A stretch of DNA of 64,000 nt from Halodesulfurarchaeum formicicum (lineage in GTDB: Archaea; Halobacteriota; Halobacteria; Halobacteriales; Halobacteriaceae): contig NZ_CP016804.1 of NCBI RefSeq assembly GCF_001886955.1, positions 1,426,001 through 1,490,000 on the forward strand. Direction: 5' to 3'. Numbering within the stretch: position 1 is the stretch's first letter; each line of letters begins with the position of its first letter. This document shows positions 1-64,000 of the stretch, one piece after another. A program made the position numbers and the translations under genes. The notes below the pieces were generated by a model. It ran no database searches. It was not told the origin of the DNA and saw nothing but the letters and a program-made list of their open reading frames with translations.

Positions 1-23
1 GGATCGGGTTAAAACTCTCGGGG

Positions 24-2504
24 TCAGCCCACGCTCTGTTGCCAGTCCCGGATCCGGTCGGCCGAGACCCCATCGACCTCGCCAGCCAACTCGTCCGGGT
101 CGGCCTTTAGCAGGGCCGGCACCGACTCGATGCCCGCCTCGACGAGCTTGTCCTTGGTCTTTTCCCCGATTCCGTCGATGGATTCGAGGTCACCGTTCTG
201 CCGGGCGGCGTACTCCTGATAGTTACAGATCGGACAGCCGAACTCCCAGGGCTCATCGTCATCGTCGTCGTGAATGCGGAGTTTGGGCAGGTCGTGGTCC
301 GCACAGCGCTCCTCCGTGACCTCGATCTCACCGCGGCGGGGCAGCGGGACGGCATACTCACAGTCGGGGTAGCGGGTACAGCCCACCAGTCGGGAGCCGT
401 TTCGGAGGTGTTTGATCGCCAGTTCGCCGCCGTGTTCCTCGCCACACTCCGGACACGGGCCGATGACCGTGTCCTCGGTCGACTCGGCGTCCTCGACCTG
501 ACAGAGCGGACAGCCGTGGACGAAGGTGTTTCGCCCGTCGAGCATCTTGACGTGGTGCAGATCGTGTCGGTCACAGGTCTCGTCCATGACCTGGGGCTCG
601 CCACGATTCGGGAGCGGAGCGGTGAACTCACAGTCCGGATAGCCATCACAGCCCACGAAGTAGGAGCCATACCGGTTTTCGCGAATCAGGAGGTCCCGGC
701 CACACTCCGGACACGGCCCGAGGGTTCGGTCGGCCTTCAGCGAGGACCGGAGGTGCTCACCGATCTCCGCCCGCGAAGCCCCGAGCAGGTCGAAGATTCG
801 GTCCAGTGCGTCCCGGGAGTCCGCAGTGACGTCCTCGAGTTCCTTCTCGCCCTCGACGATGGCCGTCATCTCCGCTTCGAGCTCCTGGGTCATCTCCTCG
901 CTGACGACCAGGTCGGCGTACTCCTCGGCGGCCTCAACGACCGCCATCGCGAGCTGGGTCGGACGCGGCGGGTCGTCCTCCAGATACCCGCGGTCGTAGA
1001 GCTTCTCGATGGTGTTGTGGCGGGTACTCTTCGTCCCGATGCCCAGCTTCTCCATGGTCTCGATGAGTCGAGACTGGCCGTACCGTCGGGGTGGCTGGGT
1101 CTCCTTCTCTTCGAGGTCCACGGCGTCGATCGACAGGGTCTGGCCCTCCTCCAGATCGGGGACGTAATTCTCCGAGGTGTCGACGTAGGGGTAGACCGCG
1201 TGATATCCCGGCTCGACCAGGCGCTTGCCGTTCGCCTTGAGCGTGCGGCCCTCGGCGACGGCCACCACGCGCAGGTGCTCCCAGACGGCCGGCTCCGCGA
1301 GCGTCGCGAAAAAGCGACGGGTCACGAGTTCGTAGACCGTCCACTCGTCCTCGGAGAGATCCCCCTGGTCGGGCACGTCCGGCGTGGGGTGAATCGGCGG
1401 GTGATCGGTCGTCTCGGACTCCCCACGGGTCGGCTCCAGGTCCTCGCCCGCAAGGAGCGAACTCGCCGCCTCGTCGAAGGGGGTCCCCTCGAAGACCGCG
1501 AGCAACTCGGCGGGCTCCAGGTCGTCCGGATAGACGGTGTTGTCCGTCCGCGGGTAGGTGATGTAGCCAGCGGTGTACAGATCCTCGGCGATGCTCATCG
1601 CCTGACCCGCGTTGAACCCCAGCGACCCGGCCGCCTTGATGAACTGCGTGGTGTCGAAGGGTGCGGGCGGGTCGTCGGTGCGCTGTCGTCGCCGGACCGA
1701 TTCCACACTCGCGGTCCCGGCCCCGGCGAGGTCCGCCTCGGCATCGGTGGCATGCGTTTCGTCCCAGATCCGCTCGGCCTCGGAGCCGTCATCGTCGTAG
1801 AAGTACTGGGCCTGGAAGGTCGTCTCGCCACCCGCGAGATCGGCGAAGAGCTCCCAGTAGGTCTCGGGATCGAAGGCCTGGATCTCCCGCTCCTTGTCGA
1901 CGACGAGTTTGAGCGTGGGCGTCTGGACCCGCCCCACGCTGATGAAGTCCTGGCCGCGCTGTCCGGCCGAAAGTGAGAGAAATCGGGTGAGTGCGGCCCC
2001 CCAGAGCAAGTCGATGCGCTGGCGGGCTTCGCCGGCCGCGGCCAGCTCGAAGTCCAGTTCGTCCGGGTTCGCGAAGGCGGTTTTGACCTCGTTTTCGGTG
2101 ATCGAGGAGAACCGCACCCGATCGACCGGCACCGACTCCTCGACCTCGCGGACGAGTTCGTAGGCCTCCTTCCCGATGAGTTCGCCCTCGCGGTCGTAGT
2201 CGGTGGCGATCACGACGCGGTCGGCCTTCCTGGCGAGTCGCTTGAGGCTGGTGACGATGTCCGGTTTCGTCACCCGGGTCTCGATCGGCGCGTGAACCAG
2301 TTCGGCCGGTTCGACGTCCCGCCAGTCCTCGTACTCCGGCGGGAAGTCCACCCCGACGACGTGGCCGGCGAGCCCGATCACGCGGTGGGTCCCCCAGGCG
2401 TACACGTCGACGCCGCCGACGCGTTCGGTTCGAGCGGAACCGTCGCTGAGGATGTCTGCGATACGACGGGCGGCGTTGTTCTTCTCGGTGATGATGAGTT
2501 CCAC
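24..2504 (-). CDS. topA: DNA topoisomerase I (type IA)
   Basis: Type IA topoisomerase, which relaxes negatively supercoiled DNA through a transient 5'-phosphotyrosine break. The 826-aa product has an N-terminal TOPRIM domain with the acidic metal motif TDYDREGE at about residues 101-108. The active-site tyrosine is probably Y317 in the YPRTDN motif. The C-terminal third carries several Cys4 zinc-ribbon modules (CPECG ... CDGYPDCEF, CPLC, CPECG ... CTRYPDCEY) and ends in a helix-hairpin-helix region (IDGIGEKTKDKL). It starts with GTG at 2502-2504, and the N-terminus VELIITEKNN fits the family. The gene stands alone, divergent from the small membrane protein gene at 2602. Confidence 0.96.
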   Translation of the reverse strand: MELIITEKNNAARRIADILSDGSARTERVGGVDVYAWGTHRVIGLAGHVVGVDFPPEYEDWRDVEPAELVHAPIETRVTKPDIVTSLKRLARKADRVVIATDYDREGELIGKEAYELVREVEESVPVDRVRFSSITENEVKTAFANPDELDFELAAAGEARQRIDLLWGAALTRFLSLSAGQRGQDFISVGRVQTPTLKLVVDKEREIQAFDPETYWELFADLAGGETTFQAQYFYDDDGSEAERIWDETHATDAEADLAGAGTASVESVRRRQRTDDPPAPFDTTQFIKAAGSLGFNAGQAMSIAEDLYTAGYITYPRTDNTVYPDDLEPAELLAVFEGTPFDEAASSLLAGEDLEPTRGESETTDHPPIHPTPDVPDQGDLSEDEWTVYELVTRRFFATLAEPAVWEHLRVVAVAEGRTLKANGKRLVEPGYHAVYPYVDTSENYVPDLEEGQTLSIDAVDLEEKETQPPRRYGQSRLIETMEKLGIGTKSTRHNTIEKLYDRGYLEDDPPRPTQLAMAVVEAAEEYADLVVSEEMTQELEAEMTAIVEGEKELEDVTADSRDALDRIFDLLGASRAEIGEHLRSSLKADRTLGPCPECGRDLLIRENRYGSYFVGCDGYPDCEFTAPLPNRGEPQVMDETCDRHDLHHVKMLDGRNTFVHGCPLCQVEDAESTEDTVIGPCPECGEEHGGELAIKHLRNGSRLVGCTRYPDCEYAVPLPRRGEIEVTEERCADHDLPKLRIHDDDDDEPWEFGCPICNYQEYAARQNGDLESIDGIGEKTKDKLVEAGIESVPALLKADPDELAGEVDGVSADRIRDWQQSVG

Positions 2505-2571
2505 GGGAACTGAATTGGCCGTAAGCCGGACCGGTTTGTAAGGATTTCGTCGCTCGTGACGGATCCCCGTC

Positions 2572-2579
2572 CTATTTGT
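2572..2579 (+). promoter_or_regulatory. TATA-like box of the gene at 2602
   Basis: CTATTTGT is centred about 27 bp upstream of ATG 2602, the spacing of a haloarchaeal leaderless promoter. It overlaps the alternative GTG start and so argues against that start. Confidence 0.45.
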
Positions 2580-2601
2580 GAGTTCTCACGGAAAGGCGGG
2601 C

Positions 2602-2865
2602 ATGGACGAACTGCCCGCCATTCGTTCGCCTCACTCGGTCCCGTCCTACGTCGGTGACGGAGCCCGAATCGCGGCCATCCTGCTCGTGTGGGGAGCCATT
2701 GCCGCCTTCTTCGCGTACGGAATCGGCAACGTGGGCCTGCGGGGCGCGAGTCTCGTCGGACGGATCGGCTCGCACCTCGGGGTTCTCTTCGCGACCGTTG
2801 GACTCCTCAACGCGGTCCTCTTTGTCTGCTACCGGACAATCGACTACTGGGCCGCACAACGGTAA
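2602..2865 (+). CDS. Small two-helix membrane protein
   Basis: Unrecognised 87-aa protein. It has two hydrophobic segments, at about residues 24-45 (AAILLVWGAIAAFFAYGI) and 57-77 (LGVLFATVGLLNAVLFVCY), with a short basic tail, so it is probably an inner-membrane protein with two helices. I chose ATG 2602 over an in-frame GTG at 2578 because a TATA-like element at 2572-2579 lies about 27 bp upstream, as expected for a leaderless transcript. It lies between topA and gatB, both on the other strand. No function can be assigned. Confidence 0.7.
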   Translation: MDELPAIRSPHSVPSYVGDGARIAAILLVWGAIAAFFAYGIGNVGLRGASLVGRIGSHLGVLFATVGLLNAVLFVCYRTIDYWAAQR

Positions 2866-2905
2866 CTCGCTGTCGCGTGTCTGCCGCAGAAGCTCAGTTC
2901 CGAGT

Positions 2906-4384
2906 TCACTCCAGTTGTTCCTGGAGGAGCTGGTTGACCTCGCCCGGGTCGGCGCTGCCGCCGGTCTGCTGCATGACCTGCCCGACGAGGAAGTTGATGG
3001 CCCCGCCCTCGCCCGCGTGATAGTCTTCGACGGCGTCGGGGTTCTCCTCGATGGCCGTCTTCACGGCCTGGGCCACTTCGTCGCCGGTCGTCTTGCCCAG
3101 TCCCGCCGCCTCGACGATTTCATCCGGACGCTCTCCGTCATCAAGCATTCGGCGAAGGACGACCTCGCGGGCGTTCTTCTCGGTGATCTCCTCCGCGGCG
3201 ACCATCCCGACCAGCCGGGTGAACTCCTCGAAGCGGTCGGCGACGTCGGTGATCGCCATGTCCCGGTAGTTGAGTTCGCCCAGCAGATCGTCCGCGACCC
3301 AGGTCGCCGCCAGATCGGGGGCAAAGCGATCCGCGATGTCCTCGAAGAAGTCCGCAACCTGCTTCGTCGAGGTGAGTTTCGCCGCCGCCTCCTCGCCCAG
3401 GTCGTACTCGGCCTGGAACCGTTCGCGACGGGCCTCGGGAAGTTCCGGGATCGGGATCTTCTCCTTCCAGTCTTTGACCTCCAGGGGCGGGATGTCCGCT
3501 TCCCGGAAGTATCGGTACTCCTTCTCCGCTTCCTTCTCGCGCATCGAGACCGTGATGCCCCGAGACTCGTCCCAGTGGCGGGTCTCCTGGGTGACCTCCC
3601 GACCGCGCTCGATGGCGTTGCGCTGACGGGTGACCTCGTAGGCCAGGGCGGTCTCGGCCCCCTTGTGACTGGAGATGTTCTTCACCTCGGTCCGGTTGGC
3701 CGATTCCAGCACCGACTCTGCGATCCCGCCGTCCGAATCGATCTCGCTTGCCTCGACCAACGAGATGTTGGCGTCGACCCGCAGACTCCCGTCGCGCTGG
3801 CCGTCGTAAATTCCCAGATACTCGAGGACCTCTTCGAGTTTGCTCAAAAAGGCCCGGACCTCCCCGGGGCTCCGGAAATCCGGTTCGGTGACGATCTCCA
3901 TCAGCGGGATTCCCGCCCGATTGTAGTCGACGAGGGTGTAATCGGCGGTGTCGATGTGGCCGCCGGCGTGTTGCAGGCTTCCCGGGTCCTCCTCGAGGTG
4001 GGCCCGCTCGATGCCGATCTCGCGGCGCTCGCCCTCATGAGAGATCTCCAACTGCCCCCCGGCACAGATCGGCGCGTCGTACTGGGTGATCTGAAAGCCC
4101 TTGGGGAGGTCGGGATAGAAGTAGTTCTTCCGGTGAAAGCGGGTCCGCTCGGGGATGTCGGCCTCGATCGCCTTGCCCAGTTTGACCGCTGCCTCGACGG
4201 CTGCCTCGTTGAGAACCGGCAGCGCGCCGGGGAGGCCGAGACAGACCGGACAGGTGTGCGTGTTGGGTTCGGGATCGGGGTCCGTCGAACAGCCACAGAA
4301 GATCTTCGTCGCCGTCTCTAGCTGGACGTGGACCTCGAGGCCGATGACGGGAGCGAGAGTGTCCCGCGCTGAGGCCTGTGTCAT
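2906..4384 (-). CDS. gatB: Asp-tRNA(Asn)/Glu-tRNA(Gln) amidotransferase subunit B
   Basis: GatB, the kinase/tRNA-binding subunit of GatCAB, which converts mischarged Asp-tRNA(Asn) (and Glu-tRNA(Gln) in some lineages) to the amide form. The 492-aa product shows the N-terminal GLEVHVQLET motif, a cysteine-rich zinc region (CGCS ... CPVCLGLPG), the DYNRAGIPLMEIVTEPD signature and a C-terminal helical/YqeY-like tail. Length is normal. The gatA and gatC genes are not in this window, so the enzyme is encoded at dispersed loci. AspRS at 61551 has non-discriminating residues, so this GatB probably serves Asn-tRNA formation. Confidence 0.95.
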   Translation of the reverse strand: MTQASARDTLAPVIGLEVHVQLETATKIFCGCSTDPDPEPNTHTCPVCLGLPGALPVLNEAAVEAAVKLGKAIEADIPERTRFHRKNYFYPDLPKGFQITQYDAPICAGGQLEISHEGERREIGIERAHLEEDPGSLQHAGGHIDTADYTLVDYNRAGIPLMEIVTEPDFRSPGEVRAFLSKLEEVLEYLGIYDGQRDGSLRVDANISLVEASEIDSDGGIAESVLESANRTEVKNISSHKGAETALAYEVTRQRNAIERGREVTQETRHWDESRGITVSMREKEAEKEYRYFREADIPPLEVKDWKEKIPIPELPEARRERFQAEYDLGEEAAAKLTSTKQVADFFEDIADRFAPDLAATWVADDLLGELNYRDMAITDVADRFEEFTRLVGMVAAEEITEKNAREVVLRRMLDDGERPDEIVEAAGLGKTTGDEVAQAVKTAIEENPDAVEDYHAGEGGAINFLVGQVMQQTGGSADPGEVNQLLQEQLE

Positions 4385-4408
4385 TGTGCTTCGATTCCCT
4401 ACCGAGGG

Positions 4409-4416
4409 CTTTTAAC
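4409..4416 (-). promoter_or_regulatory. TATA-like box of gatB
   Basis: Read on the minus strand as GTTAAAAG. It is centred about 28 bp upstream of the gatB ATG, which suggests a leaderless mRNA. Confidence 0.5.
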
Positions 4417-4461
4417 CTGACGAAGGGTGGGGCCGGTCGTCTGACGGGCGTCTGCCGCACG

Positions 4462-4469
4462 CTTTAAGA
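4462..4469 (+). promoter_or_regulatory. TATA-like box of the smc operon
   Basis: CTTTAAGA is centred about 27 bp upstream of ATG 4493. It is probably the promoter for the small coiled-coil gene, smc and scpA together, since the gaps between them are 8 bp and an 8-bp overlap. Confidence 0.55.
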
Positions 4470-4492
4470 GGATCACGGCGGTTCGTCCAGTC

Positions 4493-4729
4493 ATGACCGA
4501 CGGCGACGCCGATTCTGCCCGCGTCGAAGAACTCGCTGCGACCGTCGACGGACTGACGACGGAGCTACTCGACCTCCAGGAGCGGGTCCGACTCCTCGAA
4601 GCCGAGTTGACCGAGGAGACGGATTCCGAGAAGAGCGTCGAGGAACTGTTCGCGGCAGAAGAGACAGGCGATGACGACGGGGAGGATCGGGACGTCGAGA
4701 CAATCGGGGATGACATCATCGTCGGCTAA
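4493..4729 (+). CDS. Small acidic coiled-coil protein upstream of smc
   Basis: A 78-aa, very acidic protein. Residues 9-45 form a predicted coiled coil with leucine/valine heptads (VEELAATVDGLTTELLDL followed by QERVRLLEAEL), and an acidic linker and tail follow. The stop is 8 bp before the smc ATG, and the gene appears to be the first of an smc-scpA operon, so an accessory role with SMC is a reasonable guess from context only. It resembles a conserved haloarchaeal small protein of unknown function (DUF7518-like, from memory). No catalytic motif is visible. Confidence 0.75.
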   Translation: MTDGDADSARVEELAATVDGLTTELLDLQERVRLLEAELTEETDSEKSVEELFAAEETGDDDGEDRDVETIGDDIIVG

Positions 4730-4737
4730 CCCTCTCG

Positions 4738-7700
4738 ATGTACATCGACCAGATCGTCCTGGAGAACTTCAAGAGCTTCGGACGAACCACCAGGATCCCC
4801 TTCTACGAGGATTTCACCACGATCAGCGGCCCGAACGGCTCGGGCAAGTCGAACATCATCGACGCGATCCTGTTCGCGCTGGGCCTGGCTCGCACCCGTG
4901 GCATGCGCGCCCAGAAGCTCACCGACCTGATCTACAACCCCGCCCACGAGGAGGATCGGGACTACGACGGCGCTCGGGAGGCCAGCGTCGAGGTCACCCT
5001 CGACAACGAGGACCGCACGATCTCGCCCTCCCAGATCGCCACGGCGATCGGCACCGAGGACATCGATGAAGTCGATCAGATCCGGGTCAAACGGCGGATC
5101 AAGCAGACCGAGGACAACTACTACTCCTATTACTACCTGAACGGGCGCTCGGTGAACCTTTCCGATATACAGGACCTGCTGGCCGCGGCCGGGGTCACCC
5201 CCGAGGGCTACAACGTCGTGATGCAGGGGGACGTGACCGGCATCATCCAGATGACCCCCCACGAGCGCCGGGAGATCATCGACGAGATCGCCGGGGTTGC
5301 GGAGTTCGACCGGAAGAAGGCAGACGCCCACGAGGAACTCGAACAGGTGGAGGAGCACATCCACGAGGCGGAGTTGCGAATCGAGGAGAAAGAGACGCGC
5401 CTCGAACAGCTCGAAGACGAGCGGGAGACGGCCCTGGAGTACCAGGGCCTGCGCGAGGAGAAAGCCGAGTACGAGGCCTACCGGGACGTGGCCGAACTCG
5501 AAGAGCGCCGACAGGAACTCGCGGCCACCGAGGCCGATATCGAGGACCGCGAGGCGGAACTCGAATCCATGGAGGCCGAACTCGCGGAACGCGAAGAGCG
5601 GGTCACACGACTCACCGAAGACCTCGAAGACTTAGAGGCCGAGATCGAACGGACCGGCGAGGAGGAACAGCTCGCGCTCAAACGCGAGATGGAGGAGCTC
5701 AAGGCCGAAATCGGCGGCCTGGAGGATCGGATCGACGGGGCCGAAGAGCGGATCGAGGAGGCCACCGAGACCCGGCGACAGGCCTTCGTCAAGATCGACC
5801 GCAAGCAGGAGGAGATCGAGGACCTGGAAGGCGAGATCCGCGAGCTGAAAGTCGAGAAGGCCTCCCTGGTCGGCGAGAAACAGGACCGCCAGGAGGAGAT
5901 CGAGTCAGTCGAGGCCGAAATCGAGGCCGTGGACACGGCCTACGACGACCTCCGTGCCGACCTCGAAGCGGCGAAAGAATCCCTCGAAACGGCCAAATCA
6001 GAGCGCAACGACCTCCAGCGGAAGAAAGACCGCTATCTCGACGAGGCCCGGCGGCGGTCGACCGAACTCGAATCCGCTCGGGAGGATAAAGCAAACGCCG
6101 AGACCCGTATCGAGGAGCTCGAGGAGCGACTCACCGATCTGGACCGCGAGCTGGAGAAGGCACAGACGAACAAGGCCCAGATCGAGGATGTCATCGAGGA
6201 CATCGAAACACGACGGTCGGAGCGCCGATCTGACCTCGAAAACGTCGAATCAAAACTCGATGCCGCCCAGGAGGAGTACGCCTCACTCGAAGCGCGGGCC
6301 GACGAGAGCGGAGACAGCTCCTTCGGCCGGGCCGTTACGACCATTCGCAACGCCAACATCGAGGGCGTCCACGGCCCCGTCGCCGAACTGGGGAGTGTCG
6401 AGGAGGCGTACGCGACTGCCTGTGAGACGGCGGCCGGTGGCCGGATGGCCCACGTCGTCGTGGCCGACGACGGCGTCGGCGAGCGCTGTATCGAACACCT
6501 CAAATCCCGAAACGCCGGGCGGGCAACCTTCCTGCCGATCACGGAGATGGAGCACCGCTCGCTCCCCAGCCTGCCCCAGGACCCCGGCGTGATCGACTTC
6601 GCGTACAACCTGGTCGATTTCGATCAGACCTACGCGCCGGTCTTCTCCTACGTGCTTGGCGATACGCTCGTGGTGGAGGACATGGCGACCGCCCGGGAGT
6701 TCATGGGCGAGTTCCGGCTGGTGACCCTCGACGGCGACCTCGTGGAGAAAAGCGGTGCGATGACCGGTGGGAGCCGCTCGGGATCCCGTTACTCCTTTAC
6801 GGCGACCGGCCAGGGCAAACTCGAACGGGTTGCCGAGCGGATCGAGTCCCTGGAGGACGAACGCGCCTCGATCGAGGCCGACATCACCGACCTGGACGAA
6901 CAGCTCGACCGGGCGCGCGAGAAACGCGCCGACGCCGTCGAGAGCGTGCGAGAGATCGAGTCCGAAATCGAGCGGGCCGAGCGGGATCGCGAGGAGGCCG
7001 AGACCGACATCGAGGAGCTCGAAGCCCGGATCGCGGAGCTGGAGGACGAACGCGAGTCCGTCCAGTCCGAGATGGCCGAACTCGACGCCGAGATCGAGGC
7101 CGCCGAGGAAGAGATCACGGCAACCGAAGCGGAGATCGAGGAGCTGGAAGCCGAACTGGCCGAGTCGAAGATTCCGGAACTCACAGACGAAAAGGAGTCC
7201 CTGCAGGCCGAGGTCGCGGACCTGGAGGACCGCATCGAGGACATCGACAGCGAACTCAACAGCCTGAACCTGGAGAAGGAGTACGCCGAGTCGGCCATCG
7301 AGGACCTCCACGAGACCGTCGAGTCCGCCCAGAACACGAAAGCCGAACAGGAAGAGCGGATCGAGGAGCTCGAAGCGACCATCGAGGAGCGACGCGCGGA
7401 CATCGAGGAGAAAGAGGCGGAGATCGCAGAACTCGAGTCGGAGCTGGCGGATCTCAAGGCCGAGCGCGAGGACCTCCGCGAGGAACTCGCGGCGGCCCGA
7501 GACGAGCGCGACGAGACGAAAAACGAGGCCGAGAGTCTGCGGAACCGGATCGAGAGCCTCGAACGGTCGGCCCAGCGACTCGAAGCCGAGGTCGCCAAAC
7601 TCGAGGCGAACGTCGAGGAGACCGATCCCGAGTCGGTCCCCGACCTCGAAACCGTCGAGCAAAACGTCAGGCGTCTCGAACGCCAGATGGCCCGTCTGGA

Positions 7701-8313
7701 GCCGGTCAACATGAAGGCCATCGAGGAGTACGACACCGTCGAGTCGGCCCTGGCGCAACTGACCGCAAAACACGACGAACTCGACGAGGAGCGGGCCGCA
7801 ATCGAGGAGCGCATCGACCGCTACGACCGGCTGAAACGCGAGAACTTCATGGCGGCCTACGAGGCGATCAACGACCAGTTCCAGGAGATCTTCGAGCGGC
7901 TCTCGAATGGGACCGGCGAACTCTCACTCGAAGATCCCGAACAACCCTTCGAAGGCGGCATGACGATGCGCGCCCAGCCGGGTGACAAGCCGGTCCAGCG
8001 CCTGGACGCCATGTCGGGCGGCGAGAAATCACTCACCGCGCTGGCCTTCATCTTCGCGGTCCAGCGGTACAACCCGGCCCCGTTCTACGCGCTGGACGAG
8101 ATCGACGCCTTCCTCGACGCCGCCAACGCCGAGCGGGTCGGGGAGATGGTCGACGAACTGGCGAGTGAAGCCCAGTTCGTGGTCGTCTCCCACCGCTCGG
8201 CCATGCTCGAACGGTCCGAGCGGGCCATCGGGGTGACCATGCAGGAGAACAACATCTCGGCGGTCACGGGCATCGATCTGGCCGGCCGGGAGGAGGCGGT
8301 CGCCGATGACTGA
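4738..8313 (+). CDS. smc: Chromosome segregation protein SMC
   Basis: Full-length structural maintenance of chromosomes ATPase, 1191 aa. Walker A is GPNGSGKSN at about 31-39. Long coiled coils flank a hinge domain at about 510-690, which contains the GVHGPVAEL region near 543. The ABC signature MSGGEKS lies near 1090 and the Walker B/D-loop ALDEIDAFLD near 1117. The coiled-coil arms are unusually rich in Glu and Asp, as expected for a halophile. SMC dimers form the condensin ring that organises and segregates chromosomes. The last 8 bp overlap scpA, its kleisin partner, so the two are probably translationally coupled. I saw no scpB in the window. Confidence 0.97.
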   Translation: MYIDQIVLENFKSFGRTTRIPFYEDFTTISGPNGSGKSNIIDAILFALGLARTRGMRAQKLTDLIYNPAHEEDRDYDGAREASVEVTLDNEDRTISPSQIATAIGTEDIDEVDQIRVKRRIKQTEDNYYSYYYLNGRSVNLSDIQDLLAAAGVTPEGYNVVMQGDVTGIIQMTPHERREIIDEIAGVAEFDRKKADAHEELEQVEEHIHEAELRIEEKETRLEQLEDERETALEYQGLREEKAEYEAYRDVAELEERRQELAATEADIEDREAELESMEAELAEREERVTRLTEDLEDLEAEIERTGEEEQLALKREMEELKAEIGGLEDRIDGAEERIEEATETRRQAFVKIDRKQEEIEDLEGEIRELKVEKASLVGEKQDRQEEIESVEAEIEAVDTAYDDLRADLEAAKESLETAKSERNDLQRKKDRYLDEARRRSTELESAREDKANAETRIEELEERLTDLDRELEKAQTNKAQIEDVIEDIETRRSERRSDLENVESKLDAAQEEYASLEARADESGDSSFGRAVTTIRNANIEGVHGPVAELGSVEEAYATACETAAGGRMAHVVVADDGVGERCIEHLKSRNAGRATFLPITEMEHRSLPSLPQDPGVIDFAYNLVDFDQTYAPVFSYVLGDTLVVEDMATAREFMGEFRLVTLDGDLVEKSGAMTGGSRSGSRYSFTATGQGKLERVAERIESLEDERASIEADITDLDEQLDRAREKRADAVESVREIESEIERAERDREEAETDIEELEARIAELEDERESVQSEMAELDAEIEAAEEEITATEAEIEELEAELAESKIPELTDEKESLQAEVADLEDRIEDIDSELNSLNLEKEYAESAIEDLHETVESAQNTKAEQEERIEELEATIEERRADIEEKEAEIAELESELADLKAEREDLREELAAARDERDETKNEAESLRNRIESLERSAQRLEAEVAKLEANVEETDPESVPDLETVEQNVRRLERQMARLEPVNMKAIEEYDTVESALAQLTAKHDELDEERAAIEERIDRYDRLKRENFMAAYEAINDQFQEIFERLSNGTGELSLEDPEQPFEGGMTMRAQPGDKPVQRLDAMSGGEKSLTALAFIFAVQRYNPAPFYALDEIDAFLDAANAERVGEMVDELASEAQFVVVSHRSAMLERSERAIGVTMQENNISAVTGIDLAGREEAVADD

Positions 8314-9238
8314 GGCGGCGGCTTTCGGCCCGGAAGAGCCGGATGAGGAGGGGCCAGAACCTGTCGAGGTACTGGTCGGGCTCGCAGAACGAGGGGAGAT
8401 CGACCCCTGGGACATCGACATCATCCAGGTGACCGACGCCTTCCTGGCGGCCATCGACGAGGCCGAAATCCGGACCTCTGGCCGGGCGCTCTTCTATGCC
8501 AGTGTTCTCCTCCGGATGAAAAGCGACGAACTGTTCGCCGAGGACGAGGACCCGGACCCCGAGGAGCCCGAACGGGTCGACCCGTTCGCAAGCGACACCC
8601 CCCTCGACGGCCCCGAGACGGGGGTCGGCGATCCGATCGACCAGCTAGAGGCCGAGATGGACCGCCGGCTGGAACGCCAGTCCGCCCGGGGGACCCCCGA
8701 AACCCTCGACGAACTCGTCCACGAACTACGGGAGGCCGAACGGGGCTCCTGGTGGAAGTCGGGCCGATCCTACGACACCGAGAACTCCCCGAAGGGGTTC
8801 CAGCGCGGCGTCCAGACCCTGGATTACCGCTCGGGGGACGACACCCGCAGCGACGGCGAGCCCGACGAAGCTGCAGTCACCGGCACCGCCCACGACGAGG
8901 ACATCGACGAACTCATCGAGGCCGTCGAGGCCGAACTCCACGAGCGATACGACCGGGGCCGAGCCGAGGTCCTGTTCGCCGAAATCGCGGACGCAGGCGG
9001 CTCGCGGGTCGATACGTTCCTTGCGCTGCTCTTTCTGGCCCATCGGGGCGTGGTCTTCCTCGAACAGGACGAACTCTTCGGCGACCTCTGGATCGAGGAT
9101 CGGCGAAGTGAGGGACCCACACCCGCTAAATCACCTTCCGAGGCCGGTGAAGAAGCCACAACAGAGAGCGAAGACGCAGTCGGGGACGGTACGGCCGAGG
9201 AAATCGGTCCCAGCGAGAGCGTCGAAGCCGAGGACTAG
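8306..9238 (+). CDS. scpA: Segregation and condensation protein A (kleisin)
   Basis: The kleisin that bridges SMC heads. The 310-aa product begins with the ScpA core (PVEVLVGLAERGEIDPWDID) and the helical SMC-neck-binding region. Residues 75-200 are acidic and low-complexity. A C-terminal winged-helix region follows (about 205-260, ending in QDELFGDLWIE), and then another acidic tail of about 45 residues. It overlaps smc by 8 bp and meets mtnP tail to tail with a 4-bp overlap (9235-9238). The long acidic insert and tail make it larger than typical bacterial ScpA (about 250 aa). Confidence 0.9.
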   Translation: MTEAAAFGPEEPDEEGPEPVEVLVGLAERGEIDPWDIDIIQVTDAFLAAIDEAEIRTSGRALFYASVLLRMKSDELFAEDEDPDPEEPERVDPFASDTPLDGPETGVGDPIDQLEAEMDRRLERQSARGTPETLDELVHELREAERGSWWKSGRSYDTENSPKGFQRGVQTLDYRSGDDTRSDGEPDEAAVTGTAHDEDIDELIEAVEAELHERYDRGRAEVLFAEIADAGGSRVDTFLALLFLAHRGVVFLEQDELFGDLWIEDRRSEGPTPAKSPSEAGEEATTESEDAVGDGTAEEIGPSESVEAED

Positions 9239-10089
9239 AGGTAATCTTCGACGAGTGGTTCCACGGACTCCAGCGTGGATTCGGGGATGTGTTCGGGATC
9301 GGTATTGATCGTCCCTTCCAGGGCCGACCCGCACTCACAGGACCGGGTTTCGGAGAGGGATTCGATCGCTGCCCCGACCACGTCCTGAATCGCGGCCTCG
9401 TTGTGCGAGGCGTTCTCCAGCACCTCCTCCAGGGAGACCTGGCTGTCTGTCTTCCAGACGTCCCAGTCGGTCACGCCGGCGACGGTGGCATAGCAGAGTT
9501 CGGCCTCGCGGGCGAGTTTGGCCTCCGGGATGGCGGTCATGCCGATGATGTCGAATCCCTGCTCACGGTAGAACTCGCTCTCGGCCCGGGTTGAGAACTG
9601 TGGCCCCTCGATCGTGACGTACGTGCCCCCGCCCTTGACAGAGGCGTCGGTCTCCGTGACGGCGGCGTTCTGCAGTTCCTTTGAGAGTTCGGGGCAGAAC
9701 GGCTCGGCAAACCCCTGGTGGACGACCATCCCCTCGCCGAAGAAGGAGTACTCGCGATGCCGGGTGCGGTCGAAGAGTTGATCCGGGACGACAAGCGTGC
9801 GGGGCTCGATCTCCTTGCGAAGGCTTCCGACCGCGTTGCTCGCGATGACCCGCTCGACGCCGAGTGTCTTGAACGCGTAGATGTTCGCCCGGTAGGGCAG
9901 GTCTGTCGGCGAATACTGGTGGTGCCGGCCGTGTCGGGGGATGAACGCGACCTCGGTCTCAGTCCCCTCGTAGGTCCCGATCGTGACTGGGGCACTCGGT
10001 TCGCCAAAGGGCGTCTCGATCTCGCGCTCGCGGACGTCCGTGAGCGGAAGGGCTTCGTAGATACCGCTTCCACCGATGAATCCGATCAT
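9235..10089 (-). CDS. mtnP: S-methyl-5'-thioadenosine phosphorylase
   Basis: Purine nucleoside phosphorylase family enzyme of 284 aa that splits 5'-methylthioadenosine with phosphate into adenine and methylthioribose-1-phosphate. It shows the N-terminal phosphate loop GFIGGSGIYE, the PRHGRHHQYSP motif, SNAVGSL, and the substrate motif EGPQFSTRAE. ATG 10089 has a TATA-like box about 28 bp upstream. A purine phosphoribosyltransferase-like gene follows upstream on the same strand (start 10838). A role for that gene in reclaiming the adenine released here is plausible but inferred from position. Confidence 0.92.
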   Translation of the reverse strand: MIGFIGGSGIYEALPLTDVREREIETPFGEPSAPVTIGTYEGTETEVAFIPRHGRHHQYSPTDLPYRANIYAFKTLGVERVIASNAVGSLRKEIEPRTLVVPDQLFDRTRHREYSFFGEGMVVHQGFAEPFCPELSKELQNAAVTETDASVKGGGTYVTIEGPQFSTRAESEFYREQGFDIIGMTAIPEAKLAREAELCYATVAGVTDWDVWKTDSQVSLEEVLENASHNEAAIQDVVGAAIESLSETRSCECGSALEGTINTDPEHIPESTLESVEPLVEDYL

Positions 10090-10113
10090 ACCGATAGCTT
10101 CGTCCCTCGGGCC

Positions 10114-10120
10114 CTTAACG
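10114..10120 (-). promoter_or_regulatory. TATA-like box of mtnP
   Basis: Minus-strand CGTTAAG is centred about 28 bp upstream of the mtnP ATG, the leaderless spacing. Confidence 0.45.
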
Positions 10121-10136
10121 TTGGGTTCCCAGACGG

Positions 10137-10838
10137 TCAGTTCGCGTCGGTGAGCGCCCAGGCGTTCTCGCCCTCCTGGGTGATGACCCCGCGATGGGCC
10201 ATCTCCGTCAGGACCTCCGCCAGGCGGTCCGGCTGGGCGATCTCCATCTCGATACGATCGATCCCGTGATAGGTTTCGAGAAGAGTACGGATCTGCTCGG
10301 GGCGGTAGGGACCGTCACCGCCTTTCTCCATGACCCCGGCGACGAGATCGACCATGTCCTCGATGAAGTTCCAGGGATAAACGATCCAGGTCCAGTCCGA
10401 GAGGCGTTCGCCGATGAAGTCAGGTTCGAACTCGCTTGTCTGCAGGAGCTGGAGTGTGGCCGTGCGGACCTCCCCGGAGTTCCGGTCGGTCACGTACTCG
10501 TAGGCGTGCTCGATCGACCCGCCGGTGTCCGCGATGTCGTCGACGATCAGCACGTCCTTGCCCTCGACTGATCCCTCCGGCATGGGGTAGCGGATCTCCG
10601 GCTCCTCTGATTTCGCCGCCGTACCGACGTAGTGTTCGACCTTCAGGCTGGTCAGGTCATCCAGCCCCAGGAAATCACAGAGGACACGCCCGGCGAACCA
10701 GCCCCCGCGGGCCAGCGCGACGATGACGTCCGGTTCGAAGTCCGCCGCGCGGACCTGCTTGGCGACATCCCTAGTGAGACCGTAGATGTAATCCCAGTTC
10801 GTGATGGTACAGTCAAATTCGTCCGGGAGCTCACCCAT
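10137..10838 (-). CDS. Purine-type phosphoribosyltransferase with C-terminal wHTH-like tail
   Basis: Type I phosphoribosyltransferase, 233 aa. The PRPP-binding loop VLIVDDIADTGGS lies at about 96-108, and the N-terminal ALARGGWFAG loop is typical of xanthine/hypoxanthine-guanine PRTases. It would transfer a base to PRPP to make a nucleotide. After residue 170 there is a tail that looks like a small winged-helix module (RPEQIRTLLETYHGI ... LAEVLTEMAHRGVIT), which is not part of a minimal PRTase. It is the upstream neighbour of mtnP on the same strand (47-bp gap). The substrate base cannot be told from sequence alone. Confidence 0.85.
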   Translation of the reverse strand: MGELPDEFDCTITNWDYIYGLTRDVAKQVRAADFEPDVIVALARGGWFAGRVLCDFLGLDDLTSLKVEHYVGTAAKSEEPEIRYPMPEGSVEGKDVLIVDDIADTGGSIEHAYEYVTDRNSGEVRTATLQLLQTSEFEPDFIGERLSDWTWIVYPWNFIEDMVDLVAGVMEKGGDGPYRPEQIRTLLETYHGIDRIEMEIAQPDRLAEVLTEMAHRGVITQEGENAWALTDAN

Positions 10839-10901
10839 TAGCTTCGGTCACCATTGGCCACCGAGGGGAGCGAGGACTTTAATCCACTCGTCTCGGCTCG
10901 A

Positions 10902-11330
10902 TCAATCCGCAGTATTGAACTCGAACTCCTCGGCTTCCTTGAGATCCCGCACCTCGCGATTGACCGACTGGAGATCCTGTTGCATGTCGGCCAGGCGATC
11001 GTCGAGCACCGCGACGATGTCGCTTTTGACGTGTTCGGTGTCGTAGGTATCACCGAGCTCCTCGCTCACGGCCCCGGAAAGCGTGTGATACAGGGCCCAG
11101 GCCTTGCCCACGCGCCAGACGACGACCCCCAGGACGACCGGCACGATACCGAAGAAAGACGTGCTCGTGACGTGGGGATAAGGGACCCCGTAGATCGTCT
11201 CCGGACCGAGCATGAGCCCGCTATACGCCAGGTAGCCCCCAAGTCCCACCAGCAGGAGGCCCAACAGGCCCAGCCCGGTGGTGTAGAGGAAGTACCGACC
11301 AGCCCATCGAAGGGATCGAGTTCGCTCCAT
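10902..11330 (-). CDS. Two-helix membrane protein with C-terminal coiled coil
   Basis: A 142-aa protein of unknown function. Two transmembrane segments (about 11-35, [20 protein letters not shown], and 54-75, FFGIVPVVLGVVVWRVGKAW) precede a C-terminal acidic helical region (about 95-140) with heptad character (DIVAVLDDRLADMQQDLQ). The ATG at 11328-11330 was preferred over an upstream in-frame start at 11399 because the added residues (GRGLRDGGFKPDPTP) do not look like membrane-protein N-terminus and the gene would then reach into the ppsA promoter region. It is divergent from ppsA. Confidence 0.75.
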   Translation of the reverse strand: MERTRSLRWAGRYFLYTTGLGLLGLLLVGLGGYLAYSGLMLGPETIYGVPYPHVTSTSFFGIVPVVLGVVVWRVGKAWALYHTLSGAVSEELGDTYDTEHVKSDIVAVLDDRLADMQQDLQSVNREVRDLKEAEEFEFNTAD

Positions 11331-11455
11331 GCCGATGACGGGTGTGGGATCCGGCTTAAATCCACCGTCACGAAGTCCACGGCCCATCCGATTTGCCACC
11401 GGAACCGTTTCTCCGCAACCTTCATGGGCTCACTCCGGGTTTGTTTATGTACCTC

Positions 11456-13711
11456 ATGGCTGTACGCTGGCTGGAAGACATACGAGCCGACGACATCGGG
11501 AGCGTCGGCGGGAAAGGGGCCTCGCTCGGGGAGATGACCGACGCCGGGCTTCCCGTCCCGCCCGGGTTCGTCGTCACCGCGGACACGTATCGATCCTTCA
11601 TCGAAGACACCGGTATCGACCAGGAACTGTTCGCGGCAGTCGACGTCGAAACGGAGGACTCCGCAGCGCTCGCCGAGGCCGCTTCGCGGGCCGAGGAGCT
11701 GATCCTCGGGACCGAAATGCCCGAACACATCCGCGAGGAGATCATGACGGCCTACGCCGATCTGGAGGGGGAGGAGCCCTTCGTCGCGGTGCGCTCCTCG
11801 GGGACCGCCGAGGACCTGCCCGAAGCGAGTTTCGCCGGCCAGCAGGAGACCTACCTCAACATTCAGGGCGAAGAACTGCTCGATCGGGTCCAGCGAGCCT
11901 GGGCCTCGCTTTTCACGCAACGAGCTATCTACTACCGCGAGCAGCAGGGGTTCGCCCACGACGCGGTGGACATCGCCGTGGTCGTCCAGCAGATGGTCGA
12001 CGCCGATAAAAGCGGCGTCCTCTTCACCAGCCACCCATCGACCGGCGCGCCCCAGACCATCATCGAGGCCGCCTGGGGGCTCGGCGAAGCCGTCGTCTCG
12101 GGATCGGTGTCCCCGGACAACTACCACGTCGACCGGGAGAGCCGGGAGATCGAGTCGGTCACCGTCGCCGAGAAGAAAATCGAGATGGTCCGGGACGAAG
12201 AGACCGGGGAGACCGTCACCCGGTCGATCGAAGGCGATCGCAGAGACACCCAGGTCCTGACCGAGGCCGAGATCCACGAACTGGTCGAGATGGGCGAGCG
12301 GGTGGAAGATCACTACGAGACCCCACAGGACGTCGAGTGGGCCATCATGAACGGGACTGTCTACATGCTCCAGTCCCGCCCGATCACCACGATCGACGAC
12401 ACCAGTTCGGACGACGCCGAGGTCGAAGGAGCCGGCGGGGAGGATATTCTCTCGGGGCTGGGAGCCAGTCCGGGAATCACCAGCGGAGCCGTTCGCATCA
12501 TTCGCAAACTGGACGAACTCGACAAGGTAAGCGAGGGTGACATCATCGTCACGCCGATGACGACCCCCGACATGGTGCCCGCGATGAAGCGGGCCTCGGG
12601 CATCATTACCGAAGAAGGCGGGATGACCAGCCACGCCGCCATCGTCTCCCGGGAACTGGGCGTGCCGGCCGTGGTCGGCACCGGCGGCGCGACCGAAATT
12701 CTGCGCGACGGCCAGATCATCACGATCGACGGCGAACGCGGGGCAGTCCGCGAGGGCCGTGACACCCCCAAAGAGTCGGAGCGGGAGCCCATCGAGGAGG
12801 CCCGCCCGAAAGCGCCGGTCAAACCGATGACCGCAACGGAAGTCAAGGTCAACATCTCGATCCCGGAGGCGGCCGAGCGGGCGGCCGCGACTGGGGCTGA
12901 CGGAGTGGGGCTCCTCCGGATGGAGCACATGATCATGGGGACGAACAAGACCCCCAAGCGGTACATCGACGATCACGGGGCCAAGGCCTACCGGGACGAG
13001 ATCGTCGATGGCATCCGCACCGTCGCCGAGGAGTTCTACCCCCGACCGGTCCGGGTGCGCACCCTCGATGCGCCCACCGACGAGTTCAGACAGCTCGAAG
13101 GCGGCAACGACGAGCCGAGCGAACACAACCCGATGCTCGGGTACCGAGGCATCAGGCGCAGCCTGAACGAGCCCGAAATCTTCGAACACGAGCTAGCGGC
13201 CATCAAGCACCTCTACGAACTGGGGTATGACAACGTCGAGATCATGTTCCCGCTCGTGAACGACGCGGAGGACGTGCGGCGGGCCCGGGACCGGCTCGAA
13301 TCGGTGGGTATCGACACCACGAAACGCGAGTGGGGCGTGATGATCGAGACGCCAGCCAGCGTCATGACGATCGAGGAGATGGCCGCGGAGGGCATCGACT
13401 TTGCCTCCTTCGGCACGAATGACCTCACGCAGTACACCCTGGCCGTCGATCGGAACAACGAGCGGGTTTCGGATCGCTTCGACGAACTCCACCCCGGCGT
13501 GCTCAAACTCATCGGTCGCACGATCGAGATCTGCCGGGAGCACGACGTGGACACGAGTATCTGCGGTCAGGCCGGCTCGAAGCCCGAGATGGTCGAGTTC
13601 CTGGTCGAGGAGGGTATCTCCTCGATTTCGGCGAACATCGACGCCGTGCGGGACGTCCAGCACGAGGTCAAACGGACCGAACAGCGCCTCCTCCTGGATT
13701 CGGTCCGGTAA
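11456..13711 (+). CDS. ppsA: Phosphoenolpyruvate synthase
   Basis: Pyruvate, water dikinase, 751 aa from ATG 11456, which makes PEP from pyruvate and ATP for gluconeogenesis. The N-terminal ATP-grasp domain has GGKGASLGEM and AVRSSGTAEDLPEASFAGQQ. The phosphohistidine swivel domain has GGMTSHAAIVSRELG with the catalytic His at residue 393. The C-terminal PEP-binding TIM barrel ends in CGQAGSKPEM. I placed the start at MAVRWLEDI, which matches the normal beginning of the family; in-frame upstream starts at 11393 (TTG) and 11447 add unconserved residues. It opposes pyruvate kinase at 19518. Confidence 0.95.
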   Translation: MAVRWLEDIRADDIGSVGGKGASLGEMTDAGLPVPPGFVVTADTYRSFIEDTGIDQELFAAVDVETEDSAALAEAASRAEELILGTEMPEHIREEIMTAYADLEGEEPFVAVRSSGTAEDLPEASFAGQQETYLNIQGEELLDRVQRAWASLFTQRAIYYREQQGFAHDAVDIAVVVQQMVDADKSGVLFTSHPSTGAPQTIIEAAWGLGEAVVSGSVSPDNYHVDRESREIESVTVAEKKIEMVRDEETGETVTRSIEGDRRDTQVLTEAEIHELVEMGERVEDHYETPQDVEWAIMNGTVYMLQSRPITTIDDTSSDDAEVEGAGGEDILSGLGASPGITSGAVRIIRKLDELDKVSEGDIIVTPMTTPDMVPAMKRASGIITEEGGMTSHAAIVSRELGVPAVVGTGGATEILRDGQIITIDGERGAVREGRDTPKESEREPIEEARPKAPVKPMTATEVKVNISIPEAAERAAATGADGVGLLRMEHMIMGTNKTPKRYIDDHGAKAYRDEIVDGIRTVAEEFYPRPVRVRTLDAPTDEFRQLEGGNDEPSEHNPMLGYRGIRRSLNEPEIFEHELAAIKHLYELGYDNVEIMFPLVNDAEDVRRARDRLESVGIDTTKREWGVMIETPASVMTIEEMAAEGIDFASFGTNDLTQYTLAVDRNNERVSDRFDELHPGVLKLIGRTIEICREHDVDTSICGQAGSKPEMVEFLVEEGISSISANIDAVRDVQHEVKRTEQRLLLDSVR

Positions 13712-13720
13712 CGTCAGACG

Positions 13721-13725
13721 TTTTT
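13721..13725 (+). terminator. Possible T-run terminator after ppsA
   Basis: A run of five T starts 10 bp after the ppsA stop. Short U-tracts are used as archaeal terminators. The run also lies 23-27 bp upstream of ATG 13748, so it could instead be part of the next promoter. Confidence 0.3.
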
Positions 13726-13747
13726 GCCTGCTGCCGTATCGAAGGGT

Positions 13748-14995
13748 ATGCTCGCGTATCACGCCGTTTTTCTACTGCTCGTGGTGGGCTCGACGGGAGT
13801 CGTTGCCGGGCTCGCCGCGTTGAACGTGAGACACGCGGATCGAAGGATCCGGGAGCGCTCCGCGTGGGTGACTGCGACCCTTTCCGTCGATGACCCCGCC
13901 CGTTTGCGCCAGTATCATCGCCTCTCGACGAGCGCCGGCACGCTCAAGAACGTGCTCGTCCTCGCGATCGTCCTGTTAGTGCTCTACACCGGCCTGTTTG
14001 GAGACGCAATCGCGACGATCGACGGAGCGATCGGGAACGACCTCCTCGCGGGGGTCGGGATCTTCGTCGTGGCGACAGTCACAATGCAACTGCTTTCCCT
14101 TCCCTTCGAGGCCTTCGACACCTTCGGGATCGAGGCGGCCTACGGGTTCAACGAACAATCACCACAGCTGTTCGTCCGCGACGCGATCGTCGGGACCGCC
14201 GTCTCGGTGGCCTTCGTTTCGATCCTGGGAGCCGGAATTCTGCTCGTCCTCCAGCAGTTCCCCACCTGGTGGTGGCTCGCCGCGACGGGCGTCGTGGCGC
14301 TGTTCGTGCTCGGGTCCCAGATCGTCGTCCCACGTGTTATCATGCCGCTTTTCTACGACTTCGAGCCGATCGAGGACGGGGACCTCCGGACGGCCGTCGA
14401 AGCGGTCTTCGATCGGGCCGGGTTCACCTGCGAGGACGTCTACGCGATGAACGCGAGCTCCAGATCCGGCCACTCGAATGCCTTCTTCACGGGCTTTGGC
14501 CGGACCAAGCGGGTCGTCCTCTTCGATACACTGATCGAGCAACTCGAAGAGCGCGAACTGCAGAGCGTGCTGGCCCACGAACTCGCCCACTGGAAGCAGA
14601 ACCACGTCTGGCAGCGAATGGCCGTCTCGATCCTCGAAGCGGCCGTGCTCCTCGCGCTCGCCCAGATCCTCTTGGGACAGTCCTGGCTGTATGCCATGTT
14701 CGGCGTGCCCGAGATCCCGGCGGCCGGGCTCCTGCTCGCGGGGCTCTGGCTGGAGCCGGTGCTGCAGTTCACCCAGCCACTCTCGAATCGCCTCTGGCTC
14801 AGAAGCGAGCGGGCCGCCGACGATTTCGCCGTCGAAGTGATGGGATCGGGCGAGCCGCTGGCGGCTGCGTTGGCACAGATGACCGGTGAGAACCTCTCGA
14901 ATCCCTTCCCCCACCCGCTCTACGAGGCGTTTCACTACCAGCATCCGCCGGTCCCCGAGCGAATCCGCAGGCTCGTGGAGGGTGCGGACCGATGA
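13748..14995 (+). CDS. M48 family (STE24/CAAX prenyl protease-like) membrane metalloprotease
   Basis: A 415-aa polytopic membrane protein with the zinc protease motif [10 protein letters not shown]. The HExxH starts at H277, and the distal Glu is probably in SERAADDFA. Five to seven transmembrane segments flank it, and the N-terminal CAAX-prenyl-protease-1 region ([19 protein letters not shown]) is clear, so it is STE24-type and not short HtpX. Archaea have no known CAAX processing, so membrane-protein quality control is more likely (inferred). ATG 13748 was chosen over an upstream in-frame codon at 13724. The stop overlaps mfnA by 4 bp, so the two are translationally coupled although functionally unrelated. 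Confidence 0.88.
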
Positions 14996-16062
14996 CTCAC
15001 GTATCCGCGAGCTCAGAGCCACAATCCTTCGACCGGGTGCTCTCCTCGATGTGCACGGAACCGGCGCCGGCAGCCAGACGGGCCGCGATGGCGTTTCTGG
15101 GCTCGAACCCTGGCGACCCGGCGACTTTTCAGACCATCGCTGCACGCGAACGGGAGACGGTTTCGATGCTGGGAGAGCTAGTTGGCCTGGCTGACCCACA
15201 CGGGTATGTCACGGCCGGTGGTTCCGAGGCGAACATCCAGGCCGTGCGAGCTGCGCGAAACCGAGCCACGGTGGCCGAACCGAACGTCGTCGCGCCCACC
15301 AGTGCCCACTTCTCCCTTCGGAAGGCCGCCTCGCTGCTAGACGTCGAACTCCGACTCGTGGAGACGGGGCCGGACCATCGGGCGGACCCCAAAGCGATGG
15401 CCGACGCTGTGGACGAGCGGACCGCCCTCGTGTTCGGCGTGGCCGGGTCGACGGAGTACGGCCGGGTCGATCCCATCCCGGCCCTCGTGGACCTCGCCGA
15501 CTCCGTCGACGCGATGCTGCACGTCGACGCCGCCTTCGGCGGCTTTTTCCTCCCGTTTACCGATCGTGAGTGGCACTTCGGGCACGCCGGCATCGATTCG
15601 ATGACGATCGACCCTCACAAGGCCGGGCGGGCGGCGATTCCGGCGGGTGGGTTCCTGGCGCGTGACCGATCGGTGCTCGACGCATTGTCTATCCAGACGC
15701 CCTATCTAGAGTCCGAATCCCAGGTCTCCCTGGGCGGTACCCGGAGTGGGGCCGGCGTCGCGAGCGCCCACGCCGCACTCGAAACACTCTGGCCCGACGG
15801 GTATCGTGCTGCCTTCGAGCGGACGATGGAACTGGCCAGGTGGCTCGCGACGGAACTCGACTCACGAGGGTTCGACGTGATCGAGCCGGAACTCCCGCTC
15901 GTGGCCTGGGAGGCGAGCCAGTCGCTGTTCGAACGCCTTCGGGATGCGGGCTGGCGGATCGCCCGGACCCAGCAGGGGGCGATACGGATCGTCGTCATGC
16001 CCCACGTGGACCGAAATATGCTAGATGCGTTTCTTACGGCCGTGGACCGGCACCGTCCGTGA
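14992..16062 (+). CDS. mfnA: PLP-dependent L-aspartate (or L-tyrosine) decarboxylase
   Basis: Group II pyridoxal-phosphate decarboxylase, 356 aa, of the archaeal MfnA family. The PLP lysine is K210 in the [14 protein letters not shown] motif, and the cofactor pocket contains HVDAAFGGF. In non-methanogens such as haloarchaea this family is thought to make beta-alanine from aspartate for CoA. Pantoate kinase and phosphopantothenate synthetase at 62859-64000 in the same window fit that role. In methanogens the same family makes tyramine for methanofuran. The start overlaps the protease stop (ATGA). Confidence 0.88.
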
Positions 16063-16101
16063 TCGGCACGGTTTTGAGACCGGAGCCCACAGGGAGAGCC
16101 A

Positions 16102-16656
16102 ATGCTCGAAGCCATCCTGGACCTCGGGCTCGAAACGGCCGTCAGGGCCGCCTCGGGCTGGTCCGGGCTTGGCGTGATCTTCGTCTACTCGGCGCTCATC
16201 GCCTTCGTGCTCCCGTTTCCGAGCGAGATCGTTCTCTGCCCGGTCGGCTATCTCTGTCCGACCAATACCCTCGCGCTTGCACTGTTCCCGTACGAAGTCC
16301 AGATCCTCCTCGTGATCGTGGTAAGCGGGCTCGGGAAGGCGCTGGGGAGTGTCATCGCGTTGATGGTCGGGCACTCCGCCGCTCACTCCGGGGTCACCAT
16401 CCGGTTCGTCGAGTGGATCGGGTTCGACCCGGTCGGGTGGTCACAGAAGCGGCTGGTCGAACTCGGCAAACGGTGGGGCCCCCTCGGGATGGCGATCGGG
16501 CTCAGCGTTCCCTTCTTCCCCGATACGGCCTCGATTTATGCCTTCTCGGTCCTGGGAACGGGCTACCGTCGCTTCGCGGCCGCGGCCTTCGCCGGGAGCG
16601 TGGGACGGCTCGTGGTGACGATGGGGTTGATCGAAGGAGCCCTCTTCGTCGTGTAG
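16102..16656 (+). CDS. VTT/DedA-family membrane protein
   Basis: A 184-aa polytopic membrane protein. The pattern resembles the VTT (SNARE-associated/DedA) family: re-entrant hydrophobic segments with a conserved proline/glutamate turn (FVLPFPSEIVLCPVGYL), a GLGKALGSVIAL segment and a later FFPDTASIYAF turn before the last helix. DedA-like proteins are implicated in lipid scrambling and membrane homeostasis. The substrate here is unknown. A TATA-like GGTTTTGAGA about 27 bp upstream supports ATG 16102. Confidence 0.7.
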   Translation: MLEAILDLGLETAVRAASGWSGLGVIFVYSALIAFVLPFPSEIVLCPVGYLCPTNTLALALFPYEVQILLVIVVSGLGKALGSVIALMVGHSAAHSGVTIRFVEWIGFDPVGWSQKRLVELGKRWGPLGMAIGLSVPFFPDTASIYAFSVLGTGYRRFAAAAFAGSVGRLVVTMGLIEGALFVV

Positions 16657-16670
16657 TTGGGCCACAAATC

Positions 16671-16678
16671 ATTATATG
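16671..16678 (+). promoter_or_regulatory. TATA-like box of the gene at 16701
   Basis: ATTATATG is centred 27 bp upstream of ATG 16701. It supports that codon over the in-frame GTG at 16695. Confidence 0.5.
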
Positions 16679-16700
16679 CTGACAAGACCTACCGGTGGGT

Positions 16701-17375
16701 ATGAACTTTCGACGGACCGGCCGAACGACAACTGCCCTTCTCGTCTTGCTCCTGGGGGCCCTCCTGCTCGCCGGCACGACCGGAGCCTTCGCGACTGAAT
16801 CACTCTGGAACTGGGTCCCCGGAGTGTTCGTCCTCCTCGGAGCCTGGGCGCTACTCCGCTCTCGGGGTCGAAACCTCACCGGGCCAGTAATGGTCATCGC
16901 CGTCGCCGGAACCGTCCAACTTCGGAATCTGGGAGTTATCTCCGACGCCCAAATCGGGTCGTGGTGGCCGCTTTTCGTGGTCCTGTTCGGGCTCCTGTTA
17001 CTCGTGGGACGGGGTCGCCGACGCAGTCGTGTCGATGGAACGAGTGGAGAACTGGACGCGATCGCCGTCTTCGGCGGGGCCGACACGCGGGTGACCGCCA
17101 CGGACTTCACCGGCGGCGACGTCATCTCGATCTTCGGTGGCTCGGAGATCGATCTCCGGGACGCCGAGATTTCCGACCCACCGGCCGTGATCGAGGCGGT
17201 CACACTCTTCGGTGGAACGGAGTTTCGGGTCCCACCGGAATGGAACGTGACACTCGATGTCCTGGCCATCTTCGGGGGCACGGAGGACTCACGGCGGCGG
17301 GAAACGGTCACCGAGACCCCGGACCTCGTGGTGACCGGTGTGACACTCTTCGGCGGCGTGGAAATTCTGGACTGA
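16701..17375 (+). CDS. LiaF-like membrane protein with C-terminal beta-repeat domain
   Basis: A 224-aa protein. Four short hydrophobic segments lie in the first 110 residues (TALLVLLLGALLLAGTTGAF, NWVPGVFVLLGAWALL, VMVIAVAGTVQ, WWPLFVVLFGLLLLVGRG). The C-terminal domain repeats the pattern FGG (AVFGGADTRV, SIFGGSEIDL, TLFGGTEFRV, AIFGGTEDSR, TLFGGVEILD) and is probably a beta-helix like that of bacterial LiaF/YvqF 'cell wall-active antibiotic response' proteins. In bacteria these modulate an envelope-stress sensor. No sensor kinase is adjacent here, so the role is unknown. Start chosen from the TATA box at 16671. Confidence 0.7.
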   Translation: MNFRRTGRTTTALLVLLLGALLLAGTTGAFATESLWNWVPGVFVLLGAWALLRSRGRNLTGPVMVIAVAGTVQLRNLGVISDAQIGSWWPLFVVLFGLLLLVGRGRRRSRVDGTSGELDAIAVFGGADTRVTATDFTGGDVISIFGGSEIDLRDAEISDPPAVIEAVTLFGGTEFRVPPEWNVTLDVLAIFGGTEDSRRRETVTETPDLVVTGVTLFGGVEILD

Positions 17376-17397
17376 GGACGCCCGCCAATCACGGGAC

Positions 17398-17403
17398 TTT
17401 AAT
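17398..17403 (+). promoter_or_regulatory. TATA-like box of metG
   Basis: TTTAAT is centred 27 bp upstream of ATG 17427. It supports that start over in-frame codons further upstream. Confidence 0.5.
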
Positions 17404-17426
17404 CGGCTGGGGTGGCATCCATACCC

Positions 17427-19475
17427 ATGAGCCACGAGTCCTTTCCCACCGAGAACCCGGCGGTGGTGACCTGTGGACTGCCCTACGCGAACGGGGACCT
17501 CCACATCGGTCACCTGCGGACCTACGTGAGCGGCGACGTGTTGACACGGTCGCTGCGGACCATCGGCCAGGAGACCGCCTTCGTCTCGGGGTCGGACATG
17601 CACGGGACGCCGATCGCGGTCAACGCGGCCGAGTCGGGGGTCTCCCCCGAGGAGTTCGCGATGGACTGGCACGAGACCTACGAGGAGACCTTCCCCCAGT
17701 TCGACGTGGATTTCGACAACTACGGGAACACCCACCAGTCCGAGAACGTCGAGTTGACCCAGGAGATCGTCCGGACCCTCGACGAGGCGGGCCACGTCTA
17801 CGAGAAGGAGATCGAGGTCGCCTGGGACCCGATCGAGGACCAGCCGCTGCCCGACCGCTACGTCGAGGGCACCTGTCCCTACTGTGGCGCGACGGCCCGC
17901 GGGGACGAGTGTGACGAGGGCTGTGGTCGCCACCTCGAACCCGGCGAGATCGAGAACCCGACCAGTATTCTGACCGGGAACCCAGCGGAGTACCGGACCC
18001 GCGAGCACAAGTTCTTCCGCGTCTCGGCCTTCCAGGAGTACCTCTCGGAGTTCATCGACCGCCTGGAGGGGACCAAAAACGCCCGCAACCAGCCCCGGGA
18101 GTGGATCGAGGGCGAACTCCAGGACTGGTGTATCACCCGGGACCTGGACTGGGGCATCGACTATCCGGAGGACGAGACCGACCTGGTCCTCTACGTGTGG
18201 GTCGATGCACCTATCGAGTACATCGCCTCGACCAAACAGTACAGCGATCGCGTGGGCGCGGACACCTACGACTGGGAGGAAGTCTGGCGCGATGGCGACA
18301 GCGAGATCGTCCACGTCATCGGCCGGGACATCATCCAGCATCACACCGTCTTCTGGCCCGCGATGCTCGCCGGGGCCGAGTTCAACGAGCCGCGAGCGGT
18401 CATGGCAAGCGGCTTTGTCAACCTCGACGGTGCGAGTTTCTCGACGAGCCGCGATCGGGCGGTCTGGGCCGAGGAGTACCTGGACTCGCCGTTCGACACC
18501 GACCTCCTCCGGTTTTACATCGCCACGGCGGGCCCGTTCGAGCGGGACATCGACTTCTCCTGGGAGACCTTCCAGGACCGGGTCAACGCCGAACTCGCCG
18601 ACGACGTGGGGAACTTCGTCTACCGGGCGCTGCTCTTCGCGAACCGGAACTACGAGGGCACGCCCGACGCCGCGGTCTCCGCCGACGTCGAGGCCGAGAT
18701 CGAGTCCGCGATGGCGGACTTCACGGCGGCGCTCAACGAGTATTCGGTCCGGGAGGCCGGGACCGTCCCCCTCGAACTGGCTCGCTTCGGCAACGAGTAC
18801 ATCCAGCACAACGAGCCCTGGAAGCTCGTCGACGAGGATCCCGAACAGGCCGCCCAGGTCATTCGGGATACCGTTCAACTCGTGAAGGCCATCGCGATCA
18901 CGATCCAGCCCTTCACGCCCCGCACCGCCGAGCAGATCTGGACCGACCTGAACGAGGACGGGACCGCAGCCGAGGCGACTATCGAGGACTGCCTGGACGC
19001 GCCCCCGGCCACCTTCGGCGAGCCACGGGAGCCCTTCGAGAAGATCGAGGACGAGCAGGTCGAAGCCCGCCAGGCGGCCCTGCAGGAACGCATCGAGGAC
19101 GAAGACACCGACTCCGAGACCGACACGACAATGACCGACATCGAACCCCTGAACGAGGATCGCATCGCCTTCGAAGACTTCCAGGACCTGGACATCCGGG
19201 TCGGCCGCATCGAGTCCGCCGAGCCGATCGAGGGCGCGGACAAACTCGTCCGCCTGCAGGTCGACATCGGCGCGGAGACCCGCCAGCTGGTCGCGGGAAT
19301 CCGACAGCTCCACGACGTCGAGGAGCTCCCGGGGACCAAGATCATCGTCCTGGCGAACCTAGAGAAAGCCGAACTCTTCGGCGTGGAATCCAACGGCATG
19401 CTCCTGGCGGCCGGCGACGAGGCCGACCTGCTGACGACCCAGGGTGACGCCGGCCCCGGAACGAAGATCCAGTAA
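17427..19475 (+). CDS. metG: Methionyl-tRNA synthetase
   Basis: Class I aminoacyl-tRNA synthetase, 682 aa, which charges tRNA(Met). The HIGH motif appears as DLHIGHLR near residue 27. A zinc knuckle CPYCG ... CDEGCGRHL lies near 153-173. The KMSKS loop is the archaeal variant SFSTSRD. After an acidic linker the C-terminus carries an OB-fold tRNA-binding domain (DLDIRVGRIESAEPI, about 580-682), the EMAP/Trbp111-like module used for dimerisation and tRNA affinity. In some archaea this domain is a separate protein; here it is fused. Confidence 0.96.
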   Translation: MSHESFPTENPAVVTCGLPYANGDLHIGHLRTYVSGDVLTRSLRTIGQETAFVSGSDMHGTPIAVNAAESGVSPEEFAMDWHETYEETFPQFDVDFDNYGNTHQSENVELTQEIVRTLDEAGHVYEKEIEVAWDPIEDQPLPDRYVEGTCPYCGATARGDECDEGCGRHLEPGEIENPTSILTGNPAEYRTREHKFFRVSAFQEYLSEFIDRLEGTKNARNQPREWIEGELQDWCITRDLDWGIDYPEDETDLVLYVWVDAPIEYIASTKQYSDRVGADTYDWEEVWRDGDSEIVHVIGRDIIQHHTVFWPAMLAGAEFNEPRAVMASGFVNLDGASFSTSRDRAVWAEEYLDSPFDTDLLRFYIATAGPFERDIDFSWETFQDRVNAELADDVGNFVYRALLFANRNYEGTPDAAVSADVEAEIESAMADFTAALNEYSVREAGTVPLELARFGNEYIQHNEPWKLVDEDPEQAAQVIRDTVQLVKAIAITIQPFTPRTAEQIWTDLNEDGTAAEATIEDCLDAPPATFGEPREPFEKIEDEQVEARQAALQERIEDEDTDSETDTTMTDIEPLNEDRIAFEDFQDLDIRVGRIESAEPIEGADKLVRLQVDIGAETRQLVAGIRQLHDVEELPGTKIIVLANLEKAELFGVESNGMLLAAGDEADLLTTQGDAGPGTKIQ

Positions 19476-19487
19476 GCGAGTGCCACA

Positions 19488-19493
19488 TTTATT
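19488..19493 (+). promoter_or_regulatory. TATA-like box of pykA
   Basis: TTTATT is centred about 27 bp upstream of ATG 19518. The 42-bp gap to metG and this box suggest an independent leaderless promoter. Confidence 0.45.
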
Positions 19494-19517
19494 CGGCGGG
19501 GGATCGAACCCCTGGTA

Positions 19518-21287
19518 ATGCGAAACGCGAAGATCGTCTGCACGCTCGGCCCGGCGAGTGACGACCGGGCCGCGATCAGCGATTTGGCGGCGGCAGGGAT
19601 GACCGTCGCACGGATCAACTCCAGTCACGGGACCCGTGAGGACCGGGCCGCGCTCATCGAGCGGGCCCAACGTGTCGACGCCGAACTCGACAAACCGGTC
19701 GCGGTCATGGTCGACCTCCAGGGCCCGGAGATCCGCACCGGCGAGACGGCCGAGCCAGTTCAACTGGAAACCGGGTCGGCAGTCACCTTCCGTGAGTCGA
19801 CAGCCGTGACCGAGCAGGAGATCGGTCTCTCGACGGACATCTCACGTGTCTCTCCTGGCGATCGCGTACTGCTCGACGACGGCCGAATCGAGACCGTCGT
19901 CGATTCAGTCGAGGGGAATGCGGTCCACGCGACTGTAAAGAGCGGCGGGAAATTGCAGAGCCACAAGGGGGTGAACGTCCCGGGCGTGGATCTGGACGTG
20001 GACGTAGTCACGGCAAAGGACCGTGCGGACCTCGAACTGGCCGTCGAAGCGGGCGCGGACTTCGTCGCCGCGAGTTTCGTCCGGGACGCGGCGGACGTGC
20101 TCGAAGTCGAGGCCGCTATCGAGGACCTGGGCGGGGAGATCCCGGTGGTGGCGAAGATCGAACGGGCCGACGCCGTCGACCACCTGGACGAGATCATCCA
20201 GACCGCCCAGGGCATCATGGTCGCCCGGGGGGACCTGGGGGTCGAACTCCCGATGGAAGACGTGCCGCTCATCCAGAAGCGGATCATCCACAAGAGCCAG
20301 GCTGCAGGCGTGCCGGTCATCACCGCGACCGAGATGCTCGACTCGATGGTCGAGCAGGCCCGCCCGACCCGGGCGGAGGCCTCGGACGTGGCGAACGCGG
20401 TCCTCGACGGGACCGACGCCGTCATGCTCTCCGCGGAGACCGCGATCGGATCCCACCCGACCCGGGTCGTCGAGACGATGGACCGGATCATCCGTGAGAT
20501 CGAGGAGAGTGTGGAGTACGACGAGATCATCGAACAGCGGGTTCCGGAGGCGACCGGTGAGAGCCGCACGGACGCCCTGGCGCGCTCGGCGCGGTACCTG
20601 GCCCGGGACGTGAACGCGAGTGCGATCGTCGTCGCGAGCGAGTCCGGGTACACGGCCCGACGGGTCACCAAGTTCCGCCCCAGCGTGCCAGTCGTGGCGA
20701 CCACGCCGAACGACCAGGTTCACCGACAGCTGGGGCTCGTGTGGGGCGTGAACGCACAGCACGCAAACGTCCAGGTCGGGACGGCGACCACGGTCATCGA
20801 GGACTCGGTAAAAGCCGGCCTGGACTCCGGGATCGTCGACCCCGGGGATACCGTCGTCGTCCTGACCGGCATGATGACCGAACTGGAGGGCGAGGACACG
20901 ACGAACACCCTCAAGGTCCACGTGGCCGCCGAAACCCTCGCCGTCGGTCGGTCGGTCGTTGACGGGCGGGCCACCGGGCCGGTCGTCGACCTGGAGCACG
21001 TGGACCCCGAAACGATCGAGGCCGGGAGCATCGGTGTCATTCACCGGGACTTCAACGGCGAGTTCAGCGACGGACTGGAGAAACTCGGCGGAATCGTGAG
21101 CGCCCGCTCTGGGATGACCGGCTATGCGGCCATGGTGGCCCGCGAACTCGAAATCCCGATGATCACCGGGGCCGACATCGGGGACCTCGAGCCCGGGCAG
21201 CAGGTGACCATCGACGGTGAACGTGGGGTGGTCTACGACGGCGAAGTGAACAAACCCGCGGCGGGGCGCAAACGGGGGCCGTTATGA
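19518..21287 (+). CDS. pykA: Pyruvate kinase with C-terminal PEP-utiliser-like domain
   Basis: Pyruvate kinase, 589 aa, which makes pyruvate and ATP from PEP. The catalytic barrel begins RNAKIVCTLGPAS, with the B domain at about 70-155 and the active-site lysine region VVAKIERADAVDHLDEI. The allosteric C domain is followed by an extra domain of about 100 residues (from about 480) homologous to the phosphohistidine swivel domain of PEP-utilising enzymes. In that domain the usual TSHAA motif reads TGYAA, so the phosphorylatable histidine is replaced by tyrosine. It overlaps the next small gene by 4 bp. Confidence 0.95.
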   Translation: MRNAKIVCTLGPASDDRAAISDLAAAGMTVARINSSHGTREDRAALIERAQRVDAELDKPVAVMVDLQGPEIRTGETAEPVQLETGSAVTFRESTAVTEQEIGLSTDISRVSPGDRVLLDDGRIETVVDSVEGNAVHATVKSGGKLQSHKGVNVPGVDLDVDVVTAKDRADLELAVEAGADFVAASFVRDAADVLEVEAAIEDLGGEIPVVAKIERADAVDHLDEIIQTAQGIMVARGDLGVELPMEDVPLIQKRIIHKSQAAGVPVITATEMLDSMVEQARPTRAEASDVANAVLDGTDAVMLSAETAIGSHPTRVVETMDRIIREIEESVEYDEIIEQRVPEATGESRTDALARSARYLARDVNASAIVVASESGYTARRVTKFRPSVPVVATTPNDQVHRQLGLVWGVNAQHANVQVGTATTVIEDSVKAGLDSGIVDPGDTVVVLTGMMTELEGEDTTNTLKVHVAAETLAVGRSVVDGRATGPVVDLEHVDPETIEAGSIGVIHRDFNGEFSDGLEKLGGIVSARSGMTGYAAMVARELEIPMITGADIGDLEPGQQVTIDGERGVVYDGEVNKPAAGRKRGPL

Positions 21288-21436
21288 GCGACTGGAAGTT
21301 CGAGGTAGACGAAGTCGGGCCCGAAGCCGAACCAGAAGTGCCCGAAATCGAACCCGGCAACCCGCGTCTGGAACACGTCCTCCCGTTCCTGCTCGGTGTC
21401 GGCCTCGCCATCGCGATCCTCGTAGTGAGTCTCTAA
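21284..21436 (+). CDS. 50-aa single-pass membrane protein coupled to pykA
   Basis: A short gene whose ATG overlaps the pykA stop codon (ATGA), giving a 50-aa protein. An acidic, proline-rich N-terminal half (VDEVGPEAEPEVPEIEPG) is followed by one hydrophobic segment (about 32-50, VLPFLLGVGLAIAILVVSL) running to the C-terminus, a tail-anchor layout. Translational coupling and high GC at third positions support it as real. A similar small protein beside pyruvate kinase is common in haloarchaea (DUF7312-like, from memory). Function unknown. Confidence 0.75.
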   Translation: MSDWKFEVDEVGPEAEPEVPEIEPGNPRLEHVLPFLLGVGLAIAILVVSL

Positions 21437-21502
21437 GCGCCGATTCCGGCAAGGTGCGCTGTCCGGGCAACGGTTTTCCCCACCCGGGCCCAAGCATGTG
21501 GT

Positions 21503-22057
21503 ATGGCCTCAGTACTCGGGACGTCGCTGTCGACGATCCTCCTGCTCGCCGGGCTCGTACTCGTCGTGCTGGAGGGCTTTGCACCGGGTGCACACTTCAT
21601 CGTCCTGGGGGTCGCGCTCCTCGCGGCCGGCCTCCTGGGGGTACTGGTCCCGGCCGCAGCGACCCCGCTGGTGCTCGGGCTCACGGTACTCGTCGCGGGG
21701 GCCGGCGCGTACTATGTCTACCGTCACTTCGAGTTCTACAAGGGGACCGATCGCGGGAAGACCGAGGGGTCGGCCGAACTCGTGGGCCGACGGGGCTACG
21801 TGACCGAGCGAGTCACGCCCCGGACCGGCCGGGTGAAACTCTCCGAGGGCGGTTTCGATCCGACCTACGCCGCCCGGAGTGTCGAGGGCGAGATCGGCGT
21901 CGGGACCGAGATCATCGTCGTGGATCCCGGCGGGGGCAACGTCGTCGAGGTGGAGGCCCTCTCGGACGTTGACGACATCGACCGCGAACTCGAACGTGGT
22001 CGCGCCCGCGAGGCGGAGCCGGTCGAAACCGAGACCGAGGACGAATCGCGCGGGTAG
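21503..22057 (+). CDS. NfeD family membrane protein
   Basis: A 184-aa NfeD-type protein. Three hydrophobic segments (about 9-28, 31-52 and 53-72, including FIVLGVALLAAGLLGVL) are followed by a soluble OB-fold domain (about 88-160, ELVGRRGYVTERVTP ... GTEIIVVDPGGGNVVEVEAL) and an acidic tail. It lies 65 bp upstream of a stomatin-like gene. NfeD/stomatin pairs are widely conserved and act in membrane microdomain organisation. This is the short form without the ClpP-like protease domain. Confidence 0.85.
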   Translation: MASVLGTSLSTILLLAGLVLVVLEGFAPGAHFIVLGVALLAAGLLGVLVPAAATPLVLGLTVLVAGAGAYYVYRHFEFYKGTDRGKTEGSAELVGRRGYVTERVTPRTGRVKLSEGGFDPTYAARSVEGEIGVGTEIIVVDPGGGNVVEVEALSDVDDIDRELERGRAREAEPVETETEDESRG

Positions 22058-22092
22058 TGTGAATCAGTGGCACGACTGACCGGCTGGCGCAG

Positions 22093-22099
22093 CTTTATC
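22093..22099 (+). promoter_or_regulatory. TATA-like box of the stomatin-like gene
   Basis: CTTTATC is centred about 27 bp upstream of ATG 22123. The gene may therefore have its own promoter in addition to read-through from nfeD. Confidence 0.45.
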
Positions 22100-22122
22100 A
22101 ACCGTCGGACATAAGGAACAGT

Positions 22123-23235
22123 ATGGTGCTCCCCCTCCAGTCACTGACCGGCCCGTCCCCGCTCTCGGTCGTCGGGTTGCTCCTGCTCGTCGTCCTGGTC
22201 GTAGCAGTCTACCAGGCCATCGAGATCGTCGACGCCTACGAGAAGGAGGCGTTGACGGTCTTCGGCGAGTTCCGGGGCCTGCTCGAACCGGGGATCAACT
22301 TCATCCCGCCGTTCGTCTCCCGCACGTACATCTTCGACATGCGGACCCAGACGATCGACGTCCCACGGCAGGAAGCGATCACCCGGGACAACTCCCCGGT
22401 CACCGCGGACGCCGTGGTGTATATCCGGGTCATGAACGCGAAACGGGCCTTCCTGGAGGTCGATGATTACAAGCGAGCGGTCTCCAACCTGGCCCAGACC
22501 ACGCTGCGGGCCGTGATCGGGGACATGGAACTGGACGACACGCTCAACAAGCGCCAGGAGATCAACGCCCGCATCCGGAAGGAGCTCGACGAACCCACCG
22601 ACGAGTGGGGGATCAGGGTCGAGTCCGTGGAAGTTCGGGAGGTCAATCCCTCCAAGGACGTCCAGCAGGCGATGGAACAACAGACCTCCGCCGAGCGCAA
22701 GCGCCGGGCCATGATCCTGGAGGCCCAGGGGGAACGACAGTCCGCCATCGAGCGCGCGGAGGGGGAGAAACGCTCGAACATCATCCGTGCACAGGGTGAG
22801 AAGCAGTCCCAGATCCTCGAAGCCCAGGGGGACGCGGTCTCGACCGTGCTGCGAGCTCGGTCCGCCGAATCGATGGGCGAGCGGGCCGTGATCGAACGGG
22901 GGCTGGAAGCCCTGGAGGTCATCGGGGCCGCCGAAAGCACGACCTTCGTGCTCCCACAGGAACTGACCTCACTGGTGGGTCGATACGGCAAACAGCTCAC
23001 CGACAGCGACGTCGCCGAACCGACCGAGGGCCTGGAGAGCCTGGAGTTCGACGCGGACACCCGCGAGTTGCTGGGGCTGGACGACATCGAATCGATCCTG
23101 GACGAGATCGGCGCGCCGATGGACGTCAACGAATCCGATCTCACCGAGGGAACGGGCTCGATCAAGTCCGCCGAGGAAGTCATCGAAGAGATGGACGCCG
23201 AACTCGAAGACACCGAGGAACCAACGGAGAAGTAA
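22123..23235 (+). CDS. SPFH/Band 7 (stomatin/slipin-like) protein
   Basis: A 370-aa membrane-anchored SPFH protein. One N-terminal transmembrane segment (about 12-33, LSVVGLLLLVVLVVAVYQ) precedes the SPFH domain (about 35-190, GINFIPPFVSRTYIFDMR, TIDVPRQEAITRDNSPVTAD). A long Ala/Glu/Gln-rich coiled coil follows (about 185-260: RRAMILEAQGERQSAIERA and repeats of AQGEKQS), then an acidic tail. Such proteins oligomerise on membranes as scaffolds, often with NfeD, which is the upstream gene. Its stop codon directly abuts the ATG of the following regulator gene. Confidence 0.92.
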   Translation: MVLPLQSLTGPSPLSVVGLLLLVVLVVAVYQAIEIVDAYEKEALTVFGEFRGLLEPGINFIPPFVSRTYIFDMRTQTIDVPRQEAITRDNSPVTADAVVYIRVMNAKRAFLEVDDYKRAVSNLAQTTLRAVIGDMELDDTLNKRQEINARIRKELDEPTDEWGIRVESVEVREVNPSKDVQQAMEQQTSAERKRRAMILEAQGERQSAIERAEGEKRSNIIRAQGEKQSQILEAQGDAVSTVLRARSAESMGERAVIERGLEALEVIGAAESTTFVLPQELTSLVGRYGKQLTDSDVAEPTEGLESLEFDADTRELLGLDDIESILDEIGAPMDVNESDLTEGTGSIKSAEEVIEEMDAELEDTEEPTEK

Positions 23236-23832
23236 ATGGGAATCGACGAGGAGAAGCGCACGACGCTGCGGAAGTTCGCCGCCGTCGGAGCCGGGAGCCC
23301 CTTGCTCGGACTGGCGGGCCAGGACGAGGGTGCCAGCGAGACCCGGGAAGCCATCGCGGGCTACGTCGAGCGCACTCCCGGCGCCCACTTCTCGAAGATC
23401 CGTGACGACCTGGGAATCGCGACGGGGGAGACACAGTATCACCTCCGGCGACTCACCGACCAGGGCACACTCGAACGGTATCGCGACGGCGACTACAAGC
23501 GCTTCTATCCAGCCGGCCGGTTCGACGCCTTCGAGCAGGTCACGCTGGGCTATCTCAGGCGGGAAACCCCGCGGGCCATGGTTTGCACGCTGTTGCAAGA
23601 GCCCACTCATACCGGGGCCTCGCTTTCAGCGGCGATCGGCGTCTCACCGGCGACAGTGAGCAACCACGCCACAGAGATGGCAGAACACGGGGTCCTCGAC
23701 CGGAGTGAGGGGTATCGAGTGAACCGACCGGAGACGGTCATCACGCTCCTCGTTCGATACGCCGAGAGCTTCGACGCGGAGACGGTCAACTTCGCCGCGG
23801 ACGCCGCCGATCTGCTCAGGTACGAACCCTGA
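23236..23832 (+). CDS. Winged-helix transcriptional regulator with two HTH units
   Basis: A 198-aa protein. Two winged-helix motifs are visible: residues about 37-85 (YVERTPGAHFSKIRDDLGIA followed by ETQYHLRRLTDQGTLER) and about 100-155 (LQEPTHTGASLSAAIGVSP followed by ATVSNHATEMAEHGVL). The first 30 residues have a mildly hydrophobic stretch (AAVGAGSPLLGLAG) that is too short for a clear membrane helix. The start abuts the stomatin-like stop with no gap, so it is probably co-transcribed and may regulate that operon (inferred). Two-wHTH proteins of this kind are common in haloarchaea, and their ligands are mostly unknown. Confidence 0.8.
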   Translation: MGIDEEKRTTLRKFAAVGAGSPLLGLAGQDEGASETREAIAGYVERTPGAHFSKIRDDLGIATGETQYHLRRLTDQGTLERYRDGDYKRFYPAGRFDAFEQVTLGYLRRETPRAMVCTLLQEPTHTGASLSAAIGVSPATVSNHATEMAEHGVLDRSEGYRVNRPETVITLLVRYAESFDAETVNFAADAADLLRYEP

Positions 23833-23835
23833 AGC

Positions 23836-24084
23836 TCAGGCGGTGGTCACTTGCCAGGTCGTCGAGGAGGAATAGCCCCACTGTTCGATATCGAGGTCGT
23901 GTTCGGCATCCGCGACCGCACGCATGTTCGAACCGACCTCTTTGGCCGAGAAGCCCAGTTCCTTGCCGATGAGCCGGGACTTGAAGTAGGTCTCCTGGTC
24001 CACCCGCTCGCGCAGATACTGGAGAATCGTCCGCTGTTTCGGCGTCAGTCCCTCCGTGCTCAGTTCGACGGCGCTGGCCCCCAT
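23836..24084 (-). CDS. Small HTH-domain protein
   Basis: An 82-aa predicted DNA-binding protein. The helix-turn-helix core spans about 14-62 (LTPKQRTILQYLRERV ... SRLIGKELGFSAKEVGSNM), followed by a short C-terminal strand pair. The ATG at 24082-24084 was chosen because the open frame continues upstream to 24510 through sequence that overlaps the divergent glycosyltransferase gene antisense and is not protein-like. A TCAAAAG element about 26 bp upstream fits a leaderless start. It resembles a conserved haloarchaeal family (DUF7123-like, from memory). It ends 3 bp from the convergent winged-helix gene. Confidence 0.78.
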   Translation of the reverse strand: MGASAVELSTEGLTPKQRTILQYLRERVDQETYFKSRLIGKELGFSAKEVGSNMRAVADAEHDLDIEQWGYSSSTTWQVTTA

Positions 24085-24189
24085 AGCAGTATGGAGAAGT
24101 GCCAGGTCAAAAGCGGGTTTGGTACGATCGGTTAATCGCGGGTGACACAGTTCAGAAAGTTCTTGGGTGGCCACGACCGACAGCGAGGC

Positions 24190-26025
24190 ATGGCGTCGGC
24201 TGTGGAGGTTAGCGTCGTGCTCCCCGCGTACAACGAGGAGGCGACCATCGAATCGACCGTCGAGGTCACGCTCGACACGCTGGAATCGTTCCTCCCGGCC
24301 GGCACGTTCGAGGTCATCATCGCCGAAGACGGCTGTGATGATCGAACCCCGGAGATCGCCGATCGACTGGCGGCCGCGGACGAGCGGGTCAGCCACTATC
24401 ACAGTGACGAGCGCCTGGGCCGTGGTGAGGCACTGAATCGGGCCTTCGAGAGCGCCGCCGGCGACACACTGGTCTACTTCGATACCGACCTCGCCACGGA
24501 CATGTCCCACCTCGAAGAGCTAATCGAGAGTGTCCGCTCCGGCGAGTACGACCTCGCCACTGGCTCGCGCTGGATGCCCGGCGAGGAGGCCGACCGGCCG
24601 GCCAAGCGGGCGATCTCCAGTCGCGGGTTCAACATGCTCGTTCGAACGCTTTTGGGCTCGGACCTACAGGATCACCAGGCCGGGTTCAAAGCCTTCAGCC
24701 GGGCTGCCTTCCAGGCCCTGCGCCCGGCGGTGAAAGACTCCCACTGGTTCTGGGACACCGAGATGCTCGTCAAGGCCCAGCGACGAGGATTTGCCGTCAA
24801 GGAGTTCGCGGTGAACTGGACGCCCAAGGGGGACTCGAAGGTCGATCTAGTCCGGGACGTATTCGGAATGGGAAGCCAGATACTCCGAACGGCCTGGGAG
24901 ATCCGTATCAGACCCTATGCGAACCGACGGACCGGCATGGTCGCGGGACTGTTGCTCTCGGTGCTGGCTATCGGGTTGATGTTCTTCTATCTGGATCCCC
25001 GCGACGTGCTCCAGGAAATGGCCCGGGCCGACCTGGGTCTGGTAGCGGCCGCCGCGCTCGTCTACGTCTTTTCCTGGCCACTTCGTGGCTGGCGATACGC
25101 CGATATTCTCGGCTCGCTCGGCTATCGCGAACGCGTGGGCTTTCTCACGGGTGCGGTCTTCATTAGCCAGACCGGGAACCTGGTGTTCCCAGCCCGGGCT
25201 GGGGACGCCGTCCGGGCCTACGTCGTCAAAGCCAGACGGCAGGTGCCCTATACCTCGGGGTTCGCCTCGCTCGCCGTCGAGCGGGTCTTCGACCTGCTGA
25301 CGATCACCATCCTTGCCGGCGGGGTACTCCTCGGCGTCGTCACTCTCGCCCCCGAGCGGGTCGTGGCGCTGAGCCAGGCCCTGACCGAGGGAACCGGCCT
25401 CTCCGGCGGCCAACAGGAGAGTGCCCGAACGGCGATCGCCGTCGCGGCGGTGGTCGGGATCGGCGCAATCGGGGCCGTGATCGCCATCGTCCTCTCGGCG
25501 CGGTCGGATCGGAACCGGATCAGACGAATCGTCAACTGGGCGTCGGAGGACTCCTACGTCGAACTGGTCGCGACGACCCTCGAAGGGTTCGTGGGCGACG
25601 TCCAGCGTGTCGCAGCCGAACCGGCCACCTTCGCCCGGGTCGGGGTCGCGAGCCTGGCAATCTGGGCGATCGACGTCCTCACGGCCATTCTGGTTTTCCA
25701 GGCCTTCGGCGTCGAGGTACCACTCGGGCTGTTGGTCGCCGTCTCCTTCTTCGCGGTCAGCGTGGGCAATCTGGCGAAAGTGCTGCCCCTCTCCCCCGGC
25801 GGCATCGGGCTCTACGAGGCGGCGTTCACGGTGTTGGTGGTCGCCCTGACGACTATTGGACCGCCCACGGCGCTGGGTGTCGCCATCGTCGATCACGCGG
25901 TGAAAAACGCCGTGACGGTGCTGGGCGGTGCGGTCTCGATGGTCGTCCTCAACGTCTCGCTCACCGAAGCGATCGACGGGCCGGGCGAGATCGAGGAGGG
26001 ATCGAGCCGACCGGACCAAACCTGA
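24190..26025 (+). CDS. aglD: AglD-like glycosyltransferase: GT2 domain fused to flippase-like membrane domain
   Basis: A 611-aa membrane protein. The N-terminal GT2 domain (about 1-240) begins VSVVLPAYNEEATIE, has the metal-binding D98-T99-D100 (YFDTDLATD) and continues DHQAGFKAF. The C-terminal part (about 255-590) has six or more transmembrane segments of the lysylphosphatidylglycerol synthase/flippase-like (UPF0104) type, with PLSPGGIGLYEAAF. This architecture matches Haloferax volcanii AglD, which charges dolichol phosphate with the last hexose for S-layer N-glycosylation. The exact sugar here is not known, and paralogues with this layout exist, so the symbol is tentative. ATG 24190 was chosen because the domain starts just after it. 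Confidence 0.72.
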   Translation: MASAVEVSVVLPAYNEEATIESTVEVTLDTLESFLPAGTFEVIIAEDGCDDRTPEIADRLAAADERVSHYHSDERLGRGEALNRAFESAAGDTLVYFDTDLATDMSHLEELIESVRSGEYDLATGSRWMPGEEADRPAKRAISSRGFNMLVRTLLGSDLQDHQAGFKAFSRAAFQALRPAVKDSHWFWDTEMLVKAQRRGFAVKEFAVNWTPKGDSKVDLVRDVFGMGSQILRTAWEIRIRPYANRRTGMVAGLLLSVLAIGLMFFYLDPRDVLQEMARADLGLVAAAALVYVFSWPLRGWRYADILGSLGYRERVGFLTGAVFISQTGNLVFPARAGDAVRAYVVKARRQVPYTSGFASLAVERVFDLLTITILAGGVLLGVVTLAPERVVALSQALTEGTGLSGGQQESARTAIAVAAVVGIGAIGAVIAIVLSARSDRNRIRRIVNWASEDSYVELVATTLEGFVGDVQRVAAEPATFARVGVASLAIWAIDVLTAILVFQAFGVEVPLGLLVAVSFFAVSVGNLAKVLPLSPGGIGLYEAAFTVLVVALTTIGPPTALGVAIVDHAVKNAVTVLGGAVSMVVLNVSLTEAIDGPGEIEEGSSRPDQT

Positions 26026-26271
26026 AGACCCACTAAAAGCGGCGGCCGGGACGAGTTTTACCCCTCGCTGCAGAACCCCGGACAGAGCCAGCCTACGCGG
26101 CCCTCAGGGAACCTCGTGACCGACTCACACGCCAGTGCACGAAGAGATTTCGACATCGTCGAACGAAGGAGGGTGGAGTCTATCACGGTCGTTTTACGGA
26201 AAGAAAACACAATCCTTAAGTACGTTTTGTCGAAACCGATGGGTCACCGAATCCCGATACACTTTGTAATT
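26026..26271. other. Intergenic region upstream of the first TFB gene
   Basis: 246 bp with no convincing gene. The frame of the downstream TFB stays open back to 26116, but the encoded residues do not resemble a TFB N-terminus. The region becomes A/T-richer towards 26272 and contains the promoter candidate at 26216. Confidence 0.4.
26216..26222 (+). promoter_or_regulatory. TATA-like box of the first TFB gene
   Basis: TTAAGTA lies about 53 bp upstream of ATG 26272, following an A-rich stretch. With normal spacing transcription would start near 26245, giving an unusually long leader (about 27 nt) for this window. A second candidate is TTTTACG at about 26192. Confidence 0.35.
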
Positions 26272-27222
26272 ATGCCCAACGCAACTCTCAGATCCCGCGA
26301 AAAAGAAGAGGAGGAACCCGAACGAACGGACAGCTGTCCGGAGTGTGGCGGTCTGGTCGTCCACGACGAGGAACACAGCGAGAAGGTCTGTGCGGACTGT
26401 GGCCTGGTCGTCGAGGAGGAAGGGATCGACCGCGGGCCCGAGTGGCGGGCCTTTGACTCCCAGGAGAAAGACGAGAAGTCCCGGGTCGGGGCCCCCACCA
26501 CGAACACGATGCACGACAAGGGCCTCTCCACGAACATCGACTGGCGGAACAAGGACGCCTACGGCAACTCCCTTGGCTCCCGACAGCGCCAGAAGATGCA
26601 GCGCCTGCGCAAGTGGAACGAGCGCTTTCGCACCCGTGACGCCAAGGAGCGCAACCTCAAGCAGGCCCTCGGCGAGATCGACCGGATGGCCAGTGCGCTT
26701 GGCCTGCCGGACAACGTCCGCGAGACGGCCTCGGTGATCTACCGCCGGGCCCTCGAAGAAGATCTGCTCCCGGGCCGTTCGATCGAGGGCGTCGCGACTT
26801 CCTGTGTCTATGCCGCCGCCCGGCAGGCCGGAGTGCCCCGCAGCCTGGATGAGATCAACGACGTCAGCCGGGTCGACAAGGACGAGATCGCCCGCACCTA
26901 CCGGTACGTGATCCGGGAACTGGGCCTGGAAGTCAAGCCCGCGGACCCCGCGAGTTACGTCCCCCGGTTTGCCTCCTCGCTCGAACTCAGCGACGAAGCC
27001 CAGCATCGGGCCCGCGAACTGCTCGAGAACGCCAAGGAGAAAGGCGTCCACAGCGGCAAGAGCCCGGTCGGCCTGGCCGCCGCCGCGGTGTACGCGGCCG
27101 CCCTGCTCACCAACGAGAAGACAACCCAGGCGAAGGTCAGTGAGGTCGCGGACATCTCGGAGGTCACGATCCGCAACCGATATCACGAACTCCTCGAAGC
27201 CGAGGACTCGATTCCGGTCTAA
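26272..27222 (+). CDS. Transcription initiation factor TFB (first copy)
   Basis: Archaeal TFIIB homologue, 316 aa. It binds TBP and promoter DNA and recruits RNA polymerase. The N-terminal zinc ribbon CPECG ... CADCG lies at about 23-43, the B-finger/reader around RVGAPTTNTMHDKG, and the two cyclin-fold repeats at about 120-212 and 215-310, ending in the helix-turn-helix VTIRNRYHELLE. The ATG at 26272 puts the zinc ribbon at the normal distance from the N-terminus. Haloarchaea have many TFB paralogues with different targets; another is at 59799. Seven bp separate it from aroD. Confidence 0.94.
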   Translation: MPNATLRSREKEEEEPERTDSCPECGGLVVHDEEHSEKVCADCGLVVEEEGIDRGPEWRAFDSQEKDEKSRVGAPTTNTMHDKGLSTNIDWRNKDAYGNSLGSRQRQKMQRLRKWNERFRTRDAKERNLKQALGEIDRMASALGLPDNVRETASVIYRRALEEDLLPGRSIEGVATSCVYAAARQAGVPRSLDEINDVSRVDKDEIARTYRYVIRELGLEVKPADPASYVPRFASSLELSDEAQHRARELLENAKEKGVHSGKSPVGLAAAAVYAAALLTNEKTTQAKVSEVADISEVTIRNRYHELLEAEDSIPV

Positions 27223-27229
27223 CCGGCCA

Positions 27230-27943
27230 ATGTTGCAGTTCGAGTCGTTTCACCTGGCGGCCTCGACGCCGAACCTGGACGATGAGCCGGCGGCTCGCCC
27301 CCACGCCGACCTGCTCGAGTTCCGGATGGATCTGGCCGCCGACCCGCTTTCGGCACTCGGGGCCTACGACGGGGAGCTGCCGATCATGGTCACGAACCGG
27401 CCGGAGTGGGAGGGCGGCGAGCACCCGGACGGCCCCGAGCGCCGGGACCAGCTACTCGATGCCCTCTCGGAGCCGGCCGTCGCGGCGGTCGATCTGGAGC
27501 TTCGAGCCCTGCAAGCCCCTACCGATCGGACGGACCTCGACCCCGTGCTGGACCGGGCCCAGGAGCTTGGCCTACCGGTCGTCGTCTCGGTCCACGACTT
27601 CGAGCGGGTCCCCTCCAGATCGACGCTGCTCGGTCTGGCCCAGCGGGGCTGCCGGCTCGGGTCGGTCGCCAAACTCGCCATGACCGCCACCGACCCGGGA
27701 GACGTGCTGGACCTGCTGGCCGCGACCCAGGACCTGACCACCTGTGGCCATACCGTCGCGACGATGGCGATGGGGGCCCCGGGTGCCCACTCCCGGGCGA
27801 TCGCGCCGCTCTATGGCTCGAAGATCGGATACGCCCCGATTGACCCCGAGAGCGCCACGGCCCCCGGGCAGTTCGATCTGGCGACCCTCGATGGACTGCT
27901 TGAGACCTTCGACGTCGAGCGGCCCGCGGATTCAAAGGTTTAA
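27230..27943 (+). CDS. aroD: 3-dehydroquinate dehydratase (type I)
   Basis: Type I (Schiff-base) dehydroquinase, 237 aa, which converts 3-dehydroquinate to 3-dehydroshikimate in the shikimate pathway. The acid/base histidine is in VVSVHDFERVP, the Schiff-base lysine is in VAKLAMTATDP, and the phosphate-like loop is MGAPGAHSR. The true start is ATG 27230, 7 bp after the TFB stop; the frame remains open far upstream inside the TFB gene but that part is not coding. It sits near the enzymes that make its substrate (28401-30405). Confidence 0.92.
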   Translation: MLQFESFHLAASTPNLDDEPAARPHADLLEFRMDLAADPLSALGAYDGELPIMVTNRPEWEGGEHPDGPERRDQLLDALSEPAVAAVDLELRALQAPTDRTDLDPVLDRAQELGLPVVVSVHDFERVPSRSTLLGLAQRGCRLGSVAKLAMTATDPGDVLDLLAATQDLTTCGHTVATMAMGAPGAHSRAIAPLYGSKIGYAPIDPESATAPGQFDLATLDGLLETFDVERPADSKV

Positions 27944-27968
27944 CCGTCGACCCGACCAAAGCGTGTTC

Positions 27969-28400
27969 GTGCAGCGGTCCTGGTTCACGCGACGGTCGCT
28001 CGTCGCCGCGATACTGGCGATGGTCTATCCCGGGCTCGGGCACGTCTACCTCCGGGCCTGGTTTCGCGCCATCGCCTGGTTCGGCGTCGCACTGATCGCG
28101 GCAGCGATGGTGCTGCCCGAATCGGCCTACACCGCCTTCGAGACCAACGGGTTCTCGGGACTCGTGGAAGTCAGTCGAACGCTCCCGACCGAGGCGGTCC
28201 TGAGTATGCTCGTCGTCCGGGTGCTCAACGCCGTCGACGCCTACCTCACCGGGTTACAGCAAGCAACGAAGGCGGCTCAAGCCGAATCACCCGACGCGAA
28301 CACCTGCCCGGAGTGTGGGAAGGAACTCGACCCGGAACTGGACTTCTGTCCGTGGTGTACCACCCGGCTGGAGGACTCCGAAAACAGGGCCGAACGGTAA
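27969..28400 (+). CDS. Membrane protein with C-terminal zinc ribbon
   Basis: About 143 aa from GTG 27969 (an alternative GTG lies at 27963). Two or three hydrophobic segments (about 9-50, SLVAAILAMVYPGLGHVYL and AIAWFGVALIAAAMVL) precede a linker and a C-terminal CPECG ... CPWC zinc ribbon with an acidic tail. The YPGLGHVYLRAW motif resembles TM2/zinc-ribbon membrane proteins common in archaea (DUF7575-like, from memory). The frame runs open to 27744 inside aroD, but that part is a shadow. It converges on the dehydroquinate synthase gene, with stop codons abutting at 28400/28401. Confidence 0.72.
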   Translation: MQRSWFTRRSLVAAILAMVYPGLGHVYLRAWFRAIAWFGVALIAAAMVLPESAYTAFETNGFSGLVEVSRTLPTEAVLSMLVVRVLNAVDAYLTGLQQATKAAQAESPDANTCPECGKELDPELDFCPWCTTRLEDSENRAER

Positions 28401-29564
28401 CTACTTCTCGATGATGCGCTCGTCGATAGACTCCCCGAAGTGACGGCCACCCGGCTGGGTGTAGACCAGTACCTCGTCGCCGGCCTCCAGGTCGGTAACG
28501 GCTTTGCGCCCGGTCCTGGCGTGGACCTTGATGGTCTCTGCGTTCTGGATGAGCGTCTCGATCCGTTCGCCGCTCTCGGTCTCGGCCTCCAGTCGGAACA
28601 TCGGTCGGCGCTCGATCTTGGCCCGGCCGACGACGGCCTCGCGGGTCTGTCCATCCGTATCGACGACCTGCACCTCGTCGCCGCTCCCGAGTTCCGCGAG
28701 ATACGTCGTCGACCCGTCCGGGAGGCGGGCGTAGGCATGGACCGCGCCCGCGTTGACCCGGAAGGGACGGGAGGCGACGTACGGTGATTCGGCGGTCTCG
28801 GCGTGGACGAAGAAGAGTCCGCGGGACATGCTCCCGATCAACATCCCCTCGTCGTGGTCGAAGAGGCTGCCCGTGTCGACACAGACCCGATCCGCGCTGC
28901 CGGCGGGTTCGATGGCGGTGACCGTGGCGTATTCCAGGTCCAGTTGCTCGCGATCGAAGTCGTCTCGGACTGCGACGGTCTCCCGGATCTCGTCCGGGTC
29001 GTCGGTGTCCAGCAGAACCCCGCTCGCACCCATCTCCAGGGTCTCGAAGGCGGTCTTTGCCTCCTCGGCGGTCGTCACACCCGCGATGAGATCCGTCGAG
29101 TCGCCGATCCGGGCGATGAGGTTCTCCAGGGGAATGATCTGCCAGTCCTCGCCCACGACGATCGTGAATTCGGACTCCTCGGCCGCCTTCTCGGCGAAAG
29201 TCTCGTAGTCAGGGTCGTAGATCCGCACGTAGGCCCCGCTCGCACCGTCACGGCGAAGCGTGGAGAGATCCGCCGATCCCGAGAAGTCAGTCGGCAGGTC
29301 GATCGTCCCGTCGCCCTCGCCGTCCTTGCCGACGATGTAGCGGTCGGCCTCGCCGGCGGCCTCGGCGTCGTCGCCGATCACGTCGACGTCGTCGGTGACG
29401 AAGGCGGCGACGTTCATCTCGCCCAGTTCGCGAACCCGGTCGACGTCCCACTCGTCGACGAGAATCCAGTCGACGCCGGCCTCGAGCCCGGCGGTGATCC
29501 GTCGCTTGCGTTGCTCCCAGTCGCCGACCTCGTCGTCGGCCTTGAGCCAGACGCTCCGTGTCAT
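28401..29564 (-). CDS. aroB': 3-dehydroquinate synthase, type II (archaeal)
   Basis: Archaeal non-homologous dehydroquinate synthase, 387 aa. It oxidatively deaminates and cyclises 2-amino-3,7-dideoxy-D-threo-hept-6-ulosonate with NAD to 3-dehydroquinate, replacing the DAHP/AroB route. Recognised from the N-terminal TRSVWLKADDEVGDWEQRK, the middle EVVV/EDWQIIPLENLIA region, and the C-terminal beta-rich domain (PYVASRPFRVNAGAVHAYA, LGSGDEVQVVD). ATG 29564 is 46 bp downstream of the ADH synthase stop on the same strand, so the two steps are probably co-expressed. Confidence 0.92.
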   Translation of the reverse strand: MTRSVWLKADDEVGDWEQRKRRITAGLEAGVDWILVDEWDVDRVRELGEMNVAAFVTDDVDVIGDDAEAAGEADRYIVGKDGEGDGTIDLPTDFSGSADLSTLRRDGASGAYVRIYDPDYETFAEKAAEESEFTIVVGEDWQIIPLENLIARIGDSTDLIAGVTTAEEAKTAFETLEMGASGVLLDTDDPDEIRETVAVRDDFDREQLDLEYATVTAIEPAGSADRVCVDTGSLFDHDEGMLIGSMSRGLFFVHAETAESPYVASRPFRVNAGAVHAYARLPDGSTTYLAELGSGDEVQVVDTDGQTREAVVGRAKIERRPMFRLEAETESGERIETLIQNAETIKVHARTGRKAVTDLEAGDEVLVYTQPGGRHFGESIDERIIEK

Positions 29565-29610
29565 ACTCGGTCACACACGGGGCCCCGTCTTGAACGTGCC
29601 GGACCGATAC

Positions 29611-30405
29611 TCAGGGCTCGATCGGGAGGTCGAATCGATCCATCGCCACGTCGATAGCAAAGCCCTCGTGGACGACGGCTGCGATTGCCGAAGAGATGGC
29701 GTAGGGGTCGGGATGCTGGAAGATCGTTCGGCCCATCGAGACGCCGGCCCCACCGACAGAAACCGCATCCTGAACGGTTTCGAGTGTCTCACGGTCGCTT
29801 GACGGACTGCCACCGGCGATGATGACGGGTTTGCTCGTCGACTCGACGACGTGTTCGAAACTCGCCGGGTCCCCGGAGTAGGCAGTCTTGATGATATCAG
29901 CCCCGAGTTCCTCGGCCAGCCTGACGGCATGCCCCAGGTTCGTGGCGTCGTGTTCGTCGATGCCCGGGCCACGAGCATACGCCATCGCGAGGACCGGCAT
30001 TCCCAGTTGGTGGGCTCGTTCGGTCACGTTGCCAAGCGCCTCGATCTGGTCCGGTTCGTGGTCGCTGCCCACGTTGATGTGAAAGGAGACGCCGTCGGCA
30101 CCCAGTCGCACGGCCTCCTCGACGGTCGCAGTCTGGCGCTTTTCGGCCTCGTCGGGCCCGATCTCCGTCGAGCCGTTGAGATGAATGAGATAGCCCGCGT
30201 CGTTGCGGTTCGGGTAGACCCGATCGGCCAGTCCCTTCTGGGTGAGGACGGCGTCGGCCCCGCCCTCCGTTACGTCGGCGATGGTCGATTCGATGTCTTT
30301 GAGTCCGTCGACTGCCCCCATGGTGATGCCGTGGTCCATCGGGACGGTGACGAACTTGCCGTCACGCCCGAGTCGTGTCAATCGCGCTTCGACCCCTGTA
30401 GACAT
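29611..30405 (-). CDS. aroA': 2-amino-3,7-dideoxy-D-threo-hept-6-ulosonate synthase (class I aldolase family)
   Basis: A 264-aa class I fructose-bisphosphate aldolase-like protein. It has the early MDHGITMGAVDGL motif, NVGSDHEPDQIEALG, the Schiff-base lysine in DIIKTAYSGDP, and the phosphate-binding VGGAGVSMGRTIFQH. Beside type II dehydroquinate synthase it is most likely ADH synthase, condensing 6-deoxy-5-ketofructose-1-phosphate with aspartate semialdehyde in the archaeal aromatic pathway. A plain aldolase role cannot be excluded from sequence. ATG 30405 was chosen; the frame continues to 30570 inside trpA but the residues are not protein-like. Confidence 0.88.
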   Translation of the reverse strand: MSTGVEARLTRLGRDGKFVTVPMDHGITMGAVDGLKDIESTIADVTEGGADAVLTQKGLADRVYPNRNDAGYLIHLNGSTEIGPDEAEKRQTATVEEAVRLGADGVSFHINVGSDHEPDQIEALGNVTERAHQLGMPVLAMAYARGPGIDEHDATNLGHAVRLAEELGADIIKTAYSGDPASFEHVVESTSKPVIIAGGSPSSDRETLETVQDAVSVGGAGVSMGRTIFQHPDPYAISSAIAAVVHEGFAIDVAMDRFDLPIEP

Positions 30406-30445
30406 TGCCAGGGGATAGCAAGCGGGTGGGTATGTTCGTTCCGGT

Positions 30446-31231
30446 TTAGCGGCCCGCCGCGACGCCCGCGGCCAACTCGGCGGCAGTCTCCGCCAGCCGT
30501 TCCGGAACGGCCTCCCCGTCCGCAACGATGTCCACGAAGACGCTCCCGGCGACGACCCCGTCTGCCCCACCGGCCACGATCTCCCGGGCCTGATCCTGGG
30601 TGCTCACGCCGAAACCGACCGCCGTCGGAACCTCCGTCTCGGGCAGTCGGGCGAGCGAGCGGGTCGTCTCGTCGCTCACGTCGGTCCGCGCGCCGGTCGT
30701 GCCCAGCCGGGCCTGCACGTAGAGAAAGCCAGTCGCTTGGTCGACGATGGATTCCAACCGCTGTTCGGTGGTGGTCGGAGCCACGATAAACACGAGTGCG
30801 AGGTCGTGTTCCGCACACGCAGCAGCTAGCTCCCCACTCTCTTCGACCGGAAGATCCGGGACGATGAGTCCGGAGAGTCCCGCATCGGCGGCATCGGCGA
30901 CGAATTCACGAACGTCGCCGTCGCCGTACCGGTAGAGCATGTTGTAGTAGGTCATCGCCACCACGGGCACCTCGACATCGAGGTCCGCAACCAGATCGAG
31001 GAACCGTTGGGGTGTCATGCCGGCATCAAGCGCCCGTCTGATTCCGGCCTGGATAGTCGGGCCGTCAGCAACGGGTTCCGAGAACGGCAACCCGAGTTCG
31101 AGCACGTCCGCCCCGCCCTCGACCAGTGCCTCGGCGTATCGGGCCGTCGCCTCCGGGGTCGGATCCCCGGCGACGATATAGGGCACCAGGGCCCCGCCCT
31201 CGAAGGCCGCACGGATCGATTCCTCACTCAT
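30446..31231 (-). CDS. trpA: Tryptophan synthase alpha subunit
   Basis: TIM-barrel subunit, 261 aa, which cleaves indole-3-glycerol phosphate to indole. The catalytic Glu is in [19 protein letters not shown] and the phosphate loop is [14 protein letters not shown]. The start overlaps the trpB stop by 8 bp, so the two subunits of the complex are coupled. It is last of the trpCBA operon and ends 41 bp before the ADH synthase ATG on the same strand. Confidence 0.95.
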
Positions 31232-32447
31232 GGGAGAACACCTCCATATCCGGCGCGGCGTCGAGATCCCGCCGATCCGACTCCTCGATCACGGTATCCA
31301 GGTCTTTGTCGCCCCGGCCCGAGACGGTCACGATGACCGGGTCGGCGAAGTCCCGTTCTTCGAGCGCCGCCAGGGCGTGGCTGCTCTCCAGGGCCGGGAT
31401 GATCCCCTCGGCCCGGGAGAGGTGATGGAAGGCCCGAAGGGCCGCCTCGTCGCCGACCGAGACTGGTTCCACACGACCGGTTTCGACCATGTGTGCCAGT
31501 TCCGGACCGACCCCGGCGTAATCCAGGCCGGCACTCACGCTGTGTGACTCGACGATCTGGCCCGTCTCGGTCTGGAGGAGCCGGGTGTGTGCGCCATGGA
31601 GGACGCCGTCGGTCCCCGTGGCGAGCGAGGCCGAGTGGGGGGCGTACTCCTCGGATTCGTTGACCGTGAGAGACTCCCCGCCCGCTTCGGCCGCGATCAA
31701 CTCGACCGGGTCAGACCGGAAGTGCTGGAAGGAGCCCATCGTGTTCGAGCCGCCCCCAGCACAGGCCAACACGGTGCCCGGAAGGTCGCCGATGGTTTCG
31801 ATGGCCTGTTCGCGGGCCTCCTCGGAGATGACAGCCTGGAAATCCCGAACCATGCTCGGGAACGGGTGGGGCCCCACCACGGAGCCGATCACGTAGTGGG
31901 TATCCTCGACGTTCGTCGCCCAGTCACGCATGGTGGCGTTGATGGCCTCCTTGAGCGTGCCCGAGCCCTCGTCGACGGGATTGACCGTCGCGTCGTGGGT
32001 CACCATCCGGAAGACGTTGGGCCGCTGGCGGCGGATGTCGGTCCGGCCCATGTAGATCTCACAGTCGATGTCCAGGTGTGCACAGGCCATCGCCACGGCG
32101 GTGCCGTGCTGGCCCGCCCCCGTCTCGGCGATGATCCGGTCTTTGCCCATGTACTGGGCCAGAAGCACCTGCCCGAGGGCGTTGTTGAGTTTGTGGGCCC
32201 CGCCGTGCAGGAGGTCCTCGCGCTTGAGGTACACCTCGGTGTCGTACTCCTCGCTGAGCCGGTCGGCCCGCTGGAGCGGGGTCGGCCGACCGCCGAAGTC
32301 CCGCAGGCGCTCGCGGAACTCGTCCATGAACCCGTCCTCGTTCTCCAGGACGTAGCGTTCGTAGGCCGATTCCAGTTCCTGGACGGCCGGCATCAGTACC
32401 TCGGGGACGTACTGGCCACCATACGAGCCAAAGCGGTGCTGGCTCAT
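31224..32447 (-). CDS. trpB: Tryptophan synthase beta subunit
   Basis: PLP enzyme, 407 aa, which joins indole and serine to tryptophan. It has the N-terminal [11 protein letters not shown], the PLP lysine K86 in [13 protein letters not shown], and the phosphate-binding [11 protein letters not shown]. This is the normal TrpB1-type length, without the TrpB2 extensions. It overlaps trpC by 4 bp and trpA by 8 bp. Confidence 0.96.
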
Positions 32448-33208
32448 CGGGCGACCAGCCTCCGTGTGTTCGCCTCGATGTCCCCGTCCATGATCGCCGA
32501 CCCCACGAGCATGCCGTCGGCTCCTGCTTTGCGCATCCGGTCGCGGTGCGCTGCTGTCTCGATCCCGCTCTCGGCGACGAGCGTCGCCGAATCCGGCACT
32601 GCCGGTGCCAGCCGGTCGACGGTCGAGCGATCGACGGTCAGGGTGGCGAGATCGCGGTTATTCACGCCGATCACCTCGGCACCGGCCGCCAGAGCCGTCT
32701 CGATTTCGTCCCGGGTGTGAGTCTCGACCAGCGGAGTCATCCCACGGTCGCGGGCCGCCTCGATCATTCCCTCCAGGTCATCCAGAAACCGGGCGATCAG
32801 CAACACCGCGTCGGCGGCCACCGCGTCGAGTTGGGCCTCCCGGAGGAGGAAGTCCTTCCGGAGGACTGGCACCGAAACCGCCTCCCGCACTGCCTGGAGC
32901 GCTTCGACCGACCCGCCGAAGTGGTCGGGTTCGGTGAGCACCGAGATGGCGCTGGCCCCGCCGGCGACCATCGATTCGGCCGCCGCGACCGGATCGACGT
33001 CTCGCTCGCCGCTCGTGGTCGGGCTGGTCGGCTTCACTTCAGCGATCAGCGGCGTTCGCCCGTCGGCTTCGGCCCGTTCGAAGGCCCCAGACAGCGAGCG
33101 AGCCTCGACCGAAACCGGTTTGTCGCCACGAGAGCGCTCAGACGCGGCCGCGAGGAGGTCGCGAACCGCCGGCGCGAGCCCCTCGTCGGGCTGCTTTGTA
33201 GTACCCAT
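32444..33208 (-). CDS. trpC: Indole-3-glycerol-phosphate synthase
   Basis: A 254-aa TIM-barrel enzyme that closes the indole ring from CdRP. Typical motifs are [29 protein letters not shown], and [15 protein letters not shown] followed by VAESGI. It is the first gene of trpCBA and has an A/T-rich promoter region with a palindrome immediately upstream (33213-33243). The other Trp genes (trpD, E, F, G) are not in the window, which is usual for haloarchaea, where they form a second operon. Confidence 0.94.
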
Positions 33209-33212
33209 TATT

Positions 33213-33226
33213 GTTCATTGATGAAC
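33213..33226. promoter_or_regulatory. Palindrome between the trpC TATA box and start codon
   Basis: GTTCAT-TG-ATGAAC is a perfect 6+6 inverted repeat 5-18 bp upstream of the trpC ATG. A repressor here would cover the transcription start of a leaderless trpCBA mRNA. The operator role is inferred. Confidence 0.4.
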
Positions 33227-33229
33227 GGA

Positions 33230-33243
33230 TATGTACATAACTG
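33230..33243 (-). promoter_or_regulatory. trpCBA promoter TATA region with embedded TGTACA
   Basis: The minus strand reads GTTATGTACATATC, 22-35 bp upstream of the trpC ATG, the right place for a TATA box. It contains TGTACA (33232-33237), identical to the TRP-box core bound by TrpY in Methanothermobacter. The same block may also serve the divergent gene at 33293. Confidence 0.45.
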
Positions 33244-33292
33244 TTGTGACTCCAGGCCAACGTTCAAGGGCGGTCTCGGCGAACCAAGTCCC

Positions 33293-33754
33293 ATGCCAGG
33301 TGCTGGGATCTACGCCAGGAAGGTGGCGTCCCTCGATCGGTTCGTTCAGATCGGCGTGGCGAACCGGCGGGTAATCTCCCTGTCCGTCCCCGAGACGCCG
33401 GACCCGAGTGCCAAAGCGGACCACGAAATTCTAGACTGGATCGAGGGATACCTCGACGGCGAGTACACGGACGTGACCGAAATCGACGTGGGATTGACGG
33501 TGCCGACTGACCAGCGGGCCGTCCTCGAACGTGTGCGAGAGATCCCCTACGGTGAGCAGTTCCCGCTCGACCGACTGGTCGCACACACGCCGGGCCTCGA
33601 CCCGGCCGAGGAGGCCGACCTGGAGACCGCCAGAACGGCGCTCGCCGAAAATCCGGTCCCGATTTTGATTCCGGACCACCGCGTCACCGACTCGGACGGC
33701 AACGCTCCGCCGGCTATCAGGCGAACCCTTCGCCGGATCGAGGGCCTGGACTGA
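33293..33754 (+). CDS. MGMT-fold protein lacking the alkyl-acceptor cysteine
   Basis: A 153-aa protein with the C-terminal domain of O6-alkylguanine-DNA alkyltransferase. REIPYGEQFPLDRLVAHT is the recognition-helix region, and ENPVPILIPDHRVTDSDG aligns to the active-site loop. In active enzymes this loop reads PCHRV; here the cysteine codon is GAC (Asp), so suicidal alkyl transfer is not possible by the known mechanism. Alkyltransferase-like (ATL) proteins have Trp or Ala there and only bind lesions, so a binding or other role is inferred. ATG 33293 was chosen because the frame further upstream is antisense to trpC. Confidence 0.8.
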   Translation: MPGAGIYARKVASLDRFVQIGVANRRVISLSVPETPDPSAKADHEILDWIEGYLDGEYTDVTEIDVGLTVPTDQRAVLERVREIPYGEQFPLDRLVAHTPGLDPAEEADLETARTALAENPVPILIPDHRVTDSDGNAPPAIRRTLRRIEGLD

Positions 33755-34415
33755 CTTTCGCGTGCCGGAGAAACTCCACGAGATCGACCAGGTAATGGAC
33801 GAGGATCACGAGCCAGAGACTCCCGCCGAGCCAGAAGGCCACGCCAAGTCCGACCCCAAGCATCGAAGCGACCAACATCCCCACTTGGCCCTGGGCCGTG
33901 TGGGCCAGCCCGAAGCCGAGACTGGAGCCGACGATCAAAACTGCCGGGTGAATGCCCGTCCCCGCCGCCAGCCCGCCGATCAACACCCCACGAAACAGCA
34001 CCTCCTCGCTGATCGCGATGACCGGGAGCACGACCCCGGCGAGGACGACCCACTCCAGGGACCGTTCCGGAGTGAGAAGGGCTCGCAGCGGGTTGTCGGT
34101 GTCCACGGCGAGTTTCGACGCCCCTTCGTTGAGCGCCACGAGCGCGACGGTTAGTCCCACGAGGGCGAGGATTGTCGGGCGGTCGGTCACACCAAGTGTC
34201 GAGACCGGGGCGCCCGTCCAGACGAGCAGGAGCCAGACCGCCCCGACGAGGAGTGTCTGTGTCACCACGAGGTTCGCGTAAAGCGCCAATCGCCCGCCCT
34301 CGATCGGACGGTCCGGTGTAGCGAGAAGTCGGGCCGAGCGGCGCGCGAGGACGACTACGACGGCTGTGAGAAGGACTGCAGACACGGCAAACGTGGTCCA
34401 GGCCGGGCTCGCCAT
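33717..34415 (-). CDS. CPBP-family intramembrane metalloprotease
   Basis: A 232-aa polytopic membrane protein of the CAAX/Abi (CPBP) family. Motif 1 is SEEVLFRGVLIG (EExxxR) in a transmembrane helix, motif 2 is GFGLAHTAQG (FxxxH) and motif 3 is HYLVDLVEF (HxxxD/N). About seven transmembrane segments are visible. The substrate is unknown. Its 3' end overlaps the convergent MGMT-like gene by 38 bp. Confidence 0.88.
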   Translation of the reverse strand: MASPAWTTFAVSAVLLTAVVVVLARRSARLLATPDRPIEGGRLALYANLVVTQTLLVGAVWLLLVWTGAPVSTLGVTDRPTILALVGLTVALVALNEGASKLAVDTDNPLRALLTPERSLEWVVLAGVVLPVIAISEEVLFRGVLIGGLAAGTGIHPAVLIVGSSLGFGLAHTAQGQVGMLVASMLGVGLGVAFWLGGSLWLVILVHYLVDLVEFLRHAKVSPGPRSGEGFA

Positions 34416-34452
34416 CGAATATCACAATGGAGGCCGCACAGAAGAAGGTCCC

Positions 34453-36519
34453 CTACTGCGGGGAGGGGTTGGCCCCGGTCGCCGTGGTTCCCTCGGTGGC
34501 TTCCAGGGCCTGCCCGGTGATCGACTTCAGCCGATCGACCAGCGAGTCCTTCTCGGGTTCGCCGGCCAGGGCCACGTCGAGCACTTCGCTGATGTGGGAG
34601 ACGGGGATGATCTCGATCATCTCCTCGTACTCCTCCTCGATCATCACGTCCTGCTCGTTGGCCTTGGGAATGATGACCCGATCGTAGCCGGCTTTCGCGG
34701 CGGCCTCGATCTTGTGAGTCACGCCGCCGACCGGGAGGACATCCCCACGGACCGAGAGCGATCCGGTCATCGCGAGGTCCTGCTCGATCGGGATGTTCTC
34801 CAGGGCCGAGATGACCGCCGTCGCGACGGTGATGGAGGCCGAATCGCCCTCCACACCCTGAGTCTGGATGAACTGCACGTGGATGTCCTTCTCGGAGATG
34901 TCCTCGTCGGAGAACTTCTTGATGATCGCGGAGACGTTCTGCACGGCTTCCATCGCCATCTCCTTGAGTTGGCCGGTGGCGATGACTTCGCCGCCCTCAC
35001 CCTGCCGAGGCGTGACCTCGGCCATGACGGGGAGCACGATCCCGGAGTCACCGCCCATGACCGCCAGGCCGTTGACCCGGCCGACCGCGCTGCCCTCGTT
35101 GACCTTGAGTTCGTAGTCCTTGCGCCGCTCGATGTAGTCATCGGCGAACTGCTGTTCGATCGAGCGGGAGCGCTTTTTCGCCTCCAGGACGTGCTCGCGC
35201 TCCACGAACTCGGCGTTCTCGGCCTTGGCGATGTCCCCGGCCACGCGGACCAGACCACCCAGATCACGAAGTTTGAGGGTCAACTGACCCTTCCGACCGG
35301 ACCGGCGTTTGGCCTCCAGGATGATCTCTCGGACCGCATCGGGCTGGAAATGTGGGAGCCGGCCGTCTTTCTCGACCTCCTGGGCCACGAAGCGGGCGTA
35401 TTGCCGCCGGGTGGTGGGCGTCTCGTCGATGGAGTCCTCCATGTAGACCTCATAGCCATAGCCCTTCAGACGGTCGCGAAGCGCCGGGTGCATGTTCTCC
35501 ATCGCGTCCATGTTCCCCGCCGCGACCATGATGAAGTCACACGGCACGGGTTCGGTCTGGACCATGGCCCCCGAGGAGCGCTCGGACTGGCCGGTGATCG
35601 AGAACTCGCCCTCCTGGATCGCGGTCATCAGCTTCTGCTGGGACCGGATGTCCAGGGTGTTGATCTCGTCGATGAACAGCACGCCCTTGTGGGCTTTCTG
35701 GATGGAGCCCGCCTCGACGCGCTCGTGGCTCGGGGTCTCCATGCCCCCGGACTGGAACGGGTCGTGGCGGACGTCGCCCAGCAGGGCCCCGGCGTGGGCG
35801 CCCGTGGCGTCCTCGAAGGGCGCGATCGACCGCTCGCCGTTATTGACCAGCAGCTTTGGAACCATCGCGTCGGTGCCTCGGTTCGTGTACCGGAAGGCGA
35901 AGTAGATGACACCGGCGGCCAGCAGACCCAGCAGGACCTGGCCGGCGATCAGGATGGCGTACCCGACGATGATCGCGATGACGATCCACATCAAAAACGA
36001 GCGCATCTGCTTGCGCTTCTGGGCCTCCTCCTGGTGGGCCTCGACGATCTGATCGCCCTTGCCCGCGGGCACGGTCCTGACCCGCGGTTCGTTGGAGTCA
36101 TCAGGATTGTGATAGACCAGAACGTCCTGCAGGCTCTCCTGGGGGAGCAGGCGGCTCATCGCCTTCGCGAGCATCGACTTCCCGGTCCCGGGGGAGCCGA
36201 TCATCATCACGTGACGGTGCTGTTTGGCGGCCCGTTTGACGATCTCCCGGGCCTCTTCCTGCCCGATGACCTGATCGACGAGCCGTTCAGGCACCTCGAT
36301 GTCGGCCGTCGAGTCGATTCGCAGGCCACCGAGGAGGTCGTCCTCCGCGGCGTCCTCGTCGATCGTGAGGTCCCCTTCGACGTCGACTTCGCTCCCGAGG
36401 TCCTCCGAAAGCGGGACCGAATCGCCCTCCGCCGGCGTGTCCTCACCGGACGGACGGTCCTCCCGCTTCCGGATCGGGGCGTCGTCGCGGGGGGGATCGC
36501 TCGTAGGATCGTTGCTCAT
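34453..36519 (-). CDS. lonB: Archaeal ATP-dependent Lon protease (LonB, membrane-bound)
   Basis: A 688-aa LonB. The Walker A motif is GSPGTGKS at about 108-115. A two-helix membrane insertion (about 174-211, [20 protein letters not shown] then [14 protein letters not shown]) lies within the AAA domain, as in archaeal LonB, and the Walker B region is [11 protein letters not shown]. The C-terminal protease domain has a Ser-Lys dyad at S560 (GVEGDSAS) and K603 ([10 protein letters not shown]). It degrades membrane and soluble proteins and is essential in Haloferax, where it controls phytoene synthase. The acidic N-terminal 60 residues are typical of haloarchaea. Confidence 0.95.
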
Positions 36520-36557
36520 AGAATGTGTTCGACGCTCGAAAACAGGGTCCCTCGATT

Positions 36558-36567
36558 GATATACTTT
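36558..36567 (-). promoter_or_regulatory. TATA-like box of lonB
   Basis: Minus-strand AAAGTATATC is centred about 43 bp upstream of the lonB ATG. This predicts a short leader of roughly 15 nt. Confidence 0.45.
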
Positions 36568-36701
36568 CTCCCTTCGGCCATCCAGCGATTCGGGGAGTTA
36601 TCCGTCCATCAGGCCTGCTCCCCGCCGAAATTACCAATCGAATCGAGACGGTCAGGCAATCGACCCGGATCGCCGCCATTCATGTAGGAGCCTGCCCAAG
36701 C

Positions 36702-36707
36702 GGAGGT
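36702..36707 (+). promoter_or_regulatory. Shine-Dalgarno site of nadM
   Basis: GGAGGT ends one base before ATG 36709. It is one of the few strong SD sequences in the window, though the spacing is very short. It supports this start codon. Confidence 0.4.
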
Positions 36708-36708
36708 A

Positions 36709-37239
36709 ATGACACGGGGGTTTTACATCGGCCGTTTCCAGCCCTATCACCGCGGCCATCACCGCGTGATCGAGCAGATCGCGGCGGAGGTCGATGAACT
36801 GGTCGTCGGTATCGGGAGCGCAGATCAGAGCCACACCCTCGATAACCCCTTCACGGCCGGGGAGCGCATGGTGATGATCACGAAGTGTCTGGCCGACCTG
36901 GATCTGGTAACCTACGTGGTACCCATCGAGGACATCAACCGCAACTCGGTCTGGGTCAGTCACGTCCAGGCGATGAGCCCGACCTTCGACGTGGCCTACT
37001 CGAACAACCCACTGGTGATCCGGCTCTTCGAGGAGTCGAACATCGACGTCCACCAGTCCCCCATGTTCGAACGCGAGCAACTGGAGGGAACCACGATTCG
37101 TGACCGCATGCGTCAGGACGAGGACTGGCGTGAACTGCTCCCGGACCCGGTGGTGGCGACGATCGAGGAGATTAACGGCATCACCCGCATCCAGCACGTC
37201 GCGGACACGGACAAGAGCGGGCGGGCCGATCCGGAATGA
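36709..37239 (+). CDS. nadM: Nicotinamide-nucleotide adenylyltransferase
   Basis: Archaeal NMN adenylyltransferase, 176 aa, which makes NAD from NMN and ATP. It is a nucleotidyltransferase with the GRFQPYHRGHH motif (T/HxGH-type) at about 6-16 and the C-terminal ISSTxIR-like sequence LEGTTIRDRM. The stop overlaps the SAM hydroxide adenosyltransferase ATG by 4 bp (ATGA), so the two are coupled. Confidence 0.94.
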   Translation: MTRGFYIGRFQPYHRGHHRVIEQIAAEVDELVVGIGSADQSHTLDNPFTAGERMVMITKCLADLDLVTYVVPIEDINRNSVWVSHVQAMSPTFDVAYSNNPLVIRLFEESNIDVHQSPMFEREQLEGTTIRDRMRQDEDWRELLPDPVVATIEEINGITRIQHVADTDKSGRADPE

Positions 37240-38009
37240 TCACCCTCGCCTCGGATTTCGGCTCGCCGTACCCGGCCGCGATGAAGGGCGTGATCCTCTC
37301 ACGGACCGACACCCGCCTCGTGGATGTGGCTCACGACCTGCCGCGACAGGACCCCCGGGCGGGCGCGTTCTGGCTCCGTGAGGTGCTTCCGTACTTCCCG
37401 CCGGCCGTTCACCTGGTCGTGGTCGATCCGGGCGTGGGGACCGACCGCCGCGTGCTGATCGTCGAGGCCGGCGATCACCGCCTGGTCGGCCCTGACAACG
37501 GGATACTGGTGCCGGTCGCAGAGCGCCTGGCCGCGGACCCGACCTATTATGCTGGCTCGGCGACCGATCCGGAAAGCACGACCTTCCACGGGCGGGACGT
37601 GTTCGCCCCGCTGGCGGCCGAAATCCAGGATTTGGGGCTCGAATCGACCGTCGAGCGCGAGGGATTCGCGCCGATCGAGGACGTGACCCGGATCGAGTTC
37701 CCCACGGCCACGATCGAAGGGGCAGAAGCGATCGGTGAAGTGCTGGTCGTCGACGATTTTGGCAACACGATCACGAACATTCCGGGCTCGTTTCTCGATG
37801 AGTATGCACAGGACTCGATCCTCGTCGACGGCCGGCAGACCCCAGTCGCCAGAACCTACGCCGAGGTGCCCCCGACCGAGAGCGTGGCAACCGTCGGCAG
37901 TCATGGCAACGTGGAACTCGCGGTGAACCGAGGCCGGGGCGACCGGGTCTTCGGCCTCGAACCCGGCGATCCGGTCTATCTCGCTCCGGTGGAGAACGCC
38001 ACTGACTAA
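37236..38009 (+). CDS. SAM hydroxide adenosyltransferase (SalA/DUF62 family)
   Basis: A 257-aa DUF62 protein, related to fluorinase/chlorinase. It has ITLASDFGSPYPAAMKGV at the N-terminus, VVVDPGVGTDRRVL and GPDNGILVPV in the N-domain, then the C-terminal beta-barrel with VVDDFGNTITNIP. Characterised archaeal members hydrolyse S-adenosylmethionine to adenosine and methionine. There is no long chloride/fluoride insertion loop, consistent with a hydrolase. Coupling with nadM is conserved by overlap here, but the functional link is not obvious. Confidence 0.9.
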   Translation: MITLASDFGSPYPAAMKGVILSRTDTRLVDVAHDLPRQDPRAGAFWLREVLPYFPPAVHLVVVDPGVGTDRRVLIVEAGDHRLVGPDNGILVPVAERLAADPTYYAGSATDPESTTFHGRDVFAPLAAEIQDLGLESTVEREGFAPIEDVTRIEFPTATIEGAEAIGEVLVVDDFGNTITNIPGSFLDEYAQDSILVDGRQTPVARTYAEVPPTESVATVGSHGNVELAVNRGRGDRVFGLEPGDPVYLAPVENATD

Positions 38010-38055
38010 CAGAGTCACCGTCAGGCCGATATGGGGGGCCCACGGAGGGAGTGAC

Positions 38056-38874
38056 ATGCTCGAGTTGGAACACGGGTTCCAGGCCGTCGACGTGAACGCC
38101 CGCCTGGACCCGGGGCCGGGCCAGCCGATCCGGGGGAAGACCATCGACGCCGAAGGGCTCGAACGGGAACTCCACCAGGCGGGGATCGCCCAGGCGGTCG
38201 TCGCTCCCGGGCCGGTCGACGACGAACGTGGCTACCTCCGGGCGAACAACGCCATCGCCCGGCAGGCCGTCGAGCGCCCCTTCCTCGCCGTCGCTAGACT
38301 CGACGGACCGCGTGCGGGGACCGGCACTGTTACCGCGCGGCTCAAGAACACCGTCGCCAGCCCCGAAGACGAGCACACCACCGCGGAAGACGTCGAACAG
38401 TACGCCTACGATGATCGATTCTTCGGGTTCAAGCTCGATCCGGGGCGGGACGGACTCCCGACACCAGCGGTCCTGGATGCCCTGGAGGACGTGGGGCTGC
38501 CGGTCCTCGTCGAGGGCGGCACTGCGTTTCCGCCCGAGCGGGTCGACGAACACCTTCTCGGTCGCTCGATGCCGGTCGTGTTGGCCCACTTCGGAGGCTA
38601 TCCGGCCGACAGGGGACTGATGACCGAGGCGATCGACCTGCTCGATCGACGGGACTCCCTCTATCTGGACACCAGCGCGGTCCGGTTCCGGGACCTGCTC
38701 GAACGAGCGATCATGGAGCACCCGGACCGGGTCCTGTTCGGGAGCCACAGCCCGACGGTCCACCCTGACGTCGCGGTGATGGAGGTGCTGACCCTCGACG
38801 TTCCGGAGAACAGTATGGCCCGAGTATTCACGAAGAACCCGGTCCGGGTGATCCCCGAACTGGAGCCGGCTTAG
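38056..38874 (+). CDS. Degenerate amidohydrolase-fold protein
   Basis: A 272-aa protein with the TIM-barrel outline of amidohydrolase family 2 (VVLAHFGGYPADRG with H178; LYLDTSAVRFRDLL; HPDRVLFGS; MARVFTKNPVRVI). The metal site looks lost: the usual HxH after the first strand is N14-x-R16 (VDVNARLD), and the usual terminal Asp is H231 (FGSHSP). It may be a non-catalytic member or use another chemistry. A GATATG element about 26 bp upstream supports the ATG. It is tail to tail with a GT2 gene, overlapping 4 bp. Confidence 0.7.
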   Translation: MLELEHGFQAVDVNARLDPGPGQPIRGKTIDAEGLERELHQAGIAQAVVAPGPVDDERGYLRANNAIARQAVERPFLAVARLDGPRAGTGTVTARLKNTVASPEDEHTTAEDVEQYAYDDRFFGFKLDPGRDGLPTPAVLDALEDVGLPVLVEGGTAFPPERVDEHLLGRSMPVVLAHFGGYPADRGLMTEAIDLLDRRDSLYLDTSAVRFRDLLERAIMEHPDRVLFGSHSPTVHPDVAVMEVLTLDVPENSMARVFTKNPVRVIPELEPA

Positions 38875-39785
38875 TCCTCCTCACAGCGTGTTACCGGCCG
38901 GCCGTATCTGGCCGAGACCCCGTGGGGGTTCCGGCGGAGGGTTCGATCGGCGTATCTGGCGGCCAGGCCGTCCTGGACCCCCCGGATCACGGCGGTCATC
39001 GCGTCCCGACCCTGGCCGAGCCAGGCCGAGGGTTTCTCCTCGCCACGAAGGGCGGCCCAGCCAGCCCTCAGCCCATCCCGCACAAGCCCCCCTGCGAGTC
39101 CTAATCCCGAATGCCAGTCGAGCCCGTAGTTCTTCGCGAGTCGATACCCCCGAGACCGGTACCGGCGCTTTGAATCCGCTTCGATGGGGTCGGCCTGTGC
39201 GGTCGGATCCGGATCGGTTCTGAGGACCGCGGCCCCGGACTTCCAGGTCAACGAGCGGTCCTGCGCGGCGAGCCGGTGGGCGAGGTCCCGGGCAGCGTCG
39301 ACCCTGAGATACTCGTCGAAGCCGTCCAGGGCTTCGATGGCCGCCCGGTCGAAGACGACGTTTCCGCCGTCGAAAAAGCGAATCGTCCGATCGCCGAGTG
39401 TGGTTTCTTCGAGCGATTCGGTCGTCACATCAGCGCCGAGCTGTCGGTGGATCGGGCCGGTGACCGCGTCGGCCCCCGCTCCAAGTGCGGCTCGGACGGC
39501 CCGAAGCCAGCCCGCCTCGATCTGGGTGTCCTGACCGAGGAATGCCACCGCGTCGCCCGACGCGGCCCGAATACCGGCGTTCCGGGCCACGTTCAGATTC
39601 CGGTCGGAGAGTTCGAGGAACGTATCGACGGTCTCGTGCCCACAGAGGTAGCCGGACGTACCGTCGGCCGAGGGGCCGTTGACGACGATAACCTCCGCGT
39701 CGGGGGCGTGATCGGCGATGGCCGAAAGCGTGGCCGGAAGCTCGGACCGGCCGTTGAGCGTCGGGACCACCACCGAGAGTCGCAT
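38871..39785 (-). CDS. Glycosyltransferase family 2
   Basis: A 304-aa GT-A fold transferase. The N-terminus is LSVVVPTLNGRSELPATLSA and the nucleotide site is VIVVNGPSADGTSGYL. The acceptor/metal region GDAVAFLGQDTQIEAGWL has QDT where DxD is usual, and a later GFDEYLRVDAARDLAHRLA region is typical. The last 60 residues include a moderately hydrophobic stretch (SGLGLAGGLVRDGLRAGW). It is probably cytosolic or membrane-associated and may build surface glycans, but donor and acceptor are unknown. A TATA-like GGTTTTACGC lies about 28 bp upstream. Confidence 0.82.
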   Translation of the reverse strand: MRLSVVVPTLNGRSELPATLSAIADHAPDAEVIVVNGPSADGTSGYLCGHETVDTFLELSDRNLNVARNAGIRAASGDAVAFLGQDTQIEAGWLRAVRAALGAGADAVTGPIHRQLGADVTTESLEETTLGDRTIRFFDGGNVVFDRAAIEALDGFDEYLRVDAARDLAHRLAAQDRSLTWKSGAAVLRTDPDPTAQADPIEADSKRRYRSRGYRLAKNYGLDWHSGLGLAGGLVRDGLRAGWAALRGEEKPSAWLGQGRDAMTAVIRGVQDGLAARYADRTLRRNPHGVSARYGRPVTRCEED

Positions 39786-39830
39786 GCCCGTGACAAAGCA
39801 CAGACACGCGTAAAACCTCTCGGATTCGGA

Positions 39831-40538
39831 TCAGGAGTGCCGTGCAGTCCAGTAGGAGACGGTCGCGAGGGATTCGCCCACCGAACCGTCGGTGGCTGCG
39901 GTGTCGAGATCCCGGAGGCCGTCGGCCATCCAGTCGGGGATCTTCCGGTAAAGCCCGTATGGGAGGACGAAGTCATCAGTCACGGCCTCGAGTTCGAGGT
40001 CGGCCCCCGCGATGAGCTCTGTTACCTCCGAGTCCTCGTAGAGCCGCGAGCCCATCGGAAGCGCCCAGTTGTAGACACTCCGGGCGCTGCGGGCGTTGAA
40101 CGTGTCGAAGAAGACCAGGTCCTTCGAAACGCGGGCCATCTCTGTGAGAAACGCCTGTGGCGTGTCCGCGAGGTGGAAAAATCGCATCGCGAAGACGGCA
40201 TCGAAGTGATTGTCGGGGAAAGGGAGCCGGGCGGCGTCGCCACGCATGAAATCCAGGCGATCGGTCACGCCCGCCCGCTTGGCCTTCTCGCGGCCCTGGC
40301 TGAGCATTGCCTGGGAGATGTCCAGGCCGACGATGTCGGCGTCTCGCTCCGCGAGCATGACGGTGAACCGACCGGTCCCGCAGGCGATTTCGAGGATTCG
40401 CCGGTCCTGCAGGGGCGAAAGGGCCTCGAGTACCGCCTCTTTCTCCCGCCGATCGATGAGGCGGCCGCCACGCGAGAAGCGCTTGTCCTCGTAGGCCTCC
40501 GCGACCGCGTCGGCCTGGTAGAACTCCTGTCCCTTCAC
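39831..40538 (-). CDS. Class I SAM-dependent methyltransferase
   Basis: A 235-aa methyltransferase of the UbiE/type-11 kind. SAM-binding motif I is ILEIACGTGRFTVMLAERDA, motif II is DIVGLDIS, and the post-motif region LPFPDNHFDAVFAMRFFHLAD is clear. The likely start is GTG 40538: a TATA-like element sits 29 bp upstream, and an in-frame ATG at 40625 lies upstream of that promoter. The substrate is unknown; the GT2 gene just downstream on the same strand suggests lipid or glycan modification, only by position. Confidence 0.82.
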   Translation of the reverse strand: MKGQEFYQADAVAEAYEDKRFSRGGRLIDRREKEAVLEALSPLQDRRILEIACGTGRFTVMLAERDADIVGLDISQAMLSQGREKAKRAGVTDRLDFMRGDAARLPFPDNHFDAVFAMRFFHLADTPQAFLTEMARVSKDLVFFDTFNARSARSVYNWALPMGSRLYEDSEVTELIAGADLELEAVTDDFVLPYGLYRKIPDWMADGLRDLDTAATDGSVGESLATVSYWTARHS

Positions 40539-40563
40539 GTCATCAGTAACACGCCGGCCCGTA

Positions 40564-40570
40564 GTTAAAA
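40564..40570 (-). promoter_or_regulatory. TATA-like box of the methyltransferase gene
   Basis: Minus-strand TTTTAAC is centred 29 bp upstream of GTG 40538, which decides that start. Confidence 0.45.
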
Positions 40571-40670
40571 CCGTACTGGAAACGACCGATACAGCCCCAC
40601 GCCGGGGCCCCTGATCGGTCGACACAGCCCCTAATATAATATAAGGAATATAGTCACAAGTATAGACAAC

Positions 40671-40677
40671 CTTTACC
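40671..40677 (+). promoter_or_regulatory. TATA-like box of the HTH gene at 40702
   Basis: CTTTACC is centred 28 bp upstream of ATG 40702. The preceding 45 bp (40631-40670) are unusually A/T-rich with repeated TATAG and ATATA steps, a possible operator area for autoregulation. Confidence 0.4.
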
Positions 40678-40701
40678 TTGCACCATCAGTGTGGGTAACA
40701 C

Positions 40702-40968
40702 ATGAGTACGTCGGCCACCAGCCAATCCCCGATCCAGGCGAACGACGAGTTCCGGGAGCGGCTCCGTGAGCTCCCGCCGAGCGCGAAGTTGGTCGCAAAA
40801 GTTCTGGAAACCGAAGAGCCCCTCTCACAGGGCCAACTCGCCGAAGAGTCCCTGCTCCCGGACCGGACAGTCCGGTACGCGCTCAACCGGTTGAGCGAGG
40901 CAGAACTCGTGGATTCGCGGTACAGCTTCCGGGACGCCCGAAAGCAGGTCTACTACCTGGACGTCTGA
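40702..40968 (+). CDS. Small winged-helix transcriptional regulator
   Basis: An 88-aa protein with one MarR/TrmB-like winged helix. After a 20-residue polar N-terminus come helices LPPSAKLVAKVLETE and LSQGQLAEESLLPDRTVRYALNRLSEAELV, then a beta-wing ending RKQVYYLDV. It is divergent from the methyltransferase gene across a 163-bp A/T-rich region, so it may control itself and that gene (inferred). Closely similar stand-alone wHTH proteins are common in haloarchaea. Confidence 0.82.
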   Translation: MSTSATSQSPIQANDEFRERLRELPPSAKLVAKVLETEEPLSQGQLAEESLLPDRTVRYALNRLSEAELVDSRYSFRDARKQVYYLDV

Positions 40969-41017
40969 TCGGGCCCGTTTTCGGAGTGGTTTTTCCCCGC
41001 GAGCCCGTGGTGACCCC

Positions 41018-41668
41018 ATGGAGCGTCTGGAAGCCGCCCTGGAGTTCGTCCGGCAACTCGACCCGGAGCCGATCGCCCGGCACCTCCAGGAGATCGGATT
41101 CGAGTGCACGCGCTGTGGGCGCTGCTGTTCGGCCGCCGATGGGGAGCCCCACACTGCGACCGTGTTTCCCGACGAGGTGCGGGCTATCCAGACCGAGACC
41201 GGAGACGAGTGGGCGGAGATCGCGCGCCCCATGCCGTTCGGGATCGAGGACGGCACCGGTGAGACCTTCGAGTGGGCACTGCAGACGGCCCCGAACGGCG
41301 ACTGTACGTTTCTGACGAGCGAGGACGACCGAACCAGGTGTTCGATCTACGGCAGCCGACCCCTGCTCTGTCAAACCTACCCGTTCAGCCTGTCCCTGCC
41401 CGGAACCGGCGTCTCCGAGGACGCGGCCGTCGAAAGCGCCGGGCGAGTCCGGGCCTCGGCCTGTCCCGGACTCGGGGCTGAGCTGGATGCCGAACGCGCC
41501 CGTTCGATGGCCGAGCGACTCAAAACGCGGGCGGTCAGGGAACTCGAGGAGACCATCGCGCTCCGGGAGCAGTACCAGCCGGTTCCGGATCCCGAGGGCG
41601 TGATCGTCCACGACTCGGAGGGGGCAAAGTATCCGGACGGAACGGCCTTCGAGGGCACCCGTCGGTGA
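41018..41668 (+). CDS. YkgJ-family cysteine cluster protein
   Basis: A 216-aa protein of the YkgJ (UPF0153) type. An N-terminal cluster CTRCGRCC lies near residues 30-37 and a later pair is in CSIYGSRPLLCQTYPF; together these give the Cys set that binds zinc or an iron-sulfur cluster in this family. Another Cys is in SACPGLG. No transmembrane segment. The function of the family is unknown. A TTTTT-containing element about 28 bp upstream (40986-40996) may be its promoter. Confidence 0.85.
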   Translation: MERLEAALEFVRQLDPEPIARHLQEIGFECTRCGRCCSAADGEPHTATVFPDEVRAIQTETGDEWAEIARPMPFGIEDGTGETFEWALQTAPNGDCTFLTSEDDRTRCSIYGSRPLLCQTYPFSLSLPGTGVSEDAAVESAGRVRASACPGLGAELDAERARSMAERLKTRAVRELEETIALREQYQPVPDPEGVIVHDSEGAKYPDGTAFEGTRR

Positions 41669-41710
41669 CAACTACTAATAGCGGCCCGTGTGGAGAGGTA
41701 GCTGGAATCC

Positions 41711-42115
41711 ATGGAAATCTCTGATGAACTCCTCTGTCTGTTCAACGGGGAAGTCACCACGACCGAGGACGGCTACGTCGTGGAGATCCCCGAGCGGGAA
41801 GTCGAGAACGGCACGATCGACCCCGAATCGGTCTACCGCGTCGCGATCATCGCCCGTGGGGGCAAACCCAGTGAGGGCGGCGAGTCCGCGGAGACGACTG
41901 TCCCGTCGGAACCCCAGCCGCCGGTCGAAGAGGGCGAGATCCGGTACGTCGAGATCGAGGACATCGGCAAGCAGGGCGACGGGATCGCTCGCGTCGAGCG
42001 AGGCTATGTCATCATCGTGCCCGGTGCGGAAATGGGCGAGCGCGTGAAAATCGAGATCACCGAAGTGAAGTCGAACTTCGCGGTGGGGGACGTCATCGAG
42101 GAGGACTTCGAGTAG
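41711..42115 (+). CDS. TRAM-domain protein
   Basis: A 134-aa protein. An N-terminal region of about 45 residues contains EISDELLCLFNGEVTTTEDG. A proline/glutamate-rich linker follows, then a C-terminal TRAM domain at about 75-134 (VEIEDIGKQGDGIARVERG, GAEMGERVKIEITEV), a small beta-barrel that binds RNA. Stand-alone TRAM proteins are proposed archaeal RNA chaperones analogous to bacterial cold-shock proteins. The 3' end overlaps the convergent radical-SAM gene by 23 bp. Confidence 0.88.
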   Translation: MEISDELLCLFNGEVTTTEDGYVVEIPEREVENGTIDPESVYRVAIIARGGKPSEGGESAETTVPSEPQPPVEEGEIRYVEIEDIGKQGDGIARVERGYVIIVPGAEMGERVKIEITEVKSNFAVGDVIEEDFE

Positions 42116-43811
42116 CCCCGACGTACGGTTCGAGTTTCTCCCATCCCGGTACCGCTTCGAGTGACTCGTAGGGACGGCCAACGAAAATGTCCCCAGCCGT
42201 GGCCGATCCGATTCCCGGAATCGCAGTGAGTGTGTCCATCCCCGCCTCGTCGATCGACAGGGGATAGGGAACGGCAGTCACTGACCGGGGCCCGTGATCG
42301 ACCACGGCGACGTCGAGGAACTCCCCCAGCGGATGCTCGCCGGGAATCCCGACGAGGAGCGGATACGTCCCGGCCTGTCGGCCGAAGGTGTACTCACCTT
42401 CCTGGTACTCGGTGCGCACGTCCGGGAGCACGGTCCCCGGCGGGGCGACCCGTTCGAGCATCGGCACGTCGACCTCCTTGCGAACGGCGGCCCGGTACTC
42501 CTTGAACTGCTTCTTGTGGGCGTCTGCGAGGTCCGCACCGGTCGATTCCATCTCCGTGCCCTCGAAGGCCATCACCTGGCGAATGTTGATCCGACGGACC
42601 ATAAGCCCCGATTCGAGGAGGCGGTCCAGAAACGCCCGGTTGTGCTCGAAGGTCGCCTCGCGCTCACCAGCGAGGCCGTGGACGAAGTTGATCCCCGGCA
42701 ACAGGGTCGGCAACCGGGTCGGCACGTCGGGATCGATCGAGGGGGCGACCGACTCGTCCTCGCCCGGTCGCCAGCCGCCGACCTCGTTCACCAGTTTCAC
42801 GGCCTCGAAGGCCTCGTCCGGCGTCACCAGGAGATCGTTCGCTTCCTGCACCACCGGATCGGCGCTCTCCACCCCGAACGCGGCCGTATCCCCCGGCGTG
42901 TTGTAGGTCGCGATGACCGCCAACGCCGCCCGGGCGGCTTCGGGATAGTTCACGATGGTGACGGGGTTCATGTTGTCCATGTGGAGGGTTTCCAGGTCAG
43001 GGGCGGCCGCACGAATCCCCGCGTACAGGGCTTCCAGCGCGTCCGGATTCGGCCGCTCGCCGTCACCGCCGTAGGCCAGAATGTCGGCCTGTCGACCCAG
43101 ACGGAAGTGTCTGACCCCCTGGTCGGCGAGCGCGGCGACCTCCGCGTGGATCGCTTCGGGATCGCGAAACGAGGGGTCGCCGTACATGGGTTCGGTGCAG
43201 AACGAACAGCGGAAGGCACACCCACGGGCCGTCTCGATCTCGGCGATGAGTCCCGCCGGGTGGTCCGGATGCTGGTCGACGACGAACGCGCCCAGTTCGG
43301 CCCACCGGTCCGCCTCACCGAGATCGCGATAGCGGTCGGAAAACCCCTCCAGACCGCTCTTTACGAGATCGTAGACCGCGGCCTCCACGTCGGCCATCGC
43401 GAGGAAGTCGAAGTCGAGATCGGTCCGGGTCGTCTCGGTGCCGCCCTCGTTTTGCTCGCCGACGCCGAATCGGACCGGGCCGCCGGCGATCGCGGTGCCA
43501 GTCGCCGTCCAGGCGAGTTTTCTTGCCTCGTCGGGTTCCGCCGGGGTTCCCCCGACGTAGCTTCCCGGCACCGTCATGCCGCCGAGGTAGATCAGGAGAT
43601 CCGCCGCTTCGACGTCCCGCCAGCCGGTGTTGTCCTCGCGCAGGCCGTCGATCGTGTGGTAGGTGATCGACTCGGCCGGCACGCCGGCGTCCCGGAGGGC
43701 CCCGGCAGTGTACCGGGGATAGGTGGCGACGTAGGGGGGCACCCCGAAGTGGGCCGGTTCGTCGACGTACCCGTCGACGATGGTCACCGACAGGTCGCGG
43801 GGAGCAGTCAT
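42093..43811 (-). CDS. Radical SAM enzyme with C-terminal helix-hairpin-helix
   Basis: A 572-aa radical SAM protein. The 4Fe-4S motif is CAFRCSFC (CxxxCxxC) in ETARGCAFRCSFCTEP, located centrally at about 200, after an N-terminal domain that resembles a cobalamin-binding-like fold (PPYVATYPRYTAGALRDAG). The C-terminus has helix-hairpin-helix sequence (LTAIPGIGSATAGDIFVG), as in the archaeal COG1031 group. HhH usually contacts DNA or RNA, so a nucleic-acid substrate is possible but unproven. ATG 43811 was chosen with a CTTTTGC element 27 bp upstream. Confidence 0.87.
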   Translation of the reverse strand: MTAPRDLSVTIVDGYVDEPAHFGVPPYVATYPRYTAGALRDAGVPAESITYHTIDGLREDNTGWRDVEAADLLIYLGGMTVPGSYVGGTPAEPDEARKLAWTATGTAIAGGPVRFGVGEQNEGGTETTRTDLDFDFLAMADVEAAVYDLVKSGLEGFSDRYRDLGEADRWAELGAFVVDQHPDHPAGLIAEIETARGCAFRCSFCTEPMYGDPSFRDPEAIHAEVAALADQGVRHFRLGRQADILAYGGDGERPNPDALEALYAGIRAAAPDLETLHMDNMNPVTIVNYPEAARAALAVIATYNTPGDTAAFGVESADPVVQEANDLLVTPDEAFEAVKLVNEVGGWRPGEDESVAPSIDPDVPTRLPTLLPGINFVHGLAGEREATFEHNRAFLDRLLESGLMVRRINIRQVMAFEGTEMESTGADLADAHKKQFKEYRAAVRKEVDVPMLERVAPPGTVLPDVRTEYQEGEYTFGRQAGTYPLLVGIPGEHPLGEFLDVAVVDHGPRSVTAVPYPLSIDEAGMDTLTAIPGIGSATAGDIFVGRPYESLEAVPGWEKLEPYVGATRSPPR

Positions 43812-43888
43812 CGAGTCGGTTTGCCGCTCAACCGGCAAAAGCACACCGGGCCCACCGGGCTTATGCCCGCGGCCGACCAAAGACGGCT

Positions 43889-44047
43889 ATGCCCCCGACA
43901 AAGGAGATCAAGTGCACGAATCCCGACTGTGAACTGGACATGTTCGAGGTCCACTACACCTACGACATGCCCGATGACACCACCGTCGAGGATTTCGCCT
44001 GTCCGTACTGCGGGGAGACGGACATGCTGGAGGAACTCACCGTATGA
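43889..44047 (+). CDS. 52-aa zinc-ribbon protein
   Basis: A short gene not exceeding 52 codons. The protein has two Cys pairs, C9-x4-C14 (KCTNPDCEL) and C38-x2-C41 (CPYCGE), an obvious small zinc ribbon, with an acidic middle. ATG 43889 has a CTTATGC element about 27 bp upstream. The stop overlaps the Hsp20 ATG by 4 bp, so it is translationally coupled to it. Similar tiny zinc-finger proteins are abundant in haloarchaea (DUF7559-like, from memory). Confidence 0.8.
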   Translation: MPPTKEIKCTNPDCELDMFEVHYTYDMPDDTTVEDFACPYCGETDMLEELTV

Positions 44048-44478
44048 AGCCCGACCCACGAGCCCTGCGTGAAGTGGGGCGTGCGATTCCCGAGACCGTC
44101 CTCGAACGGATGGGCCGAGCCACGAGTCGGGTCCAGGAGGAGTCCCCGCTTCCAGCCGACATTCTGGAGAGTGACACGGCCTATCGCGTGATCCTCGACG
44201 CCCCCGGTGCGACGGCCAGTGACGTCCAGGTCCAGGTGACCGACGGCACAATCGAGGTCCGTATCGATCGCTTCCGCCCCTTCAACGAGGGTTTCGAGAT
44301 GCTGTTCCCGGGACGGGGGCTGGAACTCGACGGCCAGGTCCCGCTTCCCGAGGGCGCCATCGACGCCGACGGGACCACAGCCACGCTGACCGACCACGGA
44401 ACGCTGGTCATCACGGTGCCGAAGGCCCCGACTCCCGCCGCGGAAGACACAGACGAGCCGAACGAGACGGCGGCGTAA
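44044..44478 (+). CDS. Hsp20/alpha-crystallin small heat-shock protein
   Basis: A 144-aa sHsp. The alpha-crystallin domain spans about 38-125 (TAYRVILDAPGATASDVQ ... GTLVITVPKAP), with an acidic C-terminal tail. It lacks a canonical C-terminal IxI motif. As an ATP-independent holdase it would keep unfolding proteins soluble. It overlaps the zinc-ribbon gene upstream by 4 bp and ends 5 bp from the convergent Nudix gene. Confidence 0.88.
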   Translation: MKPDPRALREVGRAIPETVLERMGRATSRVQEESPLPADILESDTAYRVILDAPGATASDVQVQVTDGTIEVRIDRFRPFNEGFEMLFPGRGLELDGQVPLPEGAIDADGTTATLTDHGTLVITVPKAPTPAAEDTDEPNETAA

Positions 44479-44483
44479 CGCAA

Positions 44484-45077
44484 TCAGTCTCCGATCAGTT
44501 CTCCGAGCGGTTGGGCCGGCGGTTCCGGTTCGGTCCAGTCCGTACTCAGCGACAGCAACTGGGTGAGTATCCTGGCGGTTGCGCCCCAGATCGTGTACCC
44601 GTCGACCCGGAAGTGATGGACCGGCACGGTTCCGTACTCGGGATGCTCGCGAGGCTCGAAACGGTGATTCTCCGCCCGGTACAGCGCCGACACCGGGAGG
44701 GACGCGATTGCCGCGACCTCCCCATCGACGGGTTCATAGATCCGCTGTGGCACCCGGGCGACGAAGGGCGAGATGGTGTAGCCGGTCGTCGTGGCTACGT
44801 CGTCCAGTCGGCCCGTGTACTCGATCTCCGTGGGCTTTAGGCCGATCTCCTCGCCAGCCTCCCGCACTGCCGTCTCCCAGCGATCCCCGTCGATCGGCTC
44901 GGCGCCCCCGCCCGGAAATCCCATCTCACCGGGATGCTCCGCGAGGTCCGCGGCCCGCCTGATGAAGAGCAACTCCGGCCCGCCCGAACCCTCTATTACG
45001 GGGACCAGCACGGCTGCTGCCCGCTGTGGATTCGAGACGAGGGTCGGATCGCGGTCGGCGATGGGCCCGAGATCCAT
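44484..45077 (-). CDS. Nudix hydrolase, CoA-pyrophosphatase-like
   Basis: A 197-aa Nudix protein. The Nudix helix is recognisable in FPGGGAEPIDGDRWETAVREAGEEIGL, of which REAGEEIG is the metal-binding core. The upstream LVPVIEGSGGPELLFIRRA and LAEHPGEMGFPGG match the NudL/CoA-pyrophosphatase signature. It probably cleaves CoA or related dinucleotides; the substrate is inferred from family. It is the last gene of a long minus-strand run. Confidence 0.85.
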   Translation of the reverse strand: MDLGPIADRDPTLVSNPQRAAAVLVPVIEGSGGPELLFIRRAADLAEHPGEMGFPGGGAEPIDGDRWETAVREAGEEIGLKPTEIEYTGRLDDVATTTGYTISPFVARVPQRIYEPVDGEVAAIASLPVSALYRAENHRFEPREHPEYGTVPVHHFRVDGYTIWGATARILTQLLSLSTDWTEPEPPAQPLGELIGD

Positions 45078-45100
45078 ACGCCCAGTTCGGATGCAGGAAC

Positions 45101-45565
45101 TTAGCTTTCCCCCTCCGCCAGATCGAGCAACCGATCCCGAACGTCCGCCAGTTCGATCCCGGCCCAGGCTTCCGCGTCGTAGGTCACGTCGACGAGTTCG
45201 TTTGCGCGCGCCGGTGTTTCGGCCGCCGCGACGGCCTCGTCCAGTCGCGCCCGGATGCCCGACTCCAGCGCTGCCGCCGGGACCGTGCGGGTTGGCTCCG
45301 CCAGCACGTGTGGCAGGTCCGAGGCCGCCTCGGGAACCTCGGGGAAGGCCCGGGGACCCGGGACGATCAGCGTCTTCTCATCGTGCTCGACGGTCAACAG
45401 TTCGAAGTCCGCTTTCGCCTCGTCGATCCACTCCTCGACGGTCTCCGCATCGAGTTCCACACCGGCCCGGAAAGCCGTCTCCTCGATCCCCGAGCGGAGC
45501 GCGGCCGGGGGCAGGGCCCCGAACTGGTCGACGATCCCGGCGAGTTCGTCGCCTGACAGCTCCAT
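45101..45565 (-). CDS. Conserved haloarchaeal protein of unknown function
   Basis: A 154-aa soluble, acidic and helical protein. The N-terminal 60 residues (ELSGDELAGIVDQFGALPP, ALRSGIEETAFRAGV) and the C-terminal 50 residues (AALESGIRARLDEAVAAAE) look like two copies of a similar helical unit around a central beta stretch (LTVEHDEKTLIVPGP). It recalls a haloarchaeal DUF7109-type family from memory. No catalytic motif. It lies between the Nudix and MFS genes, all on the minus strand with gaps of 23-25 bp. Confidence 0.72.
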   Translation of the reverse strand: MELSGDELAGIVDQFGALPPAALRSGIEETAFRAGVELDAETVEEWIDEAKADFELLTVEHDEKTLIVPGPRAFPEVPEAASDLPHVLAEPTRTVPAAALESGIRARLDEAVAAAETPARANELVDVTYDAEAWAGIELADVRDRLLDLAEGES

Positions 45566-45590
45566 ACCGGCCCCTCGTTCGGGGCCGCTA

Positions 45591-46793
45591 TCACGTTGTC
45601 CCTTCCGGGAGCCGGTCGGTCACGTGCAGGCCGAGCAGGAGGACGACGACGACCACCAGCACGACCGAGAAGCTGCGATACACCTGGTCGAAACCATAGC
45701 CCGCCTCGATCAGCGTCCCGACCACGACGCTGGCGCTGGCCTGGATCACCATCATGGTGGCGCTGTAGGCCGCATAGGCGCTGGAGCGGTCCGCGTCGGG
45801 CAGCGAGGAGAGCAGGTAGGTATCGATGACTGGGAGGAGACTGTGCATTCCCAGCCCCAGCGCGATGGTCGCAACCGTGATCGCGAGGAGCCCCTGGACG
45901 GCAGTCATCACGAGCAGGGACCCGACGAACCACGTGATGATCCCGAGCATGAGCGAGACTTGCGGGAGCCGGTCGGCCAGTCGCCCGGCATAGAAAAAGG
46001 CCGGCACGCCCGCCGCGAAGATCAGAGTCAACATCGCCCCGGCCATCCCCGTGGAGAGGGACTTCGTGGTGACGAGATAGCGCACGAAGAAGTTGAAAAA
46101 GCCGTTCCAGACGAAGCCAGTCGCGCCGATGATCGCGACCGCGGTCAGGACGATCGGCCAGTGGTTTCGAACCGAGCGCAGGAGATGGCGATCCCCACGA
46201 CCCACGTCGGGGAGTTCTGTCCGCCGAGCCGTGTAGACCAGCCAGCCCGTTCCCAGGAGGGCGGCGATCGCCATGCCGACGAAGAGCAATCGCCAGTTGT
46301 AGATCGCGATGGCCGCGGCCACGAGGAACGGCGCGACGACCGCGGCCACCTGGGAGGCAGTCCCGTGGATCCCGATGACCCGACCGACCCGATCGGGGAA
46401 TAGCTCGCTCACCAGGGAGTTCGCCGCGATGAAGTAGATCCCACTCGAGGACCCCAGCAGGAAGGCCCCGAGCCCGATGTGCCAGATCGACTGGGCGAGC
46501 GCAGTGAAACTCGCGGCCCCGGCGAGCAGCAGGCCGGTTCCCAAAATCACTCGCTGGCGGGAGAACCGGGTCAGCAACCAGCCCGTCGGCAGGCGGGGGA
46601 CCGCACTGCCCATCCAGGCGAGGGTGGCGACCATCCCGACGGTCGCCTCGCCGACGCCGAAGGTCCGGATGAACGGGTCGAGGAGGGGCGCGAACACGAT
46701 CCGACCGAAATTCACCAGGAAAACGAGCACCAGAAGCGACGAGAAGACCTGCAGGCGGCGGCGCTCGACGTCGACGGTCTGCGGCGGCTGCAC
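45591..46793 (-). CDS. Major facilitator superfamily transporter
   Basis: A 400-aa MFS permease with 12 predicted transmembrane segments. The first is VFSSLLVLVFLVNFGRIVFA. The loop 2-3 motif A appears as GWLLTRFSRQRVILG, and the second-half equivalent is YAGRLADRLPQVSLMLG. Substrate unknown. It is 31 bp downstream of the DUF5791-like gene and may be part of the same transcript as the pilus-like cluster, but nothing in the sequence links it to that machine. Confidence 0.88.
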   Translation of the reverse strand: MQPPQTVDVERRRLQVFSSLLVLVFLVNFGRIVFAPLLDPFIRTFGVGEATVGMVATLAWMGSAVPRLPTGWLLTRFSRQRVILGTGLLLAGAASFTALAQSIWHIGLGAFLLGSSSGIYFIAANSLVSELFPDRVGRVIGIHGTASQVAAVVAPFLVAAAIAIYNWRLLFVGMAIAALLGTGWLVYTARRTELPDVGRGDRHLLRSVRNHWPIVLTAVAIIGATGFVWNGFFNFFVRYLVTTKSLSTGMAGAMLTLIFAAGVPAFFYAGRLADRLPQVSLMLGIITWFVGSLLVMTAVQGLLAITVATIALGLGMHSLLPVIDTYLLSSLPDADRSSAYAAYSATMMVIQASASVVVGTLIEAGYGFDQVYRSFSVVLVVVVVLLLGLHVTDRLPEGTT

Positions 46794-46824
46794 GATTTTG
46801 CTTCTCCGGGGCCCGTGTCAAGCC

Positions 46825-47301
46825 TTACGATCGCGCGCTGTCCCAGAGGATCGCCCGAATGCGGGCGTACGAGCGGAGCGAGAGTGGCCGTTGGCCAGCC
46901 AGTTGGGCACGGAGTGTCGTTCGATCGCCGAGCGCGTGAGCGTCTACCAGCGCCGTCAGATCGATCGGGACCCGCGCCATTTCGACTTGCAGGTCCTCCC
47001 GGATCCGCTCGCCGATCTCGGCTTCGGACAGCGAAGACTCGACGGCGAGAATCGCGGCCGCCGAATCGATCGTCAGCGATGGCGTCGACGATGCGTCCGT
47101 AGAAGCCTGCAGTGACGCCACCGGCTCCCGATCCAGCCCCGTCGCCGCAGCCACGGCGTCGACGCCCGCGGCTCGCACCACCGTAGCCAGGACCGCCCGA
47201 TACTCGCGACGGAGCGTCTCGAAACTCTCCAGCGAGACAGTGATCGGGTCCGCACATCGCTCGGGAACCCGCAAAAATGCCGTCAGTGGCGGCTCGGTCA
47301 T
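46825..47301 (-). CDS. Conserved haloarchaeal protein (DUF5791-like)
   Basis: A 158-aa soluble helical protein without a recognised domain. It reads as a run of short helices (YRAVLATVVRAAGVDAVAAA, DSAAAILAVESSLSEAEIGE, LSLRSYARIRAILW) with a layout similar to the haloarchaeal DUF5791 family, from memory. It starts 6 bp after the stop of the 957-aa exported protein, so it is very probably co-transcribed with the pilus-like cluster. It could be a regulator or a bystander. Confidence 0.68.
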   Translation of the reverse strand: MTEPPLTAFLRVPERCADPITVSLESFETLRREYRAVLATVVRAAGVDAVAAATGLDREPVASLQASTDASSTPSLTIDSAAAILAVESSLSEAEIGERIREDLQVEMARVPIDLTALVDAHALGDRTTLRAQLAGQRPLSLRSYARIRAILWDSARS

Positions 47302-47307
47302 CGCCGC

Positions 47308-50181
47308 TCACCAGCCTGGGGACTCCTCGATCGCGTCGCCACCGCGATCGCCCACGCCGGTCTTGCCCGGCGGGACCACGATGACCACGCCCGTCTGGGC
47401 CTCGAAGTCGATCGCGCGATTGGAGCCGAGACGGTCGGGATGCCCATCCCGATCGAGGTCCAGTCGGACAGGGCTGTCCTCCCGGACGTATTTGACCGTC
47501 CCGTTCTCTGCGCTGCCGGGTGCGGCCCGACGCGTGCGAACACTGACCTGCTCGTAGGACCCCCGAACCGAGACCGTCCAGGCGTTCGCGGTGGCATACC
47601 AGGAGCCGGGCATCGGCAACAGCGGCAGCCCGGCGGGGAGCTTTGTGACCGAGGAGTCAGTGGCCTTCTCCCAGGCTGCCGTCCCGACTTTCTCGCCGGC
47701 CGCCTTGGCCGTCTCCGAGACGACGGGATTCGAGCCGGATTCGACCGCCACACGGGCTTCCTCGACCAGGTCCTGGGAGACCTGTACCTCGGATTCGGAC
47801 TGGATCTCGGTCCCGGCGACCCGGAGGGCCACGCGCAGCCGATCCCGCTCGTGGGATGGCACCCCCGCCGGAAGCGAGTCGCCGATGGCCCGCGCCAGTC
47901 GCCCGTCCGTGATCGCGAGCGCCCGGGACGCGGTGTCGGGATACCGGTTCGTGGCAGTGGTGACGACCCGATCGGCTTCGTGGGACCCCAGTTCCGCTTC
48001 CAGGACCGACCGGTAGCGGGCCGTGGCACTCGCCACCGAGCCCTCGACCTCGCGACGGAGCGCACGGACCTCGCGGCCGGACACGGAATCCCGTGAGTCG
48101 ACCGCTGCGAGCGTCTGGGCCGCGGTCCGGAGGGTAACCTCTCGGGACCCAACACCTTCGACCTGCTCGGTGACGGCATCGGCTGCATCCCCGTAGGGGA
48201 CCGTAAAGAGGTTCACGTTCCGAACGTCGATCGATGGGTCGGTCGCCGAGGGCGGGTCAGCGGAGAGATACGCCGGGCCGGTGTCTACCCCGGCCACGTA
48301 CGGGGCCCGTGTGGGGGTGGATCGTTCGGGCGGTTCGCTCGGAATCGCGTGGGACTGGAGCTGATCCGAGAACGCGGCCTGTGCCTGCTGGACCTTGGGG
48401 GTTCGGTCCCCCAGGCGGTCGGTGAGTCGGTCGAGGTACGTCTGTCGGGTGGCGGCGACCGCTCGATCCGCCGCCGAGTCGTAGCTGGCGGGTGTCTCAA
48501 GGAGCGCCCCTCGACGGGCAGCGATCGCTTTTCGCAGTTTTCGAGCCGGGTTCGTGGAACTCGCGACCGAGCGAGTCTCGACGCTCACTGAAATGTCTCG
48601 GACGGCCCGTCGAAGTTCGCCAGTCTCCCGCTGGGCCCGGTTCCGAACGGTTTCGGGCGGGTCCAGGTCGATCGGCTCCCAGCCCGACTCGCCGTCACCG
48701 TCGACGGCCGCCTGTGCCCGATTCGAGAGCGCCGACCCCGAGAGCAGGCGGTCGGACCCGTCCTCGGCCAGTTGCTCGCGCACCTCGGCCCCGAAGGGAC
48801 ACCGATCATCGGGTCGGTCCGGCGCGATTCCCGGCGGCTGGTACCGACAGGAAAGTGTTAGTTCGACGGCGTGGGTTGTGTGATCTACCGCCTCGGTCAA
48901 CGCGAGCGAGCCGTTCTGGACCCACCATTTGGTGACCCGTCGTTCCTCGATCACCTGCCCCTCGTAGGTCCGGAGGGTCGAACCGTGGCCGGACTCCCAG
49001 TGGCCGTCCGCCAGCCACTCGTCAGTGTGGAGGGTCCGGCCGAGATAGGTCCCGTTCGATGGCGGCGGTTCGGCAGCCACCCGCTCGGTGTCGATCGGCC
49101 GGGAACGGGTCTCGACGCGCACGTCGGCTCGATAGACATCGTCGACGGTCGATTCCAGACCCGGACCATCGTGGCCCGCAACGTAGTCCAGGAAGGCCTC
49201 GTCGGCGGTGTGGTTCGCGTCGACCGACTGTTCGTTGTCGACGACGCTCGGTAGCGAAACCGACGGGGACCCCTCGACCTCGCCAGCTCCCTTCTGGTCA
49301 CCCCGTGGCTTGCTGACCTGGGACTTCAGCATCTCCTCGGCTCCCGTAAAAGCGTCCCGTGTGGCGACATCCATGGCGGCGACGCTCACGCCACGGCGGC
49401 CCGCCGGGTCCGCCTGGCCGAAGACCGCCGCCTGCTGAGCCACTGCCGCATCGTTCGCCATGAGTTCGACGTGGCGGTTCGCCAGGACGTTCTGGATCGG
49501 CGCGCCCCCGTACTGGGCGTAGCCCCGCGCCCAGACGATCGGAAAGAGCCGGGCCGTGAGATCGCGGGCGAGCCCCGGCTGGGCCAGCCCGGCGTTCAAC
49601 CGCTCCTCGTATCGACTCGTCCGATCGTGGAGCGACAGCGAGGGGAGTTCCATCGTGATCGTCTCGTTGTACCGGAACCGGTCGATGGGCCGATCGTGTC
49701 GCGTGACAGTCACCCGCAGGTCCCGGATCGTTACTCGATAGCGGTCCGCCGTGACGGGTTCGATAGACACACGCTCCAGGGCCGCACGGGCCGACTCGTG
49801 GTCCCGGACCGGTGGCAGCGAGACGGTGGCTTTGACGCCGGCCCGACCCGCCTCGGCCTCCTGTAGGGCCGTCTCGGCCGCCCCCGCGATCCGAAGTTCG
49901 AGGGCGTGTTCGAAGGTGTCGTTCTCGGGGAGCGCCCGGCCCAGTCCACGCGGACTCGGCTCGAGAACCGGTTCGGCCGCGGCCGCTCGATCGGCGTCCC
50001 GAATCGCCGTGTCGAGGGCCAGTCGGGCCTCGATCTGGGCGTCGCTACCCACCTCATCGACGATGGGTTCGGTTGTGGCCGGCGGGGCCACGGAGGCGGC
50101 ATAAAGCGAACTCGTCAGGAGCAGGACCGCCCCGATGAACGCGAAGGGGACCCGTCCGCGGCGGTCGGCGACGAACGTCAT
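47308..50181 (-). CDS. 957-aa exported protein with prepilin-like N-terminus and Ca-binding-type motif
   Basis: Large protein of the Tad-like cluster (resembles haloarchaeal DUF7286, from memory). The N-terminus ADRRG|RVPFAFIGAVLLL has an RG site followed by one hydrophobic helix, the layout of archaeal class III (prepilin peptidase) signals. The rest is predicted extracellular: acidic, Arg/Ala-rich, with long helical stretches and cysteines only in CRYQPPG ... DDRCPFG. Near the C-terminus D908-x-D910-x-D912-G-x-x-D916 fits a calcium-binding loop of EF-hand/dockerin type. ATG 50181 overlaps the previous stop (ATGA); a GTG lies 9 bp upstream. It could be the secreted or tip component. Confidence 0.75.
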   Translation of the reverse strand: MTFVADRRGRVPFAFIGAVLLLTSSLYAASVAPPATTEPIVDEVGSDAQIEARLALDTAIRDADRAAAAEPVLEPSPRGLGRALPENDTFEHALELRIAGAAETALQEAEAGRAGVKATVSLPPVRDHESARAALERVSIEPVTADRYRVTIRDLRVTVTRHDRPIDRFRYNETITMELPSLSLHDRTSRYEERLNAGLAQPGLARDLTARLFPIVWARGYAQYGGAPIQNVLANRHVELMANDAAVAQQAAVFGQADPAGRRGVSVAAMDVATRDAFTGAEEMLKSQVSKPRGDQKGAGEVEGSPSVSLPSVVDNEQSVDANHTADEAFLDYVAGHDGPGLESTVDDVYRADVRVETRSRPIDTERVAAEPPPSNGTYLGRTLHTDEWLADGHWESGHGSTLRTYEGQVIEERRVTKWWVQNGSLALTEAVDHTTHAVELTLSCRYQPPGIAPDRPDDRCPFGAEVREQLAEDGSDRLLSGSALSNRAQAAVDGDGESGWEPIDLDPPETVRNRAQRETGELRRAVRDISVSVETRSVASSTNPARKLRKAIAARRGALLETPASYDSAADRAVAATRQTYLDRLTDRLGDRTPKVQQAQAAFSDQLQSHAIPSEPPERSTPTRAPYVAGVDTGPAYLSADPPSATDPSIDVRNVNLFTVPYGDAADAVTEQVEGVGSREVTLRTAAQTLAAVDSRDSVSGREVRALRREVEGSVASATARYRSVLEAELGSHEADRVVTTATNRYPDTASRALAITDGRLARAIGDSLPAGVPSHERDRLRVALRVAGTEIQSESEVQVSQDLVEEARVAVESGSNPVVSETAKAAGEKVGTAAWEKATDSSVTKLPAGLPLLPMPGSWYATANAWTVSVRGSYEQVSVRTRRAAPGSAENGTVKYVREDSPVRLDLDRDGHPDRLGSNRAIDFEAQTGVVIVVPPGKTGVGDRGGDAIEESPGW

Positions 50182-50669
50182 CGCGACCACCGCCGGACGA
50201 CGACCACCGGCTCACACTGCTCGGTGGCACTGGCTGGGGCTGGAACCTGGTACACCGTCGCCCGGACCACCTGGTCGCCAGGCGGGGCCGGGCCGACGAC
50301 GAGTGGATCGGTCGACTCGGTGCCCCGACAGCTCCCGACCAGCTGAACTGGCAGGCCGTGGGTCTCCAGGTGACTGCTCACCGTCGTCTCGACGGCCGAA
50401 CGGAACGCAGCCGTCCGTGGCGTCTGTGAACCGTGACTGGCCAGGATGGCGTCCCTGAGCAGTGTGCCCACCGTCGCCTCGACGGAATGAGCTCCGGCGG
50501 ACGTCTCGTACTCGACCGTGAGCGTGCTCCCGAGGACAGACGGGGTCCCGTCCTCGGTCGGTGGGTCGGCGGGCTGGGGAATCGAGGTGACGAGAACGCC
50601 CGCCGCGAGACCGACCAGGAGGAGCCCGAGCACGACATCGAGCACCGTGCTCACGCCGCGCTCGCTCAT
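50178..50669 (-). CDS. Prepilin-like single-pass protein of the Tad-like cluster (A)
   Basis: A 163-aa protein. It starts MSERG|VSTVLDVVLGLLL, a short basic leader with RG directly before a hydrophobic helix, which closely matches archaeal type IV prepilins. The remainder is a soluble domain with two cysteines (VGSCRGTE, EQCEPVV) that could form a disulfide outside the cell. ATG 50669 overlaps the upstream stop by 4 bp and its own stop overlaps the 957-aa gene by 4 bp. Resembles DUF7284 from memory. A pseudopilin role is inferred. Confidence 0.72.
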   Translation of the reverse strand: MSERGVSTVLDVVLGLLLVGLAAGVLVTSIPQPADPPTEDGTPSVLGSTLTVEYETSAGAHSVEATVGTLLRDAILASHGSQTPRTAAFRSAVETTVSSHLETHGLPVQLVGSCRGTESTDPLVVGPAPPGDQVVRATVYQVPAPASATEQCEPVVVVRRWSR

Positions 50670-51037
50670 GCACTCACCCGGAGCAGGCCAGGCTGCTCCC
50701 CGGTCGCCGTGCGAACGAGCACGTGTCGAATCCGTGTTCGGTCCGGATCTGCAGGCGGGTCGTTGTACTCCCACACCTGGCCGTCGGCTCGGAGCGTCAC
50801 GCCGACATCCGGCGGAAGCTCGCCGTCCAGTTGATCCATCCGTGCCGGCACCACCGTCGAGCCTTCGCCAAGGGTTTCGGCGGTCGCCGACACCGTGGCG
50901 TCGGTGATCTCGGGCCCAGTCGGGTTCGGGACCCCGGAGAGGGTGACCCCGTACAGGGAGATCCCGATGGCGAAAATCGCGACCGCCAGCAGGGCCGGAA
51001 GCGGCTCGATCTGGCCCCTACGCGCCGACGAGAACAC
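50666..51037 (-). CDS. Prepilin/TadE-like single-pass protein of the Tad-like cluster (B)
   Basis: A 123-aa protein starting with GTG 51037. The N-terminus VFSSARRG|QIEPLPALLAVA has RG then Q, with a Glu at +3, before one transmembrane helix (LLAVAIFAIGISLYGVTL). This resembles TadE-like and class III signal proteins. The soluble C-terminal 85 residues are beta-rich. It overlaps the gene upstream by 20 bp and the downstream gene by 4 bp, so expression is tightly coupled. Resembles DUF7285 from memory. Confidence 0.7.
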   Translation of the reverse strand: MFSSARRGQIEPLPALLAVAIFAIGISLYGVTLSGVPNPTGPEITDATVSATAETLGEGSTVVPARMDQLDGELPPDVGVTLRADGQVWEYNDPPADPDRTRIRHVLVRTATGEQPGLLRVSA

Positions 51038-51485
51038 GGTTCACCTCCCCGTAAGTTACCTGTCGAACCCGCAAGGTCTCGCTGTTCTCGCGCCAGGACG
51101 CCGGCCGCCCGGTTGCGCGTTCCGCCGCCCCGGCGAACGCGATCGATCCGTCGAAGACCGCTGCCGGGGACTGCCCGTCGAGCACGCGTTCGAGCCTCGA
51201 ATTGGGCGGCACCGGCGTGACCGGCCCATACTGGATGTCCGCGTGGGCCGTGCCACCAGCGCCCCTGAGGCTGACCCGCTCCGGGCCGATCTTGACGGCC
51301 TCGGCTCGCAGGTCGATCGTGGCCGAACCGGGATAGTCGGTCGCCGCAACCGAGTCGATCGTCGACGCCGTGCGCTCGGCGTCCGGCGGAGCCGTGGGAA
51401 GGCTGAGGGCCACACCCAGCATGGTCGCCGAGACGAGCACCAGGCCGACCCAGAGCCACGTCGTGTCGGCGGGAACGTCGAACAT
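51018..51485 (-). CDS. Single-pass membrane protein of the Tad-like cluster (C)
   Basis: A 155-aa protein. One N-terminal hydrophobic helix (about 10-29, LWVGLVLVSATMLGVALSLP) follows the short leader MFDVPADTTW, which has no RG or KG site, so it is probably a plain membrane anchor. The rest is a beta-rich soluble domain outside the membrane. Resembles DUF7283 from memory. It starts 26 bp after the TadC-type gene and overlaps the next gene by 20 bp. Confidence 0.7.
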   Translation of the reverse strand: MFDVPADTTWLWVGLVLVSATMLGVALSLPTAPPDAERTASTIDSVAATDYPGSATIDLRAEAVKIGPERVSLRGAGGTAHADIQYGPVTPVPPNSRLERVLDGQSPAAVFDGSIAFAGAAERATGRPASWRENSETLRVRQVTYGEVNRVLVGA

Positions 51486-51511
51486 GAACTGGGGTGGTCC
51501 GACGTTCCTAC

Positions 51512-53026
51512 TTAAACATACACCAGCGTCCGGGCGGCCACGAAGGAAAGCGGGTAGACGAGGCTGCTGACACCCAGCGCGATCCCGCTCTGAAAGCCCA
51601 TCCGGACCGGGTCGAACCCGCGAGCCAGGACGACCGAGAGCGAGGGGAGAATCGCCGCGAGCAGGAGGACATAGATGCCCACGACACGGCCCAGCGGCGC
51701 GACCTCGATGGTGTAGCCCGCCTCCGCGGCGTTCATCCCCGTCGCCAGCGCCACCGTGACCCCGGCGATCGCCGGCGCGAACACGACCGCGGTCTGCCGG
51801 AGCGTGCTCGTGGTCTGTGCGAGTTCGCGGCGGGCCTCACGCTCGACCGCGAACAGCTCACCCAGGTAGCTCCCGACGGTCTGGAGTGTCGCCCCGCCTT
51901 CGGGACCGTACTCGCCCGCCGTCACGAGAAGCGACGTGGCCGCTCGGACACGCTTCCGTGACAGTTCGGCCACCACACCATCGGGACCGAGAAGCGCCGC
52001 CTCGACCGGCTCGCCCGATTGAAGTCGGCGAGTTGCACCCGCTTCGAAGAGATCGCCGATCGGTCCGTCGAAGCGCTGGCCGATGGCGGGCAGCGTCCGT
52101 TCGAGGGGGGCACCGGCTTCGAGTCGTTGCCCGGCGACGGCCAGCACGTCGGGGAGCCGGGCCGCTAGCTCGTCGAGTCGGTCCTGCTCCTCGACGATCG
52201 GCCGGAGCCAGACGAACAGTGCAGTCCCCAGACTCGCGCCGACGGCGACGATCGGCCCGACCCAGGACGGTCCAAGGACGGTCGCGCCCGGCGTGGCGAG
52301 GATGGCCGCACCAAGCCCGGCCAGCACCACCGTGACCCAACTCGTCCCGTGGGCCAGCAGCCCGCGGTCGAACGCGCTGTCGGCGATCGCCGGCCGGCGG
52401 GCCCACAGCCATACGCCGCTCGCGATCAACCCGAGCGGAACCAGCAGATCGTACGCGACCGCCAGCGCGACCATCGAGACGCCGCCACCAGTCGAGGAGA
52501 GCACTGGCAACAACCCGACCAGTGCGAGCGGGAGCATCACGCCGAACGCGTAGATCCCCATCGCCGGCCCGCGAATGGCCGTCGAGAACTCGACGACCCG
52601 TTCGCGAGTCCCTTCGAGGACCGCTTCGAGGGCATCGGCCAGCGTCTCCGCCCGTCGCTCTGCAGGCGCGTCCATCGCGACCCCCAACAGGGTACTCGCC
52701 CGGCGAAGGGATGGGGCATAGGGTGCCCATTCGGCACCGAACGTCTCGAAGGCACGGTCACCGGAGACGGCCGTGATCCGATGGGCCGCAAGCGAGCGAC
52801 TCAGTCGGCCGTCGACGGCCCCCGTCGCGAAGTCCGCGCCGCGTTCCAGGGACGGCGTGAGTTTCAACTGGAGGATCACGAAGGCGATCAGGTCCGGAGC
52901 GGCCCCGACCGCCCGGATTCGACTGAACTCGTCGAGTCGATCCCGAACCGACGCCAACAGCTCGTCCAGCCCCAGGATCGTCAGGACTGTCGCCCCGGTC
53001 GTCGCCCACTCGATTCGCTCACCCAT
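51512..53026 (-). CDS. TadC/GspF-type pilus platform membrane protein
   Basis: A 504-aa polytopic membrane protein with the duplicated T2SSF layout of archaeal PilC/TadC. There are cytoplasmic helical bundles (about 60-160 and 300-400, the second with LPDVLAVAGQRLEAGAPLER) and hydrophobic segments such as GIYAFGVMLPLALVGLLPVL, LLVPLGLIASGVWLWA, AAILATPGATVL, TAVVFAPAIAGVTVALATGM and GIYVLLLAAILPSLSVVLA. It would couple ATPase rotation to pilin assembly. The start MGERIEW at 53026 overlaps the ATPase stop by 8 bp. Confidence 0.85.
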   Translation of the reverse strand: MGERIEWATTGATVLTILGLDELLASVRDRLDEFSRIRAVGAAPDLIAFVILQLKLTPSLERGADFATGAVDGRLSRSLAAHRITAVSGDRAFETFGAEWAPYAPSLRRASTLLGVAMDAPAERRAETLADALEAVLEGTRERVVEFSTAIRGPAMGIYAFGVMLPLALVGLLPVLSSTGGGVSMVALAVAYDLLVPLGLIASGVWLWARRPAIADSAFDRGLLAHGTSWVTVVLAGLGAAILATPGATVLGPSWVGPIVAVGASLGTALFVWLRPIVEEQDRLDELAARLPDVLAVAGQRLEAGAPLERTLPAIGQRFDGPIGDLFEAGATRRLQSGEPVEAALLGPDGVVAELSRKRVRAATSLLVTAGEYGPEGGATLQTVGSYLGELFAVEREARRELAQTTSTLRQTAVVFAPAIAGVTVALATGMNAAEAGYTIEVAPLGRVVGIYVLLLAAILPSLSVVLARGFDPVRMGFQSGIALGVSSLVYPLSFVAARTLVYV

Positions 53027-54845
53027 CAGCCCGAGCCTCCGATGTGTGACTGTCCCGAGTGAGCGGCGACCCCGTGAGCGCGTCGGCACGAGTCTCGATC
53101 GCCCGGCGGGTCTCGGCGTAGGTCTCTCCCGGAGTGCTGATCGACTCGACGAAGTGACTGTTTCCCCGTTCGAGGCGCGGCGTCTCATTCAGTTGCGTGC
53201 CGTCGTACGCATAGAGGGTGGCACTTCCCCCGTCGGTGACCTCCTCGATCGTGTGGACTCGCTTCCCATCGGCCGTGGGTTTGAGCGTGACCAGGAGATC
53301 CGTCGCGGCAAAGGAAGACTCAGGGACCCCCAGGTCGGCCACCACCCGCTCTTTCACCCCCTCGTAGCCGTCGCCGTGGATCGTCCCGATGACGGTGTCG
53401 CTGGCTGCGCCCACCCGCATGGCTTCATAGAGGACCGACGCTTCCTCGCCCCGGACCTCGCCGACCGCCAGCGCGCCGTTGCCAAATCGAAGCGCGGTCC
53501 GCAGCGCGGTCGCCGGATCGATCGCCGCATTCGGGTCGGCGGCGGCTTCGAGGCGCTGCACGTCCCGACCAGCGTCCTGGAGCGCCCGAACGGGCAACTC
53601 CGGCGTGTCCTCGATGGCCAGCAGGCGAGTGTGGGCGGGGAGTTCCCAGAGCAACGCCGAGGCCATCGTGGTCTTTCCAGCCCCTCGCGGCCCGGCGATC
53701 AACAGGGCGCCGCCCCGCTCCATCGCCACGGAGAGTAACCCAGCCGCCGCAGGCCCAAGGGTCTCATTCGCGACCAGATCGTGTAATCGCCAACGATCGG
53801 TGCCCTCGACCCGGAGCGCGAAGGCATATCCATCGCTCGCGGGTTCACGAACACCCGCAACCCGCACGGCGTCGGCCGACCCGATCCCGGAGAGCGAGGC
53901 GTCGATAGTCGGCGAGGCCCGCGAGAAGGCCCGACCACTCTCGGAGCGGAGACCGGCGGCGAGTCGATCCGCGCCGCGGTCGGTGAGCCTGACGTTCGTG
54001 CGCCGTTCCTCGCCGTCCACGCGGACGAAAAGCGAGTTCTCGGTCGCCGGTGCGTTGACGAAGACCTCCGACAGCCGGTCGTCGGCAAAGAGATCCTCGA
54101 AGACGCCGTATCCGGCGGTGTGTTTCTGGAGTACCCGGGTGAGCGTGTCGATCGGGCAGTCCGTCCCGGCGACGGCCTCGACCGCCGCTCGATGATCCCT
54201 CGTTGTGCCGGGGGCCGTCGCGAGCAGCCGATCCCGCGCCGCGGCAAGTGTCGACAGGGCCGTGTCCCCGAGGGTGTACTCCAGCGGTTCGAGGTGATGG
54301 ATCGGCTGGCCGTGGGGCCGATCGTAGACCCGAACGGTCGCGCCGGAATCGAGCACGCGGGAACCCCGGAGCACCCCATCCGACGGCGGCCGCTGGTCGA
54401 GTGCGCTCGACGCGATCGTGGGGACCCGGATCGGATCGAGTACGTGCTCGTAGCTGTCGTCCTCGTACGAGGCCAGCCCACTCGCCGTGGCTGCCTCGCC
54501 GACAAGTCCAGCCCGCCCAGCGGCCTCGGCGGACACATCGAGGGGATCCTCGCGGGTACGCGTGGCGAGGCGTTCGTCCCGGGCCCCGATCCGACCAGCG
54601 AACTGGGCGGCGGCACGGAACAGGTCGACCGCCTCACCCTTGTGCACCCGCACGACGCCGGCTCGCTGGATGCGAATCACTTCGATGGGTCGAGAAATCG
54701 CTTCGACGACAGTCCGACGGCAGGCCCCACTCGTCACGAGGTCACCGCCGGACGGGCAGGAAGTCGCGTCGAGTTGCAGGGTCGATCCGTCCGTCGTGGG
54801 CACACACTGGCAGGCGGCCTCGGCGTCGTCCGACGATCCGAACAT
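53019..54845 (-). CDS. TadA/VirB11-type secretion ATPase
   Basis: A 608-aa assembly ATPase. The C-terminal half contains Walker A GPRGAGKT (about 385-392, K391), the Asp/His box region LLAIEDTPELPV, and Walker B GALAVGEVRGEE, followed by IGTIHGDGYEGV. The N-terminal extension of about 230 residues includes four cysteines, C12, C14, C30 and C42, which could bind zinc. It powers the pilus-like machine together with the TadC-type protein downstream. Two genes upstream encode its likely accessory proteins. There is no separate retraction ATPase here. Confidence 0.87.
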   Translation of the reverse strand: MFGSSDDAEAACQCVPTTDGSTLQLDATSCPSGGDLVTSGACRRTVVEAISRPIEVIRIQRAGVVRVHKGEAVDLFRAAAQFAGRIGARDERLATRTREDPLDVSAEAAGRAGLVGEAATASGLASYEDDSYEHVLDPIRVPTIASSALDQRPPSDGVLRGSRVLDSGATVRVYDRPHGQPIHHLEPLEYTLGDTALSTLAAARDRLLATAPGTTRDHRAAVEAVAGTDCPIDTLTRVLQKHTAGYGVFEDLFADDRLSEVFVNAPATENSLFVRVDGEERRTNVRLTDRGADRLAAGLRSESGRAFSRASPTIDASLSGIGSADAVRVAGVREPASDGYAFALRVEGTDRWRLHDLVANETLGPAAAGLLSVAMERGGALLIAGPRGAGKTTMASALLWELPAHTRLLAIEDTPELPVRALQDAGRDVQRLEAAADPNAAIDPATALRTALRFGNGALAVGEVRGEEASVLYEAMRVGAASDTVIGTIHGDGYEGVKERVVADLGVPESSFAATDLLVTLKPTADGKRVHTIEEVTDGGSATLYAYDGTQLNETPRLERGNSHFVESISTPGETYAETRRAIETRADALTGSPLTRDSHTSEARADG

Positions 54846-54867
54846 GGATCGGGGTGGCCCGGTGCCC

Positions 54868-55335
54868 CTACTTGAACCCTCGGGCCACCGTCACCACCGG
54901 CCGCCCGTCGACGAGCCGATACCGAAGGGTGAGGTCACTCGAATCGTCGAGAACGAGCGTGTCGTTCCACCGGACTGCTCGTTCCGTGCCCACAGGACGA
55001 ACGGGCATCGAGAGACGGGTGATCGAGTCGGGCTCGCCGGGAACGCTGGTCCGGAGGACGGTGTCGGTTCCGTTTCCCGAAGCGGGTTCGATACTGAGAG
55101 AAACGCCTGCGGGTTTCGGGGGGATGGTCACCGACACCTGTCGGCGAGCCCCCGGAACGCCGGGCTGGACTGGATCGTTGTGGCGAGTGAGGTCGGTCGC
55201 TCCAGCGGTCAGCCGATCGACACTCCCCGAGAGTTGCTGGTCGGCCCGGGCCGCCTGGGCCTCGTGAATCGCTGGCATCGCAACCCCGATGAGTGCCGCG
55301 GCGAGGACCACCGCGAGCAACACCCGAACGCTCAT
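54868..55335 (-). CDS. Small anchored protein of the Tad-like cluster (D)
   Basis: A 155-aa protein. The N-terminus SVRVLLAVVLAAALIGVAMP is a hydrophobic helix close to the start, followed by a short helical linker and a beta-rich extracytoplasmic domain. It looks like a signal anchor or pseudopilin-like N-terminus without RG. ATG 55335 overlaps the stop of the coiled-coil gene (ATGA), and the stop is 22 bp before the ATPase start. Resembles DUF7311 from memory. Confidence 0.68.
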   Translation of the reverse strand: MSVRVLLAVVLAAALIGVAMPAIHEAQAARADQQLSGSVDRLTAGATDLTRHNDPVQPGVPGARRQVSVTIPPKPAGVSLSIEPASGNGTDTVLRTSVPGEPDSITRLSMPVRPVGTERAVRWNDTLVLDDSSDLTLRYRLVDGRPVVTVARGFK

Positions 55336-55760
55336 CGAAGGTCCCGAAGCCGATCGAGGAGTCCCGACTCCGCGGTGGGTTCGGCCGGCTCCGCGGGATC
55401 AGACTCGGTGGTTTCGGTCCCAGAATCGGCGTCCGCTGTCGTCGGGTCGGGGCTGGCCGTGGCGATCGGCGGTGGGGTCTTCGGAGCCGATTCGAGCCGT
55501 TCGACGGCGGCTATCGCCGCGTCGGCCCGCCGTTCGACCGACTGGTTGACGTGCTCGACCTGGCCCACATAGCCCCGCAAGGCCTGGACCTCCGAGCGGA
55601 GTTCGGTGACTGTCTCCTCAAGGGATTCGATTCGGGCTTCGAGGGACTCCTCCCGGGCGGGGTCGGTGTCCGCGCTGGTCGGTGCGGCCGGACCCTCACG
55701 GTCGTCGAATCGGCGTTCAAGAGCACCTAGTCGTTCGTCGATGGAGCGTCGTGCAGGCAT
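55332..55760 (-). CDS. Coiled-coil protein of the Tad-like cluster (E)
   Basis: A 142-aa acidic cytosolic protein. A coiled coil spans about 37-95 (EARIESLEETVTELRSEVQA, HVNQSVERRADAAIAAVERL). A Pro/Thr/Asp-rich linker follows, and a short C-terminal amphipathic helix LLDRLRDLR ends the protein. It is the first gene of the cluster, just downstream of a phosphodiesterase-like gene and overlapping the next by 4 bp. ATG 55760 was chosen because the longer frame is antisense-like. Resembles DUF7310 from memory. A regulator or assembly-factor role for the ATPase is inferred. Confidence 0.68.
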   Translation of the reverse strand: MPARRSIDERLGALERRFDDREGPAAPTSADTDPAREESLEARIESLEETVTELRSEVQALRGYVGQVEHVNQSVERRADAAIAAVERLESAPKTPPPIATASPDPTTADADSGTETTESDPAEPAEPTAESGLLDRLRDLR

Positions 55761-55801
55761 CGCTCCAGGGTGGGCCGACGTTCCCTGATAAACCTCGGGA
55801 G

Positions 55802-57148
55802 TCAGCAGCGGGACTCGCCGTCGAACTCGGGGACCTCCGGATCGAGGTCCAGCAGATCGAGAATCGTCGGCGCGATGTCGAGCAAGTCCGTCTCCGCGGG
55901 GATCGACACGGACGGGTCGTCCACGATCAGCGTGGCCTCCTCGAAGGTGTGCATCCCGTTTCGTGGGCCCTTGTCGAAGACGTTCTCGTGGCTCGTAAAC
56001 CCGGATTTGAGGTCGAAGCCGTCGTTCGGAATCGCGATCAGATCCGGCGCGATGTCGTCGTGATCGCCCGCGAACGCCTCCTCTTTCGGAACGACTCGGT
56101 CGACGACGGGGCGGCCGTCCGGGCCCGTCAGGGACTCGATCTCCGCTTTGAGATCCGCACGAACCGATTCGTACTCGGACTCGGGCACCGACCCGCGGGG
56201 CTCCCGCCCGTCGAGATTGAGGTAGAAGCGGCCGGGGATGAAGGAGTAGGCGGTCGTCTCCGAGGCGATGTCGCTCAGGTCCTCGGGATCCTCGCTCTCG
56301 AAGGAGAGCCAACCAGCCTCCTGGAGCCAGGTGTTCAAGTGGACCTCGTAATCCAGCGTGGTGAAGCCGTGGTCGCTCGCGACGACCATCGTCGTGTCCG
56401 CCGGAAGCTTCTCGCGGAGCGCTCCCAGGTACGAATCGACGGTCGCGTAGAACTCGAGGAACTCGTCGTGGTACTCGCCGTCGCGTTCATACTCCTCGAA
56501 GAGGAAGTGATTGACCCGGTCGGTCGTCATGAACACGCCGAAAAAGAGGTCCCAGTCTCCCTCCTCGACGTACCGCTCGAAGGCCTGGTACCGCGCTTCG
56601 AGGGTCTCGAAGGCGTCCTGGATGAACTCAGTTTTGTCCGCGTCGTGGCCCAGTTTCGCGTTCACGTCGATCCGGTAGCCCATCGATTCGAGTTCGGAGG
56701 CAAAGCTAGCGGGGACGGCCGCCTTCTCGACGGAGGGCGAGAGGAACCCCGAGACCATCCGTGTCGGTTCCCGGTCCGGCGGGAAGGTGACGGGCACGTT
56801 CATGACCGTCGCGTTCCGGTCGGCCTCGACGACCCGGTTCCAGAGGCGGGTCGACTGCACGTCGTTCCCCATCGGGACGTAGGTGTCATAGGAGCCGACC
56901 TCACGGTCCTGGAAGCCGTACACGCCAGTTTTACCGGGGTTGGTCCCGGTCGTGAGCGCCGGCCAGCAGGCACTCGACTCCGGCGGAACGATGCTGTTCA
57001 TTGGCCCCCCGGCCCCGTCCTCGGCCATCGCCGTGAGGTTCGGGAACGTCTCGGGGTTGTCCTCGATGAGCGACCACGGAACCCCGTCGATGCCCACAAA
57101 CGCTACACGCGGACCGTCGTCCCCGCGCAACCGGTCGAACAGACCCAT
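55802..57148 (-). CDS. Alkaline phosphatase superfamily phosphodiesterase/nucleotide pyrophosphatase-like
   Basis: A 448-aa metalloenzyme of the type I phosphodiesterase/nucleotide pyrophosphatase group. The metal and nucleophile region is VGIDGVPWSLIED with SSACWPALTTGTNP, and later DHGFTTLDYEVHLN and GFTSHENVF supply further ligands. No signal peptide is visible, so it is probably cytoplasmic. Related haloarchaeal proteins are annotated as hydrolases or sulfatases; the substrate is unknown. It lies 41 bp upstream of the Tad-like cluster on the same strand. Confidence 0.85.
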   Translation of the reverse strand: MGLFDRLRGDDGPRVAFVGIDGVPWSLIEDNPETFPNLTAMAEDGAGGPMNSIVPPESSACWPALTTGTNPGKTGVYGFQDREVGSYDTYVPMGNDVQSTRLWNRVVEADRNATVMNVPVTFPPDREPTRMVSGFLSPSVEKAAVPASFASELESMGYRIDVNAKLGHDADKTEFIQDAFETLEARYQAFERYVEEGDWDLFFGVFMTTDRVNHFLFEEYERDGEYHDEFLEFYATVDSYLGALREKLPADTTMVVASDHGFTTLDYEVHLNTWLQEAGWLSFESEDPEDLSDIASETTAYSFIPGRFYLNLDGREPRGSVPESEYESVRADLKAEIESLTGPDGRPVVDRVVPKEEAFAGDHDDIAPDLIAIPNDGFDLKSGFTSHENVFDKGPRNGMHTFEEATLIVDDPSVSIPAETDLLDIAPTILDLLDLDPEVPEFDGESRC

Positions 57149-57210
57149 ATCAGCCTGGCACTATCGTGGGCACGCCCAAGAAGGTTCGTATCCGCGTGTC
57201 CCAGCCCCAG

Positions 57211-57327
57211 CTACGCGTTCTGGTCCGGGTCTGTCTCCGTCTCCGAGCGGGGCTCCAGATCGGGTTCGAAGTTCCTCGGCACGACCGTCAGGTGTCTGAT
57301 TCCCACGCGGGTGTCCGTTGCGGCCAT
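57211..57327 (-). CDS. Putative 38-aa acidic protein
   Basis: A short frame of 38 codons with halophile-like composition: MAATDTRVGIRHLTVVP, then a Glu/Asp-rich tail ending DPDQNA. Third codon positions are mostly G or C. A TAATTTCAT element centred about 33 bp upstream (57356-57364) fits a leaderless start. It lies between ppa and the phosphodiesterase gene, on the same strand as both. It could still be chance; no homologue is recalled. Confidence 0.4.
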   Translation of the reverse strand: MAATDTRVGIRHLTVVPRNFEPDLEPRSETETDPDQNA

Positions 57328-57363
57328 CACGAACTATACTTTGCGACCCACCCACATGAAATT

Positions 57364-57386
57364 ACCCATGCGCATAATACATGGGT
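57364..57386. repeat. Inverted repeat 1 between ppa and the 38-aa frame
   Basis: ACCCATG, nine bases, CATGGGT: a perfect 7-bp stem at 57364-57370 and 57380-57386. On the ppa transcript strand it is the second of two hairpins after the stop. No U-run follows it. Confidence 0.5.
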
Positions 57387-57395
57387 CGAGCCGGT

Positions 57396-57418
57396 GCTGA
57401 TGTGTGAGAGACATCAGC
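57396..57418. repeat. Inverted repeat 2 downstream of ppa
   Basis: GCTGATGT, seven bases (GTGAGAG), ACATCAGC: a perfect 8-bp stem, extendable by a G-U and a G-C pair in RNA. It begins about 23 bases after the ppa stop on the minus strand and may protect or end the ppa mRNA. Confidence 0.5.
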
Positions 57419-57440
57419 GCGAAAATGGGGGTCCCGAAAC

Positions 57441-57974
57441 CTACTCGAACTCTTCGACGTAGAGCTCCTGGGCGTGCTCGATGGCGTCGAAGGCAGCCTC
57501 CCGGTCCTCCCAGCCCTGGGTGGTGACTTCCTTGCCTGCCTCCAGGTTCTTGTAGGTCTCGAAGAACTCCGAGATCTCATCGAGGGTCTGCTGGGGCACG
57601 TCGGCCAGGTCCTGCATGTGGTCATAGCGGGGGTCCTCGGCGGGGACCGCCAGGACCTTGTCGTCCTGCTCGCCGTCGTCGTCCATCCGCATCAGCCCGA
57701 TCGGGCGGGCCTCGATGACACAGCCGGGGAAGGTCTGGTCCTCGACCAGCACCAGCACGTCGAAGGGATCACCGTCGTCGTAGAAAGATTGGGGGATAAA
57801 GCCGTAATCGCCCGGGTAGTGGACGTTGCTGTGCAGGACCCGGTCGAGCACCACGCCGGGGATGTCCTTGTCGTACTCGTACTTGTTGCGTTCGCCCTTG
57901 AGACACTCGATGACCGCATAGATGGTCTCCGGTGGGTTCGGCCCGGTTTCGAGGTCTTCGAAGAGATTCGTCAT
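57441..57974 (-). CDS. ppa: Inorganic pyrophosphatase (family I)
   Basis: Soluble family I PPase, 177 aa, which hydrolyses pyrophosphate to drive biosynthetic reactions. The catalytic motif is GDPFDVLVLVEDQTFPG, with the acidic metal-binding residues; EIPKGERNKYEYD-like sequence appears as CLKGERNKYEYD, and the DGEQDDKVLAVPAEDPRYD motif follows. ATG 57974 was selected, with a CGTAAAG element about 30 bp upstream; an earlier in-frame codon at 58004 adds MMRQPGTALS, which looks untranslated. Confidence 0.94.
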   Translation of the reverse strand: MTNLFEDLETGPNPPETIYAVIECLKGERNKYEYDKDIPGVVLDRVLHSNVHYPGDYGFIPQSFYDDGDPFDVLVLVEDQTFPGCVIEARPIGLMRMDDDGEQDDKVLAVPAEDPRYDHMQDLADVPQQTLDEISEFFETYKNLEAGKEVTTQGWEDREAAFDAIEHAQELYVEEFE

Positions 57975-58058
57975 ACTGAGTGCTGTCCCCGGTTGCCGCA
58001 TCAACTTTACGGGTTGGCCCGGAAACGTGTCAAGGGAAACGTGCTTCGTTTGAGAAGT

Positions 58059-58066
58059 GTTAAATG
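58059..58066 (+). promoter_or_regulatory. TATA-like box of the PadR-like regulator gene
   Basis: GTTAAATG is centred about 27 bp upstream of ATG 58089. It is flanked by GAAGT and ACTTC, a possible operator half-site pair. Confidence 0.45.
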
Positions 58067-58088
58067 TTTCAATGACTTCCTAACGGCT

Positions 58089-58439
58089 ATGGCAGAAGCA
58101 CGGAGCGCCGAGGTGGCGGTTGCACGGGAGCTGACGGCATTTCAGAAGAACATCCTCACGGTCCTCGCCGAGCAGCCCCGATACGGGCTCGCGATCAAGC
58201 GAGAGCTGGAGTCCTATTACGACGACGAAGTCAACCACGGACGCCTGTACCCCAACCTGGACGACCTGGTTTCGGAGGGCTTCGTGGAGAAGAGCGCGCT
58301 CGACAAGCGGACCAACGAGTACGCGCTCACGGACGCGGGCATGGAGGCCGTCAAGGATGACCTCACCTGGAGTCTGGAACACTTCGTGACGGACAGCGAA
58401 CGCGCAGAACTCGTCGACGCCATCGTCGACGAAGCTTAA
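58089..58439 (+). CDS. PadR-family transcriptional regulator
   Basis: A 116-aa winged-helix protein. The PadR core is KNILTVLAEQPRYGLAIKRE, LYPNLDDLVSEGFVEKS and RTNEYALTDAGMEAV, with a short C-terminal dimerisation helix. It is divergent from ppa. ATG 58089 was chosen because the open frame upstream runs antisense through ppa. In haloarchaea such PadR-like proteins are often local regulators; targets are unknown. Confidence 0.88.
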   Translation: MAEARSAEVAVARELTAFQKNILTVLAEQPRYGLAIKRELESYYDDEVNHGRLYPNLDDLVSEGFVEKSALDKRTNEYALTDAGMEAVKDDLTWSLEHFVTDSERAELVDAIVDEA

Positions 58440-58463
58440 GCACCGCCTAACGGGAGTTACCGG

Positions 58464-59033
58464 TCACCGTTTCCGGTCACGGTCGAGCGGCACGGGCTCA
58501 CCCGCGACGTCGAAAAGCCGCCGAATCGAGGTTTCGGCATTTGCTTTCTGTGCCTGGGTCGGCCAGGCGTTTCGCGGGAGGTACTCGGTGAGAAAGGTTT
58601 TGACCGCCGATTCCGAGGCAGCCTCGATGGGCGCCTCGTGGTGATTCGCCATGTACTCGGCAAACGCCGTCGCCGTGGCGCCGTGGGGATCACCGTATCG
58701 GTCCTGTACTTCCCCAGCGAGTTCGCGGTTGTGGGCCTCGATCGTGGCCCAGCCCCCCTCGACGGCCGGCTCGAAGAGATCCCGCTCGACCGCCGCTGCC
58801 GTCGACTCCATTGCTTCGGGCTGGAACACCCCATCGTCGTCGAGCCACGCGGCGGGATGACAGACCAGGACCGGCCCAGAATCGTCCTCACGAACGCGAG
58901 CCGTGTAGTCGAACCGAGCGAGGAGCCGTTCGCGTCGATCTCGCAGTGCGTCCGGGTCCTGATGGGTGCCACGGCGGAGTGCTCGGGTCATCGCCCGCGC
59001 CGTCTCCACGACCGGCTCCGGCAGTTCAGGCAT
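58464..59033 (-). CDS. Conserved haloarchaeal protein overlapping rnhA
   Basis: A 189-aa soluble protein, helical and rich in Glu and Ala, without a recognised domain. Motif-like stretches are ALRDRRERLLARFDYTARVR, VLVCHPAAWLDDDG and ETSIRRLFDVAGEPVPLDR. The start overlaps rnhA by 8 bp, a pairing that looks conserved in haloarchaea (DUF7108-like, from memory). It may assist RNase HI or be only co-expressed. Confidence 0.72.
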   Translation of the reverse strand: MPELPEPVVETARAMTRALRRGTHQDPDALRDRRERLLARFDYTARVREDDSGPVLVCHPAAWLDDDGVFQPEAMESTAAAVERDLFEPAVEGGWATIEAHNRELAGEVQDRYGDPHGATATAFAEYMANHHEAPIEAASESAVKTFLTEYLPRNAWPTQAQKANAETSIRRLFDVAGEPVPLDRDRKR

Positions 59034-59622
59034 TGTCGAGGGCCTCGTTTGCGAGGTCGTCCGCCCGCTCGTTCGTCTCCCGGGGCACGTGGGTAATCGA
59101 GTACTCCTCGAACTCGTCCAGGAGTTCGTGCACCCGGACCCGGTACTCCCGGAGGGTGGGATCGTTGGTCTGCCAGGCTCCCCGAACCTGTTTGACGATC
59201 AACTCGGAGTCCCCGCGAATCTCGATCTCGTCGTACCCGTACTGGGCCGCGACTTCGAGCGCGCGGATGAGTGCCTCGTACTCCGCCTGGTTGTTCGTGG
59301 CGCGACCGATCGTCTCGCCACCCTCCTCGACGATTCCATGCTCGTCGACGAGGACGAAGCCCACGGCCGACGGCCCGGGATTACCCCGGCAGGCTCCATC
59401 GAAGTACACATGCACGCGCCCACCCCCGTCGCCCTCGAGCACCGCGGTGATGTCGACCGGGCGTTTGCCCTGGACGACGACGCTGTCCTCGTAGGCGACG
59501 GCGTGGGCCTCACCTAAGTCGGCGTGGAAGACCTCGTGGTCGGTCTTTCCGGGCGAGATCGTCGCGCCTGCCTCCCGCAGACGCTCGCGAGCCTCGGTCG
59601 GGTCACACTCCAGGACCGGCAT
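59026..59622 (-). CDS. rnhA: Ribonuclease HI
   Basis: A 198-aa archaeal RNase HI that cuts RNA in RNA-DNA hybrids. The catalytic domain starts near residue 70 (VHVYFDGACRGNPGPSAVGF), with the usual acidic residues D in YFDGA, E in NNQAEYEALI and D in IRGDSELIVKQV; the last carboxylate is likely in ERADDLAN. An N-terminal extension of about 65 residues precedes it. This is a prokaryotic HI type distinct from the RNase HII found in most archaea. ATG 59622 has TATAAT about 31 bp upstream. Confidence 0.93.
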   Translation of the reverse strand: MPVLECDPTEARERLREAGATISPGKTDHEVFHADLGEAHAVAYEDSVVVQGKRPVDITAVLEGDGGGRVHVYFDGACRGNPGPSAVGFVLVDEHGIVEEGGETIGRATNNQAEYEALIRALEVAAQYGYDEIEIRGDSELIVKQVRGAWQTNDPTLREYRVRVHELLDEFEEYSITHVPRETNERADDLANEALDNA

Positions 59623-59650
59623 GCCAGCCTGTCGGTTCCCGTCGCACAAG

Positions 59651-59656
59651 TATAAT
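59651..59656 (-). promoter_or_regulatory. TATA-like box of rnhA
   Basis: The minus-strand reading is ATTATA, about 31 bp upstream of the rnhA ATG. The divergent region to the second TFB gene is 176 bp. Confidence 0.45.
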
Positions 59657-59763
59657 GCGAATCGTCATACTTCAAGTGAAGTTGCCGACGAGCGTGTAGA
59701 CGCGTATTACAGCGCGTTTACTGCGTTCTGTCCCCTGAGAAGGGACCCGACATCGGCAATGGG

Positions 59764-59769
59764 TTTAAG
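59764..59769 (+). promoter_or_regulatory. TATA-like box of the second TFB gene
   Basis: TTTAAG is centred about 32 bp upstream of ATG 59799, supporting that start. A second A/T stretch (CTATAAAA) lies at 59786-59793, too close to the start to be the TATA box. Confidence 0.4.
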
Positions 59770-59798
59770 TGTGTGTAGAGTGCTACTATAAAAGTGCG

Positions 59799-60758
59799 AT
59801 GACACGGTCTACCCGCCAGCGGGAGCGACAAGCGGCCGAGACCGAGGAGTCAAAAGAGGGCGTCAGGGAGTGCCCGGAATGTGGCTCCGAGGATCTGGTC
59901 AAAAGCTCCGACCGGGGCGAGCTCGTCTGTAACGAGTGTGGACTCGTCCTGGAAGAGGAGAAGATAGACCCCGGCCCGGAGTGGCGCGCCTTCAACCATC
60001 AGGAGCGCCAGCAGAAGTCCCGCGTGGGGGCCCCGACCACCCAGACGATGCACGACAAGGGGCTGACGACCACGATCGACTGGAAGGACAAGGACGCCTA
60101 CGGTCGGTCGATCTCCTCGAAGAAGCGAAGCCAGATGCATCGGCTTCGCAAGTGGCAGGAACGGATCCGGACCAAGGACGCCGGCGAACGCAACCTCCAA
60201 TTTGCCCTCTCGGAGATCGACCGAATGGCGAGTGCGCTCGGGGTCCCACGATCGGTACGCGAGGTCGCCTCGGTTATCTATCGCCGGGCGCTCAAGGAGG
60301 ACCTCATTCGCGGCCGATCGATCGAGGGCGTTGCCACCTCGGCCCTGTACGCCTCCTGTCGCAAGGAAGGCATCCCCCGCAGTCTCGAGGAAATCTCGGA
60401 GGTCTCGCGGGTCGAACGCAAGGAGATCGGTCGGACGTATCGGTATATTTCACAGGAACTCGGGCTGGAGATGAAACCCGTCGATCCCAAGAAGTACGTC
60501 CCCCGGTTCTGTTCCGAACTCGAACTCTCCGAAGAAGTCCAGTCCAAAGCAAACGAGATCATCGAGACGACCGCCGAGAAAGGGTTGCTCTCCGGGAAAT
60601 CCCCGACTGGCTACGCCGCCGCCGCGATCTATGCCGCCTCACTGCTGTGCAACGAGAAGAAGACCCAGCGGGAGGTCGCCGACGTCGCCCAGGTGACCGA
60701 GGTCACGATCCGGAACCGGTACCAGGAGCAGATCGAAGCGATGGGCATCCACAACTAG
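59799..60758 (+). CDS. Transcription initiation factor TFB (second copy)
   Basis: A 319-aa TFIIB homologue, similar in layout to the copy at 26272. The zinc ribbon is CPECG ... CNECG (about 26-47), the B-reader contains [14 protein letters not shown], and two cyclin repeats end in [13 protein letters not shown] 59799 was chosen over an in-frame start at 59769 upstream of the promoter element. It is divergent from rnhA. Multiple TFBs let haloarchaea run distinct promoter sets. Confidence 0.93.
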
Positions 60759-60769
60759 AGTCGAAGCCG

Positions 60770-60775
60770 TTTTAG
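60770..60775 (+). promoter_or_regulatory. TATA-like box of the GGGP synthase gene
   Basis: TTTTAG is centred about 27 bp upstream of ATG 60799. Confidence 0.4.
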
Positions 60776-60798
60776 CCGCGCCAAGTGTCGATCAAGCC

Positions 60799-61497
60799 AT
60801 GAGCGGGCCGTGGACTCAGTGGGATCACGTGCTCAAAGTCGATCCCGACAAGGAACTCGCCGGCGATGACACGTTCGCCGACGTTTGCACGAGCGGCACC
60901 GACGCCATCGAAATCGGCGGGACGACGGGGATGACCGAGGAGAAAATGGAGCGGGTGGTGGGCGCCTGTCGCGAGTACGACGTGCCACTCTTCCAGGAGC
61001 CGTCCAACCCGGGTGTCGTCATCGAGGATCCGGGCCTGGACGGCTATCTCATCCCGACAGTGTTCAACGCCGGGGATCCCTTCTGGATCACGGGCGCCCA
61101 CAAGGAGTGGGCACGCATCGACGAGGTCGAGTGGGATCGCACCCACACCGAGGCCTACATCGTGCTCAACCCCGACGCCTCGGTTGCCACTTACACCGAG
61201 GCGAACTGCGATCTCGACACCGAGGAGGTCGCGGCCTACGCGGCGGTCGCCGAGCGACTCTTCGGCCAGGAGATCGTCTACCTGGAGTACTCGGGGATGC
61301 TCGGGGACACCGAGACGGTCGCGGCCGCGACCGAGGCACTCGATGACTCGACACTCTTCTACGGTGGCGGGATTCGAGATTACGAGTCAGCCAAAGCGAT
61401 GGGCGCAGTGGCCGACGTCGTGGTCGTCGGCGACCTCGTCCACGAGGAGGGGGTCGAAGCCGTCGAGGAGACCGTCCGCGGCGCGAAAGAGGCCTGA
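60799..61497 (+). CDS. Geranylgeranylglyceryl phosphate synthase
   Basis: A 232-aa TIM-barrel prenyltransferase that joins geranylgeranyl diphosphate to sn-glycerol-1-phosphate, the first step to archaeal ether lipids. It has the N-terminal [19 protein letters not shown], and the phosphate-binding [10 protein letters not shown] and [14 protein letters not shown] motifs. The length is that of the haloarchaeal group. It lies 40 bp after the second TFB gene and 53 bp before aspS. Confidence 0.92.
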
Positions 61498-61519
61498 CCG
61501 GTCGGCCGAAATACTGGCG

Positions 61520-61526
61520 TTTAAGA
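61520..61526 (+). promoter_or_regulatory. TATA-like box of aspS
   Basis: TTTAAGA is centred 28 bp upstream of ATG 61551. Confidence 0.5.
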
Positions 61527-61550
61527 GCGGCCCGGGATCTAGTCACGTCC

Positions 61551-62855
61551 ATGGAAGACCGGACACACGCTGCAGACGCCGAGCCTGGCATGTCGGTCAC
61601 CGTCGCCGGGTGGGTACACGAGATTCGCGACCTCGGGGGGATCGCCTTTCTCATCCTCCGCGATCGAACGGGCAAGATCCAGATCAAGTTCGAGAAAGAC
61701 GAGTTGCCCGACGAACTCGTCGAGCGGGCGCTCTCGGTCCACCGCGAGAGTGTCCTCTCGGTCACGGGCGAGGTCTTCGAGGAGGATCGGGCCCCGACCG
61801 GCGTCGAGGTCGTCCCCTCGGAGATCGAGGTGATCGCCGCGGCCGACCCCGAACTGCCCCTGGACCCCTCGGGGAAGGTGGGCGCCGACCTCTCGACGCG
61901 ACTCGACAACCGCACGCTCGACCTGCGGCGCGACGAGCCACGGGCGATCTTCGAGATCCGGAGCGAAGTGCTGCGGGCCGCCCGAGAGACGTTCCGCGAC
62001 CTGGGCTCGACCGAGATCACCACGCCGAAGATCGTCGCCACCGGGACCGAGGGCGGGACCGAACTCTTCCCGATCACGTACTTCGGCGAGGAGGCCTTCA
62101 TGAACCAGTCCCCTCAGCTGTTCAAACAGCTCCTGGCGGCCTCCGGGCTGGAGCGGGTCTTCGAGATCGGCCCGATCTTCCGGGCGGAGGAACACAACAC
62201 GCCCCGGCACCTGAACGAGGCGACGAGCATCGACTTCGAGAGTGCCTTCATCGACGCCGATGAGGCCATGGACGTGGCCGAGACCTTCGTGCGTTCGGTC
62301 TACGAGGCCGTCCAGGAGAACTGCCAGGACGAACTCGAAACCCTGGGCCTGGCCGACTCCTTTACGGTGCCCGAGGCCGGCTTCCCCCGGATCACCTACG
62401 AGGAGGCGATCCAGCGAGCCAACGCCGCCGGCGTCGTCGACGAACAACTCACCTGGGGCGATGACCTCCCGACCGAGGCCGAGAAAGCCCTCGGTGAGGA
62501 GATGGACCAGCACTACTTCATCACGAACTGGCCCGCCTCGGTCAAGCCCTTCTACATCAAAGACGAGGACGACGATCCGGAGGTCTCGACCGGCTTCGAC
62601 CTGAATCACCCCCGGATGGAACTGGTCTCGGGCGGGCAGCGCGAACACCGCTACGAGGAACTCGTCGAGGGCTTCGAGGCCCAGGGCCTGGACCCGGCGG
62701 CCTTCGAGTACTACACCAAGATGTTCAAGTACGGCATGCCGCCCCACGCGGGCTGGGGGATGGGTGCCGAGCGGCTGCTCGTGACGATGCTCGATCTGGA
62801 CAACATCCGCGAGGCCGTCATCTTCCCGCGGGACCGCTCGCGGCTCTCGCCGTAG
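61551..62855 (+). CDS. aspS: Aspartyl-tRNA synthetase, archaeal type (probably non-discriminating)
   Basis: A 434-aa class IIb synthetase. An N-terminal OB fold is followed by the catalytic core ([13 protein letters not shown]-like region, [22 protein letters not shown] motif 2, GMGAERL motif 3). In the anticodon-binding OB fold the residue equivalent to W26 of discriminating archaeal AspRS is H23 (GWVHEIRD) and that equivalent to K85 is P82 (DRAPTG). His and Pro at these sites mark non-discriminating enzymes that also make Asp-tRNA(Asn), later amidated by GatCAB. It is followed 3 bp later by pantoate kinase. Confidence 0.95.
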
Positions 62856-62858
62856 TGG

Positions 62859-63692
62859 ATGCCCGACCGGGCTGCGGCCACCGCGTTCGTCCCCGGCCAC
62901 GTCACCGGCCTGTTCACGGTCGATCGGCGAGAAGCACCGGCTGAAACCGGGTCCCGCGGCGCAGGCCTGACCCTCGAAGCCGGCGTCGAGGTGACCTGCC
63001 AGCCGGCCGACCGGACGACCATCACGCTCGACGGAGCGCCGACCAGCGTCGAATCCGTCTCCCGGGTGCTCGACGCGCTAGGGGTCGAGGCAACCGTCGA
63101 AGTCAGTACGGACCTCCCCATCGGACGAGGCTTTGGGCTCTCCGGCGGGATGGCTCTGGGAACCGCACTCGCGGCGAACGAGGCGGCCGGGCTGGCCCAC
63201 ACGATGAACGAACTGGTCTCCGTCGCCCACGTGGCCGACGTCGAGGCGGGCACCGGACTGGGCGACGTCGTCGCGCAGGCCCGGGGTGGCATCGTCATCC
63301 GCGAGTCCCCAGGAGCGCCGCCCCACGGGGCCCTGGACGGAATTCCCGGCGGCGGCCGCGTGGAGTACCTCGCGCTCGGTGAACTCTCCACACCCGATGT
63401 CCTCACCGAGCACCCGGACGTGCTTACCCGGGCCGGAACCGCAGCCCTGGAGCGCCTCCAGGAACGGCCCACTCGATCGCAGTTCATGCAGTCCGCCCGC
63501 CAGTTCACCGCCGACGTGGGACTCGCCACGGCGCGGGTCGAGTCGATCCTCGCGGCCGTCGAGGAGACCGGCGGCGTGGGTTCGATGGCGATGCTCGGCG
63601 AGACCGTCTTCGGGTTTGGCACGGCACTCAGCGACGCCGGCTACGAGCCCCAGGTGACACGTGTCGATCCGGCCGGGGCCCGAATCGAGTAG
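62859..63692 (+). CDS. Pantoate kinase
   Basis: A 277-aa GHMP-family kinase. It has [15 protein letters not shown] at the N-terminus and the ATP loop [19 protein letters not shown] near 90-108, followed by [15 protein letters not shown]. This is archaeal pantoate kinase, which makes 4-phosphopantoate in the archaeal CoA pathway. The next gene is the partner ligase. The start lies 3 bp after the aspS stop, so it is probably co-transcribed with aspS. Confidence 0.9.
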
Positions 63693-63697
63693 CGGGG

Positions 63698-63702
63698 TTT
63701 TT
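63698..63702 (+). terminator. Possible T-run terminator after pantoate kinase
   Basis: Five T residues 6 bp after the stop; the run also lies 26-30 bp before ATG 63728, so it may be a promoter element for the next gene. Confidence 0.25.
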
Positions 63703-63727
63703 GGCGGCGCGTGAACTAGGCCACTCG

Positions 63728-64000
63728 ATGACCGACTGCGATGAGATCCCGGCCGATCACCCCCGGCACGACTCGCTCGTGACCCGCCACCGGATCGAGG
63801 CGGGCGTGGACGCCGGTATCACCAGTCGACAGGGACTCATCGCCCAGGGACGCGGCGAGGCCTTCGATTACCTGCTCGGCGAGGAGACGATCCCGAGTGC
63901 CGACCGGGCCGCTCGCGCGGCGGCAGCGACCCTGCTGGCCGCCGAGCACCCGGTGTTGAGCGTCAACGGGAACGTCGCCGCGCTCGTTCCCGAGGCGATG
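63728..64000 (+). CDS. 4-phosphopantoate--beta-alanine ligase (partial, cut by window edge)
   Basis: Only the first 91 codons are present; the gene continues beyond base 64000. The visible part, [34 protein letters not shown] and [17 protein letters not shown], matches archaeal phosphopantothenate synthetase, which condenses 4-phosphopantoate with beta-alanine. It follows pantoate kinase, the preceding step, 35 bp downstream. Beta-alanine could come from the MfnA-type decarboxylase at 14992. Confidence 0.85.

Follow-up and report, generated by a model that had tools for sequence, protein, structure and literature searches.

The window, i.e. the whole stretch of 64,000 nucleotides of Halodesulfurarchaeum formicicum DNA that was analyzed, contains a gene for a protein related to O6-alkylguanine-DNA alkyltransferases (OGT/MGMT), in which the alkyl-acceptor cysteine is replaced by aspartate. 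Features distinguished within and beside this gene are summarized in Table 1.

Table 1. Features of the OGT-like gene and its surroundings (window coordinates).
Feature	Coordinates	Strand	Remarks
OGT/MGMT-like protein without acceptor Cys, 153 aa	33293..33754	+	ATG start; orthologues in Halobacteria
Leu92, position of the base-flipping Tyr	33566..33568	+	Tyr in 0/142 crown, 4/4 early and 16/16 Cys-type sequences
Residues 100-106, insert in the helix-turn-helix (HTH) turn, acidic in the family	33590..33610	+	Absent from Cys-type haloarchaeal Ogts
Predicted HTH, recognition helix (residues 107-118), Arg114 replacing Gly	33611..33646	+	
Asn120, equivalent of the Asn hinge	33650..33652	+	Invariant
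Asp128 codon GAC, position of the alkyl-acceptor Cys	33674..33676	+	Motif IPDHRV = residues 126-131
His129, equivalent of the relay His	33677..33679	+	Invariant
Glu150, equivalent of the relay Glu	33740..33742	+	Invariant
trpC (indole-3-glycerol-phosphate synthase), divergent neighbour	32444..33208	-	84 bp from the OGT-like gene
Palindrome GTTCATTGATGAAC, putative trp operator beside the trpC start	33213..33226	.	Belongs to trpC
CCAACGTTCAAG, putative TATA/BRE of a leaderless promoter	33257..33268	+	Conserved block ~25-36 nt 5' of the ATG (alignment)
CPBP-like gene (presumed identity)	33717..34415	-	Shares 38 bp with the 3' end of the OGT-like gene
Archaeal Lon gene (presumed identity)	34453..36519	-	Follows the CPBP-like gene

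The protein was assigned on the basis of a match to PF01035 (OGT DNA-binding domain) that exceeds the curated cut-off (30 versus 27 bits, E 4.6e-7); its match to TIGR00589 lies under the respective cut-off (25 versus 46.4 bits). A phmmer search of solved structures with the 153-aa query retrieved alkyltransferases, together with tags and fusions derived from them. An earlier note on this DNA had reported Asp (GAC) in place of Cys, i.e. PDHRV for PCHRV, and the open reading frame, the motif and the codon were all confirmed. A sequencing error, which that note had allowed for, is excluded by the two congeners that were read, as both also encode Asp (GAC and GAT). Its identification of an OGT/MGMT homologue devoid of the acceptor cysteine thus stands, but neither the rarity that it ascribed to the Asp version nor its analogy with ATL proteins was upheld. 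Judging from its residues, the protein is unlikely to carry out alkyl transfer.

The divergent orientation relative to trpCBA was likewise noted correctly, and trpC is located divergently upstream in 114 of the 149 orthologue loci. On the other side, on the opposite strand, lie two genes which we take, from their sequences, to encode a CPBP-like membrane protease and an archaeal Lon. They are present in 86/149 and 71/149 loci, respectively, counts in which the absence of a neighbour is a soft observation, as the flanks vary in length.

Spread of the family and the acceptor position

Of 391 Halobacteria genomes drawn evenly across the class, all but one (G346, 88% complete) carry an orthologue, as do all 26 genomes of the family to which the source genome belongs. 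When 294 genomes of the phylum were searched with a profile, these proteins stood apart from their relatives: matches from outside the class reached at most 75.2 bits, and the lowest crown orthologue among the matches listed scored 193.8 bits. PF01035 matched all 81 diverse family members tested. A search with the single protein among named relatives yielded three loci, two of them haloarchaeal, and no relatives were found in the plasmid records searched.

The residue at the acceptor position was read in 149 orthologous loci, which span most of the sampled genera (L099 and L100 possibly repeat genomes already in the sample). Left out before this count were L001, a copy of the window, the N-terminal piece of L092, and L096 and L097, which are second pieces of genomes already counted. 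Asp occurs in 136 of the orthologues, followed by Ser (7), Thr (2), Cys (2), Ala (1) and Gly (1), and Trp in none of the 149. Among the crown Halobacteria, Asp is found in 136/145 sequences (94%), one of Ser, Thr, Ala or Gly in the remaining nine, and Cys in 0/145. The alignment of haloarchaeal MGMT-like proteins proposed in the earlier note therefore shows that Asp, considered uncommon there, is the rule in haloarchaea. In 4 of 28 genomes (G324, G365, G374 and G392; loci L088-L090, L092, L096 and L097) the orthologue was matched only partly or in two pieces, which may reflect frame breaks or assembly errors.

A cysteine-containing second copy was also searched for in the genome (one contig, 2.09 Mb), as the same note had suggested, and no other PF01035 or TIGR00589 match exceeded the cut-off. 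A sub-threshold PF01035 trace (E 0.12, G000:C1:1807201) was rejected, its open reading frames showing no PxHR motif. Separate Cys-type Ogts above the TIGR00589 cut-off are encoded in 32 of 97 haloarchaeal genomes and in none of the other 65; the figure of 32 results from 34 after subtraction of G040 and G026, whose TIGR00589 matches are the family orthologue itself. These Ogts (e.g. L057-L068) share superfamily and host genomes with the family described here, but form a separate clade, have PCHR and the base-flipping Tyr in the 15 that were read, and occur as a separate copy in only the 32 genomes mentioned. They were picked with a pattern requiring PCHR, so that this motif is universal among them by construction; each of 16 loci yielded one.

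Among the titles listed in searches of open-licence papers, none concerns a haloarchaeal OGT-like protein with Asp, and these searches yielded no description of the family. The direct-repair part of a review on Haloferax names photolyases and restriction-type methyltransferases, with no mention there of methylguanine or Ogt (PMC7776575), and Halobacterium salinarum, according to one study, encodes no homologue of MGT1 (PMC2816208). About two-thirds of the sampled haloarchaea (65/97) lack a separate Cys-type Ogt above the cut-off, which raises the question of how O6-alkylguanine is handled in these organisms.

Predicted fold, pocket residues and ancestry

A complete two-domain OGT fold, with both the N- and C-terminal domains, is predicted for the protein. 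The AlphaFold2 model, built with 81 family sequences (81 of 82 diverse picks, the odd two-piece match L089 being excluded), has a mean pLDDT of 96.1 and a pTM of 0.88. Its top match in the PDB is the Sulfolobus OGT bound to DNA (4zyd; Z 18.0, 1.9 Å over 140 residues), with an alignment spanning residues 4-153; OGTs in general align from residue 2-4 onward. Crystal structures of whole OGTs gave Z scores of 14.9 to 18.0, the NMR model 2g7h gave 10.5, and ATL structures 8.3 to 8.9 over residues 70-153 only. With 4zyd the protein shares, besides the full-length two-domain fold, the Asn hinge, the His and Arg of PxHRV and the relay Glu. It differs from OGT/MGMT in the absence of the Cys nucleophile, the flipping Tyr and the full active-site loop, and in the added acidic insert of the HTH turn.

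Across all orthologues Asn120 and His129 are each kept in 149/149 sequences, Arg130 in 148/149 and Glu150 in 148/148. The position of Asp128 ranks under this set, in which Leu117 is also invariant. Further residue counts refer to the 146 of 149 rows with a length of 140-170 aa (142 crown and 4 early), and the Cys-type comparison set comprised 15 haloarchaeal Ogts and one from Kosakonia. The relay Asn, His and Glu are each present in 142/142 crown rows, and the position of the base-flipping Tyr is occupied by Val in 116 of these. Aligned with Cys-type Ogts, the crown family is devoid of most of the active-site loop and carries an insert of ~7 residues in the HTH turn.

The mean net charge of turn and recognition helix together is -4.9 across the 142 crown sequences, whereas the 15 Cys-type Ogts of haloarchaea average -0.3. 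As the proteomes of the latter are acidic in the same way, halophily alone cannot explain the acidic turn. Nor can this turn alone exclude DNA binding, since it is similarly acidic (mean -4.2, n=4) in the early clade, which has kept the Tyr and the loop. In our protein the Arg-finger position holds Glu111; 25 of the 142 crown rows have Arg there, in an alignment that the insert makes uncertain. Loss of the finger is not diagnostic and was dropped as a criterion, because Arg was found there in 0/15 haloarchaeal Cys-type Ogts. In all 15 (L057-L068, L030, L098 and L170) the position holds Val, Ile or Gln, and these enzymes may flip bases without an Arg finger.

A tree built from 106 rows unites the family in a single clade (support 100/99), within which four early sequences (98/90) form the sister group of the crown (100/99). 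A separate clade (100/98) among other Cys-type sequences holds the 15 Cys-type Ogts of haloarchaea. The tree took 70 of the 149 family rows, its bootstrap was unsettled (0.968), the letter composition of many outgroup rows is unusual, and row L101, grouped as a haloarchaeal Ogt, comes from Kosakonia. The early members, L091 (G040), L093 (G293), L094 (G385) and L095 (G230), belong to families f5 and f11. All four retain the Tyr and have an aromatic residue in the loop, with Cys in two and Ser in two at the acceptor position; we see in this mixture intermediates of the loss. No trpC was found in the examined flanks of the four.

PCHR is present in all 20 homologues that were sampled from the phylum outside this class, and their active-site loops contain, as judged by eye, Gly-Tyr or Gly-Phe. 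These were chosen with the pattern P-any-HR, so the presence of Cys in 20/20 is a genuine result, and it places the loss within haloarchaea. On the tree, the state at this position (Asp or not) changed at least six times among the 70 family rows, which indicates that a strict nucleophile is not required. From these sequences it appears that haloarchaea lost the Cys, that Asp established itself as the usual residue where the crown began, and that it was subsequently replaced in several lineages.

The gene is also under purifying selection, as shown by the dN/dS ratio, by five invariant columns among 81 diverse members and by its near-universal presence. Between two congeners, dN and dS are 0.059 and 0.305 (NG86) or 0.053 and 0.385 (YN00), i.e. 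dN/dS is about 0.14-0.20.

Possible functions of the protein

We propose, with moderate confidence, that the protein descends from a Cys-type O6-alkylguanine-DNA alkyltransferase, that transfer was lost at the base of the crown Halobacteria, and that the resulting pseudo-alkyltransferase was kept for another task. As far as residues can tell, cysteine-based transfer chemistry is impossible here and the parts for flipping and closing are gone, so that the protein would represent an anciently repurposed OGT without alkyl transfer, distinct from classical ATLs. Its near-universal carriage despite the loss of the repair residue suggests that haloarchaea probably retain it for a different job. No covalent alkyl-protein adduct would be formed; instead, as the conserved residues suggest, a ligand may be bound non-covalently in the former active-site pocket, where Asp128 would lie next to His129 and Glu150. 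Our guess is that this ligand might be a nucleobase, damaged or free or within DNA. The bound state would then be read by a partner, which would pass the signal on. The protein would resemble ATLs in binding without repairing, yet it would do so without their base-flipping tools. Two points count against parts of this proposal: the conserved residues of the pocket could be kept only for folding, and Asp in 94% of the crown exceeds what pure neglect would lead one to expect.

The family is a variant of a known fold family and no new kind of system. On the strength of its PF01035 match it could be misread as a DNA-repair methyltransferase, which the residues appear to rule out. Its Cys-bearing sister group offers a natural before/after comparison for a suicide repair enzyme turned to other use.

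The main rival to repurposing for another task is an ATL-type lesion sensor, which would bind and shield O6-alkylguanine in DNA and recruit UvrA/UvrC for nucleotide excision repair (NER), with Asp in place of Trp. Such a role agrees with the OGT fold with its HTH, the missing Cys and the presence in the genome of UvrA (1355.9 bits) and UvrB (994.5 bits), NER proteins that an ATL would need. The lack of an above-threshold Cys-type Ogt here, as in all but 32 of the 97 genomes sampled, leaves room for another factor handling O6-alkylguanine, and a link to NER is possible. The acceptor Cys is also replaced in Atl1 (PMC10779285). In ATLs, however, the replacement is mostly Trp, and according to the same source they lack the N-terminal domain and retain the base-flipping Tyr and the Arg finger (PMC10779285). 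The haloarchaeal protein has the N-terminal domain and Asp, Leu92 occupies the Tyr position (Tyr being found in none of the 142 crown rows), and the base-closing loop is mostly gone, which leaves little of the ATL analogy drawn in the earlier note. In addition, the HTH turn is acidic. S. pombe Atl1 (3gva) and the V. parahaemolyticus protein (2kif) share with it only the OGT C-terminal domain (residues 70-153, Z 8.9 and 8.3), the former score lying far under those of OGTs. The haloarchaeal Cys was lost within haloarchaea, in a tree that itself contained no ATLs. We therefore regard the lesion sensor as doubtful, and the regulation of trp genes, catalysis by Asp and a remnant as less likely than this.

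An HTH protein encoded divergently from trpC might regulate trpCBA by binding the intergenic palindrome. TRP boxes have the consensus TGTACA, which occurs at 33232, in the same intergenic region as GTTCATTGATGAAC, and the segment 33209-33240, comprising both elements at the trpC promoter and conserved across haloarchaea, is a candidate trp operator. The exact palindrome occurs once in the genome. A relaxed form of it was found in 79 of the 114 loci with adjacent trpC, in 0/35 others and in 1/149 shuffled sequences. Palindromes of that kind are, however, also kept at trpC in 19 of the 20 genomes fetched as having trpC apart from the OGT-like gene (the place of the latter is not listed for G107), the lone exception being the early-branching G040. 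The palindrome thus belongs to trpC, and adjacency alone is no evidence for trp regulation by the OGT-like protein. The conservation of the genes on the other side indicates, moreover, that the whole neighbourhood is stable. The acidity of the turn plus recognition helix counts against this role too. Since trpC is present in 97/97 haloarchaeal genomes, trp-less genomes cannot serve as a test of such a role. TrpY of Methanothermobacter is described as binding TRP boxes within a divergent promoter, and TrpY homologues are stated to exist in haloarchaea (PMC6737238); the latter also argues against this reading. We consider trp regulation improbable.

It is very improbable that Asp128 is catalytic, either as a carboxylate nucleophile whose alkyl ester is then hydrolysed or as the general base of a glycosylase. 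Asp is frequent in the crown (136/145) and adjoins the invariant His129, Glu150 and Asn120, but its replacement by Ser, Thr, Ala or Gly in nine crown sequences, the repeated changes on the tree and the loss of the flipping Tyr and most of the loop speak against both roles. There is accordingly just a slim chance that Asp128 and the His129/Glu150 pair form a turnover enzyme, in which case haloarchaea without a Cys-type Ogt would repair O6-alkylguanine catalytically.

A decaying OGT remnant, to which the lost catalytic residues and the split or short matches in 4/28 genomes might point, or a sequencing error has a practically negligible probability and is refuted by the presence of the gene in 390/391 genomes, its dN/dS, the five invariant columns and the Asp shared with the congeners.

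Follow-up and report, generated by a model that had tools for sequence, protein, structure and literature searches.

Eight minus-strand genes at positions 47308-55760 of the window (the whole stretch of 64,000 nucleotides that was analyzed) probably encode a type IV pilus (T4P) of ATPase subclade 4F, with an unlinked major pilin and a tip complex of the proteins DUF7285, DUF7284 and DUF7286. The proposal builds on the computed gene order, ATPase clade, pilin co-occurrence and N-terminal sites, from which we infer filament formation, the tip location, adhesion and the roles of the accessory proteins DUF7283, DUF7311 and DUF7310. The system itself is not new; new here are the link to the unlinked pilin, an invariant R[GA] in DUF7286 and a leaderless DUF7284 in one lineage.

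The locus and its assembly ATPase

The genes have the place and strand that the original prediction gave them, they adjoin or overlap, and all reading frames are intact (Table 1). The overlaps measure 4 bp (DUF7310/7311), 8 bp (ATPase/TadC), 20 bp (DUF7283/7285), 4 bp (DUF7285/7284) and 4 bp (DUF7284/7286), and the remaining two junctions are gaps of ~22-26 bp. The HMM search that the prediction had proposed placed all eight proteins in Pfam families above the curated cut-offs, in the 5′ to 3′ order DUF7310, DUF7311, T2SSE, T2SSF, DUF7283, DUF7285, DUF7284 and DUF7286. Start codons were refined with homologues, and the mechanically called TadC reading frame begins too early. The predicted helices and Walker motifs are present: in a hydropathy scan, DUF7286, DUF7284, DUF7285, DUF7283 and DUF7311 have one N-terminal hydrophobic segment each, TadC has six strong segments, and the ATPase and DUF7310 have none.

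Table 1. Genes of the locus, its downstream neighbor and two unlinked genes. Plain positions refer to the window; those prefixed G000:C1 refer to the genome that contains it.
Feature	Position	Strand	Length (aa)	Match or site
DUF7310	55332-55760	-	142	PF23991, E 1.2e-24
DUF7311	54868-55335	-	155	PF23993, E 2.5e-34
Assembly ATPase (VirB11/TadA class)	53019-54845	-	608	PF00437, 53.7 bits (cut-off 24.9)
TadC/PilC-type membrane platform	51512-53026	-	504	PF00482, E 8.5e-9
DUF7283	51018-51485	-	155	PF23954, E 4.2e-51
DUF7285	50666-51037	-	123	PF23956, E 2.6e-12
DUF7284	50178-50669	-	163	PF23955, E 3.1e-8
DUF7286	47308-50181	-	957	PF23957, E 1.6e-269
DUF5791, cytosolic, directly downstream of DUF7286	46825-47301	-		PF19104, E 4e-15
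Candidate major pilin, stand-alone gene	G000:C1:230937-231377			Mature N-terminus IEGLPVRLIIAFVVGVAAL
Prepilin peptidase gene	G000:C1:81304

The ATPase carries a Walker A motif (GPRGAGKTT), a Walker B-type box (GEVRGEE) and a His box (TIHG), and its closest solved chains are those of CpaF, which supports the prediction of a VirB11/TadA-class machine of the T4P type. The "Tad" label holds for this class and fails for Tad proper, to which the likeness is remote: the ATPase scores 120 bits against the NCBIfam TadA-family model, whose cut-off is 373. Bacterial Tad/Flp pili share a TadC-type platform with the locus, and in the Tad pilus small minor pilins stand beside a larger one (TadE/F/G), an arrangement that resembles DUF7285 and DUF7284 with DUF7286. 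However, Tad/Flp systems have two platform proteins, TadZ, a secretin and an Flp pilin, whereas the locus has one platform gene and neither TadZ nor a secretin among its eight genes, and membership in the Tad pilus was therefore rejected. The archaellum, whose ATPase and platform (ArlI/ArlJ) are homologous to the pair in the window, was rejected as well (65.7 bits against the FlaI model, cut-off 550); the genome's own archaellum ATPase (FlaI) is encoded elsewhere and scores 870.9 bits.

In a tree of 60 ATPases, the window protein clusters with 14 haloarchaeal and nine methanogen proteins (SH-aLRT 100, long branch), separately from the genome's archaellum ATPase and from two further T4P-type ATPases; because the tree was built without crenarchaeal or named reference ATPases, the clade label 4F rests on other features. 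Subclade 4F was predicted and modelled by Makarova, Koonin and Albers in 2016 as a T4P system of halobacteria and methanomicrobia with an ATPase of crenarchaeal origin (PMC4858521). Its traits are a VirB11-type ATPase with a Cys-rich N-terminal domain, especially prominent in methanomicrobia, an adjacent cognate TadC, a halobacterial intracellular coiled-coil subunit (arCOG07564), a dedicated major pilin (arCOG02981) that is mostly stand-alone and locus-linked in Methanocella, and, often, a gene for an S-layer-like protein (PMC4858521). The locus in the window shares with it an ATPase clade of haloarchaea and methanogens, the Cys-rich N-terminus, the adjacent TadC, the coiled-coil subunit (DUF7310) and a mostly unlinked pilin that is linked in a methanogen. 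The Cys pattern is CxC...C...C in the window and haloarchaeal proteins, and methanogen ATPases mostly have long N-termini containing Cys. Nothing contradicts membership, with arCOG identities matched by description and not by number. Prepilin-type sites with predicted cleavage, a general feature of archaeal T4P, occur on DUF7285, DUF7284, DUF7286 and the unlinked pilin.

A probable unlinked major pilin and its small partners

As predicted, no ordinary pilin or prepilin peptidase gene lies within the locus; both were found elsewhere in the genome. Pilin family A3 directly follows the ATPase-TadC pair in one methanogen genome and also lies beside the ATPase in some haloarchaea, and the same family is represented in the window genome by the stand-alone gene of Table 1 (E 2.8e-39). 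Among 195 genomes, pilin and DUF7286 are both present in 150, both absent in 41 and discordant in 2 + 2 (Fisher p 3e-37, phi 0.94, a test that counts related genomes). The presence of the two also changes in step within six genera, and the few within-genus contrasts comprise six concordant and one discordant. Two genomes (G109 and G184) have kept the pilin without the machine. On this pattern of sequence and occurrence, the stand-alone gene very probably encodes the major pilin of the system, so that the lack noted for the locus very probably does not extend to the genome.

Of the three small proteins that had been taken for pseudopilins, two have prepilin-type sites. In DUF7285 the site reads RRG before QIEPLPALLAVAIFAIG, and a site of the R[GA]Q[TV]EP type is found in 48 of 56 haloarchaeal orthologues. 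In DUF7284 it reads ERG before VSTVLDVVLGLLLV; [KR][GA] occupies positions -2/-1 in 85 of 147 homologues, and in 39 further homologues the start codon falls exactly at -1, so that the protein begins at the expected mature end. These leaderless forms occur in one lineage, and their starts support the predicted cleavage position and suggest a minor pilin that would not need the prepilin peptidase. Both DUF7285 and DUF7284 thus look like minor pilins.

The third small protein, DUF7283, does not share this feature (prepilin site in 0 of 55 orthologues). It consists of a membrane anchor and a compact extracytoplasmic domain, whose AF2 model (pLDDT 85.6) has no PDB match at E<=0.001 and does not resemble a solved pilin. 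A pilin or an ArlF/ArlG-like sandwich was unsupported for DUF7283, and OB-like matches were not significant. DUF7311 has one N-terminal membrane helix and a [KR][GA] site in just 3 of 50 sequences. Because they are without prepilin-type sites, we read DUF7283 and DUF7311 as anchored assembly proteins, the former possibly serving in anchoring and not being a canonical prepilin. DUF7310, a cytosolic coiled coil seen only in haloarchaeal loci, is a probable regulatory or assembly subunit.

We propose that the membrane-seated ATPase and TadC would add processed pilins at the base of the fiber, with the stand-alone gene supplying the major pilin and the unlinked peptidase processing it. DUF7285, DUF7284 and DUF7286, with their pilin-type N-termini, would form a priming or tip complex. 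DUF7283 and DUF7311 would act as anchored extracytoplasmic assembly proteins and DUF7310 as a cytosolic regulator.

The giant protein DUF7286

The N-terminus of DUF7286 is prepilin-like, with DRRG before RVPFAFIGAVLLL, and is followed by ~890 extracytoplasmic residues. Because of this size, we place DUF7286 at the tip, once per fiber, where it may be an adhesin or a contact sensor. DUF7286 has no significant PDB relative by sequence profile, and its AF2 model (pLDDT 79.9) has no PDB or viral fold match at E<=0.001; a pilin fold is thus putative. SecB-like matches were set aside as weak and partial. We consider a giant minor pilin at the tip its likeliest identity; the earlier reading of an exported or tip component is plausible for the tip, and the position in the filament is predicted.

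Two features weaken the case for processing and suggest a different role: Arg at +1 is uncommon among class III signals, and only 4 of 18 methanogen copies keep K/R at -2. DUF7286 could then be an S-layer-like scaffold at the base of the pilus, its N-terminal helix uncleaved as a membrane anchor. The S-layer-like protein that is a frequent partner of 4F loci (PMC4858521) may be DUF7286. However, all 59 haloarchaeal copies have R[GA] ahead of the helix, and those methanogen copies that were inspected retain [GA] at this position. We regard the scaffold as unlikely.

The locus could also be a machine like a type II secretion system (T2SS). Instead of a long pilus, it would build a short pseudopilus from the unlinked pilin, DUF7285 and DUF7284, and this would drive DUF7286 or further substrates across the S-layer. 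T2SS tip complexes are laid out in this way, with a large exported protein beside several pseudopilin-like genes, and the genome has other pilus systems. Yet in DUF7286 the conserved R[GA] is immediately followed by the helix, which would be retained after maturation, whereas a cleaved Sec signal would be lost, and, among the families tested, no separate substrate gene accompanies the haloarchaeal loci. Secretion of this kind appears quite improbable.

Returning to DUF7286 as a tip pilin, we can speculate further, with low confidence, that the single giant protein of each pilus carries a recognition module at its C-terminus. That end would be hypervariable in Methanosarcina-type relatives, backed by silent C-terminal cassettes that are each paired with a secreted protein and are a possible source of reshuffling, and the haloarchaeal form would be the fixed-specificity version of the same contact device.

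Conservation and relation to known pili

The DUF7286 family is present in 152 of 195 Halobacteria genomes, including that of Haloferax volcanii, a positive control of the family search, and the exact eight-gene order is kept in 55 of 80 named loci. Across Halobacteria the eight genes regularly stand side by side, and the rarity of the neighborhood that would have spoken against the original prediction was not observed. In methanogens, a DUF7311 homologue, a DUF7283-like gene, DUF7285, DUF7284 and DUF7286 lie together and the ATPase-TadC pair lies elsewhere; TadC and the ATPase are neighbors in the ATPase loci of both haloarchaea and methanogens. The DUF7311 homologue is the first gene of the methanogen operon (an iterated profile retrieves the window DUF7311, E 6.8e-15), and the second gene matches DUF7283 weakly (hhalign E 1e-4, probability 58%), an assignment that leans on synteny. 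The window-type ATPase was absent from all 27 DUF7286-negative genomes checked, and one genome (G044) lacks this ATPase but carries DUF7285, DUF7284 and DUF7286. Although DUF7286 is reduced to a remnant in three genomes (G011, G066 and G125) and reading frames are split in others, a degenerate or unrelated cluster assembled by chance has next to no probability and is excluded because gene order is conserved across families, with intact frames in the window and orthologues in most genomes.

DUF5791 adjoins DUF7286 in most haloarchaeal loci. It was rejected as a ninth subunit, since it is retained in G011 and G066 after most of the pilus locus was lost, and is probably a frequent neighbor and not part of the machine.

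The adhesion pili of Haloferax volcanii, built by PilB1-C1 (subclade 4C) and PilB3-C3 (clade 2), have the same class of ATPase and platform, and PilB3-C3 likewise uses unlinked pilins (PMC6491452). They are assigned to other ATPase clades, however, and the window ATPase branches apart from the other T4P-type ATPases of its genome; the part of that text consulted names no counterpart of DUF7286 (PMC6491452). In the text of the 2016 survey we find no description of DUF7284, DUF7285 and DUF7286 as a set, of the unvarying R[GA] in the giant protein or of leaderless DUF7284 (PMC4858521). Our literature searches found no experimental study of this gene set and no paper naming DUF7283-7286, DUF7310 or DUF7311; for arCOG07564, arCOG02981 and subclade 4F, the survey was the only match on topic. 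The description of the machine as uncharacterised is therefore right for experiments and wrong for prediction, given the 2016 model (PMC4858521).

About three-quarters of the Halobacteria sampled have the system, and methanogens have a split version of it. Once an unlinked major pilin and three pilin-like partners are named, a series of domains of unknown function becomes a testable machine. Within it, DUF7286, with ~1000 residues and no solved relative, is a predicted cell-surface protein of common haloarchaea.

Conservation and family assignment of the locus

The genome under study is a single haloarchaeal contig of 2.086 Mb, of which the window covers C1:1426001-1490000. We found that the eight minus-strand genes of the original prediction are present, each scoring above the cut-off of its Pfam family. 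In transcription order, they encode DUF7310 (a coiled-coil protein), DUF7311, a T2SSE ATPase, a T2SSF/TadC protein, DUF7283, DUF7285, DUF7284, and DUF7286, with five overlaps of 4 to 20 bp and two short gaps at the junctions. The starts of TadC (which differs from the mechanical ORF start) and of the 957-aa DUF7286 were set by comparison with homologues.

Coordinates of the features discussed (C1, contig of the studied genome; L101, L114, and L111, methanogen loci)
Feature	Location	Remark
Eight-gene set	window 47308-55760	minus strand
TadC start	window 53026
DUF7286 start	window 50181
DUF5791	window 46825-47301	6 bp past DUF7286
Pilin-family relative	C1:230937-231377	stand-alone gene, E 2.8e-39
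Prepilin peptidase	C1:81304
Ordinary PilA-type pilins, two	C1:100135 and C1:1849555
Orphan DUF7286 cassettes	L101:14059-18499
Orphan DUF7286 cassettes	L114:14067-17350
Orphan DUF7286 cassettes	L111:3-4381

DUF7286 is found in 152 of 195 Halobacteria genomes. The exact eight-gene order occurs in 55 of the 80 named loci, most of the others being small variants, and in most loci from further haloarchaeal genomes. This is a real, widely conserved locus for type IV pilus (T4P) assembly, and its clade was predicted in 2016.

By comparison with the PDB, the ATPase resembles CpaF/TadA. Its scores are far under the curated cut-offs of TadA, VirB11, and FlaI. A tree of 60 archaeal ATPases places it in a group of haloarchaeal and methanogen homologues (SH-aLRT 100); the genome's own FlaI (870.9 bits) and two further T4P-type ATPases fall outside this group. 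Four spaced cysteines lie in its N-terminus, and in most of the methanogen homologues this region is long and contains Cys. Subclade 4F, which spans halobacteria and methanomicrobia, was described as having a Cys-rich ATPase N-terminus, an intracellular coiled-coil subunit (halobacterial), a frequent S-layer-like protein, and a major pilin encoded on its own, though linked to the locus in Methanocella (Makarova et al. 2016, PMC4858521). Because the taxonomic range, the Cys-rich N-terminus, the coiled-coil subunit, and the stand-alone pilin match, we tentatively file the locus under 4F. Our literature search found no experimental work on this pilus system.

Two genomes have lost the pilus locus in place: G011 keeps the DUF7286 tail alone, flanked by the usual phosphodiesterase and DUF5791 genes, and G066 keeps the DUF7286 tail and DUF7310. 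DUF5791 adjoins DUF7286 in most haloarchaeal loci, and, because it is retained in both genomes despite the loss of the pilus genes, it is probably not part of the machine. Some systems are incomplete: genome G044 has DUF7285-7284-7286, and G055 and G125 have DUF7286 remnants or weak matches, all without the window-type ATPase. In seven haloarchaeal loci (L074, L078, L094, L069, L072, L062, and L083), DUF7286 pilin sets stand without an ATPase; a complete locus is sometimes present elsewhere, and several tip sets may be served by one motor.

Prepilin sites and the large protein

All 59 haloarchaeal DUF7286 copies carry R[GA] immediately ahead of the hydrophobic helix, nearly always as R[GA]-[RHW]-[VIL]-P-[FL]. 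The +1 residue is mostly Arg, which we take to be off the usual FlaFind pattern. A prepilin site was detected in 48 of 56 DUF7285 proteins, in 3 of 50 DUF7311 proteins, and in none of 55 DUF7283 proteins. Among 147 DUF7284 homologues, a number that includes double counts from overlapping named and unnamed loci, 85 have [KR][GA] at -2/-1, 39 have the start codon placed on -1 itself (M|TSTVLD; among them loci L048, L051, L055, L076, L077, L123, and L149), and about 12 more start at +1 or nearby. Met removal from M|TSTVLD leaves the same end as cleavage of RA|TSTVLD would. This is independent support for the cleavage position and suggests that one lineage has a minor pilin with no leader.

The DUF7283 model (pLDDT 85.6) shows a compact domain besides the membrane helix, and comparison with the PDB gave no significant match. 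The methanogen operon opens with a DUF7311 homologue (an iterated profile reaches the window protein, E 6.8e-15), and its second gene is probably DUF7283-like, judging by a weak profile match and its position. DUF7283 and DUF7311 look like anchored assembly proteins, not pilins.

In the AlphaFold2 model of DUF7286 (44 homologues; pLDDT 79.9, pTM 0.57), an N-terminal helix pair (13-31 and 39-69) leads into an alpha/beta region that reaches ~180. The chain continues with a helical region, then four long strands (351-446), then a helical middle part, and ends in a beta domain. The model matched no solved or viral structure at E<=0.001. Among haloarchaea, conservation is highest at the C-terminus and in the N-terminal third; a DxDxDG stretch near 908-913, which lies in these best-conserved parts, could bind calcium. 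We infer that DUF7286 is a single copy at the tip, a natural place for a pilin-type helix bearing ~890 residues.

Three methanogen loci hold orphan DUF7286 C-terminal cassettes of 270-290 aa, without leader or helix. They interleave with genes of a secreted-protein family (mX), with a PGF/PEF-CTERM-like tail at the end. When two close methanogen species are compared, DUF7286 identity falls to ~50% over the last ~70 residues, against ~90% or above over most of the rest. The methanogen pattern resembles cassette-based variation; it is not seen in haloarchaea.

A probable unlinked major pilin

In methanogens, the DUF7285-7284-7286 genes have no adjoining ATPase, and the ATPase-TadC pair sits elsewhere. 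In locus L227, the gene after this pair encodes a small protein whose N-terminus reads DERG|VEGLPVRLIVVLVVGV. In several genomes, relatives of this protein lie next to the haloarchaeal locus or to its ATPase. The pilin-type N-terminus is conserved across the family (alignment A3). The studied genome encodes one relative, besides a prepilin peptidase and two ordinary pilins.

Strong pilin matches agree with DUF7286 in 191 of the 195 genomes (150 with both, 41 with neither, 2+2 discordant; phi 0.94), the p-value being inflated by the relatedness of genomes. Presence of the two is in step within six genera (g2, g7, g13, g19, g36, and g64); in one discordant genus, g35, genomes G109 and G184 have the pilin without the machine. 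The window-type ATPase is absent from all 27 DUF7286-negative genomes tested. New in this analysis are the giant prepilin-like protein DUF7286, the suggested leaderless minor pilin, and the co-occurrence of an unlinked pilin with DUF7286.
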